From Streptomyces sp. SPB074 (GTDB lineage: Bacteria > Actinomycetota > Actinomycetes > Streptomycetales > Streptomycetaceae), in the NCBI RefSeq assembly GCF_000154905.1, contig NZ_GG770539.1, positions 6,149,773-6,213,772 of the forward strand: a DNA stretch of 64,000 nt, in the 5' to 3' direction. The notes below the pieces were generated by a model that was not told where the DNA came from, made no database searches, and saw nothing but the letters and a program-made list of their open reading frames with translations. The position numbers and the translations under genes were made by a program. Within the stretch, counting starts at the first letter, position 1. Each line of letters opens with the position of its first letter. Below are positions 1 through 64,000 of the stretch, in pieces.

Positions 1-7
1 ACGCCTC

Positions 8-703
8 GTGACCAGCCTCCTGATCCTCGCCGCGCTCGCCGCCTGGCTCTACCACCGCCACCAGCAGCGCCGCCGCCCGCCCACCCGGCCCGTGCGTGGC
101 AACGGCGAGGCCGGCGCCTCGGCAGCCGCCCGCGCCCGCGAACTCCGCACCCCCGGCGTACGGCTCGCCACCAGCCTCGGCATCCCGACCCAGCGCGGCG
201 CCCTCGCCGACCGCTCCGACGCCGGAGCCGAAGGCGAGCGCCGCACGGCCGCGCGCATCGACCCGCTGCGCCAGGAGGGCTGGACGATCCTCCACGACCG
301 CGCCCTCCCGCGCGGCCGCGCGAACCTGGACCACCTCGCGATCTCCCCCACGGGCGTCGTGATCCTCCCCGACACGAAGCGCTGGTCCGCCCGCTACCGC
401 GTCCGCGTCGTCAACGGCCGCCTCCTCCACGGCGGCCTCGACGTCACCACCCGGCTCAAGGGCCTCCTCCACGAGGCGCGCACCGTCTCCGCCGCCCTCG
501 GGACTCCGGTGGTCCCGCTCATCGTCATGGACGGCGCCCCTATCGAGGGCGGCGAGCTCACCTTCCACGGCATCCGCATCGTCCCCGCCGACCGCGCCTG
601 CACGGTCATCCGGGATCTGGGCCGCAACGCCACGACGAAGTCCTCGCCACAGCTCGCGGCCCGCGCCGCCCGCCTCTTCCCGTCCTACCCGGGAGCGGCC
701 TGA
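8..703 (+). CDS. NERD-domain membrane-anchored protein
   Basis: The N-terminus (about residues 2-15) is a single hydrophobic segment followed by an Arg/His-rich stretch, so the protein is probably anchored with its bulk in the cytoplasm. Residues about 70-205 look like a nuclease-related (NERD) domain: an EGER motif, then a DHLAISPTGVVILPDTKRW block carrying the Asp and Lys expected of this restriction-endonuclease-like fold. Biochemical activity of NERD proteins is poorly known; nuclease activity is inferred from the family. The GTG start at base 8 is the first in the window and the true start could lie further left. The stop overlaps the next start (TGATG), so the two are probably co-translated. 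Confidence 0.65.
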   Translation: MTSLLILAALAAWLYHRHQQRRRPPTRPVRGNGEAGASAAARARELRTPGVRLATSLGIPTQRGALADRSDAGAEGERRTAARIDPLRQEGWTILHDRALPRGRANLDHLAISPTGVVILPDTKRWSARYRVRVVNGRLLHGGLDVTTRLKGLLHEARTVSAALGTPVVPLIVMDGAPIEGGELTFHGIRIVPADRACTVIRDLGRNATTKSSPQLAARAARLFPSYPGAA

Positions 704-1713
704 TGACCGCTCGTCAGGACGCTGGGCCCCGTGATGTCGACGCCTTCCTCGCCGACCTCGACGCTGTGCTCGCCGCCACGCCCACCAGCGAGGCTCCCGC
801 TCCGACCGAGCAGGGCATCCCCACGGTGCCCACGCCCACGGAGCCCACGGCTCCTGAGCCGGGACTTGCCCAGCTGGCCGTCGACGAATCTCCTGCCACG
901 ACGACTGCCGACCCTCAGGATCTTCCCGCCGAGCCCGCCGAGCCCGCCGAGCCCGCCGAGCCCGCCGAGCCCGCCGAGCCCGCCGAGCCCGCCGAGCCGG
1001 ACCCGGAGTCCGTACCGGACCTCACCCCGCCCACCCCGACCGCGCCCACCGCACCCAGCCCCCGCCCCCGCACGCGCACCGTCACCGGCCGCTCCGGCCG
1101 CCTTCCCGACTGGCGCACCGGCCAGACCACCGACCTCACCCTCCCCGCCAAGCCCGAACCCGAACCCACCCCCGAAGCCACCGAGCCCGACACCGACGAC
1201 GACCAGGACGACGAGCAGACCACCCCCCGCACACGAAAGCTCTGGGCCCTCCTCAAGGCCGACCACGAAGCAAGGGCCGTCACCACCCCTCCCAAAAGCC
1301 AGAAAGCCCGCGCCCGCGCCCGACGGACCGTCTACGCCGTCACCGCCTACGGCATGGGCTGGACCCTGCACCTCCCCACAGCGATCACCTCCCTCCTGGA
1401 AGTCTCCGCCGACTACGCCATCCCCGTGTCCGGAGGCGTGCTCGCCGCCGGGATCGTCGGCCTCGCCACCCACACGAGGGGCGGAGGTGTCGTCTTCCTC
1501 TCCTCCCTCGGCCTGATCACCGTCATGACCATGGTCCCGCCCGCCTACTTCATCGGCGGCGCCCTGACCCTCGCCAGCCTCCTCGCCTACCGGGTCGTGC
1601 GCGGTTGGCTCGGACAGTACGCCGCCACCTGGCCCTGGACGGGCGTCGCCTGGGCCGCCTTCATCCCCACCGCCACGACCGCCGTCACCACCCTCCTCCA
1701 CGGCACGAACTGA
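703..1713 (+). CDS. Pro/Glu-repeat membrane protein, plasmid-transfer-like
   Basis: This 336-residue protein has a long acidic, proline-rich N-terminal half containing eight tandem Pro-Ala-Glu triplets. The C-terminal part (about residues 205-336) has four or so hydrophobic segments. Proline-rich tail plus membrane domain is a common plan for spread (Spd-like) or transfer-associated proteins in Streptomyces conjugative plasmids; that link is inferred from architecture and from the neighbouring membrane genes. Translational coupling to the NERD gene upstream (TGATG) and close spacing to the next membrane gene suggest one operon. I do not recognise a catalytic motif. Confidence 0.6.
   Translation: MTARQDAGPRDVDAFLADLDAVLAATPTSEAPAPTEQGIPTVPTPTEPTAPEPGLAQLAVDESPATTTADPQDLPAEPAEPAEPAEPAEPAEPAEPAEPDPESVPDLTPPTPTAPTAPSPRPRTRTVTGRSGRLPDWRTGQTTDLTLPAKPEPEPTPEATEPDTDDDQDDEQTTPRTRKLWALLKADHEARAVTTPPKSQKARARARRTVYAVTAYGMGWTLHLPTAITSLLEVSADYAIPVSGGVLAAGIVGLATHTRGGGVVFLSSLGLITVMTMVPPAYFIGGALTLASLLAYRVVRGWLGQYAATWPWTGVAWAAFIPTATTAVTTLLHGTN
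925..996 (+). repeat. 9-bp tandem repeat encoding (Pro-Ala-Glu)8
   Basis: Eight perfect in-frame copies of CCCGCCGAG. The array lies in the disordered N-terminal half of the membrane protein. Copy number is likely to vary between relatives by slippage without breaking the frame. Confidence 0.95.
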
Positions 1714-1727
1714 AGCGAGCCCCTCCC

Positions 1728-2141
1728 ATGAACCAGATCTTCGGAGCCATCGGCTTCACCGGCGCCGCCGTCGTCATGACCGTGCTCCTCATCGTCGGCG
1801 CCCGCCGCAAGTGGAAGATCAAGCTCAGCGACGAGGGCGTGATCATCTGCGCGTTCATCACCGGTCAGTGTTACGCGCAGGCTGGCCAGACTTTTTCCTT
1901 CGTCGCGGACGTAAGCGGGGGCCTGTCCGAGGCCATCCGCCAGTCCTTCGGAGCGGCCGGAGGCTTCGGCGCCGGAGCCGTGGCCCTCCTGTTCTGCCTG
2001 GTCCTCTACGGGTGCGAGCCGAAAAAATTCCGCAACGCGATGATCGCCCTGATGCTCCCCAGCCTCTTCACCGCAGCCGGCGGGATCTTCGCGATCATCA
2101 CCACCGTCCTCAGCAACCTCACCCGTACGGCGTCCGGCTGA
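1728..2141 (+). CDS. Small integral membrane protein
   Basis: A 137-residue protein with three predicted membrane segments (about residues 5-25, 73-95 and 103-130) and a short basic KWKIK loop after the first. No soluble domain is evident. The ATG follows the previous stop by 14 nt, and its stop overlaps the following start (TGATG). Position among transfer-like membrane genes suggests a role in a membrane complex, but the function is not recognised. Confidence 0.7.
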   Translation: MNQIFGAIGFTGAAVVMTVLLIVGARRKWKIKLSDEGVIICAFITGQCYAQAGQTFSFVADVSGGLSEAIRQSFGAAGGFGAGAVALLFCLVLYGCEPKKFRNAMIALMLPSLFTAAGGIFAIITTVLSNLTRTASG

Positions 2142-3154
2142 TGTCCCCGAGCCTCGCCGCCCCGCAGCCCGACCGCCCCGACAACGAGGACCAGGAGGAG
2201 CGCCTGGCCGTCGTCCTTGACCTGCCCACCGACGGTCAGGACGCCCCGGCCGAGACCGCCGACAGCCGGTGGCGCGCCGCCTGGGCGCGGCTCGCCGAGG
2301 AAGCGGCCCCGGCCGGGGCCGGGGCGGGCCGCCGCGCCCTGGCCGCCCCACCCCTGCGCCGGTACGTGCCCAGCCGAGCCAGTCTGGCCGTCATCCGGCC
2401 CGGCGCCCTGATCATCGTCCGGTGCGCGTGGACCCTGGCCCGCCGCGTCATGACATCCGCCTCCGCCCTCACGGGAAGGACCGCAGGGAAAGCGGCGGAG
2501 AACACGGAGAAGCCCGGGAAGACCGCCAGGAAATGGCCCGGGAAAAACGGCACCAAGTCCATCTCCCTTGATGCGGTTATCGGTGGCACGCTCGTCGTGG
2601 GAATGGCCGTCGCGTTCGTTGTTCGCACGGCGCTGCCCGCCCTGACCGGATTCCTGACGGACAACCCCCTGAGTGTGCTCCGTGCCGCTGGTTTCGTCAC
2701 GATCGTTTTCCTCCCCGCCGCGTGGGTCGTCGGCACCTACGCGCAGCAGCGTCACGCAGCCGAGCAAAGCACCCCCGACTCCGCCTCCGAAGAGGCCCCC
2801 GAAACCACCTCGGAAGTGGCCCCCGAAACCACCCGGGAAGAGACTCCCCCCGCGGTCCTGGAATGGGTCAAAAGCGCCATCGGGGACGGCCGTGCGGTGC
2901 ACCTCCGGGAACTTCTTCTCGACCTCCAGCAGCACCACGGCGGAGAGGCCCTGGAGATGGCCGACCTGCGGGCCGGACTGGAGGCCCACGGCATCCCGAT
3001 CCGGCCCTCCGTCAAGGCCCCCGCATCAGACCACGACGGGGCCATCAGGGTCCGCGTCGGAGTGCACCGCGACGACCTCCCTCCAGACCCCGTCCCCGCC
3101 CACGAGCCCCCACCCGGCCCCGAGCCCCCTACCTCAGCCCTACCAGCGCTCTGA
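2141..3154 (+). CDS. Membrane protein with C-terminal winged-helix-like domain
   Basis: This 337-residue protein begins with an Ala/Pro/Glu-rich segment and a basic patch (about residues 110-145), then has two membrane segments near residues 147-165 and 180-202. After a repetitive acidic linker (EAPETTSEVAPETT), residues about 240-300 (VLEWVKSAIGDGRAVHLREL onward) resemble small helical DNA-binding-type domains seen in Streptomyces mobile-element proteins. The tail is Pro-rich. It could tether DNA to the membrane during transfer; that is inference. It is coupled to the preceding gene. Confidence 0.6.
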   Translation: MSPSLAAPQPDRPDNEDQEERLAVVLDLPTDGQDAPAETADSRWRAAWARLAEEAAPAGAGAGRRALAAPPLRRYVPSRASLAVIRPGALIIVRCAWTLARRVMTSASALTGRTAGKAAENTEKPGKTARKWPGKNGTKSISLDAVIGGTLVVGMAVAFVVRTALPALTGFLTDNPLSVLRAAGFVTIVFLPAAWVVGTYAQQRHAAEQSTPDSASEEAPETTSEVAPETTREETPPAVLEWVKSAIGDGRAVHLRELLLDLQQHHGGEALEMADLRAGLEAHGIPIRPSVKAPASDHDGAIRVRVGVHRDDLPPDPVPAHEPPPGPEPPTSALPAL

Positions 3155-3209
3155 CCTGCAACAACTACCCCGCCCTACCGGCGCCCTACCGCCCCGACTA
3201 CCGCCCCAC

Positions 3210-3234
3210 GGGGCCGCCGGCCCACGGCGGCCCC
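3210..3234 (+). other. Strong hairpin, possible attenuator
   Basis: A perfect 10-bp stem (GGGGCCGCCG with CGGCGGCCCC) around a 5-nt loop, between two plus-strand genes. There is no following T tract, so it may act as partial terminator, mRNA stabiliser or nothing. Confidence 0.4.
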
Positions 3235-3263
3235 GCACAGAAAGGCCCCCCGCCCTGACCCCG

Positions 3264-3461
3264 ATGTACTGGTGCAAGCACTGCGACTGCGCCTACCCCC
3301 ACGGCACCGAAGGCCCCTCCGAGGCCCTGCGGAAACACATCCGCGACCACCACGCCCCGCCCCCCGAGACCGGGCCCCCCGTGATCACCGGCTGGCACAT
3401 CGTGATCGGCCTCCTCGTCCTCGCCGCCCTCGCGTGGATCGGCCGACACATCGGCCGCTGA
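3264..3461 (+). CDS. Small zinc-finger-like membrane protein
   Basis: A 65-residue protein with a CKHC...H...H pattern in residues 4-30, similar to a C2H2 zinc finger, followed by a Pro-rich linker and one C-terminal membrane helix (about residues 43-60). A cytoplasmic finger anchored by a tail helix is the simplest reading. Function unknown; context is the transfer-like operon. Confidence 0.55.
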   Translation: MYWCKHCDCAYPHGTEGPSEALRKHIRDHHAPPPETGPPVITGWHIVIGLLVLAALAWIGRHIGR

Positions 3462-3501
3462 AGGAAACGTGGAAACCGGAAGCCAAGCACAGAAGGAAAA
3501 G

Positions 3502-3720
3502 ATGAAGATGCAGAACGCCACCGATCCCGATACCGAGCGCCGCATGGCCGATGCGGAGCGTGCGGAGGAGGGCGGGCAATACGACGAGGCAATCCAGATG
3601 TACGCCAGCCTCGGAAAAGACATTCAGGCCCGCTACGGAAGTTTCCACGGCCGCGCGATCGACGCCTTCGAGGGAATGGCTCGCGCAATCCGCAAAGCCT
3701 CCGCAAGCGGAAACGAGTAA
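3502..3720 (+). CDS. Small helical protein, function unknown
   Basis: A 72-residue charged, helical protein with a TPR-like look (EEGGQYDEAIQMYASLGKDI). I chose ATG 3502 because AGAAGGAAAAG sits directly upstream as a ribosome binding site; an in-frame GTG at 3469, with AAGGAAAC before it, is an alternative that would add 11 residues. The local base composition is slightly less GC-rich than its neighbours. Confidence 0.55.
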   Translation: MKMQNATDPDTERRMADAERAEEGGQYDEAIQMYASLGKDIQARYGSFHGRAIDAFEGMARAIRKASASGNE

Positions 3721-3811
3721 TGCCCACCACTTATCCCCGGGGCGGCCGACTCACTGCCAGGCGACCGACCGCCCCGAGGCCCCATCCCAACCACGGACAG
3801 GAACCCCCAGC

Positions 3812-3973
3812 ATGGCACTCCGCAAGACGATGCCCCTCTCAGACCTCAAGCGCCCCGAGGGCAACGAGGTCTTCGCCACCGAGTACCGCGCCTCGCGCGG
3901 CGGCTACTTCCCTGCCGAGGACAAGCCCGTCCCCGGCCAGCCCAAGACCGACGACAAGAAGAAGCGAAACTGA
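3812..3973 (+). CDS. Small basic protein, function unknown
   Basis: A 53-residue protein ending in a Lys-rich tail (TDDKKKRN). It lies just before, and 2 nt from, the HD-domain gene, with an ACAGGA-type ribosome binding site. No family recognised. Confidence 0.5.
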   Translation: MALRKTMPLSDLKRPEGNEVFATEYRASRGGYFPAEDKPVPGQPKTDDKKKRN

Positions 3974-3975
3974 CC

Positions 3976-4485
3976 ATGAGCCTCACCCTCGCCGAGGTCC
4001 ACGACCTCGCCACCCACGCCCACGCCGGGCAGACCGACAAGATCGGCGCCCCGTACGTCCACCATGTCCGTGCCGTCGCCGGCGCCCTCGCCCCCTTCGG
4101 CACCGAGCTGGAGATGGCCGGACTCCTCCACGACATCGTCGAGGACACCGACTGGACCCCGGAGCGGCTCCTCATCGCCGGGGTCCCACCTCGCACTGTG
4201 GCCGCCGTCGTCGCCGTCACCAACCAGCCCGGCGAGGACTACCAGGACAAGGTCCGCCGCATCACCGCCTCCCGCGACGCCACCCTCGTCAAGATCGCCG
4301 ACAACGCCCACAACTCCCGCCGCGACCGCGCCGAGCTGCTTCCCGCCGAGAAGCGCGAGCGCCTCGCCCGGAAGTACGCCGCCGCCCGCCGAGCCCTGTG
4401 GGCCGCCGTCGCCCCGGCCGACATCGAGACCATCCTCTGGATCGTCAACCCCCAGCTGCTCACTGACCTCGCCGAACACATCTGA
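3976..4485 (+). CDS. HD-domain hydrolase, small alarmone hydrolase-like
   Basis: The 169-residue protein is a stand-alone HD phosphohydrolase of the RelA/SpoT-hydrolase type. Visible motifs are AGLLHDIVEDT (His52-Asp53 and Glu56-Asp57) and LVKIADNAHN (Lys106, Asp109, Asn113), which match the metal and nucleotide-binding motifs of ppGpp hydrolases such as MESH1 and small alarmone hydrolases. The expected role is hydrolysis of the 3'-pyrophosphate of (p)ppGpp or a related nucleotide; the substrate is inferred. It starts 2 nt after the small basic-protein gene and is followed by a terminator, so it is probably last in its operon. Confidence 0.72.
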   Translation: MSLTLAEVHDLATHAHAGQTDKIGAPYVHHVRAVAGALAPFGTELEMAGLLHDIVEDTDWTPERLLIAGVPPRTVAAVVAVTNQPGEDYQDKVRRITASRDATLVKIADNAHNSRRDRAELLPAEKRERLARKYAAARRALWAAVAPADIETILWIVNPQLLTDLAEHI

Positions 4486-4493
4486 TCCGCCCT

Positions 4494-4534
4494 CGCGCCC
4501 GCCCCCAAGCCCGCCGGGCGCGGGGGCGGGCGCG
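4494..4534 (+). terminator. Rho-independent-like hairpin after the HD gene
   Basis: A 13-bp perfect GC stem (CGCGCCCGCCCCC with GGGGGCGGGCGCG) begins about 9 nt after the HD-gene stop. There is no T run, as is usual for Streptomyces terminators. Confidence 0.6.
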
Positions 4535-4634
4535 CCTGCGCCCCGGCGCGAACGGCGGCCTCGCAGGCCCCCGCGCGCGGGACCGCCGTACGGCAACATG
4601 ACGAACCATCAGATCTCGCAGATCAGGAGACACC

Positions 4635-5354
4635 GTGCCTCGCCCCGCCCTGCTCCCCGCCCTCGCCGCGCTCCTCCTCGCCGTCACCGGCTGCACGAGC
4701 GCCACCGAGACCGACACGACCACCGACCCGAAGCCCGCCGCCCCCCGCACCGCCTCCCCCAGCCCCAGTAGCACGTCCGGAGCGCGACCGCTCAACGACG
4801 CGATCCGAGACCTGAAGACGGCCCCGGAGTACACCGGCGCCTACGACCGCGACGCCTTCAAGCACTGGAACAAGGGCCTCAACCCGGGCGACGGATGCGA
4901 CACCCGCGAGGAGCTGCTCCTGGCCGAGGCCGTCAAGGAACCCACCAAGGGCGACGGCTGCAAGCTCACGGGAGGGGAGTGGCTGTCCTACTACGACGAG
5001 GTCACCGTCACCGACGCGGGCGGCCTCGACGTCGACCACATGGTGCCGCTCGAAGAGGCGTGGTCCTCCGGCGCCCACACGTGGACGGCGGAGCGCCGCG
5101 AGGCGTACGCGAACGACCTCACCGCCGAGCGCTCCCTCGTCGCCGTGACCGCGAAGACCAACCGGTCGAAAGGCCGGAGGGACCCGGCCGAGTGGCTGCC
5201 CCCGGCCGACAGCGCCCTGTGCACCTACCTGGAGGACTGGACCGCGACAAAGCTGCGCTGGGGCCTGACCGCGGACACGAAGGAGCGCGACGCCCTCGCC
5301 CAGCACGCGAAGGACTGCCCCGACGCCGCCGTCGAAGTGCAGCCCGCCTCCTGA
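4635..5354 (+). CDS. Secreted HNH-nuclease lipoprotein (DUF1524-like)
   Basis: The 239-residue protein starts with a lipoprotein signal peptide; the lipobox VTGC puts the lipidated Cys near residue 20. A Ser/Pro/Thr linker follows. Residues about 125-215 carry an HNH-type core, LDVDHMVPLEEAW then YANDL, LVAVTAKTNRSKG and DP..WLPP, as in the DUF1524/GmrSD-C group of extracellular nucleases. It should act outside the membrane on nucleic acid. It has its own ribosome binding site (AGGAGACACC) and is bracketed by terminators, so it is likely a single-gene unit. Confidence 0.75.
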   Translation: MPRPALLPALAALLLAVTGCTSATETDTTTDPKPAAPRTASPSPSSTSGARPLNDAIRDLKTAPEYTGAYDRDAFKHWNKGLNPGDGCDTREELLLAEAVKEPTKGDGCKLTGGEWLSYYDEVTVTDAGGLDVDHMVPLEEAWSSGAHTWTAERREAYANDLTAERSLVAVTAKTNRSKGRRDPAEWLPPADSALCTYLEDWTATKLRWGLTADTKERDALAQHAKDCPDAAVEVQPAS

Positions 5355-5362
5355 CCTTGCGC

Positions 5363-5402
5363 ACGAAAGAGGGGCCCGCCGTCACGCGGGCCCCTCTTTC
5401 GT
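5363..5402. terminator. Bidirectional terminator between convergent gene blocks
   Basis: A 17-bp perfect stem (5363-5379 with 5386-5402) has an A-rich left foot and a T-rich right foot (GAAAGAGG / CCTCTTTC), so it can work on either strand. It separates the plus-strand block on the left from the minus-strand late region ending here. Confidence 0.85.
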
Positions 5403-5406
5403 ACCG

Positions 5407-5664
5407 TCAGCGCGCCAGCACGTCCCACACCGCGACCACCAGCGCCGCCAGCCCCGTCAGCGCGCCCACCGCCGGGAGCGGCCACCGCCCCGCCTTCAGC
5501 GCCTCCACCTCGCTCTCCAACGCGGCGAGATCCCGCTCCGTGCGCTGCGACCGCTCCACCACCAGCGCGAGCGCGCCCTCAATCCGCGCAAGCCCGGTGG
5601 ACAGCTCCCCCCGCAACTGGGCCAACTCCACCGCGACATCCGGCCCCGGCGGCGGCGTGCTCAC
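5407..5664 (-). CDS. Coiled-coil membrane protein of the lysis cassette
   Basis: An 85-residue protein: residues about 12-52 form a heptad-rich helix (LAQLRGELSTGLARIEGALA onward) and the C-terminus is one membrane helix (about 62-82). I chose GTG 5664 because it overlaps the upstream stop (GTGA) and has AAGGGGA before it. Position directly after a holin and endolysin suggests a second holin or holin regulator. It is the last late gene before the terminator. Confidence 0.65.
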   Translation of the reverse strand: MSTPPPGPDVAVELAQLRGELSTGLARIEGALALVVERSQRTERDLAALESEVEALKAGRWPLPAVGALTGLAALVVAVWDVLAR

Positions 5665-5939
5665 GTCCCCTTCCCTCCTTCCACCGTCGACAGCTTCGGG
5701 CCCGACACCGGCGGCCGCACGTGCTCGGTGACACCAGGCCCCTGCCCCGGCCCGCCCACCGCGAGCGCCGTCAGCAGCGCCAGCACCCCAGCCATCCCCG
5801 CCGTGCTCAGCACAGCCACCCACGGCGCATCCAGCACGCCCGTCGCGCCCGCGCCCAGCACCGCGAGCGCCGACTGCGCGACCGTCCGCACGGTCCGCTC
5901 CGTGGTCGCCCGCCAGAACCCAGCATCGAACAGCGTCAT
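5661..5939 (-). CDS. Holin, r1t-like
   Basis: A 92-residue protein with a FWRATTERTVRTVAQSALA N-terminal block and two hydrophobic segments (about 19-38 and 43-62), followed by a polar Pro/Gly tail. The block is characteristic of the r1t-type holins common in actinobacteriophages. It should form inner-membrane lesions that release the endolysin. It starts 2 nt after the endolysin stop and overlaps the next gene. Confidence 0.75.
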   Translation of the reverse strand: MTLFDAGFWRATTERTVRTVAQSALAVLGAGATGVLDAPWVAVLSTAGMAGVLALLTALAVGGPGQGPGVTEHVRPPVSGPKLSTVEGGKGT

Positions 5940-5941
5940 GA

Positions 5942-6958
5942 TCAGCTCGCCTTCCAGTACAGGCCGCGCACGCGCGCCGCCGACACCGTCACCGGCTCCT
6001 CGTCATCCGGCGTCGCCGGGTAGTAGACGACCTCCAGGCGCAGCTTCTCCTTCTTCCCGATCGACCCCTTGTGCCCGAAGTCGGCGAAGGTGTCGCCGGT
6101 CGTCCCGGCCCGCTCCACGATGCCGCTCTGCCACCGCGTCCCGTCCTCCCGCACGTGGAAGAACCGGCCCTGCACCGTGCTGCCCACCGGCGCCTTCACC
6201 GTGACCAGCGCGAGCGCGTCGTACGCCACCGCGCCGGACAGCAGATCCGTGTGCTCGACGGGAAGCGTCGTCCACGCCCCCGGGCGCAGCGTGCGGGGCG
6301 TGTCGTCGTACAGCCCGAGCGTGCTCGGCATGTCGCTCTCCTCAAGAGGGTTCCAGTCCGGTCCGTGAGCCAGTCGTTCGGCGACCGCCCGCCGGAAGTC
6401 GTGCATGTCGAAGGACGGGTCCGGCTTGCCTTCGACGGAGGTCTCCTTGTGCCCGACCGCGGAGTGCGCGCTCCAGCCGTGCGCGCGGCACAGAGCCGCG
6501 GCCCACCGGACAGCCGCGTCGTACTGCGCGTCGGGGTACGGGTCCGCGCCGTCCCCGAGGTTCTCGATCTCCAGGCCGTAGAAGCAGGTGTTGCCGTCCA
6601 CGGTCCCGGACGCGACGGACGGCCGCGGGTGCTTGGCGCTCTCGGCGAGCACGGCAGCGAAGGCGTTCTTCGCGACGGGCCCCGCGTGGTTCGCGCGCCC
6701 CGCGCTCGTCACCGTGACGACGCCGCTCTTCGCCAGGAGCCCGTGCGCGAGCGGCCCCGGCAGATTCGACCGGCCACCCCACACCGTCGCCGCGCTGGAG
6801 CGGCCGGCCGTGTGATGGATCAGCACCCCGTGCACCGGCCCCCACGGACGGCCCGGCGCCGTACGGCTGTGCGTGCGCCACCCCGGATGCTCGACGACGT
6901 CCAGGCCCTCGGCGCGCAGCGCGGCGAGCATCCGGGCCGCGCTCAGCGGCGCCGACAT
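5942..6958 (-). CDS. Endolysin, N-acetylmuramoyl-L-alanine amidase
   Basis: Residues about 38-195 form an amidase_2/PGRP domain: VHGVLIHHTAG (Zn His48/49), NHAGPV, FYGLEIENLG and SAVGHKETS..GKPDPSFDM (Zn His170 and the acidic pair after it). This enzyme cuts between muramic acid and L-Ala in peptidoglycan. The remaining 110-130 residues (from about MPSTLGLYDD) look like a beta-sheet wall-binding or structural domain that I do not recognise. The ATG overlaps the upstream stop (TGATG). A longer reading to the right lacks a ribosome binding site and overlaps a real gene. Confidence 0.85.
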   Translation of the reverse strand: MSAPLSAARMLAALRAEGLDVVEHPGWRTHSRTAPGRPWGPVHGVLIHHTAGRSSAATVWGGRSNLPGPLAHGLLAKSGVVTVTSAGRANHAGPVAKNAFAAVLAESAKHPRPSVASGTVDGNTCFYGLEIENLGDGADPYPDAQYDAAVRWAAALCRAHGWSAHSAVGHKETSVEGKPDPSFDMHDFRRAVAERLAHGPDWNPLEESDMPSTLGLYDDTPRTLRPGAWTTLPVEHTDLLSGAVAYDALALVTVKAPVGSTVQGRFFHVREDGTRWQSGIVERAGTTGDTFADFGHKGSIGKKEKLRLEVVYYPATPDDEEPVTVSAARVRGLYWKAS

Positions 6959-7230
6959 CAGACCCGCTCCGGCCAGTGCCACGAGCCGCCCACCATCCCG
7001 GCGGCCTCCGCGTACGAGGAGCCGCCCGCCGCGAGCGGGTGGAAGAACTGCCCGGAAGGGTTGAGCACGACAAGACCGACGCGGCCGGCGTCCTCCGGGT
7101 CGACCTCGGTCACGATCGCGGTCCTGCACACCGACGGGAAGGTCTGCGTACCGTCCTCGCGCACTGGCGTGCCGTGCGAGACGTAGTGAACGGTGCGGCC
7201 CACGGAAGGACCTTCAACAGGAAGGGGCAT
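6958..7230 (-). CDS. Small protein upstream of endolysin
   Basis: A 90-residue protein containing HYVSHGTPVREDGTQTFPSV and TEVDPEDAGRVGLVVLNPSG blocks, which recur in small proteins next to tail fibres and lysins of Streptomyces phages. No catalytic motif. AAGGAGCACCTC provides the ribosome binding site, and the stop overlaps the endolysin start. Confidence 0.7.
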   Translation of the reverse strand: MPLPVEGPSVGRTVHYVSHGTPVREDGTQTFPSVCRTAIVTEVDPEDAGRVGLVVLNPSGQFFHPLAAGGSSYAEAAGMVGGSWHWPERV

Positions 7231-7246
7231 GAGGTGCTCCTTGCTC

Positions 7247-7870
7247 TTACTTGTAGATCGCGAGCTTGAACTCGGCGAAGACGAGCTGACGGGGTGTCGA
7301 CGCGTTGTGGCTCACCCGGAGCGACACGGGGGTAGGCGGGTGCACGAACATGCCGTGACCCTTGGTGAAGCACTGCATTCCGGGAGACGGCGGTCGGTGG
7401 TCGGTCGCCGTGGTGTCCACGCCCGTGGAGAGCCCCAGAGGGTCACGGCAGTACTGATCCCGGAGTTCGGTGTAGTCGCCGCTCTCCCACTGGATGACGG
7501 CGTGCAGCTCGCCCCACCCGTCGACGCTCGGCCAGATCAGGCCGGACCTGTCGTCGCCGCGCCAGTCCACGACCTGGTAGCCGTCCGGCTGCACGGCCTC
7601 GTGCATCTCGTACCGGTCGTACGACTCGGACGTGAAGGGGAAGCGCACGACGTGGTACGCGCCATCGTTGGGGATGGTCTGCGGCTCCGCGACGATCAGG
7701 CTGCACACCTGCACCTGGATCGGCGGGGGCGGTTCCGGCGGCGGGATCGTCGACGGATCGACGCTGAGCACGTAGGGGGCGGTGGTCGACCCCGAGCCGG
7801 TCACATTCATGCCGGGGCCCGGCGCGATCACACAGGAGCACCGGTCACCGCCGCAGCCGCCACGGGCCAT
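7247..7870 (-). CDS. Tail-associated protein with Cys-rich anchor motif
   Basis: The 207-residue product begins with RCSCVIAPGPGMNV then a GSGSTTAPYVLSVDP block. A closely related motif (GCSVIAGPGITV, GDGSTTAPYVIG) starts the protein at 23048-23737, so this is probably a shared module for attachment to the tail. The rest looks like a beta-rich ectodomain and is not recognised. I chose ATG 7870 rather than GTG 7885 because GGAGGAG sits 3-4 nt before it and the conserved start-associated hairpin ends there. Confidence 0.65.
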   Translation of the reverse strand: MARGGCGGDRCSCVIAPGPGMNVTGSGSTTAPYVLSVDPSTIPPPEPPPPIQVQVCSLIVAEPQTIPNDGAYHVVRFPFTSESYDRYEMHEAVQPDGYQVVDWRGDDRSGLIWPSVDGWGELHAVIQWESGDYTELRDQYCRDPLGLSTGVDTTATDHRPPSPGMQCFTKGHGMFVHPPTPVSLRVSHNASTPRQLVFAEFKLAIYK

Positions 7871-7916
7871 CGGCTCCTCCACCACATGCGGGGGTTGGAG
7901 CCCGGCCCGGAACCAG
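7871..7916 (-). promoter_or_regulatory. Start-associated box plus hairpin, copy 1
   Basis: The box reads CTGGTTCCGGGCCGGGC (7900-7916). Its GGCTCC end (7897-7902) pairs with GGAGCC (7872-7877) directly before the ATG, covering part of the GGAGGAG ribosome binding site. A TAGGAC hexamer lies about 8 nt upstream of CTGG and could be a -10 element. Confidence 0.7.
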
Positions 7917-8053
7917 AACGGCTTGTCCTACTTTGACACACACGCCTGCCCGGACAGGCCCGGACAGCGGGACAGCACCCGCACGGGCGCAGTCCCGGGC
8001 AGGTGCGTACCCACGGCCGGACATGGGCGAAGGGGTGTCCGGACCGTGTCCGG

Positions 8054-8785
8054 TCAGCCGTACAGCTCCACAATCACGATGCCGTTCCCCCCGGTCCCCC
8101 CAGCCTCCGCCGACCCGTTCAGCGAGAGGGCACCTCCGGCGCCCGCACCGTAGCCACGCGTGGACGTGCCCGGTCCCGCAGTCGAGCGCCCCAGCCCGCC
8201 CGTCCCCATGAACGAGTCACCGCCGAAACCCGCGTAGCCGTTGGTGCCCGACAAGCGCAGCGCCGTCCCCGACGCGCCCCCGCCCATGTTCACTTCACCC
8301 GTCCCCGCGAGAGGCCCGGCCACACCCGAGCTGGTGGTGATCGCCACGCCCGAATCCATGTTCGCTGTGCCGCCGTCCCCTCCGTTCGCTACCACGAAGC
8401 CGCCGAAGCTGCTCGTGCCGCCCGGCCCGCCCGCCGCGTTCGCGCCCCCCGCCGTGCCGCCCGCGCCGACCACCACCGACTCGGTAGTGCCGAGGTCGGC
8501 CAGCGCGATCAGCGCCTCCGAATACCCACCGCCAGCGCCACCGGGGCGCGCGATCGTCTGCGAGGCGTCCGCGTCCGCGCCCGCCGAACCCCCGCCGCCG
8601 GCCTGCACCCGGACACGCACGCGGGCCAGCCACGGGTAATCCCCGGGCCGGAACTGGTGGTTTCCGGGCGTCTTGTAGTGGAGGGTCGCGCGGAGCCCCT
8701 GCATGCCCGGGATCAGGCACAGCTCGCCGTCCCGGGACACCGTGAAATAGTCGCCACAGGCGCACACTGCGGATATGAGGATCAC
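8054..8785 (-). CDS. Glycine-rich tail fibre / receptor-binding protein
   Basis: The 243-residue product has a short N-terminal domain with a CACGDYF motif, then from about residue 60 a long Gly/Ala/Ser-rich region (GGGGSAGA, GGAGGGYSEA, GGTAGGANAAGGPGG). It ends in a short beta motif (GIVIVELYG) typical of phage glycine-rich fibre tips. It probably contacts the host envelope. GTG 8785 is preceded by GTCGAG and by start-associated copy 2. Confidence 0.7.
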   Translation of the reverse strand: MILISAVCACGDYFTVSRDGELCLIPGMQGLRATLHYKTPGNHQFRPGDYPWLARVRVRVQAGGGGSAGADADASQTIARPGGAGGGYSEALIALADLGTTESVVVGAGGTAGGANAAGGPGGTSSFGGFVVANGGDGGTANMDSGVAITTSSGVAGPLAGTGEVNMGGGASGTALRLSGTNGYAGFGGDSFMGTGGLGRSTAGPGTSTRGYGAGAGGALSLNGSAEAGGTGGNGIVIVELYG

Positions 8786-8819
8786 CTCGACGTGAGCAAT
8801 GAGCCCGGCCCGAAACCAG
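8786..8819 (-). promoter_or_regulatory. Start-associated box, copy 2 (weak hairpin)
   Basis: A perfect CTGGTTTCGGGCCGGGC box at 8803-8819, immediately before the fibre gene. Only a short TCAC/GTGA pairing involving the GTG start is visible, so the hairpin is weaker here. TAGGCT lies about 10 nt upstream of the box. Confidence 0.6.
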
Positions 8820-8832
8820 CGGCGAGAAGAGC

Positions 8833-9687
8833 CTAGCCGCTCGTCCTAGCCCACCCCCAGTTCTTGCCCGTGACCACGTTGCTGATCGTTGAGGTGTCCA
8901 CCCCGTACGCGGTCGCCAATGCGCTCTGGCGCTCTTCATCCCGGTAGCGCTCGTGGATCTCCATGACCTGGGTGAGCGTCAACTTCGCGGCACCGTGCCT
9001 TTCTCCACGTGTGCTGCGGTCTGACTCCACCATGTCTGTCATGTTCTGACGGTGGTCGCCGAGATATAGATGCCGTACGTTGACGCACCCTTCGTCACCC
9101 CTGTGGCAGGTGTGGAGCACGTGCCGTTCGCCAGGGTTGCCGTTGGCGATCACCCACACGGCCCGGGAGGCCGTCATGGCGTCGCCCTCGTGGGTGACGG
9201 TGAGTCGCCCACCCTCGGAGTTCGGCAGCAGGATGCAGTCGGTTGCTTCCGCGAGAGCAGCCGCCCGAAGCTGGGCCTGCACTTCCCCCTTCGGACGCTG
9301 CTTCACGCGCACTGCAAGGGGAGAGCCGTGCCGCTCCCACCTGGCGTGGTGCTTCTTGCACCACACGTCGCTGGTGAGCCGGTGCGTGGCAGGATTGGTG
9401 CACCGCTTGCTGTCTTCGACCACCGTGCAGACCAGGGGTTCACGCTGGCGCGGCACCGAATAGCGAGCGCGGTTACGGCACTTCAGAGAGCAGAGCTTGG
9501 CGTCCTTGCGGCGACCTGACATGTCAGTGCCGCATACGGCGCAACTTCGCGGTGTCGGGGTTGCGGCGTTGGCCTGCGTCATGGCGGTGTCGCCGTTGCG
9601 TTGCCGTCGGGCGAAGCTCCGGTGACATCGGCAGCGTACGGCGGAAAGCTCATCGCACCCGCCGAAGGAGCACGTATTCTCGTCCAC
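8833..9687 (-). CDS. HNH homing endonuclease
   Basis: The 284-residue product starts with a degenerate zinc repeat (CSFGGC...RCRCH), then has a CAVCGTDM...LCSLKCRNRAR knuckle and a third repeat (RCTNPATHRLTSDVWCKKHHARW). The HNH core is VLHTCHRGDEGCVNVRHLYLGDHRQNM, and a C-terminal helix-turn-helix (QSALATAYGVDTSTISNVVTG) should bind DNA. This layout is typical of free-standing HNH genes inserted between phage genes. I prefer GTG 9687 because the first repeat is then included and GAGG precedes it; ATG 9582 is an alternative. Confidence 0.75.
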   Translation of the reverse strand: MDENTCSFGGCDELSAVRCRCHRSFARRQRNGDTAMTQANAATPTPRSCAVCGTDMSGRRKDAKLCSLKCRNRARYSVPRQREPLVCTVVEDSKRCTNPATHRLTSDVWCKKHHARWERHGSPLAVRVKQRPKGEVQAQLRAAALAEATDCILLPNSEGGRLTVTHEGDAMTASRAVWVIANGNPGERHVLHTCHRGDEGCVNVRHLYLGDHRQNMTDMVESDRSTRGERHGAAKLTLTQVMEIHERYRDEERQSALATAYGVDTSTISNVVTGKNWGWARTSG

Positions 9688-9759
9688 GTCGGACCTCGCA
9701 TCAGGTTCGTCAAAGGCCCCCGCGCGGTTGCCGCCGTCGCGGGGGAAATATCCGGCATT

Positions 9760-10290
9760 CTATCGGTCAATCCCGTTGTCCCTTAGGGGCTTGGGTCCCG
9801 GCGTCGCGGCGCTATCGCTCGTCGTCAGGATGCACGAGGCGCTCACGTGGACGGCAACTCCCGCTCCGGCCAGGACCGGTCGTGAGCCGAGCCGCCACAC
9901 CGCTACCACGGCGCCTTCGGCCGCCACCTTCTCGACGACCGCGAGGTGCGGTCCCGACCCGGCCGGAGCCTCCACGACCGCCCCGACCACCATCGCCTGG
10001 CGCACGCCGTCCCACCTCCACACCGCCCGGCCGTCCGCGTCCGTCTTCAACACGGCCGCCAGCACCACCGTCCCCGACCGCCCGCGCGGGCCCGGAGGAC
10101 CAGGCGGGCCCGGGGGCCCCGGCCGCACCAACTCCTCTCGCGCCGGTTCCGAGCCCGGCCCCGCCTCGCCGCTCCCCGGCGACCGCCGCCGCCGGTTCTC
10201 CATCCGCCGCGTCCGCCGGTCCAGGTCCCGCAGCACACCACCCAGCGGGCTCCCCACCGCCCGCCGCGCGGCCGTCCCGCGCGCGCCCAC
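9760..10290 (-). CDS. Collagen-like tail protein
   Basis: The 176-residue product has a basic N-terminus, a short collagen-like run of Gly-Pro-Pro triplets (about residues 57-68) and a C-terminal beta-rich segment of roughly 100 residues. A similar layout occurs at 23734-24093. Collagen triplets in phage proteins usually trimerise fibres. Its GTG lies just after the upstream tail gene's stop (TGAGGTG). Confidence 0.6.
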   Translation of the reverse strand: MGARGTAARRAVGSPLGGVLRDLDRRTRRMENRRRRSPGSGEAGPGSEPAREELVRPGPPGPPGPPGPRGRSGTVVLAAVLKTDADGRAVWRWDGVRQAMVVGAVVEAPAGSGPHLAVVEKVAAEGAVVAVWRLGSRPVLAGAGVAVHVSASCILTTSDSAATPGPKPLRDNGIDR

Positions 10291-10291
10291 C

Positions 10292-11320
10292 TCAAGCCCC
10301 CGCCGGCACGAACTGCACGCTGACCGACTCTCCAGCCCCGCCCGTTTCCTTCACGGTCACTCCCTGGATCTTCAGTGACTGCCGGATCGTCCGGCACGTC
10401 GTCGTCGTGGCCACATCCACGCACCACCCCGGAACGAGACTGGGCACATCCACCCCCGCGTCCGGGGCGAGCGTCGTCTGCTGCGAAGTGTCGATGAACG
10501 TCGGCGCCGGGTTCGAGCCGCGAAGCCGCGACCGCGCCGCCGCCTCCGCTGACTGATCGTCGAGGATCGACGTCTCCTCGACCACCCGCTCCAAGAGCCC
10601 GTAGTACGGGTCAAGCCCGCCCGCCGCCCCGACAACATCAGGCTCCTCGTCCTGGCCCTCGCGCCCGTGCACGACCCACCGCGTAGCCGCCGACGCCCCG
10701 TCCTCCGCGACCGACAGGCCGCTGGGGAAGTCCTCGTCCGTCAGCGACCCGACGCGCTGGCAGTGATCCTCCGGCATCAGCAGAATCCGCCGGCCGACCG
10801 CCGTGAAGTCCAAACCGGTGCGGGCGAGGTCGCGAAGATGCTCGCCGCTCTGCCCCACATCCCGCTGGTACTCCCGGTCACCGCGGATACGGGTCGGCGC
10901 CACGATCTGCACCTCGTGCCCCGGGTCATCCGGCGCGAAGGCGTCCCGGATCAGCCACTGCGCGATCGTCGTGAGGTCCGCGCCGGACCACAGGCGATCT
11001 TCGTGCGGCACGCGCCAGTCCAGCCACGTCAGGACGTCCGCCGCCTCGATCGTCACCCCGGACCGCGTCCACGTCGGCGTCAGGACTGGCCCCTCCCAGA
11101 CGAGGTGCCCATCGCGGTAGATCACCAGCCGGTGCCGCCACGCCCGCACCTGCGCGAGACGCGCGCAGCAGTCGCCGTCGGGGAGGATCGTGACCTTCGC
11201 CGAGGAGGCGTCGTCGAGGGCACGGGTCCATTCCACATCGGTGAGCACGGTCGCCTCGGTGAGGACCGCGCCACCCCGGTCCACGAGCTGGGCGGTATGC
11301 CGACCACAGCCAACGGGCAC
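10292..11320 (-). CDS. Minor tail protein
   Basis: A 342-residue protein starting MPVGCGRHTAQLVDRG. It contains blocks such as TKVTILPDGDCC-like and VYRDGHLVWEGPV typical of Siphoviridae minor tail (tail-tip) proteins. I shortened the reading from 11494 to GTG 11320 because GGGAGGGG lies 6 nt upstream and because the start-associated box sits just before; the extra N-terminus overlaps an opposite-strand gene. Confidence 0.65.
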   Translation of the reverse strand: MPVGCGRHTAQLVDRGGAVLTEATVLTDVEWTRALDDASSAKVTILPDGDCCARLAQVRAWRHRLVIYRDGHLVWEGPVLTPTWTRSGVTIEAADVLTWLDWRVPHEDRLWSGADLTTIAQWLIRDAFAPDDPGHEVQIVAPTRIRGDREYQRDVGQSGEHLRDLARTGLDFTAVGRRILLMPEDHCQRVGSLTDEDFPSGLSVAEDGASAATRWVVHGREGQDEEPDVVGAAGGLDPYYGLLERVVEETSILDDQSAEAAARSRLRGSNPAPTFIDTSQQTTLAPDAGVDVPSLVPGWCVDVATTTTCRTIRQSLKIQGVTVKETGGAGESVSVQFVPAGA

Positions 11321-11362
11321 ATCAGACCCCTCCCACGCGCGAAGAGCCCGGCCCGAAACCAG
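11321..11362 (-). promoter_or_regulatory. Start-associated box, copy 3 (weak hairpin)
   Basis: CTGGTTTCGGGCCGGGC at 11346-11362. A possible CGGGC/GCCCG pairing spans the GTG start region, but no strong local hairpin is evident. TATCGT lies about 10 nt upstream of the box. Confidence 0.55.
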
Positions 11363-11424
11363 CGGCACCACGACGATACGGGGAATACGTTCCACCGTGC
11401 CGTCACCTTCGGCATGATGCCGAC

Positions 11425-11916
11425 ATGGATGCAGCAACATGGGTCGCCGCAGGCGCCGGACTGACCGGCACGGTCCTCGGCGGGGCGATATCAACCTGGT
11501 CAGCGCTCGTCACCCAGAAGCGCACTGCCGCCTCGCTACAGGACGAGAAGAAGCGGGACCGGGCAAGGAGCGCGGCTGAAGAGATCCTGGAACAAACTGC
11601 GCTCTTCACCTTCGCTGGAGGCGAAGACCGAACTCCGACGAGACAAGCTCTCTCCCGAGTGCATCGTCTTGTCCAACACATCTCGCAAACGGAGGTGCGA
11701 ATACGTATCGAGGAGGATGCGTTTTTGCTCGCCGGACGGCCTTCCGACGATCCCCGATCAACAGCGCAGCGCCTAGCTGACTACGCCATCGTGAACCGCG
11801 ACATCCATGTCGTGTTGGGCGCCTACCTGCGAGACGAACCGTGGCCCCCTCAAGCCGAGCGTATCGGGCAGATCCGTCGGCTGTACACCAACATCGGTTG
11901 GCGATCGGACAGGTGA
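11425..11916 (+). CDS. Plus-strand membrane-anchored protein (moron-like)
   Basis: A 163-residue protein with one N-terminal membrane helix (about residues 5-28) followed by a charged, helical cytoplasmic domain (KKRDRARSAAEEILEQ onward). The gene stands alone on the plus strand between two minus-strand tail genes, and its codon use is less GC-extreme than its neighbours. That is typical of a moron expressed in the lysogen. Superinfection exclusion is a guess. Confidence 0.65.
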   Translation: MDAATWVAAGAGLTGTVLGGAISTWSALVTQKRTAASLQDEKKRDRARSAAEEILEQTALFTFAGGEDRTPTRQALSRVHRLVQHISQTEVRIRIEEDAFLLAGRPSDDPRSTAQRLADYAIVNRDIHVVLGAYLRDEPWPPQAERIGQIRRLYTNIGWRSDR

Positions 11917-11923
11917 AGGTAGG

Positions 11924-13381
11924 TCAGTACTCCCGGCCGGAGAGCGAGATGGACAACGAGGCGTCCGCGGCGGGGGTAACGATCGCGTCGGCCTCGACGA
12001 GGACGCAGTACCGCGCGCAGTCCAGCAGCGGGAAAGCGAGCGGCAGCCCATCGCGACCGTACGCGTCCGTGCTCGTCCCGTACGCCCCCGCGCACTCCAC
12101 GGTCGCCCGGCCCACCTGCCCGTCGAGAGTGAGCACGCCGCCCGCTGGTACGTACCCGATCTCGAAGACACTGTGCGGGCGGCACCGCTCCTCCTCCGCG
12201 ACCTGAGCGCACGTCATGCCCTCATGCGTGGAGCTCCGCTCGAAGAAGGAGACGGTGACCCGGCGCAGCTCCCGGCTCCCCGCGTGCACCTCGATCATCG
12301 GCACCGACCCGAACCAGCGCGGCCAGTCGCTCAAGTCCAGCTCGTACGCCTGAGAGTTCACCGCGAGTGCGCGCCGGAAGCAGGTCTCCGGCGGGGGCGG
12401 AACCGGCGGGGCGGGCGTGGTGCACGAGGGGTCGCCGCAGACGTCCCGCTCGTCCGGGCACTCCGCGAGCCGACACGTCGCGCAGGGGCGCTCGGTCAGG
12501 CTGTCGTCCAGCCAGACGACCGAGCAGTCAACCTCGGAGCCGTCGCCCTCGGCGGCCTCGACCCTCACCGTCCCCGGCGCGCACGCCGCGTCCGTGAGCT
12601 CCAGACAGACCGGCTCGGGCGCCAGCGGCTCGTCCTTCGGATGCACGCACCACACGACGCACTCCGACCCGTCGTCGGTCGGCACCTCCACGTCCAGCAC
12701 CCGCACTGGATCGGTCCACGCCCACGGCGTACCGGCAGTGAGGACGAACTCGACCTGGAGCATGTCCGCTCCGACGGAGCAGCCGCCGGAGCCGGAGCAG
12801 CCCCCGCCACCGTGCCGCGCCGTCACGGTGGGCCCCGAGACGAGCGCGACGCGCCGCAGCGTCCGCCGATGCCGGGCCGCGAACTCCTCCGGATCGGCAG
12901 CCTCCCCGCTCGGGCAGCAGTTGAACAGGCTGAGGCAGTCCCCGCCGCACCCCGGGCCCGTACACCCCTCCAGGGCGCGCCCGAGCCAGCGCAGCCCGTA
13001 CTCCACCCCGCAGCACGAGGAGCCCAGGAGGACGCCGCTGACCGTGAGGGTGCGGGCCCCGACGTTGGCCGGGCCGAGCGCGGCGCCCCCGGTCACCGCT
13101 GCCGAAACGGAGCGGCTGACGGGGGAGTCGTCGATGCCCTTCACGTCCAGGACCAGGAGCCCGGCGAAGTCGGCGGACTCCGGGACGTCCGGGTCCCACC
13201 ACGGCGCCGCGTCCTCCTCGGGCGTGGTGTACGGCTCATCGCCCACCAGGGCCGCGTCGAAGGTCTCGCAGCCGCACGGAGATGCCTCGGTGAGCGGACT
13301 TCCCACTGTCTCCAAGTAGCGGGAGAGCCGCGCGTGGTTGGCGATTTCGGTCCCGCTCAGGGTCAGGTACCACTCCAGCAC
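11924..13381 (-). CDS. Cysteine-rich minor tail protein
   Basis: The 485-residue product has many cysteine clusters (SSCCGVEYG, TGPGCGGDCLSLFNCCP, GGGCSGSGGCSVG, CATCRLAECPDERDVCGDPSC). It is placed after the tape measure, where distal-tail proteins are usual. The N-terminal part (MLEWYLTLSGTEIANHARLS) looks like a tail-tip fold. It starts at GTG 13381 with GAAGGG about 9 nt upstream, inside the 3' arm of the start-associated hairpin. Confidence 0.65.
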   Translation of the reverse strand: MLEWYLTLSGTEIANHARLSRYLETVGSPLTEASPCGCETFDAALVGDEPYTTPEEDAAPWWDPDVPESADFAGLLVLDVKGIDDSPVSRSVSAAVTGGAALGPANVGARTLTVSGVLLGSSCCGVEYGLRWLGRALEGCTGPGCGGDCLSLFNCCPSGEAADPEEFAARHRRTLRRVALVSGPTVTARHGGGGCSGSGGCSVGADMLQVEFVLTAGTPWAWTDPVRVLDVEVPTDDGSECVVWCVHPKDEPLAPEPVCLELTDAACAPGTVRVEAAEGDGSEVDCSVVWLDDSLTERPCATCRLAECPDERDVCGDPSCTTPAPPVPPPPETCFRRALAVNSQAYELDLSDWPRWFGSVPMIEVHAGSRELRRVTVSFFERSSTHEGMTCAQVAEEERCRPHSVFEIGYVPAGGVLTLDGQVGRATVECAGAYGTSTDAYGRDGLPLAFPLLDCARYCVLVEADAIVTPAADASLSISLSGREY

Positions 13382-13424
13382 GGACGCGCGCCCTTCTCAT
13401 GCGAAGAGCCCGGCCCGGAACCAG
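13382..13424 (-). promoter_or_regulatory. Start-associated box plus hairpin, copy 4
   Basis: CTGGTTCCGGGCCGGGC at 13408-13424. GCTCTTC (13403-13409) pairs with GAAGGGC (13390-13396), with one G-U pair, around a 6-nt loop; the 3' arm contains the ribosome binding site. TACCCT lies about 11 nt upstream of the box. Confidence 0.65.
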
Positions 13425-13824
13425 CGGCGTGGTCAAGGGTAGGCCGAAGGGTGCGCGACCAGCCGCACGCATCCGGCATGCGCGGTGACCCAGATCACAA
13501 CCCTCGATGGTTGTTTAGCAAGTTTGCTTGCGCTCGGCGGGCAACTGTGCATTCAGGCATTTGCCCAGCTATAAGGCCGTCGCGAACCTGACGGCCCGTC
13601 GGTTACGTCACGCCGAACACGATTGGGAGAGGCGTGGACCACGCAGTGTCCACCTTCACACCGCGCTCGAAGTAGTTGCGCTAGGGGGTCCCGCGGTGGG
13701 CGAATTAGGTGACGCCCAGTCAGGGCACCCCAGCGTCCACGCAGCAGCTGCATAAAGCTGCGGCCCCCTGCCACGAACAAGGGGCCGCTGGGTATGACTC
13801 TTCGAACGGAAAGGTAATACCGCC
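13425..13824. other. 400-bp non-coding region
   Basis: No convincing gene on either strand. It contains a GC hairpin GCGGCCCC...GGGGCCGC near 13758-13785 and less GC-rich patches (around 13500-13530), and should hold the promoter of the plus-strand gene at 13825. Any promoter assignment would be a guess. Confidence 0.5.
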
Positions 13825-14169
13825 ATGCCTCACGGTACCGGCAGACAGCCAGACCGCAAGACCGGCACAGGGGAGACCCACCTCACGCGGGCCCTGCACC
13901 GCCTCACGCGCGCCGCGTCCAGTGCCGCGACCGCCGTGTGCCGCCTCATACGCATCGCGTCCCGCGCCGCGACCATCCTGGCCATCCGCATCATGCTCAG
14001 GCCGCGCCGCTACCTCGCCACCGCCTGCGGCGCGACGGCCACCCTCGCCCTCGGCGTCGGTCTCTTCTCCGGGGCCGTGAGCGCCGAGAGGACGACTGCC
14101 CTGGCCACAGCCGTCGCGGCTGGCGCGGCCATCACCAGCAGGGGCGGCCCCGGGCCCGACCGACGCTGA
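13825..14169 (+). CDS. Small basic membrane protein (plus-strand insert)
   Basis: A 114-residue protein: basic N-terminal half (many Arg, amphipathic) followed by a hydrophobic segment at about residues 75-95 and a Gly/Pro tail. AAAGG lies 12 nt before the ATG. It sits between minor tail and tape-measure genes on the opposite strand, like the other plus-strand inserts. Holin-like or exclusion roles are possible; not recognised. Confidence 0.5.
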   Translation: MPHGTGRQPDRKTGTGETHLTRALHRLTRAASSAATAVCRLIRIASRAATILAIRIMLRPRRYLATACGATATLALGVGLFSGAVSAERTTALATAVAAGAAITSRGGPGPDRR

Positions 14170-14177
14170 CCCCACGC

Positions 14178-14203
14178 GGTGGCCCCGCCCGCAGGGCGGG
14201 CCC
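14178..14203. terminator. Hairpin between convergent genes
   Basis: A CCCGCCC/GGGCGGG stem with a 3-nt loop, between the small plus-strand gene and the tape-measure stop. Both convergent units could use it. Confidence 0.45.
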
Positions 14204-14213
14204 CGGCCGCCGG

Positions 14214-17200
14214 TCAGATCCCGGCCGACAAGGCGAGACGGTCGATCACTCGGTGAGCCGTCGTCTCGGCGGACCCGACCTCGTGCAGGTTCCACGTGTG
14301 GTGATGCACCGAGCGAGGCCCGACAGGCGCCGGAGCGGGCCCGGCGTCCGCGCCGATCACCTGGAGCAGCCCGGAGTGCTCGACGAGCTGCCGCGCGCGC
14401 TGCGGGCGGGTCAAGGGGATGATGACCTCACGCCCTGCCTCGCCTACGAGCGCCGGTGTCGGGCCGTCCACGATGCCGCCGTTCGCGAAGGGCAGCAGCT
14501 TCCGTACCGGGCCGGGCAAGCCGTTCTTGATCTTGCCGATGATCCGGCCGCCGATGTCCCCGATACTCGCCACGATCCGCCCTCCCAGCCCCGAGAACAT
14601 CGAAACGACACCGCTGATCAGGCTGCTCACCGCGGACCGTGCAGAACCGGCGGCCGAGCGGAACACGCCCGCGATGCGACCGGGCAACGAGGCGAGCGCG
14701 CTGCCGATCCGGCCAGGCAGCGACGCGAAGAACGAAACGGCACTCGACCCGAACGAGCGGGCCGTGGAGAGCGCGGAGGTGCCAGCCGACCGGAAGGCCC
14801 CGAGCACGGCACTTCCCAGGCTGGACAAGGCGCCCGCGATCCGTCCGGGCAGGGTGGCGAAGAAGGAGACGGCGCCCGAGGTGAACGAACTGATCGCTGC
14901 CGTGGTCGTGCTGAACCCCGAGACGAAGGCGGAGACGAGGAGGGCCCCGAGGCTCACCAGCGCGTTTGCGATCATGCCGGGCAACTGGAAGAAAAGCCCG
15001 ACGATCCCGGCGAGGGCGGTGAGCACGACGATGCCCAGTCCCGCCACCGCGTTCACGAACAGGTCGACCAGCAGGCCCGGGAGCGCGGCGAGCCCGGCGA
15101 GGATCTGGCCCGGCAGAGCAGTGAAGAAGGTGACCAGCCCGCTCGCCCCGGCCTGGATCGCGGCGACGCCAGCCTGCCAGGCGCCCACGAAGAGCTCGGC
15201 GATCATCGAGCCGAACGCAGTCAGGCCGGCGAGGATCATGCCGGGCAGGCCCACGATGAAGCCGACGACCGCCGAAAGCCCGGTGATCAGGCCGGATGCA
15301 GCGGTGACGATTCCGCTGATGATCGGTACGACCGCGCTGATCGCCAGCCAGGACGCGAAGGCGACCGCGACTTGTAGCACGAGCCCTGCGACCTTCACCA
15401 GTAAGACCGCGATCGGCGACAGCGCGACGACCAGTTCGGCCATTGCGGGGAGCAGCGGCACGATGGCCTGCTGCATCGCCGCGAACGCCTCGACGAGCTG
15501 CGGAACCATCGGTACGAGCGCGCCGGAGATCGACGCGACGACGGGAGCGAGGGCACCGGCGAGCTGCGCTAGTGACCCCGCCACAGACCCGAGGACGGGG
15601 GCAAGCCAGTTGAACAGGCCCCCGAGCGTGCCGCCGCCCGCGAGCAACGGAGCGACCGCTTGCCATAGCGTCTCGAACGCGCCAGAGATCTGCGGCAAAA
15701 TGGGCAACAATGCGCCGGATAGTGCCGAAATGATCGGCTCGAAGAGCTGAGCGAGACTCCCGAGGACGGGAGCGAGAGCCTCGCCCAGGACGCCGACCAG
15801 TTGCCCGGCGAGAGGCAGTAACGGCGCGAGCGCTCCGAGCGCGGCAGCGACCGCGCTACCCAGAGGTGCGAGCGCGGGCCCCAGCGCGCCCAGCCCGTCG
15901 GCGAGCGCCCGCGCGACGGGCATGAGCCCTCCGGCGAGGCTTGCCACGATCTCGGCGACGAGCGGCAGCAGCGGCCCCAGTGACGACAGCAGGGTGGCCA
16001 CCGCCTGCCCCGCACCACCGAGCGCCGGCCCCAACCCCTCGAAGGCCGAGGCCAGCCCTTCCGCGACGCCCGTCAGTGCGGGCGCGATCGCAGCGAGCGC
16101 GGGGCCCAGCGCCTGGACCAGCCCGACCAAGGCGGGGCCCAATGCGGTGAAGACCGGGGCGAGGGCTGGGGCGATGGCCCCGAGCTGCGTGACCAGCGCA
16201 CCGATGATCGGGCCGAGTTGCGCGCCGATCGTGGCGACCGTGCGGAAGACGCTGCCGAGCGCTTCCTGCCCGGCGGCGCTGTTGACGAACTCGCGCGCGC
16301 CGGCCGTCAGATCAGCGAACCGGGCGAGGAGGCCCGCCCCGGCACCCTCCGCAGAGCGGAAGGCGCCGGCGATGATGCTCCCGATGTTCGAGGCGATCGC
16401 GCCGAGCTGCTGGAAGACGCCGAGCGCATCGCGCACCCCGTCCACGGCCCGCCCCGAGGCCGCGAGCGTTGAGAGCCAGGTGCCGAAGTCGGCACCGGTC
16501 TGCGCGATGCGCGCGCCCGCCGCAGGCCCAAACGCCTGGAGGACCGCCCCCGCGATGTCGAGGAAGCCCTTCGTCAGCGGGGCGATGGCGGTGGACAGTC
16601 CGGAGGCGGCGGCGCGGGTGCCCTCCAGGATCGTCCGCAGCGGCGCGAGAGCCTGCTGCGACCCCGCGAACTTCAGCCCCTCACTGGCCGCCCGCCCGAA
16701 CTCGCCTGCCAGGCCAGAGAGTTGAACCCGAAGCGGGAGAAGGTTCTTGAGCGCCCCGGAGATGTCGCCCGCGAACTGCTTGAAGAAGCTCTGCTGGACC
16801 GCCTGCTGGACGGCCGACAGCTCCGGCCGCAGCGCGCGAACCGACTCGACGGCCGACCGCGCGGCCGGCGCCAGCTTCTCCAGCGCCTCCGCGTACTTCC
16901 CGGCATCGTCCCCGAACGCGGCCGACAGCGCCTCGCCGACCCCGAGCGTCGCGAGACGAAGTGTCTGGAGCGTGGCCTGTAGGCCGAGGACAGCGGCCGG
17001 GAGCGCCGCGACGATCCCTGCGGCTGGTGCGAGAGCGGCGAGGAAGGCCCCGATCCCGGAGGCCGCAGAGGCCGCCGAGATCCCGACCGCCCCGAAGATC
17101 AGCAGCCCCTTGAGCGCCCCCGCGAGCTTCCCCGCCATCCCCGTGACGGCGCCCATCGCCCGCCCGAGCCCCTGGCCGAGAACGGACGAAAACCGAGAGA

Positions 17201-17618
17201 GGACCGACCGGTCCAGATCCGGCTCGACACGAACATCAAGCGCGGGCGGACGGTGCGCGCGGACCCGAGCATCGAAGCCCGAGAAGTCCGGGACGACGCG
17301 GACGGAGACTTCCAGCCCGCGCAGCCCCCGGAGCAGGGCCGCGTCGAAGCCCCGCAGGTCGGGCTCGACGGGCACCTCGATCGCGGCGAAGCGCCCCCGC
17401 AGCCCGCGCACCAAGGCCGGGTTGAACCCGCGCAGGTCCGGCTCGACCTGGACCTGGACCCGGATGTCGGACAGTGCCGCGCGCAGGTCCCGCTCGAAGC
17501 CGCGCAGCCCTCGGCGCAGCGCCGCTCTGATCCGGACGCCGAGCGCGCGTGCCTCCTCGGGCACGCCCGAGTCATCCAGCTCGATCCGGATACGTGCAGA
17601 GGCGTCGTCGTCGGCCAC
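14214..17618 (-). CDS. Tail tape-measure protein
   Basis: At 1134 residues this is the longest tail gene except the fibre. The N-terminus has short repeats (VEPDLRGFNPAL / VEPDLRGFDAAL). The middle is a long Ala/Leu/Gly-rich helical region with repeated ALAPVLGSLAQL- and GPALAAIAPAL-like units and many hydrophobic segments (about residues 700-900), the usual plan of a siphovirus tape measure that sets tail length. It lies downstream of frameshifted chaperone genes, as expected. The start is GTG 17618, just after start-associated copy 5. Confidence 0.9.
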   Translation of the reverse strand: MADDDASARIRIELDDSGVPEEARALGVRIRAALRRGLRGFERDLRAALSDIRVQVQVEPDLRGFNPALVRGLRGRFAAIEVPVEPDLRGFDAALLRGLRGLEVSVRVVPDFSGFDARVRAHRPPALDVRVEPDLDRSVLSRFSSVLGQGLGRAMGAVTGMAGKLAGALKGLLIFGAVGISAASAASGIGAFLAALAPAAGIVAALPAAVLGLQATLQTLRLATLGVGEALSAAFGDDAGKYAEALEKLAPAARSAVESVRALRPELSAVQQAVQQSFFKQFAGDISGALKNLLPLRVQLSGLAGEFGRAASEGLKFAGSQQALAPLRTILEGTRAAASGLSTAIAPLTKGFLDIAGAVLQAFGPAAGARIAQTGADFGTWLSTLAASGRAVDGVRDALGVFQQLGAIASNIGSIIAGAFRSAEGAGAGLLARFADLTAGAREFVNSAAGQEALGSVFRTVATIGAQLGPIIGALVTQLGAIAPALAPVFTALGPALVGLVQALGPALAAIAPALTGVAEGLASAFEGLGPALGGAGQAVATLLSSLGPLLPLVAEIVASLAGGLMPVARALADGLGALGPALAPLGSAVAAALGALAPLLPLAGQLVGVLGEALAPVLGSLAQLFEPIISALSGALLPILPQISGAFETLWQAVAPLLAGGGTLGGLFNWLAPVLGSVAGSLAQLAGALAPVVASISGALVPMVPQLVEAFAAMQQAIVPLLPAMAELVVALSPIAVLLVKVAGLVLQVAVAFASWLAISAVVPIISGIVTAASGLITGLSAVVGFIVGLPGMILAGLTAFGSMIAELFVGAWQAGVAAIQAGASGLVTFFTALPGQILAGLAALPGLLVDLFVNAVAGLGIVVLTALAGIVGLFFQLPGMIANALVSLGALLVSAFVSGFSTTTAAISSFTSGAVSFFATLPGRIAGALSSLGSAVLGAFRSAGTSALSTARSFGSSAVSFFASLPGRIGSALASLPGRIAGVFRSAAGSARSAVSSLISGVVSMFSGLGGRIVASIGDIGGRIIGKIKNGLPGPVRKLLPFANGGIVDGPTPALVGEAGREVIIPLTRPQRARQLVEHSGLLQVIGADAGPAPAPVGPRSVHHHTWNLHEVGSAETTAHRVIDRLALSAGI

Positions 17619-17664
17619 GGGGCACCGGCCTCACCAGGAGAGGTGGTGCCCGGCCCGAAACCAG
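17619..17664 (-). promoter_or_regulatory. Start-associated box plus hairpin, copy 5
   Basis: CTGGTTTCGGGCCGGGC at 17648-17664. GGGCACC (17645-17651) pairs with GGTGCCC (17620-17626) right before the GTG; GGTGAGG in the loop is the likely ribosome binding site. Confidence 0.7.
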
Positions 17665-17698
17665 ACGGCGCCCCAGCTTTCGGCCAGGGGATTTCAGA

Positions 17699-18357
17699 CT
17701 AGCGGGAGCCCTGCCGCATCCCAGAGACCTGCTCGTCCTCGGCGGCGAGCTGCGCCAGCAACGCAGCCGTCGAAGCTCCGGCGGCCCCGGCAGGCGCGGC
17801 GGCGGCCCGGCGCCGCCCCCCGCGCTCTCCACGAGGCGGCGCGTACAACACGGTACGGATACGGGCCCGCTCCGCGTCGTCCTCGGCCGCCGCGTACATC
17901 GACGCCTCCGCAGCGCTCAGGAGGCGCGCGAGCGTCCACGAGCGGGGGTCGATCCCTTGGAGCGCGAGGGCGCCGTCCCACTCGTCCCACCCCTCCGCGA
18001 TGCTCGCGACGAGTCGGTCGACGACGTAGGAGGGCGCCCGCCCCCGTACAGGTCACCGACCCACTCCACCAGTTCGAGCAGGACCCGCATGGGCAGCCTC
18101 ATGCTGGCGAACCGCTCAGCGGACTCCGGCAACATCAACTTCGCGAGAAAGGCACGCGTCGCAGCGGTGACGTCACGGGCCTGCGCCGCGTCCATGTCGT
18201 CATCGCCGGCCGCGCGACGCGCGTCCAGGATCTCCTGGTAGGCATCGAGGTAGTCGTCCCCGTCGACCTCGGGTACGAAGGCCAGCTCGTCATCGCCGAT
18301 CTCAGCGATGTGCGGCTCGGTACGCAACGCGAAGTTCTTGCTCGCCACGGCGGGCAC
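17699..18357 (-). CDS. Tail assembly chaperones, -1 frameshift pair
   Basis: The zero-frame product (G) runs from GTG 18357 to a stop at 17917 (146 residues; acidic, starting MPAVASKNFALRTEPHIAE). A -1 shift near the GGGGG tract at 18041-18045, in the sequence TAC GGG GGC GGG, joins a second frame (SYVVDRLVASIAEGWDEWDG onward) that ends at 17699 and gives the longer G-T fusion. This arrangement just upstream of the tape measure is a hallmark of siphoviruses; the products fold and load the tape measure. The slip site is not a perfect heptamer, so its exact place is inferred. Confidence 0.75.
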
Positions 18358-18390
18358 CCTTCTTGCGGATTGTGCCCGGCCCGAAACCAG
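18358..18390 (-). promoter_or_regulatory. Start-associated box plus hairpin, copy 6
   Basis: CTGGTTTCGGGCCGGGC at 18374-18390. CGGGCAC (18372-18378) pairs with GTGCCCG (18351-18357); here the start codon GTG itself lies in the stem and AAGAAGG lies in the loop. TACCCT lies about 11 nt upstream of the box. Confidence 0.7.
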
Positions 18391-18504
18391 ACGGCCCCGT
18401 CAGGGTAACTCCACAACCTGTTCCGCTTCCCGCTGAACCAGGCCCCCTGCACAGCGGTTACTCCTGCCAGAGGTCGGCGTGGATGGAACACTCGCGTCAG
18501 CGCC

Positions 18505-19446
18505 ATGGGAGAGGATGTGGAAGCAGCGATGAGACGGATCGTCTTTTCGCCCATGAGGCGGCATAGGAATGCTTCTTTGGATGCCAGGATTGAATCCATC
18601 CGAGGCGATTTGGGCATTCTTGGATACTCGTGGATTACTTCCCTTCCCTTGCATATATGCGTGGCATTGCGCGAATCCAGCAAGTGGACGGGTCGGGCGC
18701 TTATTCACTGGATGGGTGGTTTTTGGTTTCTCTGGACGGTGGGATCGATTGCGGCGGAAAGGTTAATGGAGGGTTCTATGCCTCGTCTGGGGGCTGCCCA
18801 AACCGTTCTGTTTTTCGCCGCACTCTATGCGTACATCCTGACTCTTTTTGCCCCTGCGCAGGCGCGGCGCTATCGGCTAGTAGAAGCCTGCGTAAGGGCC
18901 ATTGAGGCTTGCGCTGCGGCTCACGGGAGGGGGAATCTGCAACATGCGGGGTTGAACATGGTCTCGACGCGCGTGAGCGCAGTTGAGCAGGCCATTTTCC
19001 GTGCGCCGCGCGCGTTGGGACTGGTTGGGCCTACGCGCCGTTCGCGACGTGACGTGCTCAGGCAGCACGCCAACGCCGTGGTTCTCGCTCTGCGAGCGAG
19101 CGAGGAGGGGCTCGATGGCCGACGCAAAGACGCCTGTCTAGGGGAGCTGGCGGGCCTGCTACTCCAGATCGCCTCCAGTGCCGCTGCCGGTCGGATCGGC
19201 GAACTCCTCCCTGAGAGCGCTACCGTCGCCTACGAGGGTATGCGCGTTTCCGATTGGGCGCCGCTGCGAACCGTCTGTGTAGCAGCGGCAGTCATCGCTA
19301 CGGCCCTGGGAGTAACACTTCTTGGTCTTGAGGCGCCCATTGCCGAACTCGTTATCACGTGCGTCTTTGCCGTAGCGTCGCTTCTGGCGTTCGGCCGCAA
19401 CTGGCAGCGCATGACTCACCTGCTCGATCTGTTTCGACCAACCTGA
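18505..19446 (+). CDS. Plus-strand multi-pass membrane protein (moron-like)
   Basis: A 313-residue protein with about four membrane segments: two near residues 70-85 and 97-115, two near 258-278 and 281-297. A helical cytoplasmic domain lies between the pairs. Base composition is visibly less GC-rich than the flanking tail genes, particularly at 18520-18860, suggesting recent acquisition. It interrupts the late operon between tail genes on the opposite strand. A lysogenic-conversion or exclusion role is inference; no family recognised. ATG 18529 is an alternative start. Confidence 0.65.
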   Translation: MGEDVEAAMRRIVFSPMRRHRNASLDARIESIRGDLGILGYSWITSLPLHICVALRESSKWTGRALIHWMGGFWFLWTVGSIAAERLMEGSMPRLGAAQTVLFFAALYAYILTLFAPAQARRYRLVEACVRAIEACAAAHGRGNLQHAGLNMVSTRVSAVEQAIFRAPRALGLVGPTRRSRRDVLRQHANAVVLALRASEEGLDGRRKDACLGELAGLLLQIASSAAAGRIGELLPESATVAYEGMRVSDWAPLRTVCVAAAVIATALGVTLLGLEAPIAELVITCVFAVASLLAFGRNWQRMTHLLDLFRPT

Positions 19447-19458
19447 CAAGCGCTCGAT

Positions 19459-19827
19459 TCAGAGACCTTCTCGCAATGCTCGCGAAAGGAAATCATTCGC
19501 CCGCGTCCCCGGATGATGGACGACCGCTGCGAAGACCGTGCGCCCTCCGGCCTGGAACCGCAGCGCGCGCGCCCTGCGGGGACGGATGATGTGCGGCGCC
19601 GTGCCATGAAGGACGTACCGGCTGGCCGGGTGTGTGCTCGTGATGATCGCTTCCATGCCTCGACCACGCCCCTCGACCCGCATCGTGATGCCCCGCGCCA
19701 TGCTGCCCGGCGCGTACGCGCGCGCCAAGTCCGCGACGCGCTCGGCGCGACGCCGCAACGTCTGCTCGCCGACGCCGCCGAGCAGCCTCTCCGCGAAGCG
19801 CGGCCCGATCGACACCTCGACCTTCAC
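19459..19827 (-). CDS. Tail-completion / HK97 gp10-like protein
   Basis: The 122-residue product has the pattern of gp10-like head-tail joining proteins (RAERVADLARAYAPGSMARGI, YVLHGTAPHIIRPRRARALRF). Its place between a putative connector and the tail genes agrees. GAGGAGG precedes the GTG, which overlaps the upstream stop (GTGA). Confidence 0.7.
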   Translation of the reverse strand: MKVEVSIGPRFAERLLGGVGEQTLRRRAERVADLARAYAPGSMARGITMRVEGRGRGMEAIITSTHPASRYVLHGTAPHIIRPRRARALRFQAGGRTVFAAVVHHPGTRANDFLSRALREGL

Positions 19828-20408
19828 GACACCTCCTCAGCGGGGCACGGAGCGCATCCTGACAAGGCGACGGTGACGCGCTGCTCGACACCGACGCAGC
19901 CGCCCTGCGGGCCGACAATCCGCGACTCGCCCATGAGGAACCGTCGCCCCCGCCGACCGCCCGTCTGCGGCAGGCAGCACAGCAGCGCGGTGTAGATCGT
20001 GGACGCGTCGGTGTGCGTGATCCGCGCGGCGGCGGCCTGCTCCTTGCAGGTGGGTGGGCACCCGCGCTCGTCGATCACCGGCGCGCACCGCAGCAGGGTG
20101 ACGACCAGCTCGGCGGCGAGCGTCGAAGGTGGGGTGCACCCGCGCGTGCCCAGGACGGACCGGTCCTGCTCCGGGAACGAGGACGAAGGGAAGAGACGAG
20201 CGACGTGCACGGTGAGTTGGCCGCCGGCCCCGGAGCTGCCGCACGGGTCGTCGCAACCGTCCCAGGCCGGGGCGCCCGGCACCACGCACGCGCGACACGG
20301 ACAGCCGGGCTGCCCGTCGACCTCGGCCTCGGTCGCGTCCAAGGCGCTGCACACGCACGCCAGGATGGTCTCCGCCATGTCGTGCACGGTGTACGGAGTC
20401 AGGGCCAT
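19824..20408 (-). CDS. Cys-rich head-tail connector protein
   Basis: A 194-residue protein with multiple CxC/CxxC clusters (CPCRACVV, GCDDPCGSSG, GCPPTCKEQ). Length and position between connector and gp10-like genes suggest a head-tail stopper or neck protein. Overlaps the genes on both sides. Confidence 0.55.
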   Translation of the reverse strand: MALTPYTVHDMAETILACVCSALDATEAEVDGQPGCPCRACVVPGAPAWDGCDDPCGSSGAGGQLTVHVARLFPSSSFPEQDRSVLGTRGCTPPSTLAAELVVTLLRCAPVIDERGCPPTCKEQAAAARITHTDASTIYTALLCCLPQTGGRRGRRFLMGESRIVGPQGGCVGVEQRVTVALSGCAPCPAEEVS

Positions 20409-21211
20409 GTGGTCTGCCTCGGGCGCCGGAAGTCGGGGGAGTAGACGCGCGCGGGGGAAGCGAGCCGGTAGGGGTTCACCGTGCTGAGCCACAGGTCACT
20501 GAAGGGGAGTCCAGTCCTGCCGTCGGTGAAGATCATGGTGGGATCGGCCAGTTCCACCGTGACGCCCTGACGCACGGCCCGGGTGACGTTGCCGGGGAGC
20601 CGGCACGGCCCGCAGGACCCGGCGGCCTCGGGGCACGCCTTGATCAGCTCGCAGGTCAGCTCGGACACGGCGGCCGTCGCGGACTCGTCCAGAGGCAGCC
20701 CGGTGCGGTAGGTGATGGCGGCGGTGCCCGGCTCGGTCGGCGGCGCGGCCATGTCCTGGCAGACCGGCCAGCACTCCCCGTCCACGCGGACCAGCATGTT
20801 CGCGGAGTCGACGCGGTACGCCTCGGGCACAAGGGCCTCGCCGTCGACGAGGACCTCGACGATGTCGTGCACCGGACCGTCGAGGCGTACCTCGCACAGC
20901 TCCGTGCACGAGCACGACGAGCGACACCCGCACGCGCGCGCGTTGCGCCAGGCGCCGTCCGCGCCGAGGTAGGGCACCCACCCGCCGGTGCTCGGCCCGG
21001 CGTAGCGCGCGGGCATGAGCGTCTCGGCGCAGGACCGGGCGCACGGTCTCACCGTGATCGGGCACGACGGCCCCCACCGGCGCCCGGACATGCGCCACAA
21101 GATCTGCGAGGCGACCATCCGCCACCGGTCGATGACGGCCTGGTCCAGGTCTTCGGGCAGGTCGCAGCACAGCTCGACCGGCCAGGGCTCGCATACCTCG
21201 TGGCGGGGCAT
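20399..21211 (-). CDS. Head-tail connector protein, Cys-rich
   Basis: A 270-residue protein beginning MPRHEVCEPWPVELCCDLPE and containing CGCRSSCSCTELCEVRLDGP followed by VHDIVEVLVDGEAL. That motif resembles adaptor-type (gp6-like) connector proteins of actinophages. It begins with a TGATG overlap with the upstream transferase gene. Confidence 0.6.
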   Translation of the reverse strand: MPRHEVCEPWPVELCCDLPEDLDQAVIDRWRMVASQILWRMSGRRWGPSCPITVRPCARSCAETLMPARYAGPSTGGWVPYLGADGAWRNARACGCRSSCSCTELCEVRLDGPVHDIVEVLVDGEALVPEAYRVDSANMLVRVDGECWPVCQDMAAPPTEPGTAAITYRTGLPLDESATAAVSELTCELIKACPEAAGSCGPCRLPGNVTRAVRQGVTVELADPTMIFTDGRTGLPFSDLWLSTVNPYRLASPARVYSPDFRRPRQTTWP

Positions 21212-21915
21212 CAGCGGGGCCCAGTCTCGTACGGGCCCGGCTCGGGGAAGCGGGCCCGGATGTGCGCTCCGACCTGGCCGTGCGCGAAGCTGTCGGGCAG
21301 GGTGCTCAGGAACGGGACGCTGCGAGGGAAGGCGGGCCCCCTCGTGAGGATCTTCGGGTCGCTGATCTCCCGGCCGCCGAGCTGGTGCATCATCCCGTAC
21401 AAGGTCCGCTTGTGCAGGACCTCCAGGTGCGCCCCGGTGTCCAGCGTCTCCAGCACCTGCGCCTTCCGCATCGGCATCGGGACGTGCAGCTCGTAGGAGA
21501 GCGGCCGGTGGTGGCCGAGCTGCGCGAGCAGGACCCGGGTCTCGCGCAAGCCCCGCAGATACCGGCCTCGGCCGCGAGTCGCGTAGTACGCCTCGACGCG
21601 AGCGAGAGGTCCCCGGTGCAGCACCGGCATGCGGTCCAGCGGGCGCATGATGAAGAAGTCGTCGTTGAAGTAGAGGAAGCCCTCGGCGACCTCGGGGTGC
21701 TCGGCCGCCGCGCGCAGGTTGGCCGTCGAGCTCTGGTACTTCGTGGCCCTCGGCGGGACCGGGATGCGCCCGACACCTCGTACCCAGGACGGGCAGTGCC
21801 CCGCAATCCACACCCGCGCGTGCGGCAGGTGCGCGAGAGAGCGCAGCGAGTACCGCAGCTCCTCGTTGCGGTCCCCGGGCTTGACCACGTACACGATGTC
21901 GGGCGCGGCGGGCAT
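21211..21915 (-). CDS. Stealth-like sugar-phosphate transferase
   Basis: The 234-residue product matches the Stealth-family pattern: DIVYVVKPGDRNEELRYSLRS, then WIAGHCPSWV and the highly characteristic FLYFNDDFFIMRPL block. Stealth proteins transfer hexose-1-phosphate to polysaccharide or carbohydrate acceptors. This copy is compact and lies inside the connector/tail operon with TGATG coupling to the next gene, so a virion or host-envelope decoration role is plausible. Substrate and partner are inference. GAGGTG precedes the ATG. Confidence 0.7.
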   Translation of the reverse strand: MPAAPDIVYVVKPGDRNEELRYSLRSLAHLPHARVWIAGHCPSWVRGVGRIPVPPRATKYQSSTANLRAAAEHPEVAEGFLYFNDDFFIMRPLDRMPVLHRGPLARVEAYYATRGRGRYLRGLRETRVLLAQLGHHRPLSYELHVPMPMRKAQVLETLDTGAHLEVLHKRTLYGMMHQLGGREISDPKILTRGPAFPRSVPFLSTLPDSFAHGQVGAHIRARFPEPGPYETGPR

Positions 21916-21917
21916 CG

Positions 21918-22619
21918 TCAGGACACCTCGCACAGTTCGCCCGCGACCGGCACGTACGTGGTGCTCGTCTCGGGCGGCTCGACGGTTGTGGTGAAGATCC
22001 GGCGGTGGCAGGTCGAGCCGAGCGGCGCGAGCATCGGCCCAGGGGTTCCGGCTGCGTCCTGCGCCATCACGTCGTACGGCCCCATGCCCCATTTCCCGCC
22101 CGCACGCGTGGCTCCCGTAAGGGTGAAGTTGACTGCCTCGCCTGCGAGTTCGAGGTCACCGATGATCCCGTTGGTGATCCACGGCATGATGCCGTACAGC
22201 CACGCACCGTCCGCAGCGTCGTCTTCGCAGACGTCCTCACCGAGCACGTCCGCCCAGAATTCGAGCGCAAAACCCGAGCGGCAAGGGATTGAGCAGGAGT
22301 CGAAACCGATCGGCCGGCCCGCGTAGTCGTAGAAGACGGGGCTCCCGGTCATCAGCTCGATCAGCTCGGGCGACGCCTGGAAGAAGGTGTAGGTGACGTC
22401 GAAGTTGTTGAAGGTCGGGCACGCCTTCTTGTACCCGCACTGGCGGCCGTTCCCGGCCTTGAAGGTGATGTCGTCGCCTTCGTCGATGTTCGCTTCCATC
22501 TGGAGGGAGGCGTGGCAGTCCGTCACGTACGAGGCTTCGGGGCCGCAGACGGGGCGACCGCAACCGTCGATGCGCGTGACCCGCACCACGTCGATGTTGC
22601 TGATAAGGGGAGCCGGCAT
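21918..22619 (-). CDS. Major tail protein
   Basis: A 233-residue protein (MPAPLISNIDVVRVTRIDGC) with an immunoglobulin-like beta pattern and several Cys. Its length, lone start-associated control element and position upstream of the tape measure/chaperone region fit the tail tube subunit. It is followed closely by the transferase gene. Confidence 0.7.
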   Translation of the reverse strand: MPAPLISNIDVVRVTRIDGCGRPVCGPEASYVTDCHASLQMEANIDEGDDITFKAGNGRQCGYKKACPTFNNFDVTYTFFQASPELIELMTGSPVFYDYAGRPIGFDSCSIPCRSGFALEFWADVLGEDVCEDDAADGAWLYGIMPWITNGIIGDLELAGEAVNFTLTGATRAGGKWGMGPYDVMAQDAAGTPGPMLAPLGSTCHRRIFTTTVEPPETSTTYVPVAGELCEVS

Positions 22620-22661
22620 GGCGAGCCTCCACGGTGAGTGGGAGGCCCGGCCCGAAACCAG
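22620..22661 (-). promoter_or_regulatory. Start-associated box plus hairpin, copy 7
   Basis: CTGGTTTCGGGCCGGGC at 22645-22661. GGGCCTCC (22641-22648) pairs with GGAGGCTC (22623-22630), with one G-U pair, burying the GGAGG ribosome binding site of the major tail gene. Confidence 0.75.
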
Positions 22662-22718
22662 ACGGCTCGCGAGTACGAGTGTAGGCGCGCGGCCCTGCGG
22701 CGCGCCTACACGGAAGGG

Positions 22719-23045
22719 TCAAGAAGAGATGTCGCTCTCGTGCCCGGACATGCGCCGGGCCGTTGCCTCGGGCACACCAGCGGTGCGAAGCGCCTCGTAG
22801 TCCTCCTGGCAGCGGGCCTGCGCGCGGGAGCGCTCCTCGGCCAGGTGCGTGTCCCGACGGGTGGCTAGCTTGGCCACGTAAGCGGTGTGCTCCTCCTCGG
22901 TGACGACACGGCCCGGCTTCGCGAGCACGGGCGGCGCGTCCCCGCCGGTGACAGCCTGGATGCGGCCCGCCGAGCCGTCCTCGTAGAGCACCCAGAACGT
23001 GCGCGACTCGGCATCGACATCGACGGGAGTGGGAGCGGTGGCCAT
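22719..23045 (-). CDS. Small virion-region protein
   Basis: A 108-residue protein: an N-terminal beta motif (TFWVLYEDGSAGRIQAVTGG) and a charged helical C-terminal half (EEEHTAYVAKLATRRDTHLA). It begins 2 nt after the upstream gene's stop. Function not recognised; similar small proteins flank fibres in Streptomyces phages. Confidence 0.55.
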   Translation of the reverse strand: MATAPTPVDVDAESRTFWVLYEDGSAGRIQAVTGGDAPPVLAKPGRVVTEEEHTAYVAKLATRRDTHLAEERSRAQARCQEDYEALRTAGVPEATARRMSGHESDISS

Positions 23046-23047
23046 GA

Positions 23048-23737
23048 TCAGACTCCGATCAGGAGAACGCGGATGTAGACCTGAATCCTGTTGTAGGTGG
23101 CGCCGCCGATGCCTCGACCGAGGGTGATATCGAAGGGCAGGGCGCGGGTCTCGCCGACCTCTAGGGCGTCCGCGAGGCCGAAGCACTTCGTCGTCTGGAC
23201 GTGGAAGTCCTGCTCCACCGTCGTGCCGGTGTTGCGGTGGAAGATCATTTCGTCGCCGCCGTGCCCGTACGCGGCGCCCGCTCCCGCCGGGAGGTCGAAG
23301 TCGATGTCCACCTCCCGTTCCAGCCAGACCAACGCGGGGCGGCAGCCCGGATTGGTCACGGTCGTCGTGAAGGTGTCGCCCGGCTGATCGAAGCCGGCGG
23401 GCACCACTAGATTCGGGTAGTCGCGGGTCTCGGTGTAGCTGAAGGCCGCCGCGAAGCCTCTGGGCTCCGAGCGCAGCACACCCGTGCTGTCGCACGCCAC
23501 GACGCCGCCGATGTCGTCGACGCTGCACTCGTACGGCCACATTCCCGTGGCCGCCATGAGCGGGGCAGTATCCGTGCCCGCCCCGGCGAGGCCGCACCCG
23601 GACACCAGATCCGGCGCGACCGGCTGCCCCGACGCCCCGATGACGTACGGCGCGGTGGTCGAGCCGTCACCATCGACGGTGATACCCGGGCCCGCGATCA
23701 CGCTGCACCCGCAGTACCGCTCCTCGCAGCAGCTCAT
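23048..23737 (-). CDS. Tail fibre-associated protein with Cys-rich anchor motif
   Basis: A 229-residue protein beginning MSCCEERYCGCSVIAGPGIT, whose first 30 residues parallel the protein at 7247-7870. The remainder looks like a beta-sandwich. The shared N-terminus suggests both attach to the same virion partner. AGGAGGGGG precedes the ATG, which overlaps the preceding stop. Confidence 0.6.
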   Translation of the reverse strand: MSCCEERYCGCSVIAGPGITVDGDGSTTAPYVIGASGQPVAPDLVSGCGLAGAGTDTAPLMAATGMWPYECSVDDIGGVVACDSTGVLRSEPRGFAAAFSYTETRDYPNLVVPAGFDQPGDTFTTTVTNPGCRPALVWLEREVDIDFDLPAGAGAAYGHGGDEMIFHRNTGTTVEQDFHVQTTKCFGLADALEVGETRALPFDITLGRGIGGATYNRIQVYIRVLLIGV

Positions 23738-24093
23738 GATTCCCCCTCCTGGGGTTCGACAGCGATCAGATGGACGGTGACGCCCGCCGCCGGGAGAGCG
23801 GCGGCGAGCAGGGAGATCCCCAGCAGCTCCACGACGGCGGCGCCCTCGGCCTGCACCGTCGTGGATGAGGCCGAGTTCGCGGTGACGCGGACCGACCGGA
23901 AGCCGCCGCCGTCGCCCTGGACCGCGACCGAGACGACTGGCGCGGCCTCGAAGGGCGGCTCCCAGGCGACGACCGCCTGGCCGCTGCTGGTGGTGACGGC
24001 GGTCGCGCGGGCTACCCGCACACCGGGACCCCCCGGCACCCCGGGCGGGCCCGGCGGCCCGGGAAGGGCGAGCCCGGCGCTCGTCCCGCTCAC
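23734..24093 (-). CDS. Small collagen-like tail protein
   Basis: A 119-residue protein with a short collagen-like segment (LPGPPGPPGVPGGPG) near residues 9-23 and a C-terminal beta domain. It is coupled by GTGA to the giant fibre gene and resembles 9760-10290 in layout. Likely a fibre accessory subunit. Confidence 0.6.
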   Translation of the reverse strand: MSGTSAGLALPGPPGPPGVPGGPGVRVARATAVTTSSGQAVVAWEPPFEAAPVVSVAVQGDGGGFRSVRVTANSASSTTVQAEGAAVVELLGISLLAAALPAAGVTVHLIAVEPQEGES

Positions 24094-27000
24094 AGGACCA
24101 CCCCCGCAGTCCACGCCACGGCCACCGGCCCGTCGCCCGCAGTTACCGTGAGCGGACCTGTCAGCGCGGCATCGGTCTCCCGCGCCACCGACCAGCCGAT
24201 GCTCTCGCCCGCGACCATGCCGCTCACCCCGTCCGCTGTAGTCACCATCGCCGTGCCGCGCGCCACGACCGATACGGACTGGAGCAGCGGCACCGTCTGG
24301 GCGTCCCAACTCGCGCCAGGCGGGAGGACGAGCCTGTGAGCCTGCACACCACGCGCCGGCGGGCCCGCAGCGGCAGGCCCTTCCTCGACCGGCGCCACCG
24401 GCTCGTACGGGCCCGTCAACCCCGGCGCGTACGTCCCCACCGTGCTGAGAGCACCCGTGCACGCGTCCACCGCGATCAGCTCGACATACGGCACGTCACC
24501 GACGCCGTCGCCATCCGTGTCGTCCCACCGGCACTCCTCGTGCAGGAATTCCGTGCAGTCCTCGCCGGGGGACTCCTCGTCCGGGGCGGGCCCGCAGACC
24601 CCGACCGTGCCGGACGCGGTGTACGGGGTGGAGCCGTCGAGGGCGGTGTCGATGGCCGATACCGCCGTGGCGATCCCGGGTGTGTAGACCAGGTGCCGCA
24701 GGAAGCCGGTGACCGTCCCGTCCGGGGCGGTATCGCACAAGGCGAGTGTCTCGGTGGTCGGGCAGCAGTCCCCACCGCTGTTATCGGCCGGGACGCACTG
24801 GCCGACGGTGCCGGTGACGATGTAGGGCTGGCCGCTCAGGGTGCTGTCGGAGGTCGCCACTACCCGCCCGGTCTCGCAGTCGGTGACCACCGACCGGAGG
24901 AACTGCACTGGCGTGCTGGCTTCACAGCCTTCCAGGGCCACGGACGCGGTGAACTGGTCGGCGGTCCAGCCCTTCGCGGTGCCGTGGAATGTCTCCAGGA
25001 TCACCGCGGCGTACAGGGTGCCGGCGGCGAGGTCGGCTGCGGTGACCGGCACCGTGACGGTGAGAGTCTGCACGTGCCCGACCGGCGCGTACGTGGTCAC
25101 GTCCTGCGCGGCCAACAGCGTCGTGCCCTGGTACAGGCGCAGCGCGCCGTCCCATAGCTGTCCGGCGCCGGGCCCGTTCTGGGTGACGCGTACGGAGACG
25201 GTGAGTGTGCCGGAGGCGCTGTCGCAGCCGGCCGGGGCGGCGGTGATGCGACCGGTGGCTACGGGGTTCACCTGGCCGGGGCCGGTGCCGGCCGGCCAGG
25301 TGAGGGTGCCGCCGGTCCACAGCGGGGTGTACGGGCCGGACAGGTCCGGGAACTGCGCCGGGGCCAGGCCGACGTCGGCGCCCGTGGCATCCGTGATGTC
25401 CGGGGACACGGTGACGGTGGAGTCGGCCGGGGCGTCGCACAGCAGCACCGAGGCGGTGTCGCGGCACGGCTCGGACCCCGGGCCGCAGATCCCGACCGTG
25501 CCGGACGGTGTGTACGGCGCGAATCCGTCGAGGGCGGTGTCGGTGACGGCGGCGGGCTGCCCGCCGCTGCCGTAGGTGATGTGCCGCAGGAACGGGCTGC
25601 TGCTGCCGTCCGGGGCGATGTCGCACAGAGTCAGGACCTCGACGTCCAGGCCGCTGCCTGCGCCCGCACCGCAGCCCGTGCCGCACGGCACGAGGTCGCC
25701 CTCGGGCGGGTCCGTGGCGATGCCCTGGGCGTCCAGCCACGACACAGTGACCGTGCCGTCGCACTCCTGGGAGTACACCTTCGTGTACTGGATCTCTTCG
25801 CATTCCTGGGCCGGGCCGAGAATCCACTGCTGTCCGGCCGCGTCCACGACGGTCATCGGCCCGTACACGGTCCGGGTGCCGCCGGTGGAGCCGACATACC
25901 AGGCACAGCCAGGCGCGGTCTGCGCCGCCCAGGTCGCACCGGACGGGTCCAGATTGGTGAGGGCCTGCGCCCAGTTCAGGTGCATGCCGGGCGCGGCGGC
26001 GGTGCCTTCGCCGCAGGGGCCGCCGTTGAAGGCCCGGCCGCCGCCGTCACCGATCACCTCCTGCCCGTTCACGATCCAGCTCGTGATCGTGTAGCCGCCC
26101 CTGGCCGGCTGGCACGGAAACTGCCCGCCTGGGCCCTGGACGCTGCCGCACTGCCCCGGCACACCCTCGATCAGGCTCGTGTTGTCGTATCCGGCCTCGG
26201 TGCGGGTGACCGCTCCGACGCACTCGGTGGAGAACGCGGAGGGGCAGGGCGGGTCCTGGCACAGGACCAGCTCGGCGCCGTCCGGCAGCTCGACCGGCTC
26301 GCCGGTGGTCGGGTCGGTGAGGCGCTGGAGGGTGCGGTCGCCGGTCTGGTTGTCGTAGACGCGCTCGACCAGGACTTGCGCGGTCACGGTGCCGGTGGCG
26401 GGGTCCACCGCGCACATCAGGTCGGACTCGACGTCCACGCGGGTCTCTGGCGGCGGGACCGGGCAGCAGTCCTGTGCGGGCCGGCACTGCCCCACCTGGC
26501 CTGTGACGGTGTAGGGCTGGCCGTCAAGGGTGGTGTCTGTCGTGGTCAGGGTCTGGCCGGTTTCGCAGTCGGTGACGATCGTCCGCAAGAACTGCACGGC
26601 CTGGACGCAGCCGCCCTGCCCGTACTCCACCGTCGCGGTGTAGGCGCTGGCCTCCCAGGACTTCGGGGCGGCAGGCACCCCGCCGCTCCCCGCTTCGTCC
26701 CAGGTCTCCAGGTCGATCCAGACGATGACGCCGCTGCTGGCGGTGGCGGCATCGACTGGGGCGGACACGGTCATGTGCCGGGTGGAGCCGACTCCGACAG
26801 AGCTGATGATCGGCGATGTCGCCAGCGTGGCCCCGTCTGGGGTGAGCAGGCGCATCCGGCCGTTCGTCAGGATGCCGGGGTTGGGGCCCGCGTTGCGGAC
26901 CTCGACGGCGGCGGTGACGGTAGCGGTGCCGTCGTCGCACGCGGGCCGGGTGCTGGTGATGATGCCGGCGGCGCAGCGGTGGACTTGCTTCGCACCGGTC

Positions 27001-29267
27001 GCCGCGTTGCTCGTCTCGGCCGGGAAGACGGTCGTGCCGCCGTCCCACAGGGCTTGGGCGCCGCCGGCCAGGGCCGCGTTGTGGAAGGTGAAGAAGTACG
27101 GCGTCGGGTCCGTGTCGGTCGTAGTGGACGTGACCGGGAGCGGCGGGACGCCGTCAGGGGCCGGGTCGTCGCACAGCAGCACCGTGGCGCTGTCATGGCA
27201 CGGCACGGGCTCACCCGGAGACTCCTCATCATCTGCGCTGGCGCAGACGCCGACTGTCCCGGTCACCGTGTACGGGGTGGTCCCGTCCAGGGTGGTATCG
27301 GTGACCGTGACGCCGTCCGCTGTGGAGGTGATGTGCCGCAGGAATGCAGTCACCGTGCCGTCCGGGGCGATGTCGCACAGCGGCAGGACGCTCATGCCGC
27401 CGGAGGCGTCTGCCCACTGGTCGCAGACCGGCTCCGTTCGGCAGACGACGACGCTGCCGGTCGGCACGTAGGGGGTCTGCCCGTCGAGTTCGGTGTCCGT
27501 GACCGTGGTGACCTGCCCGGCCGCGTCCCGGCACACCGACCGCAGAAAGGTATGTGCGGCCTGACCGACCGTCAGGTCGTGGACGGTAACCCGCCCGGAG
27601 GCCCCGCTGTCCGACGGGCGGAAGACCAGCGCTGTGGCGCCAGGGTGAGTGACTGTCGACAGATCTGTCGGAGATGCCTGGTCGGACGCGCACAGGATGC
27701 CACTGGCCTCGTCCCACACGTGGTTGGCGTGAACGGTCTGCGGGACACTCCCGGCCGGGAGGACGACGCAGACGCCGGGCCCGCCGAAAGTGATCCCGAA
27801 AGCGGCCGTCACCTCCTGGTCGAACGTCCAGCCGCCCTGAGTGCCGGGCAGGCCGGTCAGCCACGTCGGCACGCCGAACCCCGGCGCCAGGCCCGAACGC
27901 ACCCAGGACACCCCGTTGCTGAGTGTCCCCTGCGTGCCGGCCGGAGGGCTCACCGGCATCGCCACCGGGGCGGGTGCGGTGTCGCACAGCAGCAGCGTGG
28001 TGCTGTCCTGGCACGGGGCGGTGCACGTCCCGACGGTGCCGAGCGGGGTGTACGGGGTGGTGCCGTCGAGCGCCGTGTCGGTCGTGGTCACGGTGCCGAC
28101 CGCCGTGACGTGCAGTCGCCGCAGGAAGGAGGTGGTGGTGCCGTCGTCGGCGATGTCGCACAGCACGAGGACGTCCCCGCTGGCGGAGGCCGCCGTGCTC
28201 CCGCCATCGCCCGTCGTGCCGCCCGTGCACGTCTGCACGGTGCCGACCGGCGTGTACGGCTGTCCGTCCAGGGTGGTGTCGGTGGTGGTGATAGTGCCGT
28301 CGCAGGCCGAACGGACGTGCCGTAGGAACCGGGTCGCGGTGGGTGCGGGGGTGACATCAAGGCCGATCACGCCGACTGCCGCATTGGGCACGGCACCGTC
28401 GATAGCGGTGTACCAGGTGAAGGACGTGACCGGTGAGGTGGTGGTGAACCAGGTGGCCTCAGCGGCGGTCGCACCCTGGCCGCACAGCCGATTCTGGTCC
28501 GGGTCCCACACGTGGTGGGGCGCCAGGGAGTCCAGTTGGAGGCCGGGCGGTAGTTGCGCGCACTCGTTGTTGTTGAACGACGCGAATGCGATGCGGAGGT
28601 TGACGGGCTGGTCGAAGGTCCAGGTCTGCGGTCCCTGGGGGTACGGCTGCCCCGGGTTCGCCGAGGCCAGGTATCCATTGCCCGCCAGCCACGCCCCGGC
28701 GTCCACGCTCCACGTCACCCCGTTGGGGAGCGTGCCTGTCTGGGGGGCGGGCGGCAGGGTGTCCAGCGGGACCGCTGCGGGAGCGGCCTCGCCGGCGACA
28801 TCGCACAGGACGAGCGGCGCCGACGACCCGCATGGGCCGCCGGGCTCGCCTTCGTCTCCGGGGCAGATGGCCAGGGTGCCCTGGAGGGTGTAGGTCTCGC
28901 CGGTGGCCGCGGAGACCAGGCGGACGGAGTCGATACTGCCGTCGTCTGCGTAGTGGTACTCGACCAGGACCAGGCCCAGGAGGGTCGTCCCGTCCGCCGC
29001 GAGGTCGCACAGCACACCGGAGACCTGGATGCTGCGGGAATCCCCGCACGCCGCCGCACCAGCCGGGGGCACGCCGGTGGTGTACGCCCCGGTCGTGAGG
29101 TTCATCCACCCGGTCTGCTGGGTGTTGCCGGAGCAGTCCCGCTCGATGATGACCGCCAGCGGCGTGCCGTCAGGCAGGCACAGCCCTGTGGTGGCGATGG
29201 GCGTGGTCAGGGACGGGCAGTCCGAGCCGCCGCACGAGCAGCCGCCGAACCCTCCACCTACAGGCAT
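24090..29267 (-). CDS. Giant repeat-containing tail fibre protein
   Basis: The 1725-residue product starts MPVGGGFGGCSCGGSDCPSL and contains at least eight repeats of a roughly 35-residue unit, pattern FLRH..., TDTTLDGTTPYTPTGTVGVC. The repeats are separated by beta-rich inserts (about 150 residues each, for example TWFTTTSPVTSFTWYTAI and LYQGTTLLAAQDVTTY regions). Such modular, cysteine-closing repeats suggest a long spike or fibre for host recognition. I start at ATG 29267, which overlaps the preceding stop; an open reading to 29675 overlaps other genes. The DNA repeats could allow recombination between units. Confidence 0.75.
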   Translation of the reverse strand: MPVGGGFGGCSCGGSDCPSLTTPIATTGLCLPDGTPLAVIIERDCSGNTQQTGWMNLTTGAYTTGVPPAGAAACGDSRSIQVSGVLCDLAADGTTLLGLVLVEYHYADDGSIDSVRLVSAATGETYTLQGTLAICPGDEGEPGGPCGSSAPLVLCDVAGEAAPAAVPLDTLPPAPQTGTLPNGVTWSVDAGAWLAGNGYLASANPGQPYPQGPQTWTFDQPVNLRIAFASFNNNECAQLPPGLQLDSLAPHHVWDPDQNRLCGQGATAAEATWFTTTSPVTSFTWYTAIDGAVPNAAVGVIGLDVTPAPTATRFLRHVRSACDGTITTTDTTLDGQPYTPVGTVQTCTGGTTGDGGSTAASASGDVLVLCDIADDGTTTSFLRRLHVTAVGTVTTTDTALDGTTPYTPLGTVGTCTAPCQDSTTLLLCDTAPAPVAMPVSPPAGTQGTLSNGVSWVRSGLAPGFGVPTWLTGLPGTQGGWTFDQEVTAAFGITFGGPGVCVVLPAGSVPQTVHANHVWDEASGILCASDQASPTDLSTVTHPGATALVFRPSDSGASGRVTVHDLTVGQAAHTFLRSVCRDAAGQVTTVTDTELDGQTPYVPTGSVVVCRTEPVCDQWADASGGMSVLPLCDIAPDGTVTAFLRHITSTADGVTVTDTTLDGTTPYTVTGTVGVCASADDEESPGEPVPCHDSATVLLCDDPAPDGVPPLPVTSTTTDTDPTPYFFTFHNAALAGGAQALWDGGTTVFPAETSNAATGAKQVHRCAAGIITSTRPACDDGTATVTAAVEVRNAGPNPGILTNGRMRLLTPDGATLATSPIISSVGVGSTRHMTVSAPVDAATASSGVIVWIDLETWDEAGSGGVPAAPKSWEASAYTATVEYGQGGCVQAVQFLRTIVTDCETGQTLTTTDTTLDGQPYTVTGQVGQCRPAQDCCPVPPPETRVDVESDLMCAVDPATGTVTAQVLVERVYDNQTGDRTLQRLTDPTTGEPVELPDGAELVLCQDPPCPSAFSTECVGAVTRTEAGYDNTSLIEGVPGQCGSVQGPGGQFPCQPARGGYTITSWIVNGQEVIGDGGGRAFNGGPCGEGTAAAPGMHLNWAQALTNLDPSGATWAAQTAPGCAWYVGSTGGTRTVYGPMTVVDAAGQQWILGPAQECEEIQYTKVYSQECDGTVTVSWLDAQGIATDPPEGDLVPCGTGCGAGAGSGLDVEVLTLCDIAPDGSSSPFLRHITYGSGGQPAAVTDTALDGFAPYTPSGTVGICGPGSEPCRDTASVLLCDAPADSTVTVSPDITDATGADVGLAPAQFPDLSGPYTPLWTGGTLTWPAGTGPGQVNPVATGRITAAPAGCDSASGTLTVSVRVTQNGPGAGQLWDGALRLYQGTTLLAAQDVTTYAPVGHVQTLTVTVPVTAADLAAGTLYAAVILETFHGTAKGWTADQFTASVALEGCEASTPVQFLRSVVTDCETGRVVATSDSTLSGQPYIVTGTVGQCVPADNSGGDCCPTTETLALCDTAPDGTVTGFLRHLVYTPGIATAVSAIDTALDGSTPYTASGTVGVCGPAPDEESPGEDCTEFLHEECRWDDTDGDGVGDVPYVELIAVDACTGALSTVGTYAPGLTGPYEPVAPVEEGPAAAGPPARGVQAHRLVLPPGASWDAQTVPLLQSVSVVARGTAMVTTADGVSGMVAGESIGWSVARETDAALTGPLTVTAGDGPVAVAWTAGVVL

Positions 29268-29392
29268 CATTTCTCCGATCGGGTCATGCGGGAGTCGGGC
29301 GGCGTATGCCGACCGGGGACGTAGGCGGGCAGCGGGCGTGGGCGCGCGCTGCTCCGGCGCATCGCGCGGGGGCTGCTGAAGGGGGCGGTCAC
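29267..29392 (-). CDS. Tiny basic protein between fibre genes
   Basis: A 41-residue Arg/Pro-rich peptide (MTAPFSSPRAMRRSSARPRP onward). It is linked to both neighbours: GTGA with the upstream fibre gene, and its TGA overlaps the giant fibre's ATG. It may serve mainly to carry ribosomes to the giant fibre start. Function unknown. Confidence 0.45.
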   Translation of the reverse strand: MTAPFSSPRAMRRSSARPRPLPAYVPGRHTPPDSRMTRSEK

Positions 29393-30111
29393 GATTCGTC
29401 GGCCGTGCAGGGGGTGAGCCACTGGATGTAGACGGCCGCGCTGTCCGGGACATCGACGGTGAGTCCGCACAGCTCGCCCGGCACGCAGGAGGAGCCCGGG
29501 GCGGACCAGGAGAACGCCCCGCACTCGTTGACCACCGTCCGGCTGCCTGCGCAGTCGGTGATGGTGACCGGCGCGCACACCACCGTGAGATGGACGGACT
29601 CGGTGCCCTCCGGCGCGGTCCACGTCTCGGGACCCGTGATCCCCAGGAGGTGGGGGCACATCGGGACCGGAACACACTCCGGGCACTCGCCGACCTCGCC
29701 CGTGGGCGTGTACGAGGTCGTCCCGTCGGTGGCCGTGTCGGTGGTCGAGGTGACCGCGCCGTCGCAGTCGTGCACCAGGTGCCGCAGGAACCGGACCTGC
29801 GTCCCGTCAGGCTGGACGTCGCACAGCTCGACGACGGCGACGCTGCCGCACCCGCCGGCCTGCGCGCACGGCCCCGACCCGGCGGGCGCCGGGCCCGGCG
29901 TGAACGCGCCGATGGTCGGGTCGATCCACCCGATGACCTCGGGGTCCCCGGGCGGGGTGCTGCCGCACACGCACGGCGAGCGCACCATCAGCAGAACCGG
30001 GCTGCCGTCGGCCTGGCACAGCGACGTCGACGTGACGGACGGCGAGCAGCACGACTCCCCGCCCGGCGGATTGCCGCCGCCCGAGGAGCACGGGAGGTAC
30101 TGAACCGGCAT
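29389..30111 (-). CDS. Fibre protein with one TDT-repeat unit
   Basis: A 240-residue protein with a Cys-rich N-terminus (GGESCCSPSVTSTSLC, SPCVCGSTPPGDPEVIGWID). It has a single copy of the giant-fibre repeat (RFLRHLVHDCDGAVTSTTDTA) and a C-terminal beta domain. It probably forms the same fibre structure, perhaps as a base or chaperone subunit. Confidence 0.65.
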   Translation of the reverse strand: MPVQYLPCSSGGGNPPGGESCCSPSVTSTSLCQADGSPVLLMVRSPCVCGSTPPGDPEVIGWIDPTIGAFTPGPAPAGSGPCAQAGGCGSVAVVELCDVQPDGTQVRFLRHLVHDCDGAVTSTTDTATDGTTSYTPTGEVGECPECVPVPMCPHLLGITGPETWTAPEGTESVHLTVVCAPVTITDCAGSRTVVNECGAFSWSAPGSSCVPGELCGLTVDVPDSAAVYIQWLTPCTADES

Positions 30112-30117
30112 GACCCC

Positions 30118-30585
30118 TCACCTCCCCTGCGGGCCGTGGACCTGGCGGTGGTGGGTGTCCCGGCCGCGAGCGGTCGTGAACTCGCGGTCGCAGCCGTCGC
30201 AGGGGAACACCCCTTCTGGGGTCTCGGCGGCCGAGTCGCTTGGGTCGCTGTCCTCGGAGGCGTCGGGCAGCGGGGTCGAGTCCGGGCCGTACGCTTCGGC
30301 GGGCACCTCGGGCAGCAGCTCGCAGGGCACGGCCTCGCGGAAGCCGTCCGGGCTGGCGACGCCGACCAGTTCGGGCCTGCTCACGGTGCACTCGTCGGGC
30401 GAAACGTAGCGCTGACCGTCGACGACGGAGCCGATCAGGATCTCCTCGGGCGCCTCGGTGAACAACGCGGTCGGCACCGCGAACGAAGTCGGCGACGCCG
30501 TACGCACCTTCGGCCGCTGAGCGACCGCCCACCGCGCGAAGTCCCGCCGCAGCTTCGGCGCGGGACGAACGATCAGCATGGTCAT
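30118..30585 (-). CDS. Virion-region protein with C2H2 zinc finger
   Basis: The 155-residue product has an N-terminal beta-like half and ends in a C2H2 finger: CDGCDREFTTARGRDTHHRQVH. The ATG overlaps the preceding stop (ATGA). Zinc-finger tails occur in small connector-region proteins of actinophages; exact role not recognised. Confidence 0.55.
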   Translation of the reverse strand: MTMLIVRPAPKLRRDFARWAVAQRPKVRTASPTSFAVPTALFTEAPEEILIGSVVDGQRYVSPDECTVSRPELVGVASPDGFREAVPCELLPEVPAEAYGPDSTPLPDASEDSDPSDSAAETPEGVFPCDGCDREFTTARGRDTHHRQVHGPQGR

Positions 30586-31430
30586 GCCGGACACGCCTCC
30601 ACGTTGATGGCGAAGACCTGACAGGTCGTCCCGACGACCGCCGTCCGCTCCGCGAGAACCTTCAGATCGTTGACGCGGTAGTTCACCGCTGGCCCCGCCC
30701 GGTCCGGCACCACATCGACCGGGCCGAGACGCACCTCGACGGGCCCCGAGATGTACAGCCACGCCGTCCCCGGAGCCGCCGGAGCACCGTCCGGGCCGGA
30801 GTTCGCCGCTGAATACCCCGCGCCGATCACCGCACGGTTCCCCGCCAGCGTGCGAGGGCAGTCCGTCGCGGTGTCCTGCCGCAGCACCTGGCAGCAGCCA
30901 AGCAGCGCCGCTACCCCGGTCGGCACGTGAAGGAGACCCTGCCCGCCGTACGTCTCCGCGAGCGCACCCTCCAGCGCAGCCACGCCCTGCGCGACGCTGA
31001 CCGGCCCTGCGGGCGACGTCAGGTCCACCGCGCGCGGCGCGAGCGTCTCCCGCCAGAAGCCTTCCTCGATCGCCCGCTGCTGCCCCAGCTCCAGCGTCGC
31101 GAGGACCTGCTCCCGCGCCTCCGCGTACGACCACCCGATCGTGCTGCACTCCGCGCCCGAGTAGATCGTGATCGGAGACGCGTGCTCCACCGTGGGGCGG
31201 CAGAACTCCTTCTCCACCGGCCCAGCGCCCGGGGACTCGTCCTCATCAGGGCACGAGTCCGGCCACACCTGCACGGGACAGCACCCGAGGGCGAGCCACT
31301 CCACGCCCATCAACTCGTGGATATCCGCCTCGGACACCTCGATCACCGAAGCGCAGTCGCTGAGGATTCCGTACGGGAGCGGCCTTCCCGGGATGGACTC
31401 CACCCGCCGCCGCATACCAGCCGAAGGCAT
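30582..31430 (-). CDS. Head-associated structural protein
   Basis: A 282-residue protein with an amphipathic N-terminal half (YGILSDCASVIEVSEADIHE) and a C-terminal beta region (YISGPVEVRLGPVDVVPDRA...LAERTAVVGTTCQVFAINVE). It lies two genes downstream of the major capsid protein in transcription order, where decoration or portal-adaptor proteins are usual. Not recognised further. Confidence 0.55.
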   Translation of the reverse strand: MPSAGMRRRVESIPGRPLPYGILSDCASVIEVSEADIHELMGVEWLALGCCPVQVWPDSCPDEDESPGAGPVEKEFCRPTVEHASPITIYSGAECSTIGWSYAEAREQVLATLELGQQRAIEEGFWRETLAPRAVDLTSPAGPVSVAQGVAALEGALAETYGGQGLLHVPTGVAALLGCCQVLRQDTATDCPRTLAGNRAVIGAGYSAANSGPDGAPAAPGTAWLYISGPVEVRLGPVDVVPDRAGPAVNYRVNDLKVLAERTAVVGTTCQVFAINVEACPA

Positions 31431-31554
31431 GTCAATTCACCCCCGCAGGGCGGAACCGGCATGCAGAGGTGGCGCGTTGTACAGGGAGAGTGGGCCGACG
31501 GCGCTCCACACGCCGCCGACCCCGACCGACCCTTGCAGCAGAAGGAGTCCGGCC

Positions 31555-32382
31555 GTGGCCGACGCTACCTGTTCCGTCATCGAGAACGGAACGCCCTGTC
31601 CCCGACCCGCCATCGCGCGCGGCTGGTGCAACAAGCACTACGTCCGCTGGCAGCGCACTGGTGATCCCTTGATCGTTCGCGCCCGAAAGGCCGCCGACCG
31701 GCCGTGCAGCGTTGATGACTGCGCAGACCGGGCGATCGGCCGAGGTCTCTGCCGCCGCCACTACATGCGCATGTACACGCGAGGCACACTCGACCTCACC
31801 CGTCGACAGTTCACCTACACGGACGATACGGAGGCGGACTTCTGGCGCCTGGTCGACAAGTCGGCTGGCGCGGACGGATGCTGGCTGTGGCTGGGCACGC
31901 TGACCGTCCAGGGCTACGGCTCCTGGCTTCACGCCCCGGCGCACCGCATCTCCTACAGGTACGAAGTCGGCGAGGTCCCCAAGGGGTTGGTCCTTGACCA
32001 CGTTTGCCATGACCCGAAGGACTGCCCGCGAGGCGCCCCATGCCCTCACCGACGTTGCGTGAACCCCGCGCATCTCAAGCCGGTCACGCACGCTGAGAAC
32101 GTCAGCAGTCAGCGGTCCCGAGGAGGGCGCCCCTCGAACGACGTCTGCTCCGTGGAGGGGTGCGGCAACCCCTACGTCGCCCGCGGCCTGTGCTCGAAGC
32201 ACTGGCAGGCGGCGCGCCGAATGTCGAAGCAGCCGATGACGACGTGCAGCAACGGGCATCCCCTGGCTGGGCCAGACGCCGATGTGCGCGTCGACGGGCG
32301 AGGCCACCGGATCTGTCGGCACTGCAAGCGGCTCGCCGCCGCCAGGCGGAAGGCTGCCGCCGCAGCAAACGGCGAAGGGTAG
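31555..32382 (+). CDS. HNH endonuclease with zinc repeats (plus-strand insert)
   Basis: A 275-residue protein with N-terminal zinc-binding repeats (CSVIENGTPCPRPAIARGWC..HY and CSVDDCADRAIGRGLC..HY). The central HNH core includes CWLWLGTLTVQGYGSW, VLDHVCHD and CVNPAHLKPVTHAEN, and more zinc repeats end the protein (CSVEGCGNPYVARGLCSKHW). AAGGAG precedes GTG 31555. It sits between a structural gene and the major capsid gene on the opposite strand, a common place for a mobile HNH gene, and is followed by its own terminator. Confidence 0.8.
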   Translation: MADATCSVIENGTPCPRPAIARGWCNKHYVRWQRTGDPLIVRARKAADRPCSVDDCADRAIGRGLCRRHYMRMYTRGTLDLTRRQFTYTDDTEADFWRLVDKSAGADGCWLWLGTLTVQGYGSWLHAPAHRISYRYEVGEVPKGLVLDHVCHDPKDCPRGAPCPHRRCVNPAHLKPVTHAENVSSQRSRGGRPSNDVCSVEGCGNPYVARGLCSKHWQAARRMSKQPMTTCSNGHPLAGPDADVRVDGRGHRICRHCKRLAAARRKAAAAANGEG

Positions 32383-32413
32383 ACGGAGCACCCCGGCCCC
32401 CATTTCTGTCCGT

Positions 32414-32447
32414 GCGGTCCCGCCCCAACCGGGGCGGGACCGCTTTT
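32414..32447 (+). terminator. Rho-independent terminator
   Basis: A perfect 13-bp stem (GCGGTCCCGCCCC with GGGGCGGGACCGC), a 4-nt loop and a TTTT tail on the plus strand. It separates the plus-strand HNH gene from the convergent major capsid gene; the minus-strand reading has AAAA upstream, so it may stop both. Confidence 0.8.
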
Positions 32448-32455
32448 GCGTGGGG

Positions 32456-34060
32456 TCAGGCAACGGGGCAGGTGACGCCGATCTGCTCGGCGGTGCGTCC
32501 GTCCGCGCAGACGGGGACGGTCACGATGCGAGCTTCCTGGTTGCGCGCTACAAGCGCACTGCACTCCTCGGTGAAAAGCGCAGTGTAATCGTTCACAGAG
32601 AACTTGCTTGAATCGTGAATTACACCCAGGCTGATCTCCCCGCCGCGCCCGGCTTCGAAGGTGCCGGCGGGGTAGATGAGGAAGGGGACGGTCTCGGGCC
32701 AGGTGGCGGCGGGGTCGGCGCCGCCGATGTTGTCGGGGACGGCGGGGTTGAGGCCGCGGGCCCACTGGACGCTGACGCCGATCTGGGCGAAGGCGGCGAT
32801 GATGCGGTTGATGTCGATGTCTTCGACGCTGACGCCGTTGCGGCGGGCGATGTCGGCGAGGAAGAGGTTCTTCGACCACCAGGGGAAGACGACTTCGATG
32901 TTGATGCTCTCGCAGAGGCTGAGCTTCTCGGTCATGTCGGCGGCCTGGAGGGCGACGGCGGCGAAGAGGGCGGAGAAGGCGCCGAAGGTCGGGGCGATGG
33001 TGACGGGGGTGGACCGGGCGAGGGCCTGGGTGAAGAGTTCCTGCTTGATGCGGATCTCGTGGGCGATCATGCCGAGCTTCTGGTAGTGCTCGACGAGTTC
33101 GGGGAAGTGGCGCTGCGTCAGGATGCCGGACTCCAGGCAGATCCCGATGGCGTCGCATCGGACCTCGATCGGCTCGGGGCAGGGGATGCGGAAGCAGGGC
33201 TTCTGCGCGCCGCTGATGTCGTCGGCCTCGGTGTGGACCCAGGTCATGCTGCCGACGTCGAGGCTCGGCATGGGGAAGAAGCGGAGGCCGCCTCGGGCGA
33301 GCTGGATCTCGGGGACGTCCCAGAGCATCTCGGGGCACGCCATGCTGGTCAGCTCGTAGACGGTTTCGGACGGGGCGCACCAGCCGCCGGAGGCGACGAT
33401 GTTGCCGCCCTGGAGGCGGGCCTGGTCGGCGGCGAGGAGGACGGCGCGGGTGCCTTCGGTGCCGGAGGAGCTGTCGTTCACGATCAGCTCCTTCTGGAAC
33501 GGAAGTCGGTAGCTGGCGGTCAGGCCCACGCCGCCACCTGCGGTCTTCAGGGCGTTGGCGCGGCGGATGAGTCCTTCGGTGACGCCTTCCATGTCGAGGG
33601 CCTGGCCGGGGGAGTAGCCGGGGACGTCGACGGAGGCGGTGATCTCCGGCCGGGGGTTGGGGTCGGCGGGGAGGACGGAGGGCTGGCGGCGGCGGATGCC
33701 GGAGAGGTCGATGGTGCGGCGTGGGGTGGCCGAGGCGGTGACCGGCTCGGGCTCGGGTTCCGGATCAGGGGTGGGCTCCGGCTCCGGCTCCGTGTCGGCT
33801 TCGGGCTTGTCGCCTCGGACCTGGGCGGCGAGGGCGTCGATCTCGTCGGCGGCCTTCTGTGCCGCTTCGACGCGGGCGGCCTTCTCCTGGCGGATGCTGT
33901 CGACGGCGGTCGCGAGGGCGCGGAGCTGGGCGAGGTCTTCGGGGGCGAGGGTGTCGCCCTTGCTGAGGGTGTCGAATGCCTGGACTGCGCCGTCGAGGGT
34001 GGCGTCGAGTTCGTCGGCGCTGAGCTGGGTGATGTCCTCGGGCAGTTCGAAGTCGGCCAT
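32456..34060 (-). CDS. Major capsid protein with N-terminal scaffold domain
   Basis: The 534-residue product has an acidic, helical N-terminal delta/scaffold domain (residues about 1-75), then an extended Glu/Pro linker of EPEPEPTPDPEPEPEP type. From about residue 125 it has an HK97-fold coat domain (PSETVYELTSMACPEMLWDV, SMTWVHTEADDISGAQKPC, YKKLGM-like helix, GARSFAV-like helix pattern). The delta domain is normally removed by the maturation protease. This is the most upstream head gene to carry a start-associated element, and its hairpin is the strongest of all. Confidence 0.8.
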   Translation of the reverse strand: MADFELPEDITQLSADELDATLDGAVQAFDTLSKGDTLAPEDLAQLRALATAVDSIRQEKAARVEAAQKAADEIDALAAQVRGDKPEADTEPEPEPTPDPEPEPEPVTASATPRRTIDLSGIRRRQPSVLPADPNPRPEITASVDVPGYSPGQALDMEGVTEGLIRRANALKTAGGGVGLTASYRLPFQKELIVNDSSSGTEGTRAVLLAADQARLQGGNIVASGGWCAPSETVYELTSMACPEMLWDVPEIQLARGGLRFFPMPSLDVGSMTWVHTEADDISGAQKPCFRIPCPEPIEVRCDAIGICLESGILTQRHFPELVEHYQKLGMIAHEIRIKQELFTQALARSTPVTIAPTFGAFSALFAAVALQAADMTEKLSLCESINIEVVFPWWSKNLFLADIARRNGVSVEDIDINRIIAAFAQIGVSVQWARGLNPAVPDNIGGADPAATWPETVPFLIYPAGTFEAGRGGEISLGVIHDSSKFSVNDYTALFTEECSALVARNQEARIVTVPVCADGRTAEQIGVTCPVA

Positions 34061-34103
34061 GCCGAGTCTCCTGAGAATTCAAGGAGACTCGGCCCGAAAC
34101 CAG
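34061..34103 (-). promoter_or_regulatory. Start-associated box plus strongest hairpin, copy 8
   Basis: The box is variant (CTGGTTTCGGGCCGAGTC, 34086-34103). GCCGAGTCTCC (34083-34093) pairs perfectly with GGAGACTCGGC (34061-34071) over 11 bp, ending at the ATG. Where other copies have GGGC, both arms here carry the matching GAGTC/GACTC change, which is direct covariation evidence. The GGAG ribosome binding site is in the 3' arm. Confidence 0.85.
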
Positions 34104-34173
34104 ATCAGTCGTCGTGTGTGCTGCCGCCGATGTTAGCGGCTGGGTGATGCTGGCGCGGTGAGGAGGAAGCGTC

Positions 34174-35583
34174 TCAGCTGTCGTGGTGCGGTCCGGTGGT
34201 GAGCCGGTCCAGGACGGCGGGGCCGAGGTCCGTGACGTCGCCCGCTCCCATGGTGAGAACGAGATCACCGGGCTTCGCCATTCCCGCGACGGCCTCCGCG
34301 ACCTCGTCCTTCGCGTGCAGCGGGCTCACGTCGGCGCCCGCCGCGCGCCCGGCGGCGATGATCAGCTCGCTCGTGACGCCCTCGATGGGGTCCTCGCGGG
34401 CCGGGTAGATGTCCAGGACGAGCGAGGAGTCGGCGAGCGCGAGGGCCTGGCCCATCTCCTTGCCCAGCTCCTGCGTGCGCGAGAACAGGTGCGGCTGGAA
34501 GACGACGAGGATGCGCCCCTCGACGGCGCCGCGCATCGCCTCCAGGTCGGCGGCCATCTCGGTCGGGTGGTGCGCGTACGAGTCCACGACCTGCACGCCC
34601 GCAGCCTCGCCCTTGAGCTGGAGGCGCCGCTTCACGCCCGTGTAGCTGCGGAGCGCGGAGGCGAGGTTGTGCAGCGGGACGCCGAGCGAGACGCCCGCGA
34701 CGAGCGCCGCGACCGCGTTGTGCGCGTAGTGACTGCCCGGCACGGACACCGTGAACGTGAGCAGCTTGCCGTTCAGCGAGACCGTGACCTCGCTCGTCAG
34801 CCCGCGCGGGGTGACCTTGTGCACCCGTACGTCCGCGTCCTCGGCGGAGCCGTAGGTGAGCACGCGCAGGTCCGCCCGGTCCCGCACGCGGCGGGTCAGC
34901 TCGCGGGCGCCCTCGTGGTCGGCGGAGATCACCAGCGTGCCGCCGGGGACGATCTTGCCGACGAAGGTCTCGAAGGACTCGTAGATCTCCTCGATCGACG
35001 CGTAGTTGGCGTGGTGGTCGAGTTCGACGTTGAGGACGACGGCGACCTCGGGCGCGTACGTGTGGAAGCTGCGGTCGCTCTCGTCGGCCTCGGCGACGAA
35101 GATCTCGCCCGTGCCGTGGTGGGCGTTGGAGCCGGGTGCGTCGAGGTCGCCGCCGATCGCGTACGAGGGGTCGAGGCCGAGCGTCGTGAGGGACACCGCG
35201 AGCATCGAGGTCGTCGTCGTCTTGCCGTGCGTGCCCGCGATCGCGAGGGGGCGCGTGCCGGCCATGAGGGCGGCGAGGGCGTCGGAGCGGTGCACGACGG
35301 GGATGCCGCGTTCCCGGGCGCGCACCAGCTCGGGGTTGTCGGCGCGGATCGCGGAGGAGACGACGACGGCGGAGGTGTCCTCGGCGAGGTGGGCCGCGTC
35401 GTGGCCGATGTGGACGGTGGCGCCGAGGGCGCGCAGCGAGGCGGCGGTGGCCGAGTCCTTCGCGTCACTGCCCGCGACGCTCGCCCCGCGCTGGGCGAGA
35501 ATCCGGGCGATGCCCGACATCCCGGCCCCACCGATGCCGATGAAGTGCGGTCGGTCGAGGGCGGGGGGAAGGCCGGCTGCCAT
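34174..35583 (-). CDS. murC: UDP-N-acetylmuramate--L-alanine ligase
   Basis: A complete 469-residue MurC, the first Mur ligase of peptidoglycan precursor synthesis (UDP-MurNAc + L-Ala + ATP). Motifs are intact: N-terminal Rossmann FIGIGGAGMSGIA (14-26), ATP loop GTHGKTT (117-123), EADESD (165-170), NVELDHHANY (185-194) and YAHHPTE. Length is normal. It reads like a Streptomyces chromosomal enzyme, not a fragment. It lies between the major capsid gene and the MuF polyprotein, all on the minus strand, behind a possible promoter of its own. GGAGA lies 8-9 nt before the ATG. Presence in a phage head operon is highly unusual. Confidence 0.92.
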   Translation of the reverse strand: MAAGLPPALDRPHFIGIGGAGMSGIARILAQRGASVAGSDAKDSATAASLRALGATVHIGHDAAHLAEDTSAVVVSSAIRADNPELVRARERGIPVVHRSDALAALMAGTRPLAIAGTHGKTTTTSMLAVSLTTLGLDPSYAIGGDLDAPGSNAHHGTGEIFVAEADESDRSFHTYAPEVAVVLNVELDHHANYASIEEIYESFETFVGKIVPGGTLVISADHEGARELTRRVRDRADLRVLTYGSAEDADVRVHKVTPRGLTSEVTVSLNGKLLTFTVSVPGSHYAHNAVAALVAGVSLGVPLHNLASALRSYTGVKRRLQLKGEAAGVQVVDSYAHHPTEMAADLEAMRGAVEGRILVVFQPHLFSRTQELGKEMGQALALADSSLVLDIYPAREDPIEGVTSELIIAAGRAAGADVSPLHAKDEVAEAVAGMAKPGDLVLTMGAGDVTDLGPAVLDRLTTGPHHDS

Positions 35584-35622
35584 CTGGTGCGTCTCCAGGG
35601 AGTGGGGGCTGGGGCGCTTGGA

Positions 35623-35856
35623 TCACTGAGGGCCCCGGTCAAACTGATCATAGCGATCCCAGGGGCGAGGACGCGGGGAGCGGCGGGCAGGTTCGGCCGC
35701 GCACGGGGCGCGGTGCGCGTGGGCGCGCTGCCTGGGCGCCGCCGCACTTCCCAGCGCGTCAGTCCAGCAGCCTCGGACGCGGTTGAGGTGTTGCTCGGCG
35801 ACGCGTTCGGCGAAGCGCAGCAGCTCGATGCGCGGCACGCCATCCGATTCGCTCAC
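35623..35856 (-). CDS. Small ORF upstream of murC
   Basis: A 77-residue reading frame starting GTG 35856 (MSESDGVPRIELLRFAERVA). Residues 1-30 look protein-like, the remainder is compositionally biased. A TAGTAT hexamer (35864-35869) that could be a -10 element lies 7 nt upstream, so the transcript may be near-leaderless and continue into murC. It might be a leader captured with murC from a host chromosome. Low confidence as a functional gene; the rest of this 360-bp gap shows nothing else. Confidence 0.35.
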   Translation of the reverse strand: MSESDGVPRIELLRFAERVAEQHLNRVRGCWTDALGSAAAPRQRAHAHRAPCAAEPARRSPRPRPWDRYDQFDRGPQ

Positions 35857-35863
35857 GCGTTCG

Positions 35864-35869
35864 ATACTA
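35864..35869 (-). promoter_or_regulatory. Possible -10 of a murC promoter
   Basis: TAGTAT on the minus strand, 7 nt before a GTG and about 280 nt before murC. No convincing -35 at 16-18 nt upstream, so this is tentative. Confidence 0.3.
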
Positions 35870-35943
35870 GAGGGTGGGGTGCGAAAGGGGTGGGGTGCCC
35901 CCGGCCAGGCCGGAGCCCATCGGCTGGCCGGGAGCGCCTCGGC

Positions 35944-36105
35944 TCAGGACGCCTTCGCTCCGGATTTCGCCTGCTCGCGCACCACGGAGCCCGGGTACCG
36001 CTTCGAGACGGCCTTTGCCGTCGGCTCGGACGTCGAGGAGTAGACGACCTTGTCGGACGCGACGACCTCGAAGGTCTTGCGGTTCTTCGCACAGGAGCAG
36101 GGCAT
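35944..36105 (-). CDS. Small protein in head operon
   Basis: A 53-residue basic protein (MPCSCAKNRKTFEVVASDKV...), too short for many gene finders. Its ATG overlaps the stop of the polyprotein gene by one base (TGATG), strongly indicating translational coupling. Similar tiny proteins follow the protease gene in other Streptomyces phages. Function unknown. Confidence 0.65.
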   Translation of the reverse strand: MPCSCAKNRKTFEVVASDKVVYSSTSEPTAKAVSKRYPGSVVREQAKSGAKAS

Positions 36106-39100
36106 CAGATTCCTTCCTTGACCTTCGCCGCGAAGCTCGCGGCCAGGTCCATCCGGGCAGGCGCGAGCCGCTGCGTGAGCCGCTCGATCTCGGCGCGCGC
36201 CGCCTGCCGATCCGCCGCGCGCTGGTCCAGGGCGTCCAGGAGCCGGTCCAGGACGGGAGGGGAGACGAGGGCGGCAGCCAGGGCGCCGGCGGCCGACTCG
36301 TCCGGAGCCAGTCCGGGCAGGTCCGGAGCTTGTCCGCCCGGGGTGTTGTCCGGCTGTCCGGTCGGGGTGTCCGCGCTGGTCACGAGCGCGGACATGGAGG
36401 CGACGAGGGCGAGGTTCGAGCGCTCAGCGACGGCGGACGCGAGGAGCGGAGAGCTGTGCCCGGGCACAGGCACGGACAGGACAGCGCGGAGCTGCCAGGC
36501 CCCGCCCCGGCCCTGCCGCATGTGGTAGCTCGGCTGGCACGCCTGGAAAACAGCACGGTCCCACTCGGCGAGCCACGGGGATGCCGCGCCGCTGAACCAC
36601 ATGCCGCGCTTGTTCATGCCGACGGTGACGATTCCGGCGACGGTGCGCGTGTCGTCGAACTGGCAGGCGGCGGTCTCGCACTCCGCGCCGTCGCGGTGGT
36701 GCCCCACGTTCATGGTGAAGGTGCCGACCTTGACGGTGCTGCCGTCGTCGAGGCGGAACCGCGCGCGGAGGAAGTGCGTGGTGTCGATGCGCCCCAGGCT
36801 CTCGATCGTCAGGTTCTTGCCCGGGTATCCGGCGTGCGGCTCTCCGGCCTGGGCGACCCAGCCGTACACCCTGCCGTCCTTGTAGTGAACGCCGCCGGAG
36901 CCGGGCGGCAACTCCTCGGCGGTCGGCTCGCGGAACCACGCGGCGGGCATCGGGGGCGCCTGGCTCATCGCGTTCCAGGCAGATGCTTCGAGCTCGCGCA
37001 TGCCGGTCTCCTCTTCGTCGTCGTCCCAGGGGGCGCGCAGCGTCGGGTCGTCCAAGGCGTCGGCGAGCAGGGCGTAGAGGTCTTCGACGCGGTCGCGGAG
37101 GCCGTCCTGCTCGGTCTCGGGGATGTCGGCTCCGCCTCGGCCGCCCTGGAGGACGGAGGCGATCGCGAAGACCGCGCCCGGCACGATGTGGAGTTCGCCG
37201 TCGAAGACGTCGGCGGTGCCGAGCTTGTACGCGGCGAGCGTGGCCGGATCGGCGGTTTCGTCGCGGTAGAGGAACGCCGCGCCGAGGCGCTGGCCGTTCA
37301 CGGTGCCGTCCTCGGCGGTGGCCCAGGCGAGGACGCGGGCGGCGGCGGCGTCGCCGTCCCAGGGGGCGTCCCGGTCGGGACGGACGGGAAGAGAGAGGTC
37401 GCCCGACATCGCAGCCGACACCTCCCCCTCGGGGAGATCGGGGCTACCGACGTACAGGCCGCGCGCGAGCCGTACGAGGTGCCCGGCGGTGACCGCGCGG
37501 GCAAGCAGCGATCGGGCCTGCGCGAGGGGGATGCTCAGGGCCTCGGCGACCTCGCGGGGGGTGACGGCGACGGGGGCACCGGAGACGTAGCGGACGACGC
37601 GGGTCATCGCGTCCCCGGCGGCCTGCACCGTGGGAGTGCAGGCTGCCGTCTGCTCGGGGTCCGGCTCCGGGCCGAGCACGATGCGGGCTCGGTCGTAGGC
37701 GGGCATGGCGACGAGAGTCGCGCCGCGCAGCCGGGCGCGGGTGATCCGCATGAGGACATCGCCCGCGGACTCCTGGTGGACCAGCTCCCCGCGCTCGGGG
37801 TCGTCGGGGTCACCGGCGGCAGCGGTGATCCGCGCGTCCGTGAGCGCGGCGCGTACGGCTCCGAAGGGGACGGTGCCGTCTGCCGCGGTCGTCCACTCGG
37901 CGGCGTGGCTGGTGCGGAGCATGGCCTGCCCGCTCGCGGTCCACTGCGCGGCGGCGGTGGCCCGGACCATCCATCCTCCGTCGGCGAGGCGTAGTACGGA
38001 CGCGGAGGCGAGGGAGGCGACGAGGAGGACTTCGTCGTCCTGCGGCTGCTCCTCGGGCGGGCGCCGGTCGATGAACTCGATGTCGACGTCGTCGAGGTCG
38101 ACGCTGACGCCGAGGGGCGCCTCGTCCTCCAGGAGCAGGATGGCGTCGGCGCCTGCGGGGCGTCCGGGGTAGAGGACTCCGGCACCGGCGATGCGGTCGC
38201 CGTCGCGGTCGACGTCCTGGATGGCGCCCGCCAGCTCGGCGCCCTCGTGGCCGGACAGCATCTCGTCGGCGTACTGGAGGGGCCAGGGGCCGGTGCCCCA
38301 GGTGAGGGAGCCGGGCGCGAAGATGCGACCGTCGCCGGTCTCGGTGTTCTCGTATGCGAGGGCCGCGTCCTCCGGGGTGGACCAGGGGCGGGGGAGGAGG
38401 GCGACCGGCGCGGCGGCGGTCTGCTCGGCGGGGACATCAGCGGGGCCGAGGGGGATGTCGATGTGCTCGCCTGCGAAGGCGAGCCGGACCCGGTCGAAGA
38501 CGAGGGGGCCGAGGCGGCTTTCCAGCTCGGCGAGGAGCGCGGGGTCGGGGGAGTAGGCGGCGGCGACGTGCGGCACCCACGGGCTGTGCTGCCGAGGAAT
38601 CTCAGGGTGGTTAGCCTCTTGCAGCGCGTCGGTCGCGGCGGCGCGGACGGTGGTGAGGGTGGGACCTTCCTCGTTCGTGTCGCGGTCGTCGCCGACTGCC
38701 CAGACCCAGCACGGGTCGTCGCCGTTGCTGTTCCAGTGGTTCGCGCCGAAGGCGTAGCCGGGCAGCGGGCCGGGGATGTCGGCGAGGCGCGCGCGAACGG
38801 CGTTGGCCAGCTCGGCGCGCTCGCCGTCGGACCAGTCGGCGCCGTCGCCGAGGTAGTAGAGGGTGAGGTGCAGCTCGCTGACGTCTTCGCCGCCTTCGAG
38901 GGCGAGGCGGGCGGCGTCGGCTGGGGCGGGCAGGAGCGCGATCATCGCGCCTGTGTGCTCGCCGCTCGCGGCGGTCAGTGACTCCATGATCGCGAGTTCC
39001 TTTCGATTCGAAGACGCGGCACGGGAGATCGTTTTGGATTCCATGGCTGCGGAACGGTCTGCGTGCGCCAATGCCAGAACGCACCGGCAGTTCACAGTGA

Positions 39101-39824
39101 GAGCGGGTGGGGCGCCCGGGTCACCAGGGCCGGACATCTCCACCCCGCCCACCGTGAACGGCTCGTCCAGCAAACGGAGTTGGCCGTCCGCGTCGTCGTG
39201 CGCATCCCGTACGCGCTTGTCGCTGCGGGTGCGCCACTGCTTCACGAGCGGCCGATCCGGGCCCGCGAGCGCCACGCCTGCGGCGAGCGTCGCTGAGTTC
39301 CAGGACCGCGCCGCTTCGGTCCGCGCGATCCGCTCCTCGCGGGCGTCGCCGAGCTGCGCGCCTTCCCGATCGAACCGCGCCCGCAGGCGGGCCCGCAGCG
39401 CCTCGATGTCCTCGCCCGCGCCCAGCCCGGCCGCCAGCTCCGTGACTGCCGCGCTGGAGAGACGGTCACCGACGGCGCGCAGCAGGTGCTCGGTCGTCTT
39501 GACGTAGGCGCCGAGTCCGGCCGGGAGCCGACCGCTGTCGTAGCGGCCGGGCAGGTCGTCCCACTCTTCGGGCAGCTCGGCGTCGACCGTCCCGGCGGCG
39601 TGCTGCGCTGCTGCCTCGGTGACGCCGAGGAGGCGACGCACGAGGCGCGGAACGTGGCGGCTCCACATGCGGCCGATGGCCGCCACGGAGAACCGGGCGG
39701 CGACCAGCTCGGTAGCCGCGTCGAGTTCGGTGGCGAAGTCGGCGGCGACCTCGTCGAGGACGGCCTGTACCTCGGCGGCGATGTCGTCCTCGGCCTGGGC
39801 CAGCAGGGCGTCACGATCCGGCAC
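36105..39824 (-). CDS. MuF - 2H phosphoesterase - prohead protease polyprotein
   Basis: The 1239-residue product reads as several fused domains. Residues about 40-260 are MuF/SPP1 gp7-like (RVRDAHDDADGQ near 205-214 and VNCRC at 244-248). Residues about 290-435 are a 2H phosphoesterase (RNA-ligase-like) fold with the two HxT/S-type motifs HLT (319-321) and HVA (419-421). From about 450 there is a capsid maturation protease-like region (DGDRIAGAGVLYPG, PLGVSVDLDDVDIEF). A small winged-helix-like segment (PREVAEALSIPLAQARSLLA), then a tail domain, follow. Head maturation is expected. The 2H domain acts on 2'-5' or cyclic-phosphate nucleotides in other proteins; its role here is inferred. GTG 39824 overlaps the upstream gene. 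Confidence 0.7.
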   Translation of the reverse strand: MPDRDALLAQAEDDIAAEVQAVLDEVAADFATELDAATELVAARFSVAAIGRMWSRHVPRLVRRLLGVTEAAAQHAAGTVDAELPEEWDDLPGRYDSGRLPAGLGAYVKTTEHLLRAVGDRLSSAAVTELAAGLGAGEDIEALRARLRARFDREGAQLGDAREERIARTEAARSWNSATLAAGVALAGPDRPLVKQWRTRSDKRVRDAHDDADGQLRLLDEPFTVGGVEMSGPGDPGAPPALTVNCRCVLALAHADRSAAMESKTISRAASSNRKELAIMESLTAASGEHTGAMIALLPAPADAARLALEGGEDVSELHLTLYYLGDGADWSDGERAELANAVRARLADIPGPLPGYAFGANHWNSNGDDPCWVWAVGDDRDTNEEGPTLTTVRAAATDALQEANHPEIPRQHSPWVPHVAAAYSPDPALLAELESRLGPLVFDRVRLAFAGEHIDIPLGPADVPAEQTAAAPVALLPRPWSTPEDAALAYENTETGDGRIFAPGSLTWGTGPWPLQYADEMLSGHEGAELAGAIQDVDRDGDRIAGAGVLYPGRPAGADAILLLEDEAPLGVSVDLDDVDIEFIDRRPPEEQPQDDEVLLVASLASASVLRLADGGWMVRATAAAQWTASGQAMLRTSHAAEWTTAADGTVPFGAVRAALTDARITAAAGDPDDPERGELVHQESAGDVLMRITRARLRGATLVAMPAYDRARIVLGPEPDPEQTAACTPTVQAAGDAMTRVVRYVSGAPVAVTPREVAEALSIPLAQARSLLARAVTAGHLVRLARGLYVGSPDLPEGEVSAAMSGDLSLPVRPDRDAPWDGDAAAARVLAWATAEDGTVNGQRLGAAFLYRDETADPATLAAYKLGTADVFDGELHIVPGAVFAIASVLQGGRGGADIPETEQDGLRDRVEDLYALLADALDDPTLRAPWDDDEEETGMRELEASAWNAMSQAPPMPAAWFREPTAEELPPGSGGVHYKDGRVYGWVAQAGEPHAGYPGKNLTIESLGRIDTTHFLRARFRLDDGSTVKVGTFTMNVGHHRDGAECETAACQFDDTRTVAGIVTVGMNKRGMWFSGAASPWLAEWDRAVFQACQPSYHMRQGRGGAWQLRAVLSVPVPGHSSPLLASAVAERSNLALVASMSALVTSADTPTGQPDNTPGGQAPDLPGLAPDESAAGALAAALVSPPVLDRLLDALDQRAADRQAARAEIERLTQRLAPARMDLAASFAAKVKEGI

Positions 39825-39999
39825 GGCCGGCCTCCTCCGGTACGGAGGTGCTCACGGCAAGCAGGCGGGAGACCTCACGATCCCGCCACGCCCTGACCTC
39901 GTCACCCAGGTCGCGGCCCGGACACCGCCCGCACCAACCGAGCGCGTGGTGCGCGGGACGGCTGTGCAGGACGACAGCGCGCTGAGGGTCATCCGGCAC
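39811..39999 (-). CDS. Small His/Cys protein in head operon
   Basis: A 62-residue protein with HSRPAHHALGWCGRCPG, echoing HSRAAHRVHGWCSHCSG in the next gene upstream; the two are probably diverged duplicates. It overlaps both the upstream gene and the polyprotein start. Confidence 0.5.
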   Translation of the reverse strand: MPDDPQRAVVLHSRPAHHALGWCGRCPGRDLGDEVRAWRDREVSRLLAVSTSVPEEAGRAGS

Positions 40000-40336
40000 G
40001 GGCTGCCATCCGCTCCTGCGGCACGGCCTCGCAGTTGAGGCAGTACGCCCAGCCGCCCGCCCGCCTCGGTCCGCTGGTAGTGCGGACCGTCACCGTGACG
40101 ACGGAGAGGGCGGCGGCGAAGCCGCACTCGGGGCACTTCAGCCAGGCAGTGGACGCGTCGAAGGGCCCGTCCCCGTCACCGCTCCAGTCCTCAGCGGCAT
40201 GGCGGTCGGCGGCCTCGGACCGCCACGCGATGACCTCCTCCGCCGCCGTTCGGCCAGAGCAGTGCGAGCACCAGCCGTGGACGCGGTGCGCGGCGCGGCT
40301 GTGCCCGATCGGCGCGTCGTACGTGGGGGTGGTCAC
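39989..40336 (-). CDS. Zinc-ribbon protein downstream of portal
   Basis: A 115-residue protein with three CxxC pairs (CSHCSG, CPECGF, CLNCEA), suggesting one or two bound zinc ions. The GTG overlaps the portal stop (GTGA). Possibly a connector or nucleic-acid-binding accessory; not recognised. Confidence 0.6.
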   Translation of the reverse strand: MTTPTYDAPIGHSRAAHRVHGWCSHCSGRTAAEEVIAWRSEAADRHAAEDWSGDGDGPFDASTAWLKCPECGFAAALSVVTVTVRTTSGPRRAGGWAYCLNCEAVPQERMAARAG

Positions 40337-42033
40337 GCGGCCTCCGTGAGGCACCCGGCGACGACCGGGCGCACGTGCGTGTGGTCGTACTCCACCCCGG
40401 CCGCCATCAGCTCGCGGAGGTAAGCGGTGAGGGTCCGCTGGAGGCAGGTCGGGTCGGCGCCGTAGCGGGCGGCGATCTCCGGCGCGCGGTCGAGGACGCC
40501 GTCGAGGAGGTTGAGGGCGTCGACCTCCTCGCGGGTGACGGGGTAGACGGTGTGGCGGCGGGAAGCGGTGATGCGGCGCGCCTCCGCTCGGCGGTCGCGC
40601 GGGCAGGCTCCGGAGCGGCGAAGCTTCTCCCCCGCCTGGTGGAGGGCGTGCCACAGGAGGCCGTCAACGGCGGCGACGAGCGGGTCGTCCGGCGCTGGGG
40701 CGGGTGCGTGGGCGGAGGCCGGGAGGGTGTCGGGGACGTCGGTGGCCTCGTCGGCGGGCAGCGGCGCGGTGGGAGTGGTGGGCACGGTGTCCTCCGTCTG
40801 CTCAGCGGGGGCGGTGGTCGGTGCGTCGGCTTCGTCGAAACCGGTCTCGCGGCGCAGGGCCGCGTCGCTGATGGCGCCGAGCTTGTGGACCTCGATCGCC
40901 GTGCTGCTCCGGTTGGTGCGGACGCGGAGCGGGGAGGAGTCGGCCAGGACCATCCAGTCCGCGGCGTCGGGTACGCGCTCGTCCTCCAGGAGCGGGCGAA
41001 GCCACTGCTCGGTGTAGGCATGGGCGACGACACGGAGGCGCGGCTCGATCCCGAGACGGATCGCCTCGCTGGTGAGTTCCCAGGCGCCCCAGTGGTTGAC
41101 GTCCCCAAGGCCGAGGAGGAATTCGCCGGGGATGTCTGCGGCGGTTGCGAAGCGGCGGATGTTCTCCTCACGGAGCTTGATCGCTAGCTCGTCGAAGTCC
41201 GTCCGCAGGACCAGGTGCTGGATCTGGCCGATGGACTCCGGCGGGACTTCGAGGATGATCGGGACCGTCGCGGCAGCCGAGTCCGGCTCGCGGATCGCGG
41301 TCTCCGCGACCTGCATGAAGACATCGAGGAGGTCATCCTCGGCGGCCGACTGCCCCGGCGAGGTGGGGAAGCGGGTGCCCTGCGGGATGAGGAGGACGCC
41401 GCGCCCAGTGAGACGTGACTGAGCCACGGCGCGGACGACGGCGCCCAGGAGGCGCAGCTCTTCCAACTCGTCAAGCGCGGCGAGCACGGGGCTGTCGGCC
41501 TCAAGGTGCCGCTCGGGGCTGGGGTCCCACACGCGAACCGCGACCGGCGCGAGAGGCGGGACGATGACGTCCGGGTCGTGCGCCGGGATGGCCACGGGCC
41601 GGCCGTCAATCTCCGCTTCGAGGCCGCTGGAGCCCTTCGAGGACATCTCCAGGACGGACACCACGTGCCAGTCGGCGCGGCCGTCCTTGCGTGGGCGGAT
41701 GACCGTCCAGCCCTCCCCGGCGACGGCGAGGTGACGGCCGTACTCCCGAAGGAGCTGCGACTGCCCGTCTGCGCCCCCGGCGATGCTGGTGACGTGCAGG
41801 GCGGCGGGGTGATCGGCAGGGGCGCGTTCAATGCTGCCGTCGGCCCGGACTCGGCCTGCGTACAGCAGCGCGCTGCTCATCGCGTTGCCGATCCAGTTCG
41901 CGAAGGACCGCACCTCGGGAGTGCGGTAGAAGCCCCAGGCGCGAGCCTGTTGCGCGCGGGCCGGGTTCTGCATGGTCGTCTTCGCCGTGCGGGTGGTGTA
42001 GCGGGCGGCCGCGCTGACCAGGTCGCGGGTCAT
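40333..42033 (-). CDS. Portal protein
   Basis: The 566-residue product has portal features: WGFYRTPEVRSFANWIGNAMSSALLYAG near the start, RHLAVAGEGWTVIRP, a wing/stem region and the ADIPGEFLLGLGDVNHWGAWELTSEAI block typical of actinophage portals. An acidic Pro/Thr linker near 440 precedes a C-terminal domain. It lies after the terminase and before the protease/MuF gene, as expected. Start ATG 42033 is set by ATGA overlap with the preceding gene. Confidence 0.85.
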   Translation of the reverse strand: MTRDLVSAAARYTTRTAKTTMQNPARAQQARAWGFYRTPEVRSFANWIGNAMSSALLYAGRVRADGSIERAPADHPAALHVTSIAGGADGQSQLLREYGRHLAVAGEGWTVIRPRKDGRADWHVVSVLEMSSKGSSGLEAEIDGRPVAIPAHDPDVIVPPLAPVAVRVWDPSPERHLEADSPVLAALDELEELRLLGAVVRAVAQSRLTGRGVLLIPQGTRFPTSPGQSAAEDDLLDVFMQVAETAIREPDSAAATVPIILEVPPESIGQIQHLVLRTDFDELAIKLREENIRRFATAADIPGEFLLGLGDVNHWGAWELTSEAIRLGIEPRLRVVAHAYTEQWLRPLLEDERVPDAADWMVLADSSPLRVRTNRSSTAIEVHKLGAISDAALRRETGFDEADAPTTAPAEQTEDTVPTTPTAPLPADEATDVPDTLPASAHAPAPAPDDPLVAAVDGLLWHALHQAGEKLRRSGACPRDRRAEARRITASRRHTVYPVTREEVDALNLLDGVLDRAPEIAARYGADPTCLQRTLTAYLRELMAAGVEYDHTHVRPVVAGCLTEAA

Positions 42034-42152
42034 CGCCGCTCCCTGCGGCGCGGGCGGCGGGGGCGGGGCGGGCGCTTGTCGAGCCAGGCTGTCCACGCCC
42101 AGTACGCGGTGGCGAGCCCGAGGCACAGTACGAGCGTCGTGTTGCTCCCCAT
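42030..42152 (-). CDS. 40-residue membrane peptide
   Basis: One N-terminal membrane helix followed by a basic tail (DKRPPRPRRPRRRERR). It is coupled to both neighbours by overlapping codons (TGATG upstream, ATGA into the portal). Confidence 0.55.
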   Translation of the reverse strand: MGSNTTLVLCLGLATAYWAWTAWLDKRPPRPRRPRRRERR

Positions 42153-42493
42153 CAGGCGTCCCGCGTCGGCAGGGTGTCGTCGATGCGGGAGAGGAGCGCC
42201 TGCCCGCCCGCGACGGCGAGCCACTCCACGCCGTGCACGAGCACCGGGGCGTCGTGCCACTGCCCCGATGCGAAGAGGTACGTCGCGAGGATCGCGCCCG
42301 ACAGCCACCAGCCGATGCAGTAGGTGCACGAGAGCAGGGTGATCACGAAGTCCCGGGTCGTCGAGTCGAGTCGGGCTTCGTGCCAGGCGAAGAGCCGGTC
42401 CCGCAGCGGGTCGAGGATCGAGTCGGCGACGACGAGGCGGGTCGCGCGGTACCCGGCGAGGGCCAGGAGGACGAGGGTGGTGAGCGCGATCAC
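42152..42493 (-). CDS. DUF1360-like membrane protein
   Basis: A 113-residue protein with the DUF1360 pattern: TRLVVADSILDPLRDRLF then LLSCTYCIGWWLSGAILATY, plus a C-terminal hydrophobic segment. Such proteins are frequent in actinobacterial phages and were first noted near spore-coat genes; function unknown. GTG 42493 is the first gene of this minus-strand cluster. Confidence 0.75.
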   Translation of the reverse strand: MIALTTLVLLALAGYRATRLVVADSILDPLRDRLFAWHEARLDSTTRDFVITLLSCTYCIGWWLSGAILATYLFASGQWHDAPVLVHGVEWLAVAGGQALLSRIDDTLPTRDA

Positions 42494-42749
42494 GTGACGG
42501 CCTCCGCAGTGGATCTTCCGTTTGCGAGGCCCGATCGTAGCGTCATGCGAAAGATTCTTTTGTTGAATGGCGCTCTGGCCACAAAATCTCCCGAACCCCT
42601 CGCGCTCGACCAGCTCCCGCCGCTCGAACGCGCCATCTAATGCCCGAGAGCGGCGCCGAGGGCCGGGGATGTTCGACGAGGACGAAGAGGCAACACGCAA
42701 CGCCCGGAAGCGGCATCTGCCGCCCCGTTGGCCCCTTCATGCTGGTTCC
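42494..42749. promoter_or_regulatory. Divergent intergenic region
   Basis: A 256-bp gap between divergent genes, with a less GC-rich patch (42540-42600). On the plus strand TTGTTG, a 17-nt gap and AAAATC could form a weak promoter for the HIT gene; this is tentative. No gene is convincing here. Confidence 0.35.
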
Positions 42750-43151
42750 ATGAGCGCTACCACCTCACCCCCACCCCCGGCGTGCGTCTTCTGCGACATC
42801 ATGGCCGGGCGGTCGCCCGCGACGGTCCTACGGGAATGGCCCGACGCCCTCGCTATCAAGCCGCGCGGCGGCGTCAACCCCGGACACACCCTCGTCATCT
42901 CACGCCGACACGTGGCGAACGCCATCGAGGACCCGGACGTCACCGCTGACACCGTGCGCCGCGCCGCCCAGTACGCGGCCGAGATCGGCGCCAACCTGAA
43001 CCTCATCACCAGCGTCGGACCGGACGCCACACAGACCGTGGCCCACCTCCATTGGCACATTGTGCCGCGCGCCAAGGCCGATGGCCTGCAACTCCCTTGG
43101 ACTCCGCAGCACTCCGCTCGCACCGCCGCACGGACCGGAGCCACCTCGTGA
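42750..43151 (+). CDS. HIT-family nucleotide hydrolase
   Basis: A 133-residue HIT protein. It has the CVFCDIMAGRSPA N-terminus, PGHTLVISRRH and the catalytic HLHWHIVPR histidine triad near residues 98-106. Family members hydrolyse or transfer nucleoside phosphates (AMP-amidates, Ap4A). It is the first of a two-gene plus-strand unit, coupled to the next gene by GTGA. Confidence 0.85.
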   Translation: MSATTSPPPPACVFCDIMAGRSPATVLREWPDALAIKPRGGVNPGHTLVISRRHVANAIEDPDVTADTVRRAAQYAAEIGANLNLITSVGPDATQTVAHLHWHIVPRAKADGLQLPWTPQHSARTAARTGATS

Positions 43152-43657
43152 ACGCCCTCGTGGTCATGGCCCGCGAACCGCTCCCGGTCGGCCCGTCCGT
43201 CTTCCTCGCAGGTCCCACCCCGGACAGGGCCGCTCCTGTCCCGTCCTGGCGGCCCGAGGCTGCCCGGCTCCTCGGCGAGCAGTGGAACGGGGAGGAGCCT
43301 CTGACCGTCCTGAGCCCCGAGTCCCGCGACGGCAAGCGGGCCGACCACTACGAGACCCAGGTCGACTGGGAAACCAGCGCCCGCGCGAGGGCGAGCGTCG
43401 TCATGTTCTGGATTCCGCGCGACCTCAAACTGCTCCCCGGCTACACGACGAACGTTGAGTTCGGTCTGGACGCGCCCTCGGGCCGCGCTGTCCTCGGATG
43501 CCCGCCCGACTGCCCCGCCCCGGAGAGGAACCGGTACCTCGTGTATGTCGCGGGGTGCTTCGGTGTACCCGTCCGCGAAACGCTGCCCGGCACCGTCGCC
43601 GCCGCCCTGGCGATCATCGCCGGTAGAGCAGGCGCACAGGGGACTGCGGGCGGGTAA
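43148..43657 (+). CDS. Nucleoside 2-deoxyribosyltransferase-like protein
   Basis: The 169-residue product has VFLAGPTPD, an acidic YETQVDWETSARARA segment and VMFWIPRDLKLLPGYTTNVEFG, matching the nucleoside 2-deoxyribosyltransferase-like fold (base exchange or glycosidic-bond cleavage on (deoxy)nucleosides or their monophosphates). GTG 43148 overlaps the HIT stop. With the HIT enzyme it forms a nucleotide-metabolism cassette inserted between portal-side genes and terminase, convergent with the latter. Confidence 0.7.
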   Translation: MNALVVMAREPLPVGPSVFLAGPTPDRAAPVPSWRPEAARLLGEQWNGEEPLTVLSPESRDGKRADHYETQVDWETSARARASVVMFWIPRDLKLLPGYTTNVEFGLDAPSGRAVLGCPPDCPAPERNRYLVYVAGCFGVPVRETLPGTVAAALAIIAGRAGAQGTAGG

Positions 43658-43667
43658 CGCACACGGG

Positions 43668-45137
43668 TCAGGGCGTGCGGGGCCCGCTCCCTCCGCTGAT
43701 ATGCCGACCGTACCGCCCAGCAACTCCCGTTCCCGTACGGGCCGCCTGCCGCGCGGCCGCCGGGGACGACACCCGCGCGTCTCCCACCAGGTCCCGTTGC
43801 GCCACCATGTACCGCATGGCGTCCATGCCGTGGTCGTCCCGCTTGACCGGCTCCTCCGCTTCCTCGCCGCCGGGCTTCACCGCCCAGACGTACGAGGGCA
43901 CTTCCTCCTCGGTCGAGCACGGCTTCTTCGCCTCGTCGAGCGCCTGGTCCCGCTCGACCAGCGCGCCGCGCATCAGAAGCAGCCGGGGCCGTCCGTCGCC
44001 CGCCACCTTCATGCGCGCCTGGGCGGCCTGGATGCCCGTCGACTTCCCCTTCTTCGCCGGCCTCGTCGCGAGCCCGAGGTGCCGCTCCAGCGTCGCGCGG
44101 TCTTCGGCGTCGTGGTCGCAGATCACCGCCTGGGGGCGCGGCTCCGTCCACTCCAGCCGGCACGCCTCGCACGCCTGGCAGTCGTGTGCCTCGCGCTTCG
44201 ACCCGCAGCACTGCGCGCACGTGCGGACGAGGCGCAGGATGTCTCGGGCGTGGTCCTCGACGAGGCGCTGCGTGCGGTAGATCTCCCGGTACATGATCAA
44301 GCGGCCGTCCGGGTCCTCCGCCCAGCACTGGAGAACGAAGGGGTTGGTGAAGCCGAAGTCGACCACCCACCAGCGCGGCCACTCCTTCGGGATCGGCGCC
44401 GGGTCGATGAGGTGGACGGCGTCGTCCCAGCCGTCGTAGACCATTCCTTCGGCTGCCGCCCATTGGCCGTCGCGCAGGCGTAGGCGGCGGACCCCGGACA
44501 GGGCGTCGAGTTTTGACAGGTAGGCGGCACCGATTTCCGTCAGGGAGCCGTCGGCGTTGACGTACGCGGGGTTGTCCCGGTGACGGGAGTTGATCAGCCG
44601 CATGGTGCCGGTGTCGGCCCGCTGTTTGAGCCAGTGGGAGGGCTGGGCCGGGTTCGCGGCGCAGACGATCTGCTTGTACGTGGGCGCGCCGCCCCTGAGC
44701 CGGGTGATCAGCGTCTCGTGTGCGGTCTTGCTGATCTGGGTGGCCTCGTCCACGGCGATGCGGTCGAACTCGCTGCTGAGGAACTTTTCGGGCCGGTCGA
44801 GGCCGCCGACCAGGATCTCGGAGCCGTTGGCATACCGGTAGGCGGGAGGCTGCCGGGCGCTGCCCCCGAACCACCGCACGAGTCCAGCAGCCATGGCCTC
44901 GCCGACGACGGTCCGTTCGAAGGTCACGAGGGTCGTGCCGGTGAGGGAGGCGTGCGTCTGCCGGACGAGAAGCGCGCGCAGGCCGGGGACGGCGAGACAG
45001 GTGAAGTGGAGCTTCTGGAGCATGGCGAGGGACTTGCCGGTGCCTGCCGGGCCGCAGATCAGTACCTCCGCGTCCCGGCAGGTCAGCAGCTGCACAGCAC
45101 CGCCGCGAGGCTCGTACCTGACGACGGTGCCGTTCAT
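43668..45137 (-). CDS. terL: Terminase large subunit
   Basis: The 489-residue protein has Walker A CGPAGTGKS (28-36), Walker B IAVDEAT (127-133), and a nuclease-domain start VVDFGFTNPF near 248, followed by a Cys-rich insert (CAQCCGSKREAHDCQACEAC). It pumps and cuts DNA into proheads. Length is normal. It sits just downstream of a disrupted HNH gene and the small-subunit gene. Confidence 0.92.
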   Translation of the reverse strand: MNGTVVRYEPRGGAVQLLTCRDAEVLICGPAGTGKSLAMLQKLHFTCLAVPGLRALLVRQTHASLTGTTLVTFERTVVGEAMAAGLVRWFGGSARQPPAYRYANGSEILVGGLDRPEKFLSSEFDRIAVDEATQISKTAHETLITRLRGGAPTYKQIVCAANPAQPSHWLKQRADTGTMRLINSRHRDNPAYVNADGSLTEIGAAYLSKLDALSGVRRLRLRDGQWAAAEGMVYDGWDDAVHLIDPAPIPKEWPRWWVVDFGFTNPFVLQCWAEDPDGRLIMYREIYRTQRLVEDHARDILRLVRTCAQCCGSKREAHDCQACEACRLEWTEPRPQAVICDHDAEDRATLERHLGLATRPAKKGKSTGIQAAQARMKVAGDGRPRLLLMRGALVERDQALDEAKKPCSTEEEVPSYVWAVKPGGEEAEEPVKRDDHGMDAMRYMVAQRDLVGDARVSSPAAARQAARTGTGVAGRYGRHISGGSGPRTP

Positions 45138-45687
45138 GTCACTCCCGTTCGAGGTAGCTGATCGCAGCCTTCAGGAGATCCACATTGTCCCGGAAGTTCC
45201 CGACCCCGGTGTTGCAGGAGGAGCACAGCAGTCCCCGGACACAGCCTGCGCAGCCCCGACGCGGACCGCAGTGGGTGTGGTCGTGGTCGATGTGTAGACG
45301 CCTGCCGTTCGATCGCGAGCCGCAGATTGCGCAGCCGCCCTCCTGGCTCTCCAGAGTCGCGAGATACCACGTCAGATCAACGCCGTACCTTCGGCTGATC
45401 ACACGGGCGTGCACGCAGTCGCCGCACTCGGCAGCCAGTCCGTCTGAGGCGCCGCGCTTTCGGTTGAAGCGCGTCACGTCGAGCCAGCGGTCGCAGTCTC
45501 GGCACTGCTTGCGCCCCTCCGAGTCTCGCTGACCAGGGTTCCTACGGCGGACGGTGAAGGCATCCCCAGCAGTGCCAGACCTCCGCCACCGGGCGTAGTG
45601 GCTGGCGCACAAGCCTCGGGCGGAGTGCGGGTCCTCGCACCCCTCAACTGAGCAGGCACCTCACTCTCGGGGGCCTGGGAGCGCTAG

Positions 45688-46783
45688 GGAGCGTATCGAG
45701 TCGTGATCAATCTGCGGGATGTGCCTTCGTGGCACGGTCTGGTCCGGTAGACCGTCGTACGTGACGCGAGTGCAACTGACCGACCCGGAGTGGGATTTCA
45801 TTGAGCCGTACCTGCCGATCGGCGAGTACGGCCCGTACCCCGAGCGGCTGCGGCAGCAGTTCGAGGGCGTGATCTGGCGGTTCAAGACGGGCGGCCAGTG
45901 GCGGGAGATACCGGCAGAGTTCGGCGCCTGGTCGACCGTCCACAACCGCTTCCGGCAGTGGCGTGACGCCGGGGTCTTCGAGGCCCTGCTGGAGGGCCTG
46001 ATCGCGGAAGCCGCGAAGCGCGGTGAGGTGGACCTGTCCCTGGTCAGCATCGACTCCACCACCGCGCGGGCCCATCACGACGCGGCCGGCATGCACCTGG
46101 ACGAGGAGGTCCTCACCGCTCTGGAGAAGGCTGCCGCCGAGGCGGAGAAGGCCAGGTCAAAGGGGGCGGCTGCGACGAACAAACCGGGCAGGAGGCCGGG
46201 AGCGATCCCGGGCGGGAAGAACGACGGCGCGTCCGGCGCCGACGCAAACTCCGGCTGAAGGCCGCCCTGCTCGGACGCTCCAGGGGCGGGCAGACCAGCA
46301 AGATCCATGTCGCCGGCGACCGGAGGTGCCGCCCGCTGGCGTTCATCCTGACCGAGGGGCAGGCCGCCGACAGTCCGCAGTTCATCCCAGTGCTGGGGAA
46401 GGTACGGGTCCGCGGGCTCGTCGGCCGTCCCCGCACCCGGCCGGACGCGGTCGCCGCAGACAAGGCGTACTCGTCCCGCGGCAACCGTGCCCACCCGCGC
46501 AAACGCCGTATCAAAGCGGTCATCCCGGAGAAGAAGGACCAGGCCGCCAACCGGAACAAGAAGGGCTCCCACGGCGGCCGGCCCGTCAGCCACAACGCAG
46601 ACCTCTACAAGGAGCGGAACACCGTCGAGCGTCTGATCAACAAGCTCAAGGCATGGCGAGGCATCGCCACGCGCTACGACAAGACCCCCGACAGCTACCT
46701 CGCCGGACTCTACCTACGCGCCTCGATGATCTGGATCAAGGACCTCACACGAGCAGCCTCTTGATCACAACCGAATACGCTCC
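45688..46783 (+). mobile_element. IS5-family insertion sequence
   Basis: A 1096-bp element bounded by imperfect inverted repeats of about 24 bp (GGAGCGTAT..., ending TGATCAA inwards) and flanked by CTAG on both sides (45684-45687 and 46784-46787). CTAG is a YTAR-type target duplication as used by IS5 relatives. It carries one transposase in two overlapping frames and has inserted into an HNH gene. Confidence 0.9.
45761..46764 (+). CDS. IS5-family transposase, programmed frameshift
   Basis: OrfA (to 46258) encodes the helix-turn-helix and first part of the DDE domain (LTDPEWDFIEPYLPIGEYGP; VDLSLVSIDSTTARAHHDAAG with the first Asp). The remainder is in the -1 frame and continues SRGGQTSKIHVAGDRRCRPL, AVAADKAYSSRGNR with the second Asp, and ERNTVERLINKLKAWRGIATRYDKT with the Glu, ending at 46764. 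A frameshift upstream of 46258 makes the full enzyme, as usual for this group. All catalytic motifs look intact, so the element may be active. Confidence 0.85.
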
Positions 46784-47135
46784 CTAGTGGTCCTGGGGTG
46801 CCGGTGCGCCGCCAGCGGCGCCAGTGGCCCGAGCAGAAGCCATTTCCGTAGTGGGGCAGGGCGCACCCCTTGACAGAGCAGCGGCTGTGCTGCTGCTTCA
46901 CGAAGGCCGTTCCCGGATCGCCGGTCTTGGTCCAACGCTGGTAGTGCGCGGAACAGTAGCCCTTCGCCAGGTGCAAGCGGGGGCACCCGGGTACAGCGCA
47001 GGTACGCTTGAGCACATCGACTCCAACCAGTCGGTCGCGCCCCGGGGGTGTTCCCGCACCCGCCGGGGTTCTTCGTGCGCAATTCTACCGCGCTGCCCTG
47101 TAAGTGCCCTTGTCACGGCGCCTTTTGATGGTTAC

Positions 47136-47642
47136 TCACACAAGGTCGGCGGGGTCGATGCCGACGACTTCGTACCGCAGTTCCCCGCCCATCTCGACCT
47201 TCGCGGGGCTGTCGAGGCCGTGGAGGCGCCGGTAGCTCTCGCGGATCGCGCGCAGCTCCCGGAGCGCGGCGAGTTTCGGGCCGTCGTCGAGGAGGGGCTT
47301 GCCATCTTCACCGAGGACGAGGCGGCCGTGGGAGTGCGCGTAGTGGGTGCGCTCCAGTACGGCGAGTGCTTCTTCGGTGAGGGCGTCGAGGCGGGCGGCT
47401 TCGCGCTGGCGGAGCGCTTCGGCGTCGTCGGCGACGATCGAGTGGAGGGCGCGGCCCACGGCCTCGTGTGCGCAGGATTTCGACTTGAGGCCCAGCTCGT
47501 CGGCGATCTGCTGAAAGCTGCGGCCCTGGGCGCGCAGGCGCGCGGCGCGCGCGTCGCGCGCGGCACCTTCGGGTGTCCTGATGAACCGGCCGTTGGCGCC
47601 GCGTGGGCCGGCGCCCTCGGGGGTCTCTGCATCACTGGCCAT
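47136..47642 (-). CDS. Terminase small subunit
   Basis: A 168-residue protein with an N-terminal helix-turn-helix (LRAQGRSFQQIADELGLKSKSCAHEAVGRAL) and a helical charged C-terminal part, ending in ELRYEVVGIDPADLV. Position two genes upstream of terL and architecture fit DNA recognition at the packaging site. ATG 47642 is the start. Confidence 0.75.
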   Translation of the reverse strand: MASDAETPEGAGPRGANGRFIRTPEGAARDARAARLRAQGRSFQQIADELGLKSKSCAHEAVGRALHSIVADDAEALRQREAARLDALTEEALAVLERTHYAHSHGRLVLGEDGKPLLDDGPKLAALRELRAIRESYRRLHGLDSPAKVEMGGELRYEVVGIDPADLV

Positions 47643-47698
47643 GACACGGAGTGTACGAGTGTGCGCCGACCGGCACCGTCCCGGTCGTCGCGCGGCGC

Positions 47699-48416
47699 CT
47701 ACCCCATGCGGTAAGTCTGCGTGTCCTCCCACAGCTCCGCTGGCGTCACGCCGACTTCGCAGAAGAGCGGCGTGCCCGCGTGGTCCCGGGCGTAATGAAA
47801 CGTTGTCACGACGGCTGCTGCCGCGGGAAGTCCGAGTGCCTCTGTCTCCGCCGCGATGGCCAGCCGGGCCATCGTCACGTCCGTGCCCTGTGCGGGCGCG
47901 CGACCGGTGCACTGCTGGATGTAGTGCGTGGTGCCCTCGGCCAGCGGGGCGGGCTCGGCGAGGCGCGGACACCGTGTCGAGACGGCGGGCGGGAAGTAGG
48001 CGTCGACGAGGGAGAGGGGGGGTGCCGTCCTCCAGGAGCAGCAGTCGCGTACGACGCAGGGCGGGGCCGTCGTCCGGGAGGCCGAGAGCGGCTGCGACAT
48101 CGGCGGGCGGGACCTCCTCGGCGGGTGCGCCCAGGATGCGGTACGCGGTGGCCCCGGTGGTGCGCGCTCCCGGCCCTCGCCTGCCCGCCGGGCGGGCGAG
48201 GGGCTGCTCGGCGACCACGAAGCCCGCGCCTTGCCGGGCGACGACCGCGCCGTCGGTGCGGAGCACGTCCATCGCCTTCACGACGGTCGCGCGCGACACC
48301 CCCCATTCCTCGGCGAGGTCTCGCCCCGAGGGCAGGAGGTCGCCGGGCCCGAACTCGCCCTCGGTGATGCGCGCCCGCAGCGCGTCCACGATCTGCTCGT
48401 ACTTCAGCACTGCCAC
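47699..48416 (-). pseudogene. GntR-family regulator with frameshift
   Basis: The N-terminus is a good GntR winged helix (YEQIVDALRARITEGEFGPGDLLPSGRDLAEEWGVSRATVVKAM) and the C-terminus a UTRA-type effector domain (LVDAYFPPAVSTRCPRLAEP...GTDVTMARLAIAAETEALGL...GTPLFCEV). The two lie in different frames, joined at a run of seven C on the coding strand (48017-48023). Deleting one C restores a full-length protein. It could be a real mutation, a switchable tract or a sequencing error. GGAGG precedes GTG 48416. Confidence 0.75.
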
Positions 48417-48429
48417 GGCAACCTCCGCT

Positions 48430-48447
48430 TGATTGGACCGGTTAACC
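48430..48447. promoter_or_regulatory. Palindromic operator candidate between regulator and lipoprotein
   Basis: TTGGACCGGTTAACCGTCAA contains the inverted repeat CCGGTTAACCG about 15 nt before the GntR-like start. GntR regulators usually bind such sites near their own promoter, so autoregulation is plausible. The rest of this 195-bp divergent gap shows no clear promoter. Confidence 0.5.
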
Positions 48448-48612
48448 GTCAAGGCAGACCGGCGCCGTACTGCCCGAGAAAGGGCGTGAGCGCTCTCGAT
48501 GCGGGTGACTGCGGGTAATCGCTCCTTCGGGTAACTTGCCCTCGAGCAACCGCCTTTGCCCCCCTCGCTGCCGGTACGGTCCCGCCGTTCGAACCTGCCT
48601 ACCGGAGGACCA

Positions 48613-49074
48613 GTGCACACCCACTTCAAGAGGGCCGCGGCTGCCGCCTGCGGGCTCATCGCTGCGCTCGCGCTCACCTCCTGCTCCGGTTCCGCCCCGG
48701 CGACCACCAGCGACGCCGCACCCCGCAAGGCAAGCGGCGCTCCTGCTGCGACGAAGGAGGCGCCGGCCGCGAGCGCCGATGTGCGGATCGTGAAGAGCGG
48801 CGTGGAGGACCACCCGACGTGGGGGCCCGGCGCGTACGTCGTCCACTACGAAATCACGAACCACAGCACCGTTGCGGCGGGCTACTTCGCCCAGATCGAA
48901 TTCCTGGACGCGGACAAGGACGTGCTCGGGACGACGGGGATCACGGCCGACAAACTAGGCGCCGGGAAGACAAGCACGGGCGACACGGCGCCGCTCGACG
49001 TCGAGATCCGGAACGGGAAGATGACGGATATCCGCTCCGTGCGCGTGTCCGAGGTGGACCGCACGGCCAGCTGA
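48613..49074 (+). CDS. Secreted lipoprotein with DUF4352/FxLYD-like domain
   Basis: A 153-residue lipoprotein: signal peptide with lipobox LTSC (Cys near 24), an Ala/Pro/Lys linker, then an immunoglobulin-like domain (IVKSGVEDHPTWGPGAYVVHYEITNHSTVAAGYFAQIEFLDADKDVLG) typical of Streptomyces cell-surface lipoproteins. It should face outward from the membrane. GGAGGACCA precedes GTG 48613 and a terminator follows. Cargo for lysogenic conversion is likely. Confidence 0.7.
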   Translation: MHTHFKRAAAAACGLIAALALTSCSGSAPATTSDAAPRKASGAPAATKEAPAASADVRIVKSGVEDHPTWGPGAYVVHYEITNHSTVAAGYFAQIEFLDADKDVLGTTGITADKLGAGKTSTGDTAPLDVEIRNGKMTDIRSVRVSEVDRTAS

Positions 49075-49092
49075 CCGGCCGGAAACGAAGGA

Positions 49093-49122
49093 GGCCCCGA
49101 CAAGGGGGGGGATGTCGGGGCC
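49093..49122. terminator. Terminator after the lipoprotein gene
   Basis: A perfect 10-bp stem (GGCCCCGACA with TGTCGGGGCC) around a 10-nt G-rich loop, followed by TTCC. It lies between convergent genes and may serve both. Confidence 0.75.
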
Positions 49123-49172
49123 TTCCGGGCGGACGATTCCAAGCCTAGCGCCATGCCGTGCTTGAGGGGCCG

Positions 49173-49901
49173 TCAGCGGGTGATGCGGAAGAAGTGGTCG
49201 TCGTCGTGACCGTTCGCGGTCAGCCCGGCGCAGGCGAGCGCCGTACGTGCCTGCGCACGAAGTAGGGCCTCCACCGAGTTCAAATCGAAGGGGTCCACCT
49301 CGTCGCTCCCGTGTGCGACCAGCCACACGCCGTCGGCGTCCGCGTCGTACAGGTGCACGCCCGAGGTGTGGAAGAGGAAGTCGTCGTCGCCCAGGTACTC
49401 GATGTGGGCGAAGGGAACGCGGTGGGAGACCAGGGCGTCGTGTGCGACGTCCTGGATTGCCCTGCGGGGGGCGTTCGCGGTGTCGCGGATCTCGGCGAGG
49501 CGCTGGAGCTGCTGGCCGATCCCGAGGTTGAGGAGCGGCGCGGAGGCGTGCGGCCACACCTCTCGGGCGGCGGCCACGTAGTCAGCCCCGGCCAGGACGA
49601 TGACCACCCGAGCATCCGCGTGGCCGAGGGCGGCGGCCTGGGCGCGGAGTTCGGCGGGTGTGACGGCGTCGGGGTCGGTGATGCGGGTCTCGTACGGGAG
49701 GAGCGGGGTGTCGAGACTGACGAGGCCGTGGCGACCGGACAGTACCTGGACGGTTCCTCCGTCGGCGGTGAGGGCTTCGGCGGTACGGCGGGCGGCGCGG
49801 TGGTAGCCGCCGGTGTAGAGGTCCCGGGCGGGGACGGGCTTCGGTGTGGGGAGCTTGCTCGCGGAGCAGGGGATGAGGACGAGGGGACCGGTGGTACGCA
49901 C
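49173..49901 (-). CDS. DUF6884-like protein
   Basis: The 242-residue product starts LVLIPCSASKLPTPKPVPARDLYTG, then GTVQVLSGRHGLVSLDTPLLPYETRI, the pattern of DUF6884 proteins, often found in actinobacterial phages and plasmids and thought to relate to nucleotide or base metabolism. The C-terminal half (DFLFHTSGVHLYDADADGVWLVAHG) is not recognised. AAGGAG lies 6 nt before GTG 49901. It is downstream of the PP2C gene and probably shares promoter P1. Confidence 0.65.
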   Translation of the reverse strand: MRTTGPLVLIPCSASKLPTPKPVPARDLYTGGYHRAARRTAEALTADGGTVQVLSGRHGLVSLDTPLLPYETRITDPDAVTPAELRAQAAALGHADARVVIVLAGADYVAAAREVWPHASAPLLNLGIGQQLQRLAEIRDTANAPRRAIQDVAHDALVSHRVPFAHIEYLGDDDFLFHTSGVHLYDADADGVWLVAHGSDEVDPFDLNSVEALLRAQARTALACAGLTANGHDDDHFFRITR

Positions 49902-49954
49902 GTGGTTCTCCTTGGGCGAGGCCGGGCGCGCGTCGGGGCGCGCCCGGCGAGGGG

Positions 49955-50710
49955 CTAGAGGTCGGCGACGAGGACTGTCGCGTTGTCGGCGTACTGGCGG
50001 CCGTCGTCCTCGGACGTCTTCAGGGATGTTTCGACGGCGGTGTTCACGAAGCGGCGCGCGGCCTCGCCCGGCGTACCGGTGAGGAAGTCGGGAAGGGCGT
50101 GTCCGGAGTCCTCGTGAGGCTCGTACGCGCCGTCGCTCGCCAGCAGGAGGCGCAGACCGGACGGGCCCGGGACCGTCGCAGTCTCGATGGCGGGGTGTCC
50201 GTACGCGCTCCGGACGGAATCGTCGTCGGAGGAGTCGCCGAGGTAGCTGGTGATGATGTTGCGGTTGCCGCCGTTGTGCGCGCTGCACGGCGGGTAGACG
50301 CGGCGGAGGTTGTGGTCCTGCGTCAGCCTGCGGGCAGTGCCCTGCTGGATTGCGTAAGCGCGGCAGTCTCCGGCCCACGCGATCGTGAGGGGCTTACCCG
50401 GGAGGTGGACGGCCACGATCGCGGCGGCGCTGGGCTCGTAGCGGCGGGTGTGGGAGTCCTGGCGCAGCGGGTCGGCGGCGTATGCCTTGTAGACGGCGCG
50501 CAGCCCTGCTTCGGCATTGAGTCGGCGGGCGGCGGCACGGGCGAGGCGCGCGGCTGCGATGCGGACCCAGTCGCGGATGTGGGGGCGGTCCCCGATGCCG
50601 TCGAGCACGACGTAGGCGCGGGCGCCGCTGACGGGGTCGGTACGGAAGGCTGTGGCGTCGCACTGGTTGCCGCGAAGGCCGATGTGCTGGGCGGTGGCGT
50701 AGGTGCGCAT
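49955..50710 (-). CDS. PP2C-type Ser/Thr phosphatase
   Basis: A 251-residue protein with PP2C motifs: VVLDGIGDRP (Asp37-Gly38), AWAGDCRAYAI (about 111-120), LLLASDGAYE and a terminal DNATVLVADL. These supply the aspartates of the two-metal centre. It likely removes phosphate from Ser/Thr of host or phage proteins in the cytoplasm. It is the first sizeable gene downstream of operator-containing promoter P1, after a 20-residue peptide. Confidence 0.75.
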   Translation of the reverse strand: MRTYATAQHIGLRGNQCDATAFRTDPVSGARAYVVLDGIGDRPHIRDWVRIAAARLARAAARRLNAEAGLRAVYKAYAADPLRQDSHTRRYEPSAAAIVAVHLPGKPLTIAWAGDCRAYAIQQGTARRLTQDHNLRRVYPPCSAHNGGNRNIITSYLGDSSDDDSVRSAYGHPAIETATVPGPSGLRLLLASDGAYEPHEDSGHALPDFLTGTPGEAARRFVNTAVETSLKTSEDDGRQYADNATVLVADL

Positions 50711-50753
50711 CGTGAAGGTCCGATCTGTGAGATGTGAGCGGCGGGCGGGCCGG

Positions 50754-50816
50754 TCAGCGCGTGGTGGCGGTGACGGCGACGGCGTCTTCGGTGCTGGTGA
50801 TGTGGGTGCGAGCCAT
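50754..50816 (-). CDS. 20-residue leader-like peptide
   Basis: ATG 50816, with AGAGGAG 6 nt upstream, opens a 20-codon frame (MARTHITSTEDAVAVTATTR). It lies directly downstream of promoter P1 and upstream of the PP2C gene. The good ribosome binding site argues that it is translated; it may be a leader controlling downstream expression. Confidence 0.5.
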   Translation of the reverse strand: MARTHITSTEDAVAVTATTR

Positions 50817-50854
50817 GGGTGTCTCCTCTGGCCGTTGGGGCCGTGCAGAGAACA

Positions 50855-50896
50855 CGATATGCCTAAGCGTTAGGCAATGTCAAAACACTAGGCAAT
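50855..50896 (-). promoter_or_regulatory. Promoter P1 with operator
   Basis: On the minus strand TTGACA (50878-50883) and TATCGT (50854-50859) are spaced 18 nt apart. The spacer holds the perfect inverted repeat TGCCTAACGCTTAGGCA (50860-50876), and a half-site CCTAGTG lies upstream. It should drive the peptide/PP2C/DUF6884 unit and closely matches P2 and P3. Confidence 0.75.
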
Positions 50897-51012
50897 GTTG
50901 GGCGTGTTGGCGTAGCGAGTGAGTTGCAGGGACTGCGTGATCTCCCTCGCTCTCCTCACTCAACCGGGTGAGCGGCCGATAAAAGCGCGTGCGCACAGTC
51001 GAGCTGGGGCGG

Positions 51013-51018
51013 TACGTT
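51013..51018 (+). promoter_or_regulatory. Possible -10 of the Y-RNA transcript
   Basis: TACGTT is placed so that transcription would start near 51025, the first base of the first RNA's outer stem. No good -35 is visible. Confidence 0.3.
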
Positions 51019-51024
51019 CTCCTC

Positions 51025-51154
51025 GTCCAGGTGCGAAGGCGCGGGTTACTTCCACTGGTAATGGAGAGGTTGCGGGTTCGAATCCCGTCACCACCTCGGG
51101 TGGTGTAGCTCAACGGCAGAGCGCTTATTACCCGCTCCAACTCGATCTCTGGAC
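51025..51154 (+). ncRNA. Y-RNA-like RNA 1 with Thr(GGU)-type permuted tRNA domain
   Basis: Outer stem GTCCAG/CTGGAC (51025-51030 with 51149-51154), internal loop (GTGCGAAGGC on the left, GATCT on the right), inner stem GCGGGT/ACCCGC (51041-51046 with 51130-51135). The apical part is a cloverleaf in permuted order. It comprises an anticodon-like arm TTCCA-CTGGTAA-TGGAG (51050-51066), a 5-nt variable loop, a T arm (72-88: GCGGG, TTCGAAT, CCCGT) and an acceptor stem CACCACC/GGTGGTG (51089-51095 with 51099-51105) closed by TCG. Then come TA and a D arm GCTC-AACGGCA-GAGC (51108-51122). U8, A14, G18G19 and A21 equivalents are all present. It lies in front of the Ro gene. Confidence 0.8.
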
Positions 51155-51166
51155 ACCACGCTTGCA

Positions 51167-51236
51167 CCTCCCGGTGCGCCGACACTGCGGCTACTTCTTC
51201 TGGTGAACCGCCGCACGTCACCTTGATCTCGGGAGG
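51167..51236 (+). ncRNA. Y-RNA-like RNA 2, minimal form
   Basis: Outer stem CCTCCCG/CGGGAGG (51167-51173 with 51230-51236), inner stem TGCGGC/GCCGCA (51186-51191 with 51210-51215) and an 18-nt apical loop that begins TACTTC, as in RNAs 1 and 3. The internal loop keeps GTGCGCCGACA on the left and GATCT on the right. It lacks a tRNA-like domain, so it is a plain Ro-binding RNA candidate. It starts 13 nt after RNA 1 and ends 11 nt before RNA 3, suggesting processing from one transcript. Confidence 0.7.
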
Positions 51237-51246
51237 CACCAGCACC

Positions 51247-51394
51247 GGGGCGCCCGGTGCGCCGACATGCGGATACTTCTGTCTCTCACACAGGGGACCC
51301 GGGTTCGAATCCCGGCGGCTCGACCACGCGTCGGGTCGTGGTGCAGCGGCCCAGCATCCTCGTCTCCGCCGTCACTTCCGATCTAGGGCGCCCC
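51247..51394 (+). ncRNA. Y-RNA-like RNA 3 with Glu(CUC)-type permuted tRNA domain
   Basis: Outer stem GGGGCGCCC/GGGCGCCCC (9 bp, 51247-51255 with 51386-51394), conserved internal loop (GTGCGCCGACA; GATCT), inner stem GCGGA/TCCGC (51269-51273 with 51365-51369). The permuted cloverleaf has an anticodon-like arm TCTGT-CTCTCAC-ACAGG (51278-51294; CUC at 34-36 with U33 and A37). Next are T arm CCGGG-TTCGAAT-CCCGG (51299-51315) and acceptor CGGCTCG/CGGGTCG (51316-51322 with 51332-51338; two G-U pairs) closed by a 9-nt loop containing ACCA. The D arm is GTGC-AGCGGCCCA-GCAT (51341-51357), which is tRNA-Glu-like. It ends 38 nt before the Ro start. Confidence 0.8.
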
Positions 51395-51432
51395 CTGCTG
51401 CGCGCCTCCCCTCCCATGAAGGAGGGGTTCTC

Positions 51433-53082
51433 GTGTCCCGCTTCAACCGTCCCGCCGTCCGCACGGCCGCGACATCGCCGGTCGCCACCATCCCCGGCCC
51501 CGCACGCACGCACGAGGGCGGCGTCGGCTACGCCCGGGACCCGCGCGGGGAACTCTTCCTCCTCGCCGTCACCAACCTCGTCGGGCAGCGCACCTTCTAC
51601 GAGGCGGCCGAGACGCGCGACGACCGCTTCACCCAGCTCGTGCGCCACCTGGCCGTCGACGACCCGGTCTGGACGGCCGGCCTCCTCGGCTGGCTGCGCG
51701 GCGAAGGCAACCTGCGCACCGCCGCGCTCGTCGGCGCCGCCGAGGCCGTCCACGCCCGCTTGGAGGCAGAACGTGCCGCCTCCCTCCGCCCGGGGCCGAC
51801 CGCCGTCACCGGCGCCGTCCCGTACTCGAACCGCCGCCTCATCGCCTCCGTGCTCCAGCGCGCGGACGAGCCGGGGGAGCTGCTCGCCTACTGGCGGAGC
51901 CGGTTCGGCGCCCGCCTGCCCCAGCCCGTGAAGCGCGGTGTCGCGGACGCCGTCCAGCGGCTCTACACCGAGCGGTCCCTGCTCAAGTACGACACGGCCT
52001 CGCACGGCTTCCGCTTCGGGGATGTCCTGGAGCTGGTGCACGCGCGCCCGGCTGTCGACCGGCCCGCGCAGGGCGACCTCTTCAAGCACGCCATCGACCG
52101 GCGTCACGGCCGCGAGGGTGCCCCCGCCGCGCTCCCTCTCCTCGTCGAGCGGGAGCGCCTGGCCGCGCTGCCCGTCGCCAAGCGTCGCGAGGTGCTTCGC
52201 GACCCGGAGCGGCTGTCGCGTGCCGGGATGACCTGGGAAGCGCTCGCGGGGTGGCTCCAGGGCCCGATGGACGCGGCGGCGTGGGAGGCCGTGATCCCGG
52301 CGATGGGATACATGGCGCTCCTGCGCAACCTCCGGAACTTCGACCAGGCGGGCGTCCGCGACGAGGTCACCGAGCGCGTCGCCGCGCGCCTGGGCGACCC
52401 GGAGGAGGTGGCGCGCTCCCGCCAGCTCCCCATGCGGTTCTACTCGGCCTACAAGGCCGCGCCGTCGCTGCGGTGGGGGCACGCCCTGGAGAAGGCACTC
52501 GCCGCGGCGCTCTCCTCCGTGCCGGAGCTACCGGGACGGACCCTCGTCCTCGTCGACACCTCTACCTCGATGCAGGAGAACTTCTCGAAGGACGGGACGG
52601 TGGCACGCTGGGACGCTGCCGCGCTCTTCGGGATCGCCCTCGGGCAGCGCTGCGCGAGCGCTGACGTGGTGTCGTACTCCTCGGCGCGCTACTACCTGCG
52701 CGACGCGCCGGGAGCGAAGACGCGCGGCTTCCCGATGCGCGGCGGCGAGGCGCTGCTCCGGGCCGTCGAGCGATGGGACCGGGACGGATACTTCCTCGGC
52801 GGTGGCACGGACACGGCCGCCGCCCTGCGTGAGCAGTACCGGGGGCATGACCGCGTCGTGATCGTCACGGACGAGCAGTCCGGCGCCGACCCGACTGAGG
52901 TGGACCGGTCGGTCCCGGCGACGGTGCCGATGTACACGTGGAACCTCGCCGGGTACGAGCGCGGGCACGCGCCCTTGGGCAGCCCGGCCCGGCACGCCTT
53001 CGGCGGGCTCACGGACGCGGCCTTCCGGATGATCCCGCTCCTGGAGCGCGGGCGGGACGCCGCCTGGCCCTGGGAAGGCTGA
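51433..53082 (+). CDS. rsr: Ro60/TROVE-domain RNA-binding protein
   Basis: The 549-residue product has a TROVE domain (about residues 20-345, with ARDPRGELFLLAVTNLVGQ, VRHLAVDDPVWTAGLLGWLR and MALLRNLRNFDQAG). A von Willebrand A domain with a MIDAS motif DTSTSM near 374-379 and TDEQSG later follows. Bacterial Ro60 (Rsr) is a ring that binds Y RNAs and guides exonucleases in RNA decay and stress recovery. AAGGAGGGG lies about 5 nt before GTG 51433; longer readings run through the ncRNA cluster. The adjacent three Y-RNA candidates support the assignment. Confidence 0.9.
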   Translation: MSRFNRPAVRTAATSPVATIPGPARTHEGGVGYARDPRGELFLLAVTNLVGQRTFYEAAETRDDRFTQLVRHLAVDDPVWTAGLLGWLRGEGNLRTAALVGAAEAVHARLEAERAASLRPGPTAVTGAVPYSNRRLIASVLQRADEPGELLAYWRSRFGARLPQPVKRGVADAVQRLYTERSLLKYDTASHGFRFGDVLELVHARPAVDRPAQGDLFKHAIDRRHGREGAPAALPLLVERERLAALPVAKRREVLRDPERLSRAGMTWEALAGWLQGPMDAAAWEAVIPAMGYMALLRNLRNFDQAGVRDEVTERVAARLGDPEEVARSRQLPMRFYSAYKAAPSLRWGHALEKALAAALSSVPELPGRTLVLVDTSTSMQENFSKDGTVARWDAAALFGIALGQRCASADVVSYSSARYYLRDAPGAKTRGFPMRGGEALLRAVERWDRDGYFLGGGTDTAAALREQYRGHDRVVIVTDEQSGADPTEVDRSVPATVPMYTWNLAGYERGHAPLGSPARHAFGGLTDAAFRMIPLLERGRDAAWPWEG

Positions 53083-53162
53083 GTGGGACGCGAGGGACCT
53101 CCGTCGTTCGGTGAGTCTCTCGCGCCTTCGGCAGGCTGGTCCTGCGCGGGCCGAGAGGCGGC

Positions 53163-53582
53163 CTACAGGGGAAGCTCGGTATCGAGGCGTACCTGACGGA
53201 AAGAGGGCCAGAGCCTGGCCAGTGTCACGTAGTCCTTGTCGACATGCAGCACGGTGAGCGACTCGACATGTGCAGTCCCGGCGAGTAGCAGATCGACGGG
53301 GCCGCAAGAACGATGCGCTCCGTGCTTCGTAAGTGCCTCTTGCATGTCACGTCCGGCATCGTAGGCGGCGGGTGTCGGCGTGACGGCAGAAAATAGCAAA
53401 CCTAGTTTCTGTAGAAGTTCGTCGCGATCTCGCGCCTTCTGCGCTGAATAGCAGATTTCGAACTCGATAGGTGGAATGATCCCCACCTCGCCTCTGACGA
53501 TGCAGTCCTTCCAGGCTGGGAAAAGGTCGGGAGACTTGAAGAATCTGACCACGGCTGAGGTGTCGATGAGATAGTTGATCAC
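53163..53582 (-). CDS. vapC: PIN-domain toxin, VapC-like
   Basis: A 139-residue PIN ribonuclease: NYLIDTSAVVRFF supplies the first acidic residue, IPPIEFEICYSAQ the second and GPVDLLLAGTAH the third. This is the usual VapC plan; targets in other systems are tRNAs or rRNA. Its start overlaps the antitoxin stop (ATGA). The locus is less GC-rich than its surroundings, consistent with recent transfer. Confidence 0.75.
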   Translation of the reverse strand: MINYLIDTSAVVRFFKSPDLFPAWKDCIVRGEVGIIPPIEFEICYSAQKARDRDELLQKLGLLFSAVTPTPAAYDAGRDMQEALTKHGAHRSCGPVDLLLAGTAHVESLTVLHVDKDYVTLARLWPSFRQVRLDTELPL

Positions 53583-54247
53583 TCGCTCGATTCCGATCCC
53601 CTGGTCGCGGGTGAGTCGGTGGGCTCCACGCCAGATTCGCCGGTATCCGAAATGATTTGGTGAGCTTCTGCGACTTCCTTGGCCACTCTCAGTAGTAGAT
53701 CCATTGCGGGTAGTGTGACCGTGTATCCAACCTCGCCGTGGCCACTGCTTGCCTCGCTCGAACTCTTGAATTCCAGAGTCGAGGGGAGGAGCGAAGATGG
53801 GTCAGCGTAATCCAGTGAGCCTGCAATTAGCGCCTTCTCCATCCGGAAGGCGGGCCTTTCAGCGAGGAGCGCAGCCAGATTGCGCTTTGCTGCCTCCCGT
53901 GCTCGGGGCTGGAACTGTACGGCAAGGAGTGCAGCTTGGAGATCGCGCCTTGTTTGATCAGTCGCGCGCCGCAAAGATTCGCGCAAATGCCCGATGTTGG
54001 CTTCGCTCGCTTGTTCCGATGGCTCGCCAGGTGAAGGTCGGTAGTTACTCTTCTCGTCGAGCTGGTCCCAGTCGAGTCTGCCGCTGCTGATCATGTTGGA
54101 GAGATCAGTGATTGCGTTCTCGCGCTTTCCTTGGTCCGCGACAGCCCGAAGTGCTGCGTTAACGGTTTCCTTGATCGTAGTTGTCCCGAGCTTCTTCATG
54201 GCTGCTGCCAGGAGGTCCGGATCGATATCGACCGACTTTTTCGGCAT
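53579..54247 (-). CDS. vapB: VapB-type antitoxin with long C-terminal extension
   Basis: A 222-residue protein. Residues 1-60 match a VapB ribbon-helix-helix antitoxin (VDIDPDLLAAAMKKLGTTTIKETVNAALRAV), which normally ends near 70-90. Here an extra 150 residues follow, including a basic helical stretch (HLRESLRRATDQTRRDLQAALLAV) and a C-terminal ELPAMD-like segment of unknown fold. The N-terminal part should repress the operon and neutralise VapC; the extension may add a second function. It is coupled to vapC. Confidence 0.65.
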   Translation of the reverse strand: MPKKSVDIDPDLLAAAMKKLGTTTIKETVNAALRAVADQGKRENAITDLSNMISSGRLDWDQLDEKSNYRPSPGEPSEQASEANIGHLRESLRRATDQTRRDLQAALLAVQFQPRAREAAKRNLAALLAERPAFRMEKALIAGSLDYADPSSLLPSTLEFKSSSEASSGHGEVGYTVTLPAMDLLLRVAKEVAEAHQIISDTGESGVEPTDSPATRGSESSE

Positions 54248-54345
54248 GTATCTACCCTCTGTTGTGGCCCCGATTGAGAGCGCTCAAAGATTTCCAGCCC
54301 GCAGGTAGAGCTAGGCGATTCACCCTCTGATCGAACGGTTGCGAG

Positions 54346-54645
54346 CTACTTCCTCGGTGACTTCTCGGCGGGGATCTTGCCGTCGCGGATGTCCATGACG
54401 GTCTGCCGTGAGTACTTGCTCAGCTCGATGACCTTCGTGAGGACGCCCCGCTGGATGCGCCTGTTGTGGTTCTCGGGGAAGGTTGCGTGGATCGCGCGGC
54501 GCAGCGCGGCGCGGGCTTCCTCTGTCTTGCGTTCCAGCTCGGCCACGCGCTTCTGGGCCTTCTTGATCTCGGCGTAGTGCTCCTCTAGCGGGAGATCGGG
54601 CAGGTCTTCGGGTCGGCCGTAGCCGGCGTTGTCGTCGGTGCTCAT
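54346..54645 (-). CDS. Small helix-turn-helix regulator, candidate repressor
   Basis: A 99-residue protein: an N-terminal coiled-coil (EEHYAEIKKAQKRVAELERKTEEA) and a C-terminal helix-turn-helix (RGVLTKVIELSKYSRQTVMDIRDGKI). It lies just left of promoter P2, reading away from it, so its own promoter probably overlaps the same operators. That makes it the best candidate in the window for the protein that binds the TTGCCTA/TTAGGCA sites; this is inference. Confidence 0.6.
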   Translation of the reverse strand: MSTDDNAGYGRPEDLPDLPLEEHYAEIKKAQKRVAELERKTEEARAALRRAIHATFPENHNRRIQRGVLTKVIELSKYSRQTVMDIRDGKIPAEKSPRK

Positions 54646-54728
54646 GTCGTCATGTTCGCACGGCGGATCGTCTACTTGCTATGCCTTGCGTGTCGTCACT
54701 GCCGGGCGCGTGGTGAGTGTCGACACAC

Positions 54729-54776
54729 CAGGCAATGCCTAGTGTTTTGACATTGCCTAGTCTCTGGGCATAAAGT
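54729..54776 (+). promoter_or_regulatory. Promoter P2 with operator half-sites
   Basis: TTGACA (54747-54752) and TAAAGT (54771-54776) spaced 18 nt. Inverted AGGCA-A-TGCCT lies just upstream and TTGCCTAG starts the spacer. The 15-nt block around -35 (GTGTTTTGACATTGC) is identical in P1. It should drive the rightward genes starting with the SWIM protein. Confidence 0.75.
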
Positions 54777-54832
54777 TTCTCGTGTCAGCAGGTCAGGGCG
54801 CCGCCCAGACCACGACGGCACGGGAGGCCACC

Positions 54833-55183
54833 ATGAGCACCACCTACACCCACTGCATCGGCTGTGGCCGCCCCGTCCGCAGCGAGCAGGCCCGCCGCAC
54901 CGGCTACGGCTCCAAGTGCATCCGCCAAATCCGCCGCGCCACCCGCACGGAGCTGCCCGGCTTCAAGCCCGCCCAGCTCGATGCCGCCCGCGAGCTGATC
55001 GAGGACGGCGGCATCGTCGCCACCCGCGAGACCCGCGTCGGCCTCGTCTACCGCGTCGTCAGCACCGACGGCACCGCCGTCCACCTCGCCACCGCCGCCG
55101 GGCACTGCACCTGCCCCGCCGGGCACCAGGGCCGCCGCTGCTACCACGTCGCCGCCGCCCAGATGCTCACCCTCGCCGCCTGA
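54833..55183 (+). CDS. DUF6011/SWIM zinc-finger protein
   Basis: A 116-residue protein with CIGCGRPVRSEQARRTGYGSKCIRQ at the start (a zinc knuckle) and a SWIM motif CTCPAGHQGRRCYHVAAAQ at the end (CxCx7-CxH). Both modules bind zinc and probably nucleic acid. It is the first gene after P2, with a GGGAGGCCACC ribosome binding site. Confidence 0.75.
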   Translation: MSTTYTHCIGCGRPVRSEQARRTGYGSKCIRQIRRATRTELPGFKPAQLDAARELIEDGGIVATRETRVGLVYRVVSTDGTAVHLATAAGHCTCPAGHQGRRCYHVAAAQMLTLAA

Positions 55184-55193
55184 CCCACCCCCA

Positions 55194-55222
55194 GGGGCGG
55201 GCGCCCCGTCAGCGCCCGCCCC
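55194..55222 (+). terminator. GC hairpin after the SWIM gene
   Basis: A perfect 10-bp stem (GGGGCGGGCG with CGCCCGCCCC) and 9-nt loop 10 nt after the stop. No T tract; could be a partial terminator within the operon. Confidence 0.45.
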
Positions 55223-55245
55223 ACCACCTCGCCGAAGGAGACGCC

Positions 55246-55461
55246 TTGCAGTTCCCCACCACCCTCTCCCCGCAGCTCCTTCGCGCCGGTGACGTCGTCA
55301 CCATCTGAGGCCGCCGCGAGGTCGTCGCCCACGTGGAGACCACCACCGCGCCCCTCCTCCCCGGGCGCACGGTCCACGTCTTCGTGCAGGGCGAGCCGAG
55401 CGACGACCCCTTCCTGATGCGTCCGTCCGACGCCGTCCCCGTCCACTCCCGCACCACCTGA
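55246..55461 (+). pseudogene. Small gene interrupted by in-frame TGA
   Basis: From TTG 55246 (AAGGAGACGCC upstream) a 20-residue segment ends at TGA 55306-55308, but the same frame continues GRREVVAHVETTTAPLLPGRTVHVFVQGEPSDDPF... to 55459. A TGG or CGA to TGA change would explain this. The downstream half has clear coding character. The truncated peptide may be made from the first start. Confidence 0.6.
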
Positions 55462-55509
55462 CCCCCGGGCGGCCCGCCGTGCCCGCTCACCCCTTCGGAA
55501 GGAGCCGAC

Positions 55510-55806
55510 CTGAAGTCCGCCGCTACGTCCCCAGTCTCCGTGCTCGTCGTCGATGTCACCCTCACGGCGGGAGCGGAGAAGCGGCCCTCTCTCGCCGCCA
55601 CGGCGAACGCGGCCTCGCGCCACCCCAACCGCCGCCGCCCCCGCAGCTCCGGTGCCTCCCTCCGTGCGCGGGGCGCGGGGATCGGCTTCTGGGACGACGA
55701 GATCAGCGCCGATGGCGGGAAGCGCTACCTCCACCACCGCGCACGCCGCCTCACCCGCACCGAGACCCGCGCCGCCATCGCAGATGCCTTCCTCGACCGC
55801 CCCTGA
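55510..55806 (+). CDS. Small basic protein, possible CTG start
   Basis: A 98-residue frame if started at CTG 55510, which is spaced correctly from GGAAGGAG; a GTG at 55540 is the conventional alternative. The product contains FWDDEISADGGKRYLHHRARRLTRTETRAAIADAFLDRP, a basic helical C-terminus. Family not recognised. Confidence 0.5.
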   Translation: MKSAATSPVSVLVVDVTLTAGAEKRPSLAATANAASRHPNRRRPRSSGASLRARGAGIGFWDDEISADGGKRYLHHRARRLTRTETRAAIADAFLDRP

Positions 55807-55846
55807 CCGCACGTCCCCCCACGCCCCACCGACGAAAGGCGCCACC

Positions 55847-56194
55847 GTGAACACCGCCGTACTGATCACCCCCGAAGGCCGCATCGCGGAAGTCCTGCTT
55901 CCCCGCACCTCGCAGGAGCGCGCCACCGTCTACCGCACCCTGTTGCGTTGCGAGACGTACGGCGTCCTCGCCCGCACCAGTCGCCTCGACATGTGGATGG
56001 ACCTCGACGGTCTGTACAGCCACCCGGTCAACCCGCTGGCTACCACCCTCGCCCAGCGCTTCGGGCGCTGCTGGCAGCCCTACCGGGGGCGGGTTCTCCT
56101 CACCGGCGGCACCGACAGCGTCGGCGAAACGCTGCCCCTGAGCCCCGAGCAGGTACACGCGCACCTGACCGGTCTCTTCGACCTCCTCGACTGA
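55847..56194 (+). CDS. Small early protein, function unknown
   Basis: A 115-residue protein (MNTAVLITPEGRIAEVLLPR...). ACGAAAGG lies before GTG 55847. It has no motif I recognise, but is well conserved in codon pattern. It is in the P2 operon by spacing. Confidence 0.55.
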   Translation: MNTAVLITPEGRIAEVLLPRTSQERATVYRTLLRCETYGVLARTSRLDMWMDLDGLYSHPVNPLATTLAQRFGRCWQPYRGRVLLTGGTDSVGETLPLSPEQVHAHLTGLFDLLD

Positions 56195-56240
56195 CCCACC
56201 CACCGAAGACGCCCAGACCCCCGTCCCGAAGGAGATGGCC

Positions 56241-56456
56241 TTGTACCTGCTCGCGCTTCTCGCCGCGCTGATCGTGGGCTACGTCGGTGGCCGCACGCGC
56301 CCGTACAACCGCCTTGCTGACTGGGCGGACTGGCAGGTCCGCTTCCGCCTCGACCGGTGGACGACCCGCCCCCGCCTGCTCGCCCTCTTCACTCTGCTCC
56401 TGATCACCGACCCTGTGCGGACGCTCTCCGCCTGGCGCCGCCGCAACGACCCCTGA
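56241..56456 (+). CDS. Small membrane protein
   Basis: A 71-residue protein with an N-terminal membrane helix (MYLLALLAALIVGYVGG) and a second hydrophobic stretch (LLALFTLLLIT). I chose TTG 56241 because GAAGGAG is correctly spaced; the in-frame ATG at 56235 lies inside the ribosome binding site. Confidence 0.55.
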   Translation: MYLLALLAALIVGYVGGRTRPYNRLADWADWQVRFRLDRWTTRPRLLALFTLLLITDPVRTLSAWRRRNDP

Positions 56457-56489
56457 TCCGTAACCGCCCCGCCTAGTGAGGACGCCACC

Positions 56490-56903
56490 ATGCCACGCCG
56501 CCGCCCGTTCGCACCCGCGCCGTTCACCCGAGGCGCCTGGATCACCTGGACCGGCCCCGAGGGGCGGCAGCGTCACGGCCAGGTCGTCACGCAGTCCCCC
56601 GGCGAGCTGACGTGGTGGGTGACATCCCTCGACGGCGACCGTCTCGACCCCGTACTCCTGCACCGGCAGCCGTGCCGTTCCTGGGGTGCGCGCCGAGCGC
56701 GAGACGAAGCGGTCGCGCGCGGCGAGCAGCCCTACCGCTTCGAGGTTTGGACCGCCGAGACGTACGAGCTGTACGGCCGTCAGCGGGTGCGCCGTGGCGC
56801 GTTGCTGGGCGAGGCTCGCCCCTCCCGCGACCCCTACGTCCCTGCCCCCGTCGCGGCACCCACCGCATCGACGCTCTCACCGCTCTTCGACATCGCCGCG
56901 TGA
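56490..56903 (+). CDS. Small early protein, function unknown
   Basis: A 137-residue basic protein. The central WVTSLDGDRLDPVLLHRQPC and RYFEVWTAETYELYGRQRV-like segments suggest a beta-rich fold. It follows GTGAGGACGCCACC and precedes another small gene by 21 nt. Confidence 0.55.
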   Translation: MPRRRPFAPAPFTRGAWITWTGPEGRQRHGQVVTQSPGELTWWVTSLDGDRLDPVLLHRQPCRSWGARRARDEAVARGEQPYRFEVWTAETYELYGRQRVRRGALLGEARPSRDPYVPAPVAAPTASTLSPLFDIAA

Positions 56904-56923
56904 GCGGCTGAAAGGAACCGACC

Positions 56924-57319
56924 GTGCCTACCTCGACAACATCTCCGAAGGCGGACGACCTCGTCCGCTCGGCGCTCGCAGCGCGCACCCGCGCGGCGAC
57001 CGCGACCGCCCGGAACATCTGGACGAAGGAGCGACTCCTCGCCGCCCCGCCTTGCGAGAGTCGGGCGGTGAACCTCTTCAGCCGTCTCGTCACCGCGCAG
57101 GCCGCAGCCGCCTTCTGGCGCCACGCCCAGGCGGTAGCCGACGGGGCACGACCCACCCAGGTGCACGCCGATGTGACGGCGTGGCTAGTGCGGAGGGAGC
57201 GGGGGATCGCTCACGGTTGCCCCCCGAGCGATCCCGTTGCGGCCGCAGCCGCGTCCCTTCAGCGGCGCGCGCAAGGGAACGCGGCGCGAGACCTTCGCCG
57301 GCTGCTCTCCTCGACCTGA
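56924..57319 (+). CDS. Small early protein before a strong terminator
   Basis: A 131-residue Ala/Arg-rich helical protein (RTRAATATARNIWTKERLLA...). It is the last plus-strand gene of this cluster; the long terminator hairpin starts 7 nt after its stop. Confidence 0.55.
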   Translation: MPTSTTSPKADDLVRSALAARTRAATATARNIWTKERLLAAPPCESRAVNLFSRLVTAQAAAAFWRHAQAVADGARPTQVHADVTAWLVRRERGIAHGCPPSDPVAAAAASLQRRAQGNAARDLRRLLSST

Positions 57320-57325
57320 CGCACT

Positions 57326-57378
57326 CGACGAACGGTCAGGCCCCTGCGGATCAACCGCAGGGGCCTGGCCGTTCGTCG
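57326..57378 (+). terminator. Long terminator hairpin
   Basis: A 24-bp stem with a single T-G wobble (57326-57349 with 57355-57378) and a 5-nt ATCAA loop. It is followed by a pyrimidine-rich stretch and ends the plus-strand early cluster. Confidence 0.8.
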
Positions 57379-57527
57379 TCTGGCTCCTCCTCGGGCGGAC
57401 TGTGCGCTGCTCGCACACAAGAAGCCGCCCTGGGCGGGGGCCCGGGGCAACGCCCGGCCGAATGAGCTTCCCTGCGCGGGTCGTTGTCCACGCCACACCT
57501 CGCCGGAGGTAGCAGGCAGAGCAGCCC
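57379..57527. other. Intergenic stretch between two terminators
   Basis: A 150-bp stretch between convergent units. I see no gene or clear regulatory signal in it. Confidence 0.5.
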
Positions 57528-57561
57528 AGCGCCCCCGCACGAGACCCGGTGCGGGGGCGCT
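57528..57561 (-). terminator. Terminator for the convergent minus-strand gene
   Basis: A perfect 13-bp stem (AGCGCCCCCGCAC with GTGCGGGGGCGCT), 8-nt loop, 13 nt after the stop of the minus-strand gene. Confidence 0.7.
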
Positions 57562-57573
57562 CCGCAGCGCGTC

Positions 57574-57948
57574 TCACGCCTCCGTCTCGTCCTGAGACTC
57601 GTCGGGGGCGGCGTTGGGCGACACCGTCCGCGCGAGATGGCCCAGCATCATCGCGGCCCCGACAGGCGAGCGAGCAAAGGGGCCTTCGAGGCGGGCGGCG
57701 GCAATGTAGATACCGATCGGCGACTGCCGCTCGTAGAGCATCACGTAATCGGTCTCGCGGCGCGGGAGCGGAGCAGGCTGGTGAGCGATGCCGTTCGCGT
57801 CGAGCCAGTCCGCGATCTGCGCGCTGCGGCCCAGGCTCAACTTCTGCCACTCGGCCTCGTACTGCTCCCGGAGCCACTTCATCTCGACGGCCGCCAGGCC
57901 GTCGTTACCGGCTAGCTTCTCCAGGACGGCCTGGATGTCACGCGACAT
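57574..57948 (-). CDS. Early protein, function unknown
   Basis: A 124-residue protein with a helical N-terminus (AVLEKLAGNDGLAAVEMKWLREQ) and a central DYVMLYERQSPIGIYIAAARLEG segment. ATG 57948 follows GGGGGG; ATG 57966 would add six residues but has no ribosome binding site. No family recognised. Confidence 0.55.
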   Translation of the reverse strand: MSRDIQAVLEKLAGNDGLAAVEMKWLREQYEAEWQKLSLGRSAQIADWLDANGIAHQPAPLPRRETDYVMLYERQSPIGIYIAAARLEGPFARSPVGAAMMLGHLARTVSPNAAPDESQDETEA

Positions 57949-58132
57949 GATCCCCCCACGGTTCATTGCGGTGAAGATGGATCATGGCACGCCCGCACTA
58001 CCGCGCACGAGGGCGCCCGCCCCCCGGTCTCCCGTACGCGGGCGTGGCAGGGCCTGCCCAGGCCGCACGGCAGGTCCCTCGGGTGGCGGCTTTGGGAGGG
58101 CGTTCGCGGGCTTACCGGGCGAAGCTGAGGGC

Positions 58133-58354
58133 ATGGCCACGCACCCGCCGATCGTCGTCTACCCGCCGTCCTCGACCGGCGGCCGGCGCGTACGGGTCGA
58201 CGGGGAGATCCTCGGCCTCGCGCACGGTCTCGCTGACGTGGCGGAGTTCCTGCGCCGGGCGGGGCTGGAGGGGATCGACGAGACGGACGTAGCGCGGTCG
58301 TTGGTGATCGACTGGCGTGGGGGCGGCCCGGACGAGTGGGCCGCCCCCACGTAG
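58133..58354 (+). CDS. Small conserved-looking actinobacterial protein
   Basis: A 73-residue protein (PPIVVYPPSSTGGRRVRVDG; ILGLAHGLADVAEFLRRAGL; DVARSLVIDWRGGGPDEWAA). Proteins with this pattern are common in Streptomyces and its mobile elements; function unknown. GCTGAGGGC precedes the ATG. Confidence 0.65.
   Translation: MATHPPIVVYPPSSTGGRRVRVDGEILGLAHGLADVAEFLRRAGLEGIDETDVARSLVIDWRGGGPDEWAAPT
58316..58351 (+). terminator. Terminator overlapping the end of the coding region
   Basis: A perfect 14-bp stem (CGTGGGGGCGGCCC with GGGCCGCCCCCACG) around an 8-nt loop ends at the base before the TAG stop, so the last codons form the terminator. Confidence 0.65.
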
Positions 58355-58383
58355 TCAGCCCGTCGCGGGGCCGCCGCTCAGGG

Positions 58384-58989
58384 TTAGTTGCGGGAGGATT
58401 CCTTCGCCAGGGCGGCCAGGCACCTGCGGCAGGTGACGGCCTGCTCGGTCGGGATGAGGAAGTGGTACCGGGCGAGGGCCGAGCGCGAGGCGCAGCACTT
58501 CGGGGCCCGTCCGACGGGCAGCGCCTTGGTGCGCGCCCCGGAGGCGTGGACGACGCCCGTGTGCGTCTGGAGGTTGGGCCGCGCGGGGCTCTCCAACTCC
58601 TCGGCGGGCTGCTTCTCGGTCTCCACGGCGGACACGAAACGGGTCGGGTAGCTGGAGACGGAGCCGAACCGGTCGTCGCGCACGGCCACGTACCCAGGCG
58701 CTGTGTGGATGTGGGCCACGGTGCCCGTCTGCGGGTCCCGGCCGGGGCGCTTGACCACCACGGCCTGGCCCTGCGTGAACCCCTCCGGCGCGGGCGCGTC
58801 GACCAGGGTCAGGAGGACGTTCCGGCCGTCCTTGTGCTCGATGGCGTAGTCGGTGCGGGTGATGGAGGACATGGTCCGGACCTGGCGCCGGCCACCCATC
58901 ATCGCCTCGTTGATCTCCGCGAGGCCCTCGGCCTGGTCGACGAAGGCGGTGGTCCTGCCGTTCTCGGTGCGCCTGTAGACCTGGGACAT
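58384..58989 (-). CDS. Early protein with C-terminal zinc motif
   Basis: A 201-residue protein starting MSQVYRRTENGRTTAFVDQA. It has a KOW-like middle (GQAVVVKRPGRDPQTGTVAHIHTAPGYVAVRDD) and a Cys/His C-terminus (CCASRSALARYHFLIPTEQA then CRRCLAAL). GGAGGAG lies 6 nt before ATG 58989. It is the first gene downstream of promoter P3. Confidence 0.6.
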   Translation of the reverse strand: MSQVYRRTENGRTTAFVDQAEGLAEINEAMMGGRRQVRTMSSITRTDYAIEHKDGRNVLLTLVDAPAPEGFTQGQAVVVKRPGRDPQTGTVAHIHTAPGYVAVRDDRFGSVSSYPTRFVSAVETEKQPAEELESPARPNLQTHTGVVHASGARTKALPVGRAPKCCASRSALARYHFLIPTEQAVTCRRCLAALAKESSRN

Positions 58990-59037
58990 GGGGGCTCCTC
59001 CGTGGTGCGGCTGCCGCAAACTGTTTGCCTAGACAGA

Positions 59038-59080
59038 AGACTATGCCTAACCGTTAGGCAATGCAAAGTGACTAGGCAGA
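59038..59080 (-). promoter_or_regulatory. Promoter P3 with operator
   Basis: On the minus strand TTGCAT (59061-59066), a 17-nt spacer and TAGTCT (59038-59043). The spacer is the inverted repeat TGCCTAACGGTTAGGCA (59044-59060). Half-sites TGCCTAGTC and TCTAGGCA flank it. Same design as P1 and P2. Confidence 0.7.
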
Positions 59081-59258
59081 TGGATGGAGTTTGCGAGCAC
59101 GTCCACAAGCTCGTCGAGACGATCCCTGTGCCCCGGAGCCGGGCCCCGTTCCTCCGGACCATCGCTGTTTGCGCAGTACGGGGGGCAGATCCGCGCAGGG
59201 GCAGGGCGTGGACCGGCCCCCGCGCGCACCATCAACTCCGGGAACCACTTCGCCCCGA

Positions 59259-59747
59259 TCAGCGTCCGCTCGGCGGCCGAGGGCCAGCCGCGATCAGGGC
59301 TGCTAGCCCGATCCAGCCCTTGTGCCACGCCTGATCGAGCAGCGGACCGGCCGCCGGGTCGTGAGCGAGCCAGCCGCCCTTCCCGGCCGCGTAGGCGGCG
59401 CGGACCAAGAGCGGCGCGCCGTCTCCTTCGCCGTTGGTCCAGTGCCCGTTGCAGCGGTCCGCCGCGTAGTGCGTGATGGCGGAGAGCGTGAGCCCGGCGG
59501 CGGCGCGGCGCCAGGTCAGGCCGAGGCGGAGATACCGGTCGGCCGCGTAGAGCGCGAGCGCCTGTGTCGCGGTGTACGAGGCGACGTGCCGTGCGCAGGC
59601 GGCGGCGCCGGCTGGGCCGTGCTGGCCCTTCGCCTTCGCGTCAGCGTCCCTTTGGATGAGGTAGTCGCCGACTTCGTGGGCCGCGGTGAGGGCCGCGTAC
59701 GCGACGGCGGCCTGGACTGCGGCAGGCTGGTGGCTCTGCTGAACCAT
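59259..59747 (-). CDS. Membrane-associated early protein
   Basis: The 162-residue product has several hydrophobic helices and a VAYAALTAAHEVGDYLIQRDADAKAKG pattern, then HVASYTATQALALYAADRYL, like the DUF3307-type membrane proteins frequent in Streptomyces plasmids and phages. GGAGTGAC precedes ATG 59747. Function unknown. Confidence 0.6.
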   Translation of the reverse strand: MVQQSHQPAAVQAAVAYAALTAAHEVGDYLIQRDADAKAKGQHGPAGAAACARHVASYTATQALALYAADRYLRLGLTWRRAAAGLTLSAITHYAADRCNGHWTNGEGDGAPLLVRAAYAAGKGGWLAHDPAAGPLLDQAWHKGWIGLAALIAAGPRPPSGR

Positions 59748-59871
59748 GTCACTCCGTTCTCTCTGCTCTGTCTGCGATCTTCAGGATTGCTGCCGCCCGG
59801 ACGTGACTCAGCGCCGATGGCCCAGACGGGACGTGACGCCCATCACGCCGGGAAGGCGAGGTGACCGGGCG

Positions 59872-60102
59872 TCAACAGGGCGGTTCCTCGACGACTGCCT
59901 CGTCCCAGGTGTAGGAGCACATCGCGCACTCGCGCTCCAGGCGCTCGGGCAGCGGTCCGCGCCGCTGCTGGCCGCTGTCCAGCGCGAGGAGCGCGCCGGC
60001 GCGTAGGGGTAGTCGGTACTGGGTGCGGGCGTTGTCGGTCCAGCACTTCGGGCACTTCTTCTCCCAGCCGGAGTACGGAGGGAGCGAGGGGGTGGGGAGC
60101 AT
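59872..60102 (-). CDS. Small zinc-ribbon protein
   Basis: A 76-residue protein with CPKCWTDN and CAMCSYTW pairs forming a zinc ribbon. ATG 60102 has only a weak GAACGAGA signal before it; ATG 60141 is an alternative that lies inside the 41-nt palindrome. Such small ribbons are common early phage products. Confidence 0.55.
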   Translation of the reverse strand: MLPTPSLPPYSGWEKKCPKCWTDNARTQYRLPLRAGALLALDSGQQRRGPLPERLERECAMCSYTWDEAVVEEPPC

Positions 60103-60132
60103 CGGTGTCGTCTCGTTCAGGGGGGAAGGAGC

Positions 60133-60173
60133 GGCGGACATGCGGTCCGGACTGTCCGGACCGCATGTCCGCC
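60133..60173. repeat. Perfect 41-nt palindrome
   Basis: Two 20-nt arms (each containing CATGCGGTCCGG) around a single T. It lies between two minus-strand genes and could be a terminator, an operator or a recombination or replication site. The arms contain the alternative ATG of the downstream zinc-ribbon gene, so the hairpin might also affect its translation. Confidence 0.8.
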
Positions 60174-60239
60174 CAGGTCAGAGGCGCTATCGCAGTGGAG
60201 GTGCCCGTCCTCGCGCGCGGGCGCCCGGACAGCGTCCGG

Positions 60240-60587
60240 TCATGGTCCGGGGCAGCGCGGGCGGTCGTGCTCCAGGCCGCCGCTGACAGCGGCCGGCAGA
60301 CAACAGGCGGCCGTGATGAGGCGTTCGGCGCGCTGGCGGTCCTGGCGGTGCCGGATCGCTAAGGCGTTCTCCAGCTCGGCGAGCCTGCGCGCGGTGTCGG
60401 CGTGCACGGCACGGTCCTCGTCGGCGACCGCTTCGCGCAGCCCGGCGGCGGCCAGGAGGAGCGCGGCAAGCCCGGTACCGACAGCGGCTTCGTACGCGTC
60501 GTACAGGACGAGGCCGACGACCAGGACGCCGAGCCACACGACGCCGCCGACGTACGCGCCGAAGAGCAGGCGGGACAGTCGGGTCAT
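60240..60587 (-). CDS. Small membrane protein
   Basis: A 115-residue protein with two N-terminal membrane segments (about 5-28 and 33-50) and a helical charged tail (AVADEDRAVHADTARRLAEL). Coupled to the upstream lipoprotein gene by ATGA. Function unknown. Confidence 0.55.
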   Translation of the reverse strand: MTRLSRLLFGAYVGGVVWLGVLVVGLVLYDAYEAAVGTGLAALLLAAAGLREAVADEDRAVHADTARRLAELENALAIRHRQDRQRAERLITAACCLPAAVSGGLEHDRPRCPGP

Positions 60588-60907
60588 CGCCGGTGGACCC
60601 GGGGTGCGGGCTTACGCAGCGGCACCGCCGGCTTTTGGAGCTTCGGGGCAGGCAGGGCCTTCCGGAGAGGCGCGCTGTGCCGCAGCGGTTCGTCGGCGCT
60701 CTGCCGGGGACGCGAGCTGCGGTTCGATGCCGTCGGGGACGCCTTGGCGTCGAGGCGGCATGGGCGCGGGCCCGTCGCGACGACGTCACCGTGGGCCGTG
60801 GAGGAGACATGGGCGCAGGCGGGTAGGCGGCGCTCAGCCTGGGGGGCACAGGCAGACAGTGTGATCGAGGCGAGTGTCAGTAGAACAGCGAGGCGGTGGC
60901 GGGACAT
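60584..60907 (-). CDS. Small lipoprotein
   Basis: A 107-residue protein with signal peptide and lipobox LSAC (Cys about 20), then a Pro/Lys/Arg-rich extracellular part. GGAG lies 6 nt before ATG 60907. Possibly acts with the adjacent membrane protein, as two-component lysis or envelope proteins do; speculative. Confidence 0.55.
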   Translation of the reverse strand: MSRHRLAVLLTLASITLSACAPQAERRLPACAHVSSTAHGDVVATGPRPCRLDAKASPTASNRSSRPRQSADEPLRHSAPLRKALPAPKLQKPAVPLRKPAPRVHRR

Positions 60908-60957
60908 CAGGACTCCGTTGACGGTGTAGACCACGAGAAGCGCAAGCTCCGGCGCGG

Positions 60958-61218
60958 TCAGCGGTGGGTGACGCGGAGGCGCGGGCGTTGCCCGGCCGGG
61001 CGTTCGGCGATGACGATGTATCCCGCAGCGCGGAGCAGGACGGCGTACTCGTCGAGGTGCTGCTCCTCGTCGGGGCCGTCGTGCCACAGCCGGATCGTGC
61101 GGGGGCTCGCCTGGTGGACCCGGTGGCCGGGCGCCCACGTGTGGCGGTGGGTGGAGCTGGGGTGGCCGTGGTCGGTGAGGGTGTCGGTGACGGCGTAGGC
61201 GGGGATGCTGCGGGTCAT
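60958..61218 (-). CDS. Small early protein
   Basis: An 86-residue protein ending in a HLDEYAVLLRAAGYIVIAERPAGQ segment that looks like a small alpha/beta fold. GAAGGAGAG precedes ATG 61218. Function not recognised. Confidence 0.5.
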   Translation of the reverse strand: MTRSIPAYAVTDTLTDHGHPSSTHRHTWAPGHRVHQASPRTIRLWHDGPDEEQHLDEYAVLLRAAGYIVIAERPAGQRPRLRVTHR

Positions 61219-61240
61219 CGCGGGGCTCTCCTTCGGTGGT

Positions 61241-61540
61241 TCAGCGGCGGCGCGGCGGCGGCCCGTACGGGGATTGCCACGCGGGGCGGTTCCTGGGCTG
61301 GGTCGGCTTGCCGTCCTGGTCGATGAGTCCGGCGTCGCGAAGGGCGCGGATCGTCCGGGCGATCTCCTCCAGGGCCGGGCGTAGGGCGGAGGCGTACGCG
61401 CGCGTGACGTCCTGGATCGCCGTGCTCACTTCAGTGAGGCGGACAGAGAGTTCTCGGGGCGGCTCGTCGGGCAGGAGGTTGATGCCGTGGGGGCGTTCGC
61501 GCTCGTCGGGTGGCAGGTCCTCGACGCGGGTGATGGTCAT
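61241..61540 (-). CDS. Small helical early protein
   Basis: A 99-residue protein with a long central helix (RLTEVSTAIQDVTRAYASAL...) and a Pro/Arg tail. The reading upstream of ATG 61540 is not supported. Function unknown. Confidence 0.5.
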   Translation of the reverse strand: MTITRVEDLPPDERERPHGINLLPDEPPRELSVRLTEVSTAIQDVTRAYASALRPALEEIARTIRALRDAGLIDQDGKPTQPRNRPAWQSPYGPPPRRR

Positions 61541-61646
61541 GCGGTGGCCCTTCTCGGGGGCAGCCGGGTGGCCGCGAGGTGGGTCTCGATGGGCGCAGTG
61601 CGGGCGCCAGTCGAGGGTGGAGGCGTCTGTGCGCCTTCCGGGGTGG

Positions 61647-61856
61647 TCAGGAGCGGCGGTGGGCTTCCATGGCCCGCCGCGCCATGGCGACGGCACGGAG
61701 GGCGTCGGCCAGGGTCATCCCGGCGCGGACGCAGTGGTGGATCAGCGCGTCGTCGTACATGTCGTCCAGACGCCGGTCACGGTCGGGCGCGCACGCCTGG
61801 GTGGCCTGCCAGTCGGCCTCCAACTGGTCGAGGGCGTCGAGCGGGTGGGCAGTCAC
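61647..61856 (-). CDS. Small early protein coupled to RNA ligase
   Basis: A 69-residue helical protein (DRRLDDMYDDALIHHCVRAG). GTG 61856 overlaps the ligase stop (GTGA), so it is co-translated with it. Function unknown. Confidence 0.55.
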   Translation of the reverse strand: MTAHPLDALDQLEADWQATQACAPDRDRRLDDMYDDALIHHCVRAGMTLADALRAVAMARRAMEAHRRS

Positions 61857-62425
61857 GAGCGGCCCCCTGCTGGGAAGTCGCGGCGCTTCAACTTCGCGCG
61901 GCGCCCGTCGGGGTGGTGCCAGACGATGCCCTCCCACGTGGGGTGGGCGAGGAGCCAGGCGCGGAGGCCGTCGAAGCCGCGCGGGGTGGCGGCGAGTTCG
62001 CGACGCTCGGAGAGGGGGGCCCAGCCGTGAGCAATGAGGATGTGGGCGCCGAGCCGCTCGGGGTTCGCGTTGATCTTGGGGCCGAGCAGTTCGTAGGTGC
62101 CGGGCGTCGAGACCGGACCGTTCGCCAGCGCCTCGGCGTGGAAGCGCGCGAAGGGGCTCTGCTCGACGGGCTCCCAGCCGACGGCCTTCCCGGTGACCTC
62201 GTCCCGCTCGACGGCGACGAAGTGCTCGGGCGGTGTCTTGCCGGGCTTGACCTCGCGGCGCGCCCACCAGGTGCCGTCGGTGTCGAGCATCGTGCAGGTG
62301 CCGTCCCACTTCCGGGTGGCAGTGCCCTCGACGGCGAGGGCCCACTCGCATCCCGGGGTCACCTCCGGCAGCACGCTGCGGCGGTCCTCGGGGTCGCGGA
62401 CGAACAGGGTCGGGATCTTCCTCAC
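61853..62425 (-). CDS. RNA ligase / nucleotidyltransferase (DUF5565-like)
   Basis: A 190-residue protein with the covalent nucleotidyltransferase motifs in order: KWDG (Lys39 as the adenylated residue), TYELLGP (110-116), EGIVWH (165-170) and AKLKRRDF (177-184). This is the compact DUF5565-type RNA ligase found in actinophages; it should seal 3'-OH/5'-phosphate RNA ends using ATP. GAGGAG precedes GTG 62425, which overlaps the upstream stop. RNA repair is a reasonable role, for example after host tRNA cleavage. Confidence 0.8.
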   Translation of the reverse strand: MRKIPTLFVRDPEDRRSVLPEVTPGCEWALAVEGTATRKWDGTCTMLDTDGTWWARREVKPGKTPPEHFVAVERDEVTGKAVGWEPVEQSPFARFHAEALANGPVSTPGTYELLGPKINANPERLGAHILIAHGWAPLSERRELAATPRGFDGLRAWLLAHPTWEGIVWHHPDGRRAKLKRRDFPAGGRS

Positions 62426-62745
62426 GAGGTCTCCTCGGTGGGGCGGGGCTGCATGGCGAGGAGCGCGTTGATGGTGGCGCGGATCGCTGAGGCTGACTGG
62501 CGAGACGGGTACCGGCCGACGTGCGCGGCGACGACCTTCCACGCGTCGCGCTCGTCACGGCGGGAGAGCCAGGCGTCGACGCAGCGCTCGTGAACGAGAC
62601 CGTCGACCGTCTTGGCCATGCGGCCGTCGTGCTCGGCGTGGCAGTGAGGGCAGTCGGGCAGCCCGACCGGGGCGCCGCGTTCGTCGCGCCCGCCGTCGTC
62701 GGTCGGGTCGATCGTGACCTCGGGCAGGTTGAGGGTGATTTTCAC
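62422..62745 (-). CDS. Small zinc-motif protein upstream of RNA ligase
   Basis: A 107-residue protein with CPHCHAEHDG and a later HERCVDAWL, giving a possible zinc site, and a helical C-terminus. GGAGATCGCCT precedes GTG 62745, which overlaps the upstream stop. Confidence 0.55.
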   Translation of the reverse strand: MKITLNLPEVTIDPTDDGGRDERGAPVGLPDCPHCHAEHDGRMAKTVDGLVHERCVDAWLSRRDERDAWKVVAAHVGRYPSRQSASAIRATINALLAMQPRPTEETS

Positions 62746-62969
62746 AGGCGATCTCCGAGGGTCAGGGCCCGGCGTCGCATGACGGCGAGGCAGGTACGGC
62801 AGGTGACGGGTTCGTCGGTACGGGTCGTGGTCCATCCCGTGGAGCACAGCGGGTTCCAGGGGGTGAGGCCCAGGTCGGGCCGCATAACCGGCCGGATCAG
62901 CGGTGAGGCGTGTACCGCGCCGCGTGGGTCCGAGCGGGCGGCGACCAGGACATCGGAGCTATCGCTCAT
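62742..62969 (-). CDS. Small zinc-motif protein
   Basis: A 75-residue protein ending [23 protein letters not shown], with a Cys cluster resembling the C-terminus of the protein at 58384-58989. It overlaps its neighbours on both sides. Confidence 0.5.
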
Positions 62970-63331
62970 CGAACGCTCCGCTGCGGTTCGTTGGCCATGC
63001 GGCTCAGCTCGGCGGCTACTTGGTGGCCGAACATCCGCGATACCGCCCGTGCGTCGAAGAAGTCAGCCGCCTCGCGGAGCGCGGCAGCTCGGTGGTACGC
63101 ATGCTGAGGTTCGTCCGCCTCGTCTTCCTGGCAGGGGACGCCGTCAGCTTCCGCACCGTCGCGCCGGGTGCCTTCGCCGAGGGCGTCGTCAGCGGGTTGG
63201 AGGCTCTGTGTCCACCAGGTGCCGGTCGACTCGTCCACGTGGCGCTGACGGGGGTGCGGTCCGGGAGGGAGGGAACAGGTCCAAGTGGTGAGCTGGTCAC
63301 CGCATCGCATGGTGGTGGGGGTGCTGGTCAT
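62966..63331 (-). CDS. Small early protein
   Basis: A 121-residue protein ([20 protein letters not shown]...) with a helical C-terminus ([20 protein letters not shown]). GAGGAG lies about 8 nt before ATG 63331; the longer reading upstream is not supported. Confidence 0.5.
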
Positions 63332-63443
63332 CGGGGCGGCTCCTCGCGAACGGCGGGGTGGGGGAGGGGAGGGCGGCGCGCTGTGCTCGCAGAAAGCGGG
63401 CTCCGGGGTGTTGCAGAGCCGGGGTCGCGATCGGGGCTTTTCC

Positions 63444-63671
63444 TCACAGGGCGATCTCCAGTTCTGCGAGGGGTAGTCCGCGGTCGATGTGGTGGTGTAG
63501 CTCGCGGAGCCGGGCCAGTGCGAGGCCGTCACGGCGGTTGAGGGCGCGCTCGGTGGGTGTTGTGGCGGCGGACGCGGGTGCCGTTGTGGCTGGTGCACAA
63601 CTCACCCGGGCGGGCGCCACAGGCCGGGCAGGCGGCCTGGATCTGCGGGAGCGCGCGGGCGCGGTCGACAT
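63444..63671 (-). CDS. Doubtful small ORF overlapping a zinc-finger gene
   Basis: A frame with a plausible C-terminus ([20 protein letters not shown]) but no supported start; most of it overlaps the better zinc-finger gene in another frame. It may be the continuation of that protein after a frameshift. Confidence 0.25.
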
Positions 63672-63687
63672 CGGTGTCGTCGGTCAT
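63529..63687 (-). CDS. Small zinc-finger protein
   Basis: A 52-residue protein with the actinophage-type pattern [20 protein letters not shown] followed by [19 protein letters not shown] precedes ATG 63687. Such proteins probably bind nucleic acid; role unknown. Confidence 0.6.
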
Positions 63688-63753
63688 GTGCTTCCTTTCT
63701 GGAGTGGGGCCCGTCCTGATTCGGGCGGGACGGGCCCCGGCTTCTGCTGGGGG

Positions 63754-63990
63754 TCAGGTGGTCTCCGCCGAGGCGACGGGATGCGCTGTGAGGGAGATCC
63801 AGTCACCGTCGCTGTGGAGGTGGGTCGATCCGTCCTCGCCGTGCGTGGTCCTGACGATGTCCGTCGGGAGGGTTTCGGCTTCCGCCTGGAGGGCGGGCAT
63901 CGCGAGTTCGCGGGTGGCGAAGTGGCCGAGGACGTGACCGCCCCGGTAGTCCTCCCCGCCCATCAGTAGCCAGACGGTGGTGGTCGGCAT
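63754..63990 (-). CDS. Small early protein at window edge
   Basis: A 78-residue protein (TTVWLLMGGEDYRGGHVLGHFA) of a type common in actinophages. GGAGCACCAC precedes ATG 63990, 10 nt from the end of the window. Function unknown. Confidence 0.6.
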   Translation of the reverse strand: MPTTTVWLLMGGEDYRGGHVLGHFATRELAMPALQAEAETLPTDIVRTTHGEDGSTHLHSDGDWISLTAHPVASAETT

Positions 63991-64000
63991 GTGGTGCTCC

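Follow-up and report, generated by a model that had tools for sequence, protein, structure and literature searches.

The Ro60 locus of the prophage and its three RNAs

The window, by which we mean the whole 64,000-nucleotide stretch analysed here, is a Streptomyces prophage and lies on a 6.8-Mb contig of a two-contig genome. Genes for a portal (phrog_776, E 5e-145), a major head protein (phrog_777), a connector (phrog_783) and a terminase (phrog_2) are found on the minus strand at about 20–45 kb of the window, which bears out the phage context proposed in an earlier, sequence-only reading of this DNA. A Ro60/TROVE gene is preceded by a tandem array of three RNAs:

51013–51018, plus strand: candidate −10 element TACGTT, 12 nt 5′ of the first outer stem
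51025–51154, plus strand: Y RNA 1, about 130 nt; outer stem, Ro-type internal loop, inner stem, UACUU junction and a predicted complete permuted tRNA including the anticodon arm
51167–51236, plus strand: Y RNA 2, about 70 nt; core and UACUUC motif as in the others, no tRNA module
51247–51394, plus strand: Y RNA 3, about 148 nt; common core and a second, different predicted permuted tRNA
51433–53082, plus strand: Ro60/TROVE protein, 549 aa (start as drawn), from profile matches

The product of the Ro60 gene matches the TROVE domain (PF05731) with 55.1 bits over 63 residues (cut-off 23), phrog_850 with an E value of 5.6e-45, and the PDB TROVE chains 9l5y and 9kop with E values of about 1e-23; it is the sole TROVE match in the genome of the window. 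Its letters include a DTSTS stretch, which we take to fit a vWA metal site, and PADLOC has no model that matches this Ro protein.

The outer stems pair GTCCAG (51025–51030) with CTGGAC (51149–51154) in Y RNA 1, CCTCCCG (51167–51173) with CGGGAGG (51230–51236) in Y RNA 2, and GGGGCGCCC (51247–51255) with GGGCGCCCC (51386–51394) in Y RNA 3. The inner stem of Y RNA 1 joins 51041–51046 to 51130–51135, and GGTGCG and GATCT are common to all three RNAs. The stems and internal-loop strands named in the sequence-only reading are thus readable in the sequence, and its sizes of 130, 70 and 148 nt match the coordinates; the gaps between the RNAs, given there as 11–13 nt, measure 12 and 10 nt. The loose core motif alone is not rare, with 12 matches on each strand of the window, the plus-strand ones including these three, and folding of the single sequences is only mildly better than that of shuffled ones (z of −2.4, −1.8 and −1.1 for RNAs 1–3); we take the array as real because it is conserved upstream of Ro60. 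A TANNNT element is likewise concentrated 13 and 12 nt 5′ of the first detected outer stem (27 and 13 matches among 137 loci, with 16 at −25 and no more than 7 at any other offset), and the TACGTT stretch at 51013–51018 is conserved in L002, the closest relative; no −35 box was recognised upstream of it. ARAGORN calls a tRNA-Glu(ctc) at 51258–51326 (plus strand) inside Y RNA 3, which we take as spurious because letters on the Ro-stem side serve as its acceptor strand. Among the relatives of the short RNA, the outer stem is unusually constant, with CCTCCC immediately 5′ of GG in 41 of 59 rows (alignment A2), and we note that GGGAGG in its 3′ outer strand resembles a ribosome-binding sequence.

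Several neighbouring features deserve mention. PIN-domain and VapB-like genes lie directly 3′ of the Ro60 gene (53163–54247, minus strand). This VapBC-like pair was considered as part of the system and rejected: it is absent from L002, and tblastn finds none at the other loci (flanks of at most 3 kb, some of 1.5 kb); having no counterpart in L002 or near other Ro genes, it is probably a recent insertion. A DUF6884 gene (49173–50378) matches the candidate defence family PDC-M57A and has a PP2C-like gene as its neighbour; both are divergent from the RNA array and both have matches in L002. Between the divergent genes, 50859–50894 contains two 18-nt direct repeats that are 72% alike, the first of which includes a near palindrome, GCCTAAGCGTTAGGC, and the repeats are a possible repressor site. 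A 1239-aa open reading frame (36105–39824) has portal, head-morphogenesis and RNA-ligase-annotated phrog matches in a single reading frame, and is either an odd fusion or an artefact of library annotation.

Anatomy of the long RNAs

Two tRNA mimics had been recognised in the sequence-only reading, and two are present; what it missed is that each appears to be a whole permuted tRNA with an anticodon arm. The predicted parts, with nucleotides named by tRNA position, are as follows:

51052–51066, plus strand: Y RNA 1, anticodon nt 29–31 (51052–51054), loop CUGGUAA (51055–51061, triplet GGU) and nt 39–43 (51062–51066)
51072–51088, plus strand: Y RNA 1, T arm, 5 bp, loop UUCGAAU
51089–51105, plus strand: Y RNA 1, acceptor-type stem, 7 bp, 3-nt closing loop
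51106–51125, plus strand: Y RNA 1, U8-A9, D arm (51108–51122), G26 (51123) and nt 27–28 (51124–51125, partners of nt 43–42)
51280–51294, plus strand: Y RNA 3, anticodon nt 29–31 (51280–51282), loop CUCUCAC (51283–51289, triplet CUC) and nt 39–43 (51290–51294)
51299–51338, plus strand: Y RNA 3, T arm (51299–51315) and acceptor-type stem (51316–51322 with 51332–51338, 9-nt loop)
51339–51360, plus strand: Y RNA 3, U8-G9, D arm (51341–51357), nt 26 (51358) and nt 27–28 (51359–51360, partners of nt 43–42)

The anticodon stem is thus split, its pairs being C27-G43, U28-A42, C29-G41, C30-G40 and A31-U39 in Y RNA 1, and C27-G43, U28-G42, U29-A41, G30-C40 and U31-A39 in Y RNA 3, whose loop has the same seven letters as that of the host tRNA-Glu(CTC). 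After nt 28 (51126–51129) many relatives have TACGT or TTGT 5′ of the inner stem, facing the near-invariant UACUU, and this junction may be a conserved motif itself.

A set of 283 candidate RNAs yielded 159 with a T arm, 151 of which could be parsed and 148 of which have all three arms; counted outward from the T loop, all arms are of the size seen in tRNA, with the 7-bp acceptor stem fully paired in 105 of the 151 long RNAs and the 4-bp D stem fully paired in 134. A 7-nt loop with the pattern CU-NNN-A-A is found in the segment from UACUU to the T arm, and the five flanking positions are fully paired around a 7-nt loop in 72 of 159 RNAs (10.2 when shuffled), compared with 11, 6, 6 and 9 of 159 for loops of 5, 6, 8 and 9 nt respectively. 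For strand sorting we used 70 RNAs selected by loop and not by stem, derived from 142 RNAs of 125–155 nt, of which 126 are non-redundant, 75 have the loop motif and 70 have clean joints. Pairs 27-43 and 28-42, formed with the strand after the D arm, are Watson-Crick in 66 and 64 of the 70 (35.9 and 40.7 permuted), and pairs 29-41, 30-40 and 31-39, for which the partner strand precedes the loop, in 65, 61 and 64 (52.2, 32.1 and 28.1 permuted); with the opposite strand assignments, Watson-Crick pairs stay within about two standard deviations of permutation. Pair 27-43 is C-G in 46, G-C in 13 and U-A in 6, and in 60 of 70 all five pairs of the combined split helix are standard. This sorting of the anticodon pairs by strand points to nt 28|29 as the place where the chain joins the anticodon stem, and because the Ro60-binding stem would then enter inside the anticodon stem, a normal 7-nt anticodon loop survives.

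Other ways of building the stem fare less well. A 5-bp hairpin drawn from the upstream strand alone was rejected, its outer two pairs being mostly wobbles or mismatches without covariation, as was an open topology for the window RNAs, in which nt 29–31 taken from after the D arm show no covariation. A stem taken entirely from downstream, with wobbles counted, scores 266 against 214.8 permuted, and the excess is traced to the outer two pairs.

Alignments of the relatives, computed with MAFFT and independently of the parse, were divided by variable loop. Alignment A3 holds all 46 RNAs with a 5-nt variable loop, window RNA 1 replacing its L002 relative; A4 has 21 rows, drawn from the 24 RNAs with a 4-nt variable loop after omission of L068, L078 and L087, and window RNA 3 stands for the L002 relative as the first row. 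The split stem in A3 has 95.5% of its cells paired, against 75.6% when shuffled, a covariation score of 0.465 against 0.122, and 34 two-sided changes against 6.3, and slid partners score no more than 0.090; two-sided changes occur at four of the five pairs, 29-41 being the exception, and 44 of 500 shuffles reach that number. The whole A3 structure is 96.0% paired. The corresponding A4 values are 89.3% against 69.1% and 0.663 against 0.248, with slid partners at no more than 0.333; at the A4 stem the row of the window is shifted relative to the others, so that the pairs of RNA 3 itself rest on the parse. In the mixed alignment A1 (57 rows: 55 of the 70 and the two window RNAs replacing the L002 pair, 13 irregular-looking RNAs having been left out by hand), RNAalifold leaves the anticodon region unpaired, we think because the 4-nt and 5-nt variable loops are out of register. 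Since the sequences are related, permutation tests overstate their independence, a bias that the slid controls and the use of two alignments reduce but do not remove.

In a nearest-neighbour model, which leaves out tertiary contacts, the split stem lies 7.0 (RNA 1) and 7.4 kcal/mol (RNA 3) above the minimum energy. Over the 70 RNAs the median cost is 5.8 kcal/mol, with 2 RNAs within 1 kcal/mol and 9 within 3, compared with a median of 2.6 kcal/mol for the open stem of the type B RNAs described below (26 RNAs) and 0.0 for 51 host tRNA anticodon stems; enforcing the upstream hairpin instead of the split stem costs 1.1 and 1.6 kcal/mol for RNAs 1 and 3. The competing minimum-energy hairpins show no covariation in A3 (0.055 against 0.060 shuffled), and the same is true of the hairpins that compete in RNA 1 (0.032 against 0.035) and RNA 3 (0.127 against 0.149). 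Tertiary contacts or the Ro protein may be needed for the split-stem junction to form; alternatively, the RNA may alternate between folds.

When topology is scored by Watson-Crick pairs, the 126 non-redundant RNAs divide into 78 of type A, in which the anticodon arm is kept, 26 of type B, in which the loop is open, 2 ties and 20 that are unclear; shuffled upstream segments give 6.75 and 7.12 of types A and B. Both long RNAs of the window are type A. The 15-48 pair is G-C or A-U in 104 of the 107 RNAs with clean joints (56.9 permuted, with a maximum of 74), including 72 of 73 of type A (39.9 permuted) and all 21 of type B; it is A15-U48 in window RNA 1 and G15-C48 in RNA 3. U8 is accompanied by A14 in 105 of 107 overall and in all 73 of type A, and the D loop has GG in 105 of 107. 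This 15-48 and U8-A14 signature fits an L-shaped tRNA. We regard a four-arm circularly permuted tRNA as the architecture supported for the long RNAs by these comparisons of predicted structure.

The order of the halves is also that of a permuted tRNA gene, and in some algae and archaea such genes are processed into tRNAs. That the RNAs described here are processed into working tRNAs is nonetheless very improbable, as the opposite end of the molecule retains a conserved Ro stem, triplet and body disagree, and the acceptor strands are joined by loops, of 2 to 9 nt in nearly all of 72 RNAs; in place of the free acceptor ends and 3′ CCA of a functional tRNA there are strands closed by a short loop. 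ARAGORN accepts 67 of 72 molecules when re-joined and 6 of 72 in native order, but it also accepts 59 to 65 of 72 when the anticodon arm is shuffled, and so provides no evidence for that arm. By contrast with the features of a functional tRNA, the D, T and acceptor arms by which a bacterial Y RNA of the YrlA class is recognised in at least one RNA of a locus are present.

Occurrence upstream of Ro60 genes

When scanned for the core motif (stem, GGTGCG-like left strand, CTTC-like motif, GATC, stem), 143 of 176 related loci prove to have one or more Y-type RNAs upstream of Ro60, compared with 2 of 175 in the same scan downstream. These loci were drawn from 80 of 346 bacterial and 80 of 153 viral loci found, plus 30 from genomes of the family; removal of identical Ro stretches reduced the 190 to 178, of which 176 have at least 500 nt upstream. 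The association of Y-like RNAs with the adjoining Ro60 gene, claimed in the sequence-only reading, is therefore well founded in the window (55 bits for TROVE, and the YrlA match of RNA 1 described below) and conserved among relatives. The same reading called the three-RNA array a rich example; the three RNAs are there, but several per locus are common, with at least two at 103 of 176 loci and at least three at 25 of 176. Among the 143, the most frequent orders are short-long (41), long alone (23), short alone (13) and long-short (12), while long-short-long, the order in the window, and medium-long occur at 10 loci each, the remainder having other orders. These locus counts are probably too low, because the regular expression is overly strict where distant phages are concerned: it finds no match at 12 named phage loci, of which 10 have full-length matches to a covariance model.

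UACUUC or a close variant directly follows the inner stem in all three RNA types. Covariation in related phages, on which the sequence-only reading had staked its proposal, is marked in the long RNAs and can also be seen in the short ones: the outer stem of the long RNAs is 99.6% paired with two-sided changes at 4 of 6 pairs, and the short RNA is conserved in sequence with two-sided changes at 10 of 17 predicted pairs. GGTGCG and GATC are invariant in A1 and A3, the rows of which were picked by these motifs. Some relatives have RNAs of intermediate form, with the core and a T arm or partial tRNA (L006:2712–2796, L008:2718–2802 and L073:1508–1607, measured from GGTGCG to GATC), which possibly represent a series from the short to the full form.

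The covariance model, R1, was built from 46 type A sequences including window RNA 1, which scores 127.6 bits (its own sequence being in the model); RNA 3 scores 67.6 bits (E 4e-14). A covariance-model search of actinophages, as the sequence-only reading had suggested, gives the full-length matches in 10 of 12 named phages noted above, the hosts being Gordonia, Microbacterium, Mycobacterium, Streptomyces and Arthrobacter, with partial matches only in Loadrie and Kela. Four of the phages, VanLee (116 bits), Magritte, prophiGD43A-5 and GiJojo, have an R1 match that overlaps an annotated tRNA gene. The overlapping annotations, tRNA-Thr(tgt) at L193:2969–3047, tRNA-Arg(tct) at L195:3704–3775, tRNA-Arg(tct) at L276:2471–2547 and tRNA-Arg(cct) at L270:2269–2343, all just upstream of Ro-like genes, are probably wrong. 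The anticodon-arm form seems not to be confined to actinobacteria, as in Olaya, a phage of the proteobacterium Xanthomonas, a Ro-like gene is preceded by three model matches (L278:1269–1885); the two alignments inspected show UACUUC and a model-fitted anticodon arm, the better one with the loop CUGUUAA, although Rfam fits the arm of the 1762–1870 match partly as an insert.

Of 394 whole genomes of the family, 232 encode relatives of the Ro protein. Among 296 genomes of the class, 143 have an R1 match at E 1e-4, many of these matches being partial (model positions 31–107). The partial match in the window's own genome (5047777–5047854) spans two tandem tRNA genes, and we take the other partial matches to be tandem tRNA genes likewise, not Y RNAs. 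That tandem tRNA genes match this part of the model hints at an origin, and suggests that the mimic module arose from the junction of two such genes. To the rival reading that the RNAs of the window are what is left of tandem tRNA genes, or stems formed by chance, we give practically no credence: the full-length matches carry the Ro stem, and the outer, inner and split stems covary.

Possible roles of the permuted tRNAs

We think it likely that the array provides the RNA half of a phage Ro60 RNP, in which the stem tethers Ro60 and the permuted tRNA is a surrogate on which tRNA-handling enzymes dock. The common core of outer stem, inner stem and UACUUC junction, at which the middle RNA stops, would engage the protein, the outer stem with its GGUGCG and GAUCU strands holding the Ro60 ring, as homology suggests. 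In the long RNAs the chain would come in at nt 29 and pass through the anticodon loop, variable loop, T arm and one acceptor strand, then through the short loop, the other acceptor strand and the D arm, and go out at nt 28. The exposed anticodon loop could dock enzymes that read a whole tRNA, whether modifying, degrading, repairing or cleaving ones, and these would be recruited to Ro60 or kept busy; we infer both such partner enzymes and a benefit to the phage.

A plainer account, to which we give somewhat less than an even chance, is that the RNAs have the ordinary YrlA role of gating Ro60 and tethering PNPase, and that the anticodon arm is a prop or a relic. Tethering of PNPase is described in Deinococcus (PMC7790460, PMC8394870; these papers and those below are cited from excerpts), 26 of 126 RNAs at the same kind of loci lack the arm, and the short Y RNA has no tRNA module. 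A relic would be unlikely to keep U33, R37 and A38 (76, 72 and 73 of 78 type A RNAs) while both halves of the stem covary.

These type A loops, which were unselected on loop, also have C32 in 69 of 78, and they occur at chromosomal and viral loci alike. Their triplets are diverse (GUU 14, GCU 8, CUU 6, CCU 6, CUC 5, and others). At least 52 of 70 loops are letter-identical to an anticodon loop among the 51 host tRNAs, a lower bound as the tRNA-Glu(CTC) loop was mis-framed in the comparison. The idea that the mimics are copies of particular isoacceptors was rejected, as the triplet agrees with the nearest tRNA body in 6 of 70 (5.4 expected); among mimics with a Glu triplet the best match is tRNA-Glu in 3 of 6.

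U36-A37 marks t6A tRNAs. Type A loops have U36 in 47 of 78 and A37 in 63 of 78, and 11 of 41 distinct host anticodon entries end in U36, which raises the possibility that the RNAs are substrates for anticodon-loop modification, for example by the t6A37 machinery, as marked surrogates kept off the ribosome. YrlA is itself a substrate of DusA and TruB (PMC8394870). We consider this reading improbable, the signal being an enrichment only, among related sequences and in comparison with one genome.

We also regard it as unlikely that the RNP is an anticodon decoy, offering loops to host anticodon nucleases or tRNA-sensing defences so as to spare tRNAs or buffer a damage signal. Salmonella YrlA is reported to be uncut by an SOS-induced anticodon nuclease, and the authors suggest that its tRNA-like domain, which has no loop, may inhibit the nuclease competitively (PMC7790460); phage tRNAs have been proposed to counter anticodon nucleases (PMC10264068). 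At least four annotated tRNA genes lie near Ro in 6 of the 12 named phages (Sparky, BRock, GiJojo, Atuin, Neville and Sixama), and in the Streptomyces phage Kela an RNA ligase gene (L271:1729–2481) is immediately 5′ of Ro. Against a decoy, the role is not restricted to phages, given the relatives in 232 of 394 family genomes and type A RNAs at chromosomal loci; moreover, the VapBC-like pair is not conserved, the triplets are diverse and no PADLOC model matches this Ro protein. The broader proposition, that Ro60 RNPs found across actinobacteria and actinophages, and in one or more Xanthomonas phages, use whole permuted tRNAs with working anticodon loops as decoys for, or sensors of, anticodon nucleases, we hold to be unlikely as well. 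If it were true, Ro60 would join the tRNA-centred conflict between phage and host; the excerpts of two other papers discuss TROVE proteins of jumbo phages alongside RNA repair (PMC7824862) and describe abundant RNAs near an Rsr-like gene in a Listeria phage (PMC12282133).

Whichever of these applies, the reason for tRNA mimicry by bacterial Y RNAs now becomes testable. The published YrlA mimic, as described in the excerpts, has no anticodon arm, which makes ideas of nuclease inhibition and loop modification hard to test with it, and the mimic proposed here could be an anticodon substrate; type A RNAs and the arm-less type B RNAs at the same kind of loci are a ready experimental pair. The architecture would also show that the tRNA fold can be entered within a stem, at 28|29, with its tertiary contacts kept.

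Comparison with known systems

The three RNAs belong to the known Ro60/YrlA class. Nothing in the window matches Rfam at gathering scores. The comparison with Rfam Y RNA models that the sequence-only reading had recommended comes out in part: in a relaxed search RNA 1 matches YrlA (RF02553) with 43 bits (E 4.5e-8), under the gathering score of 69, and RNAs 2 and 3 have no YrlA match; the YrlA cut-off is reached at none of 12 related loci. Likeness to the Rsr-Y RNA-PNPase complex of Deinococcus (RYPER) lies in the combination of Ro60 and a Y RNA, compared here by description, from excerpts. Likeness to tmRNA and permuted tmRNA lies in tRNA mimicry within a larger RNA, and RNA 3 has weak tmRNA matches below the cut-off, for which the T arm and acceptor strand are chiefly responsible; RNA 3 differs from tmRNA in having a Ro-type stem where tmRNA has its mRNA-like part.

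The closest parallel is YrlA itself (RF02553; Salmonella YrlA, PDB 6CU1 as cited in the excerpted PMC8394870), which likewise adjoins Ro60 and has a long outer stem, and which is a permuted tRNA with a T arm, a closed acceptor-type stem and a D arm; its domain is described there as resembling the D, T and acceptor arms and as modified by DusA and TruB. The Rfam YrlA consensus has three hairpins and a 4-bp closing helix, and no anticodon hairpin. An anticodon arm in Y RNA mimics was not found in our literature search, which covered few subscription papers; what looks new is a mimic that is a whole permuted tRNA with its anticodon loop. Type B relatives (for example L036 at −173, L109 at −633 and L137 at −184) have the same core and tRNA body as type A, but form all five anticodon-stem pairs with the strand 3′ of the D arm, which leaves the loop open, as in YrlA. 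The mimics of the window differ from YrlA in that the predicted break falls at 28|29 and the 7-nt anticodon loop is kept.
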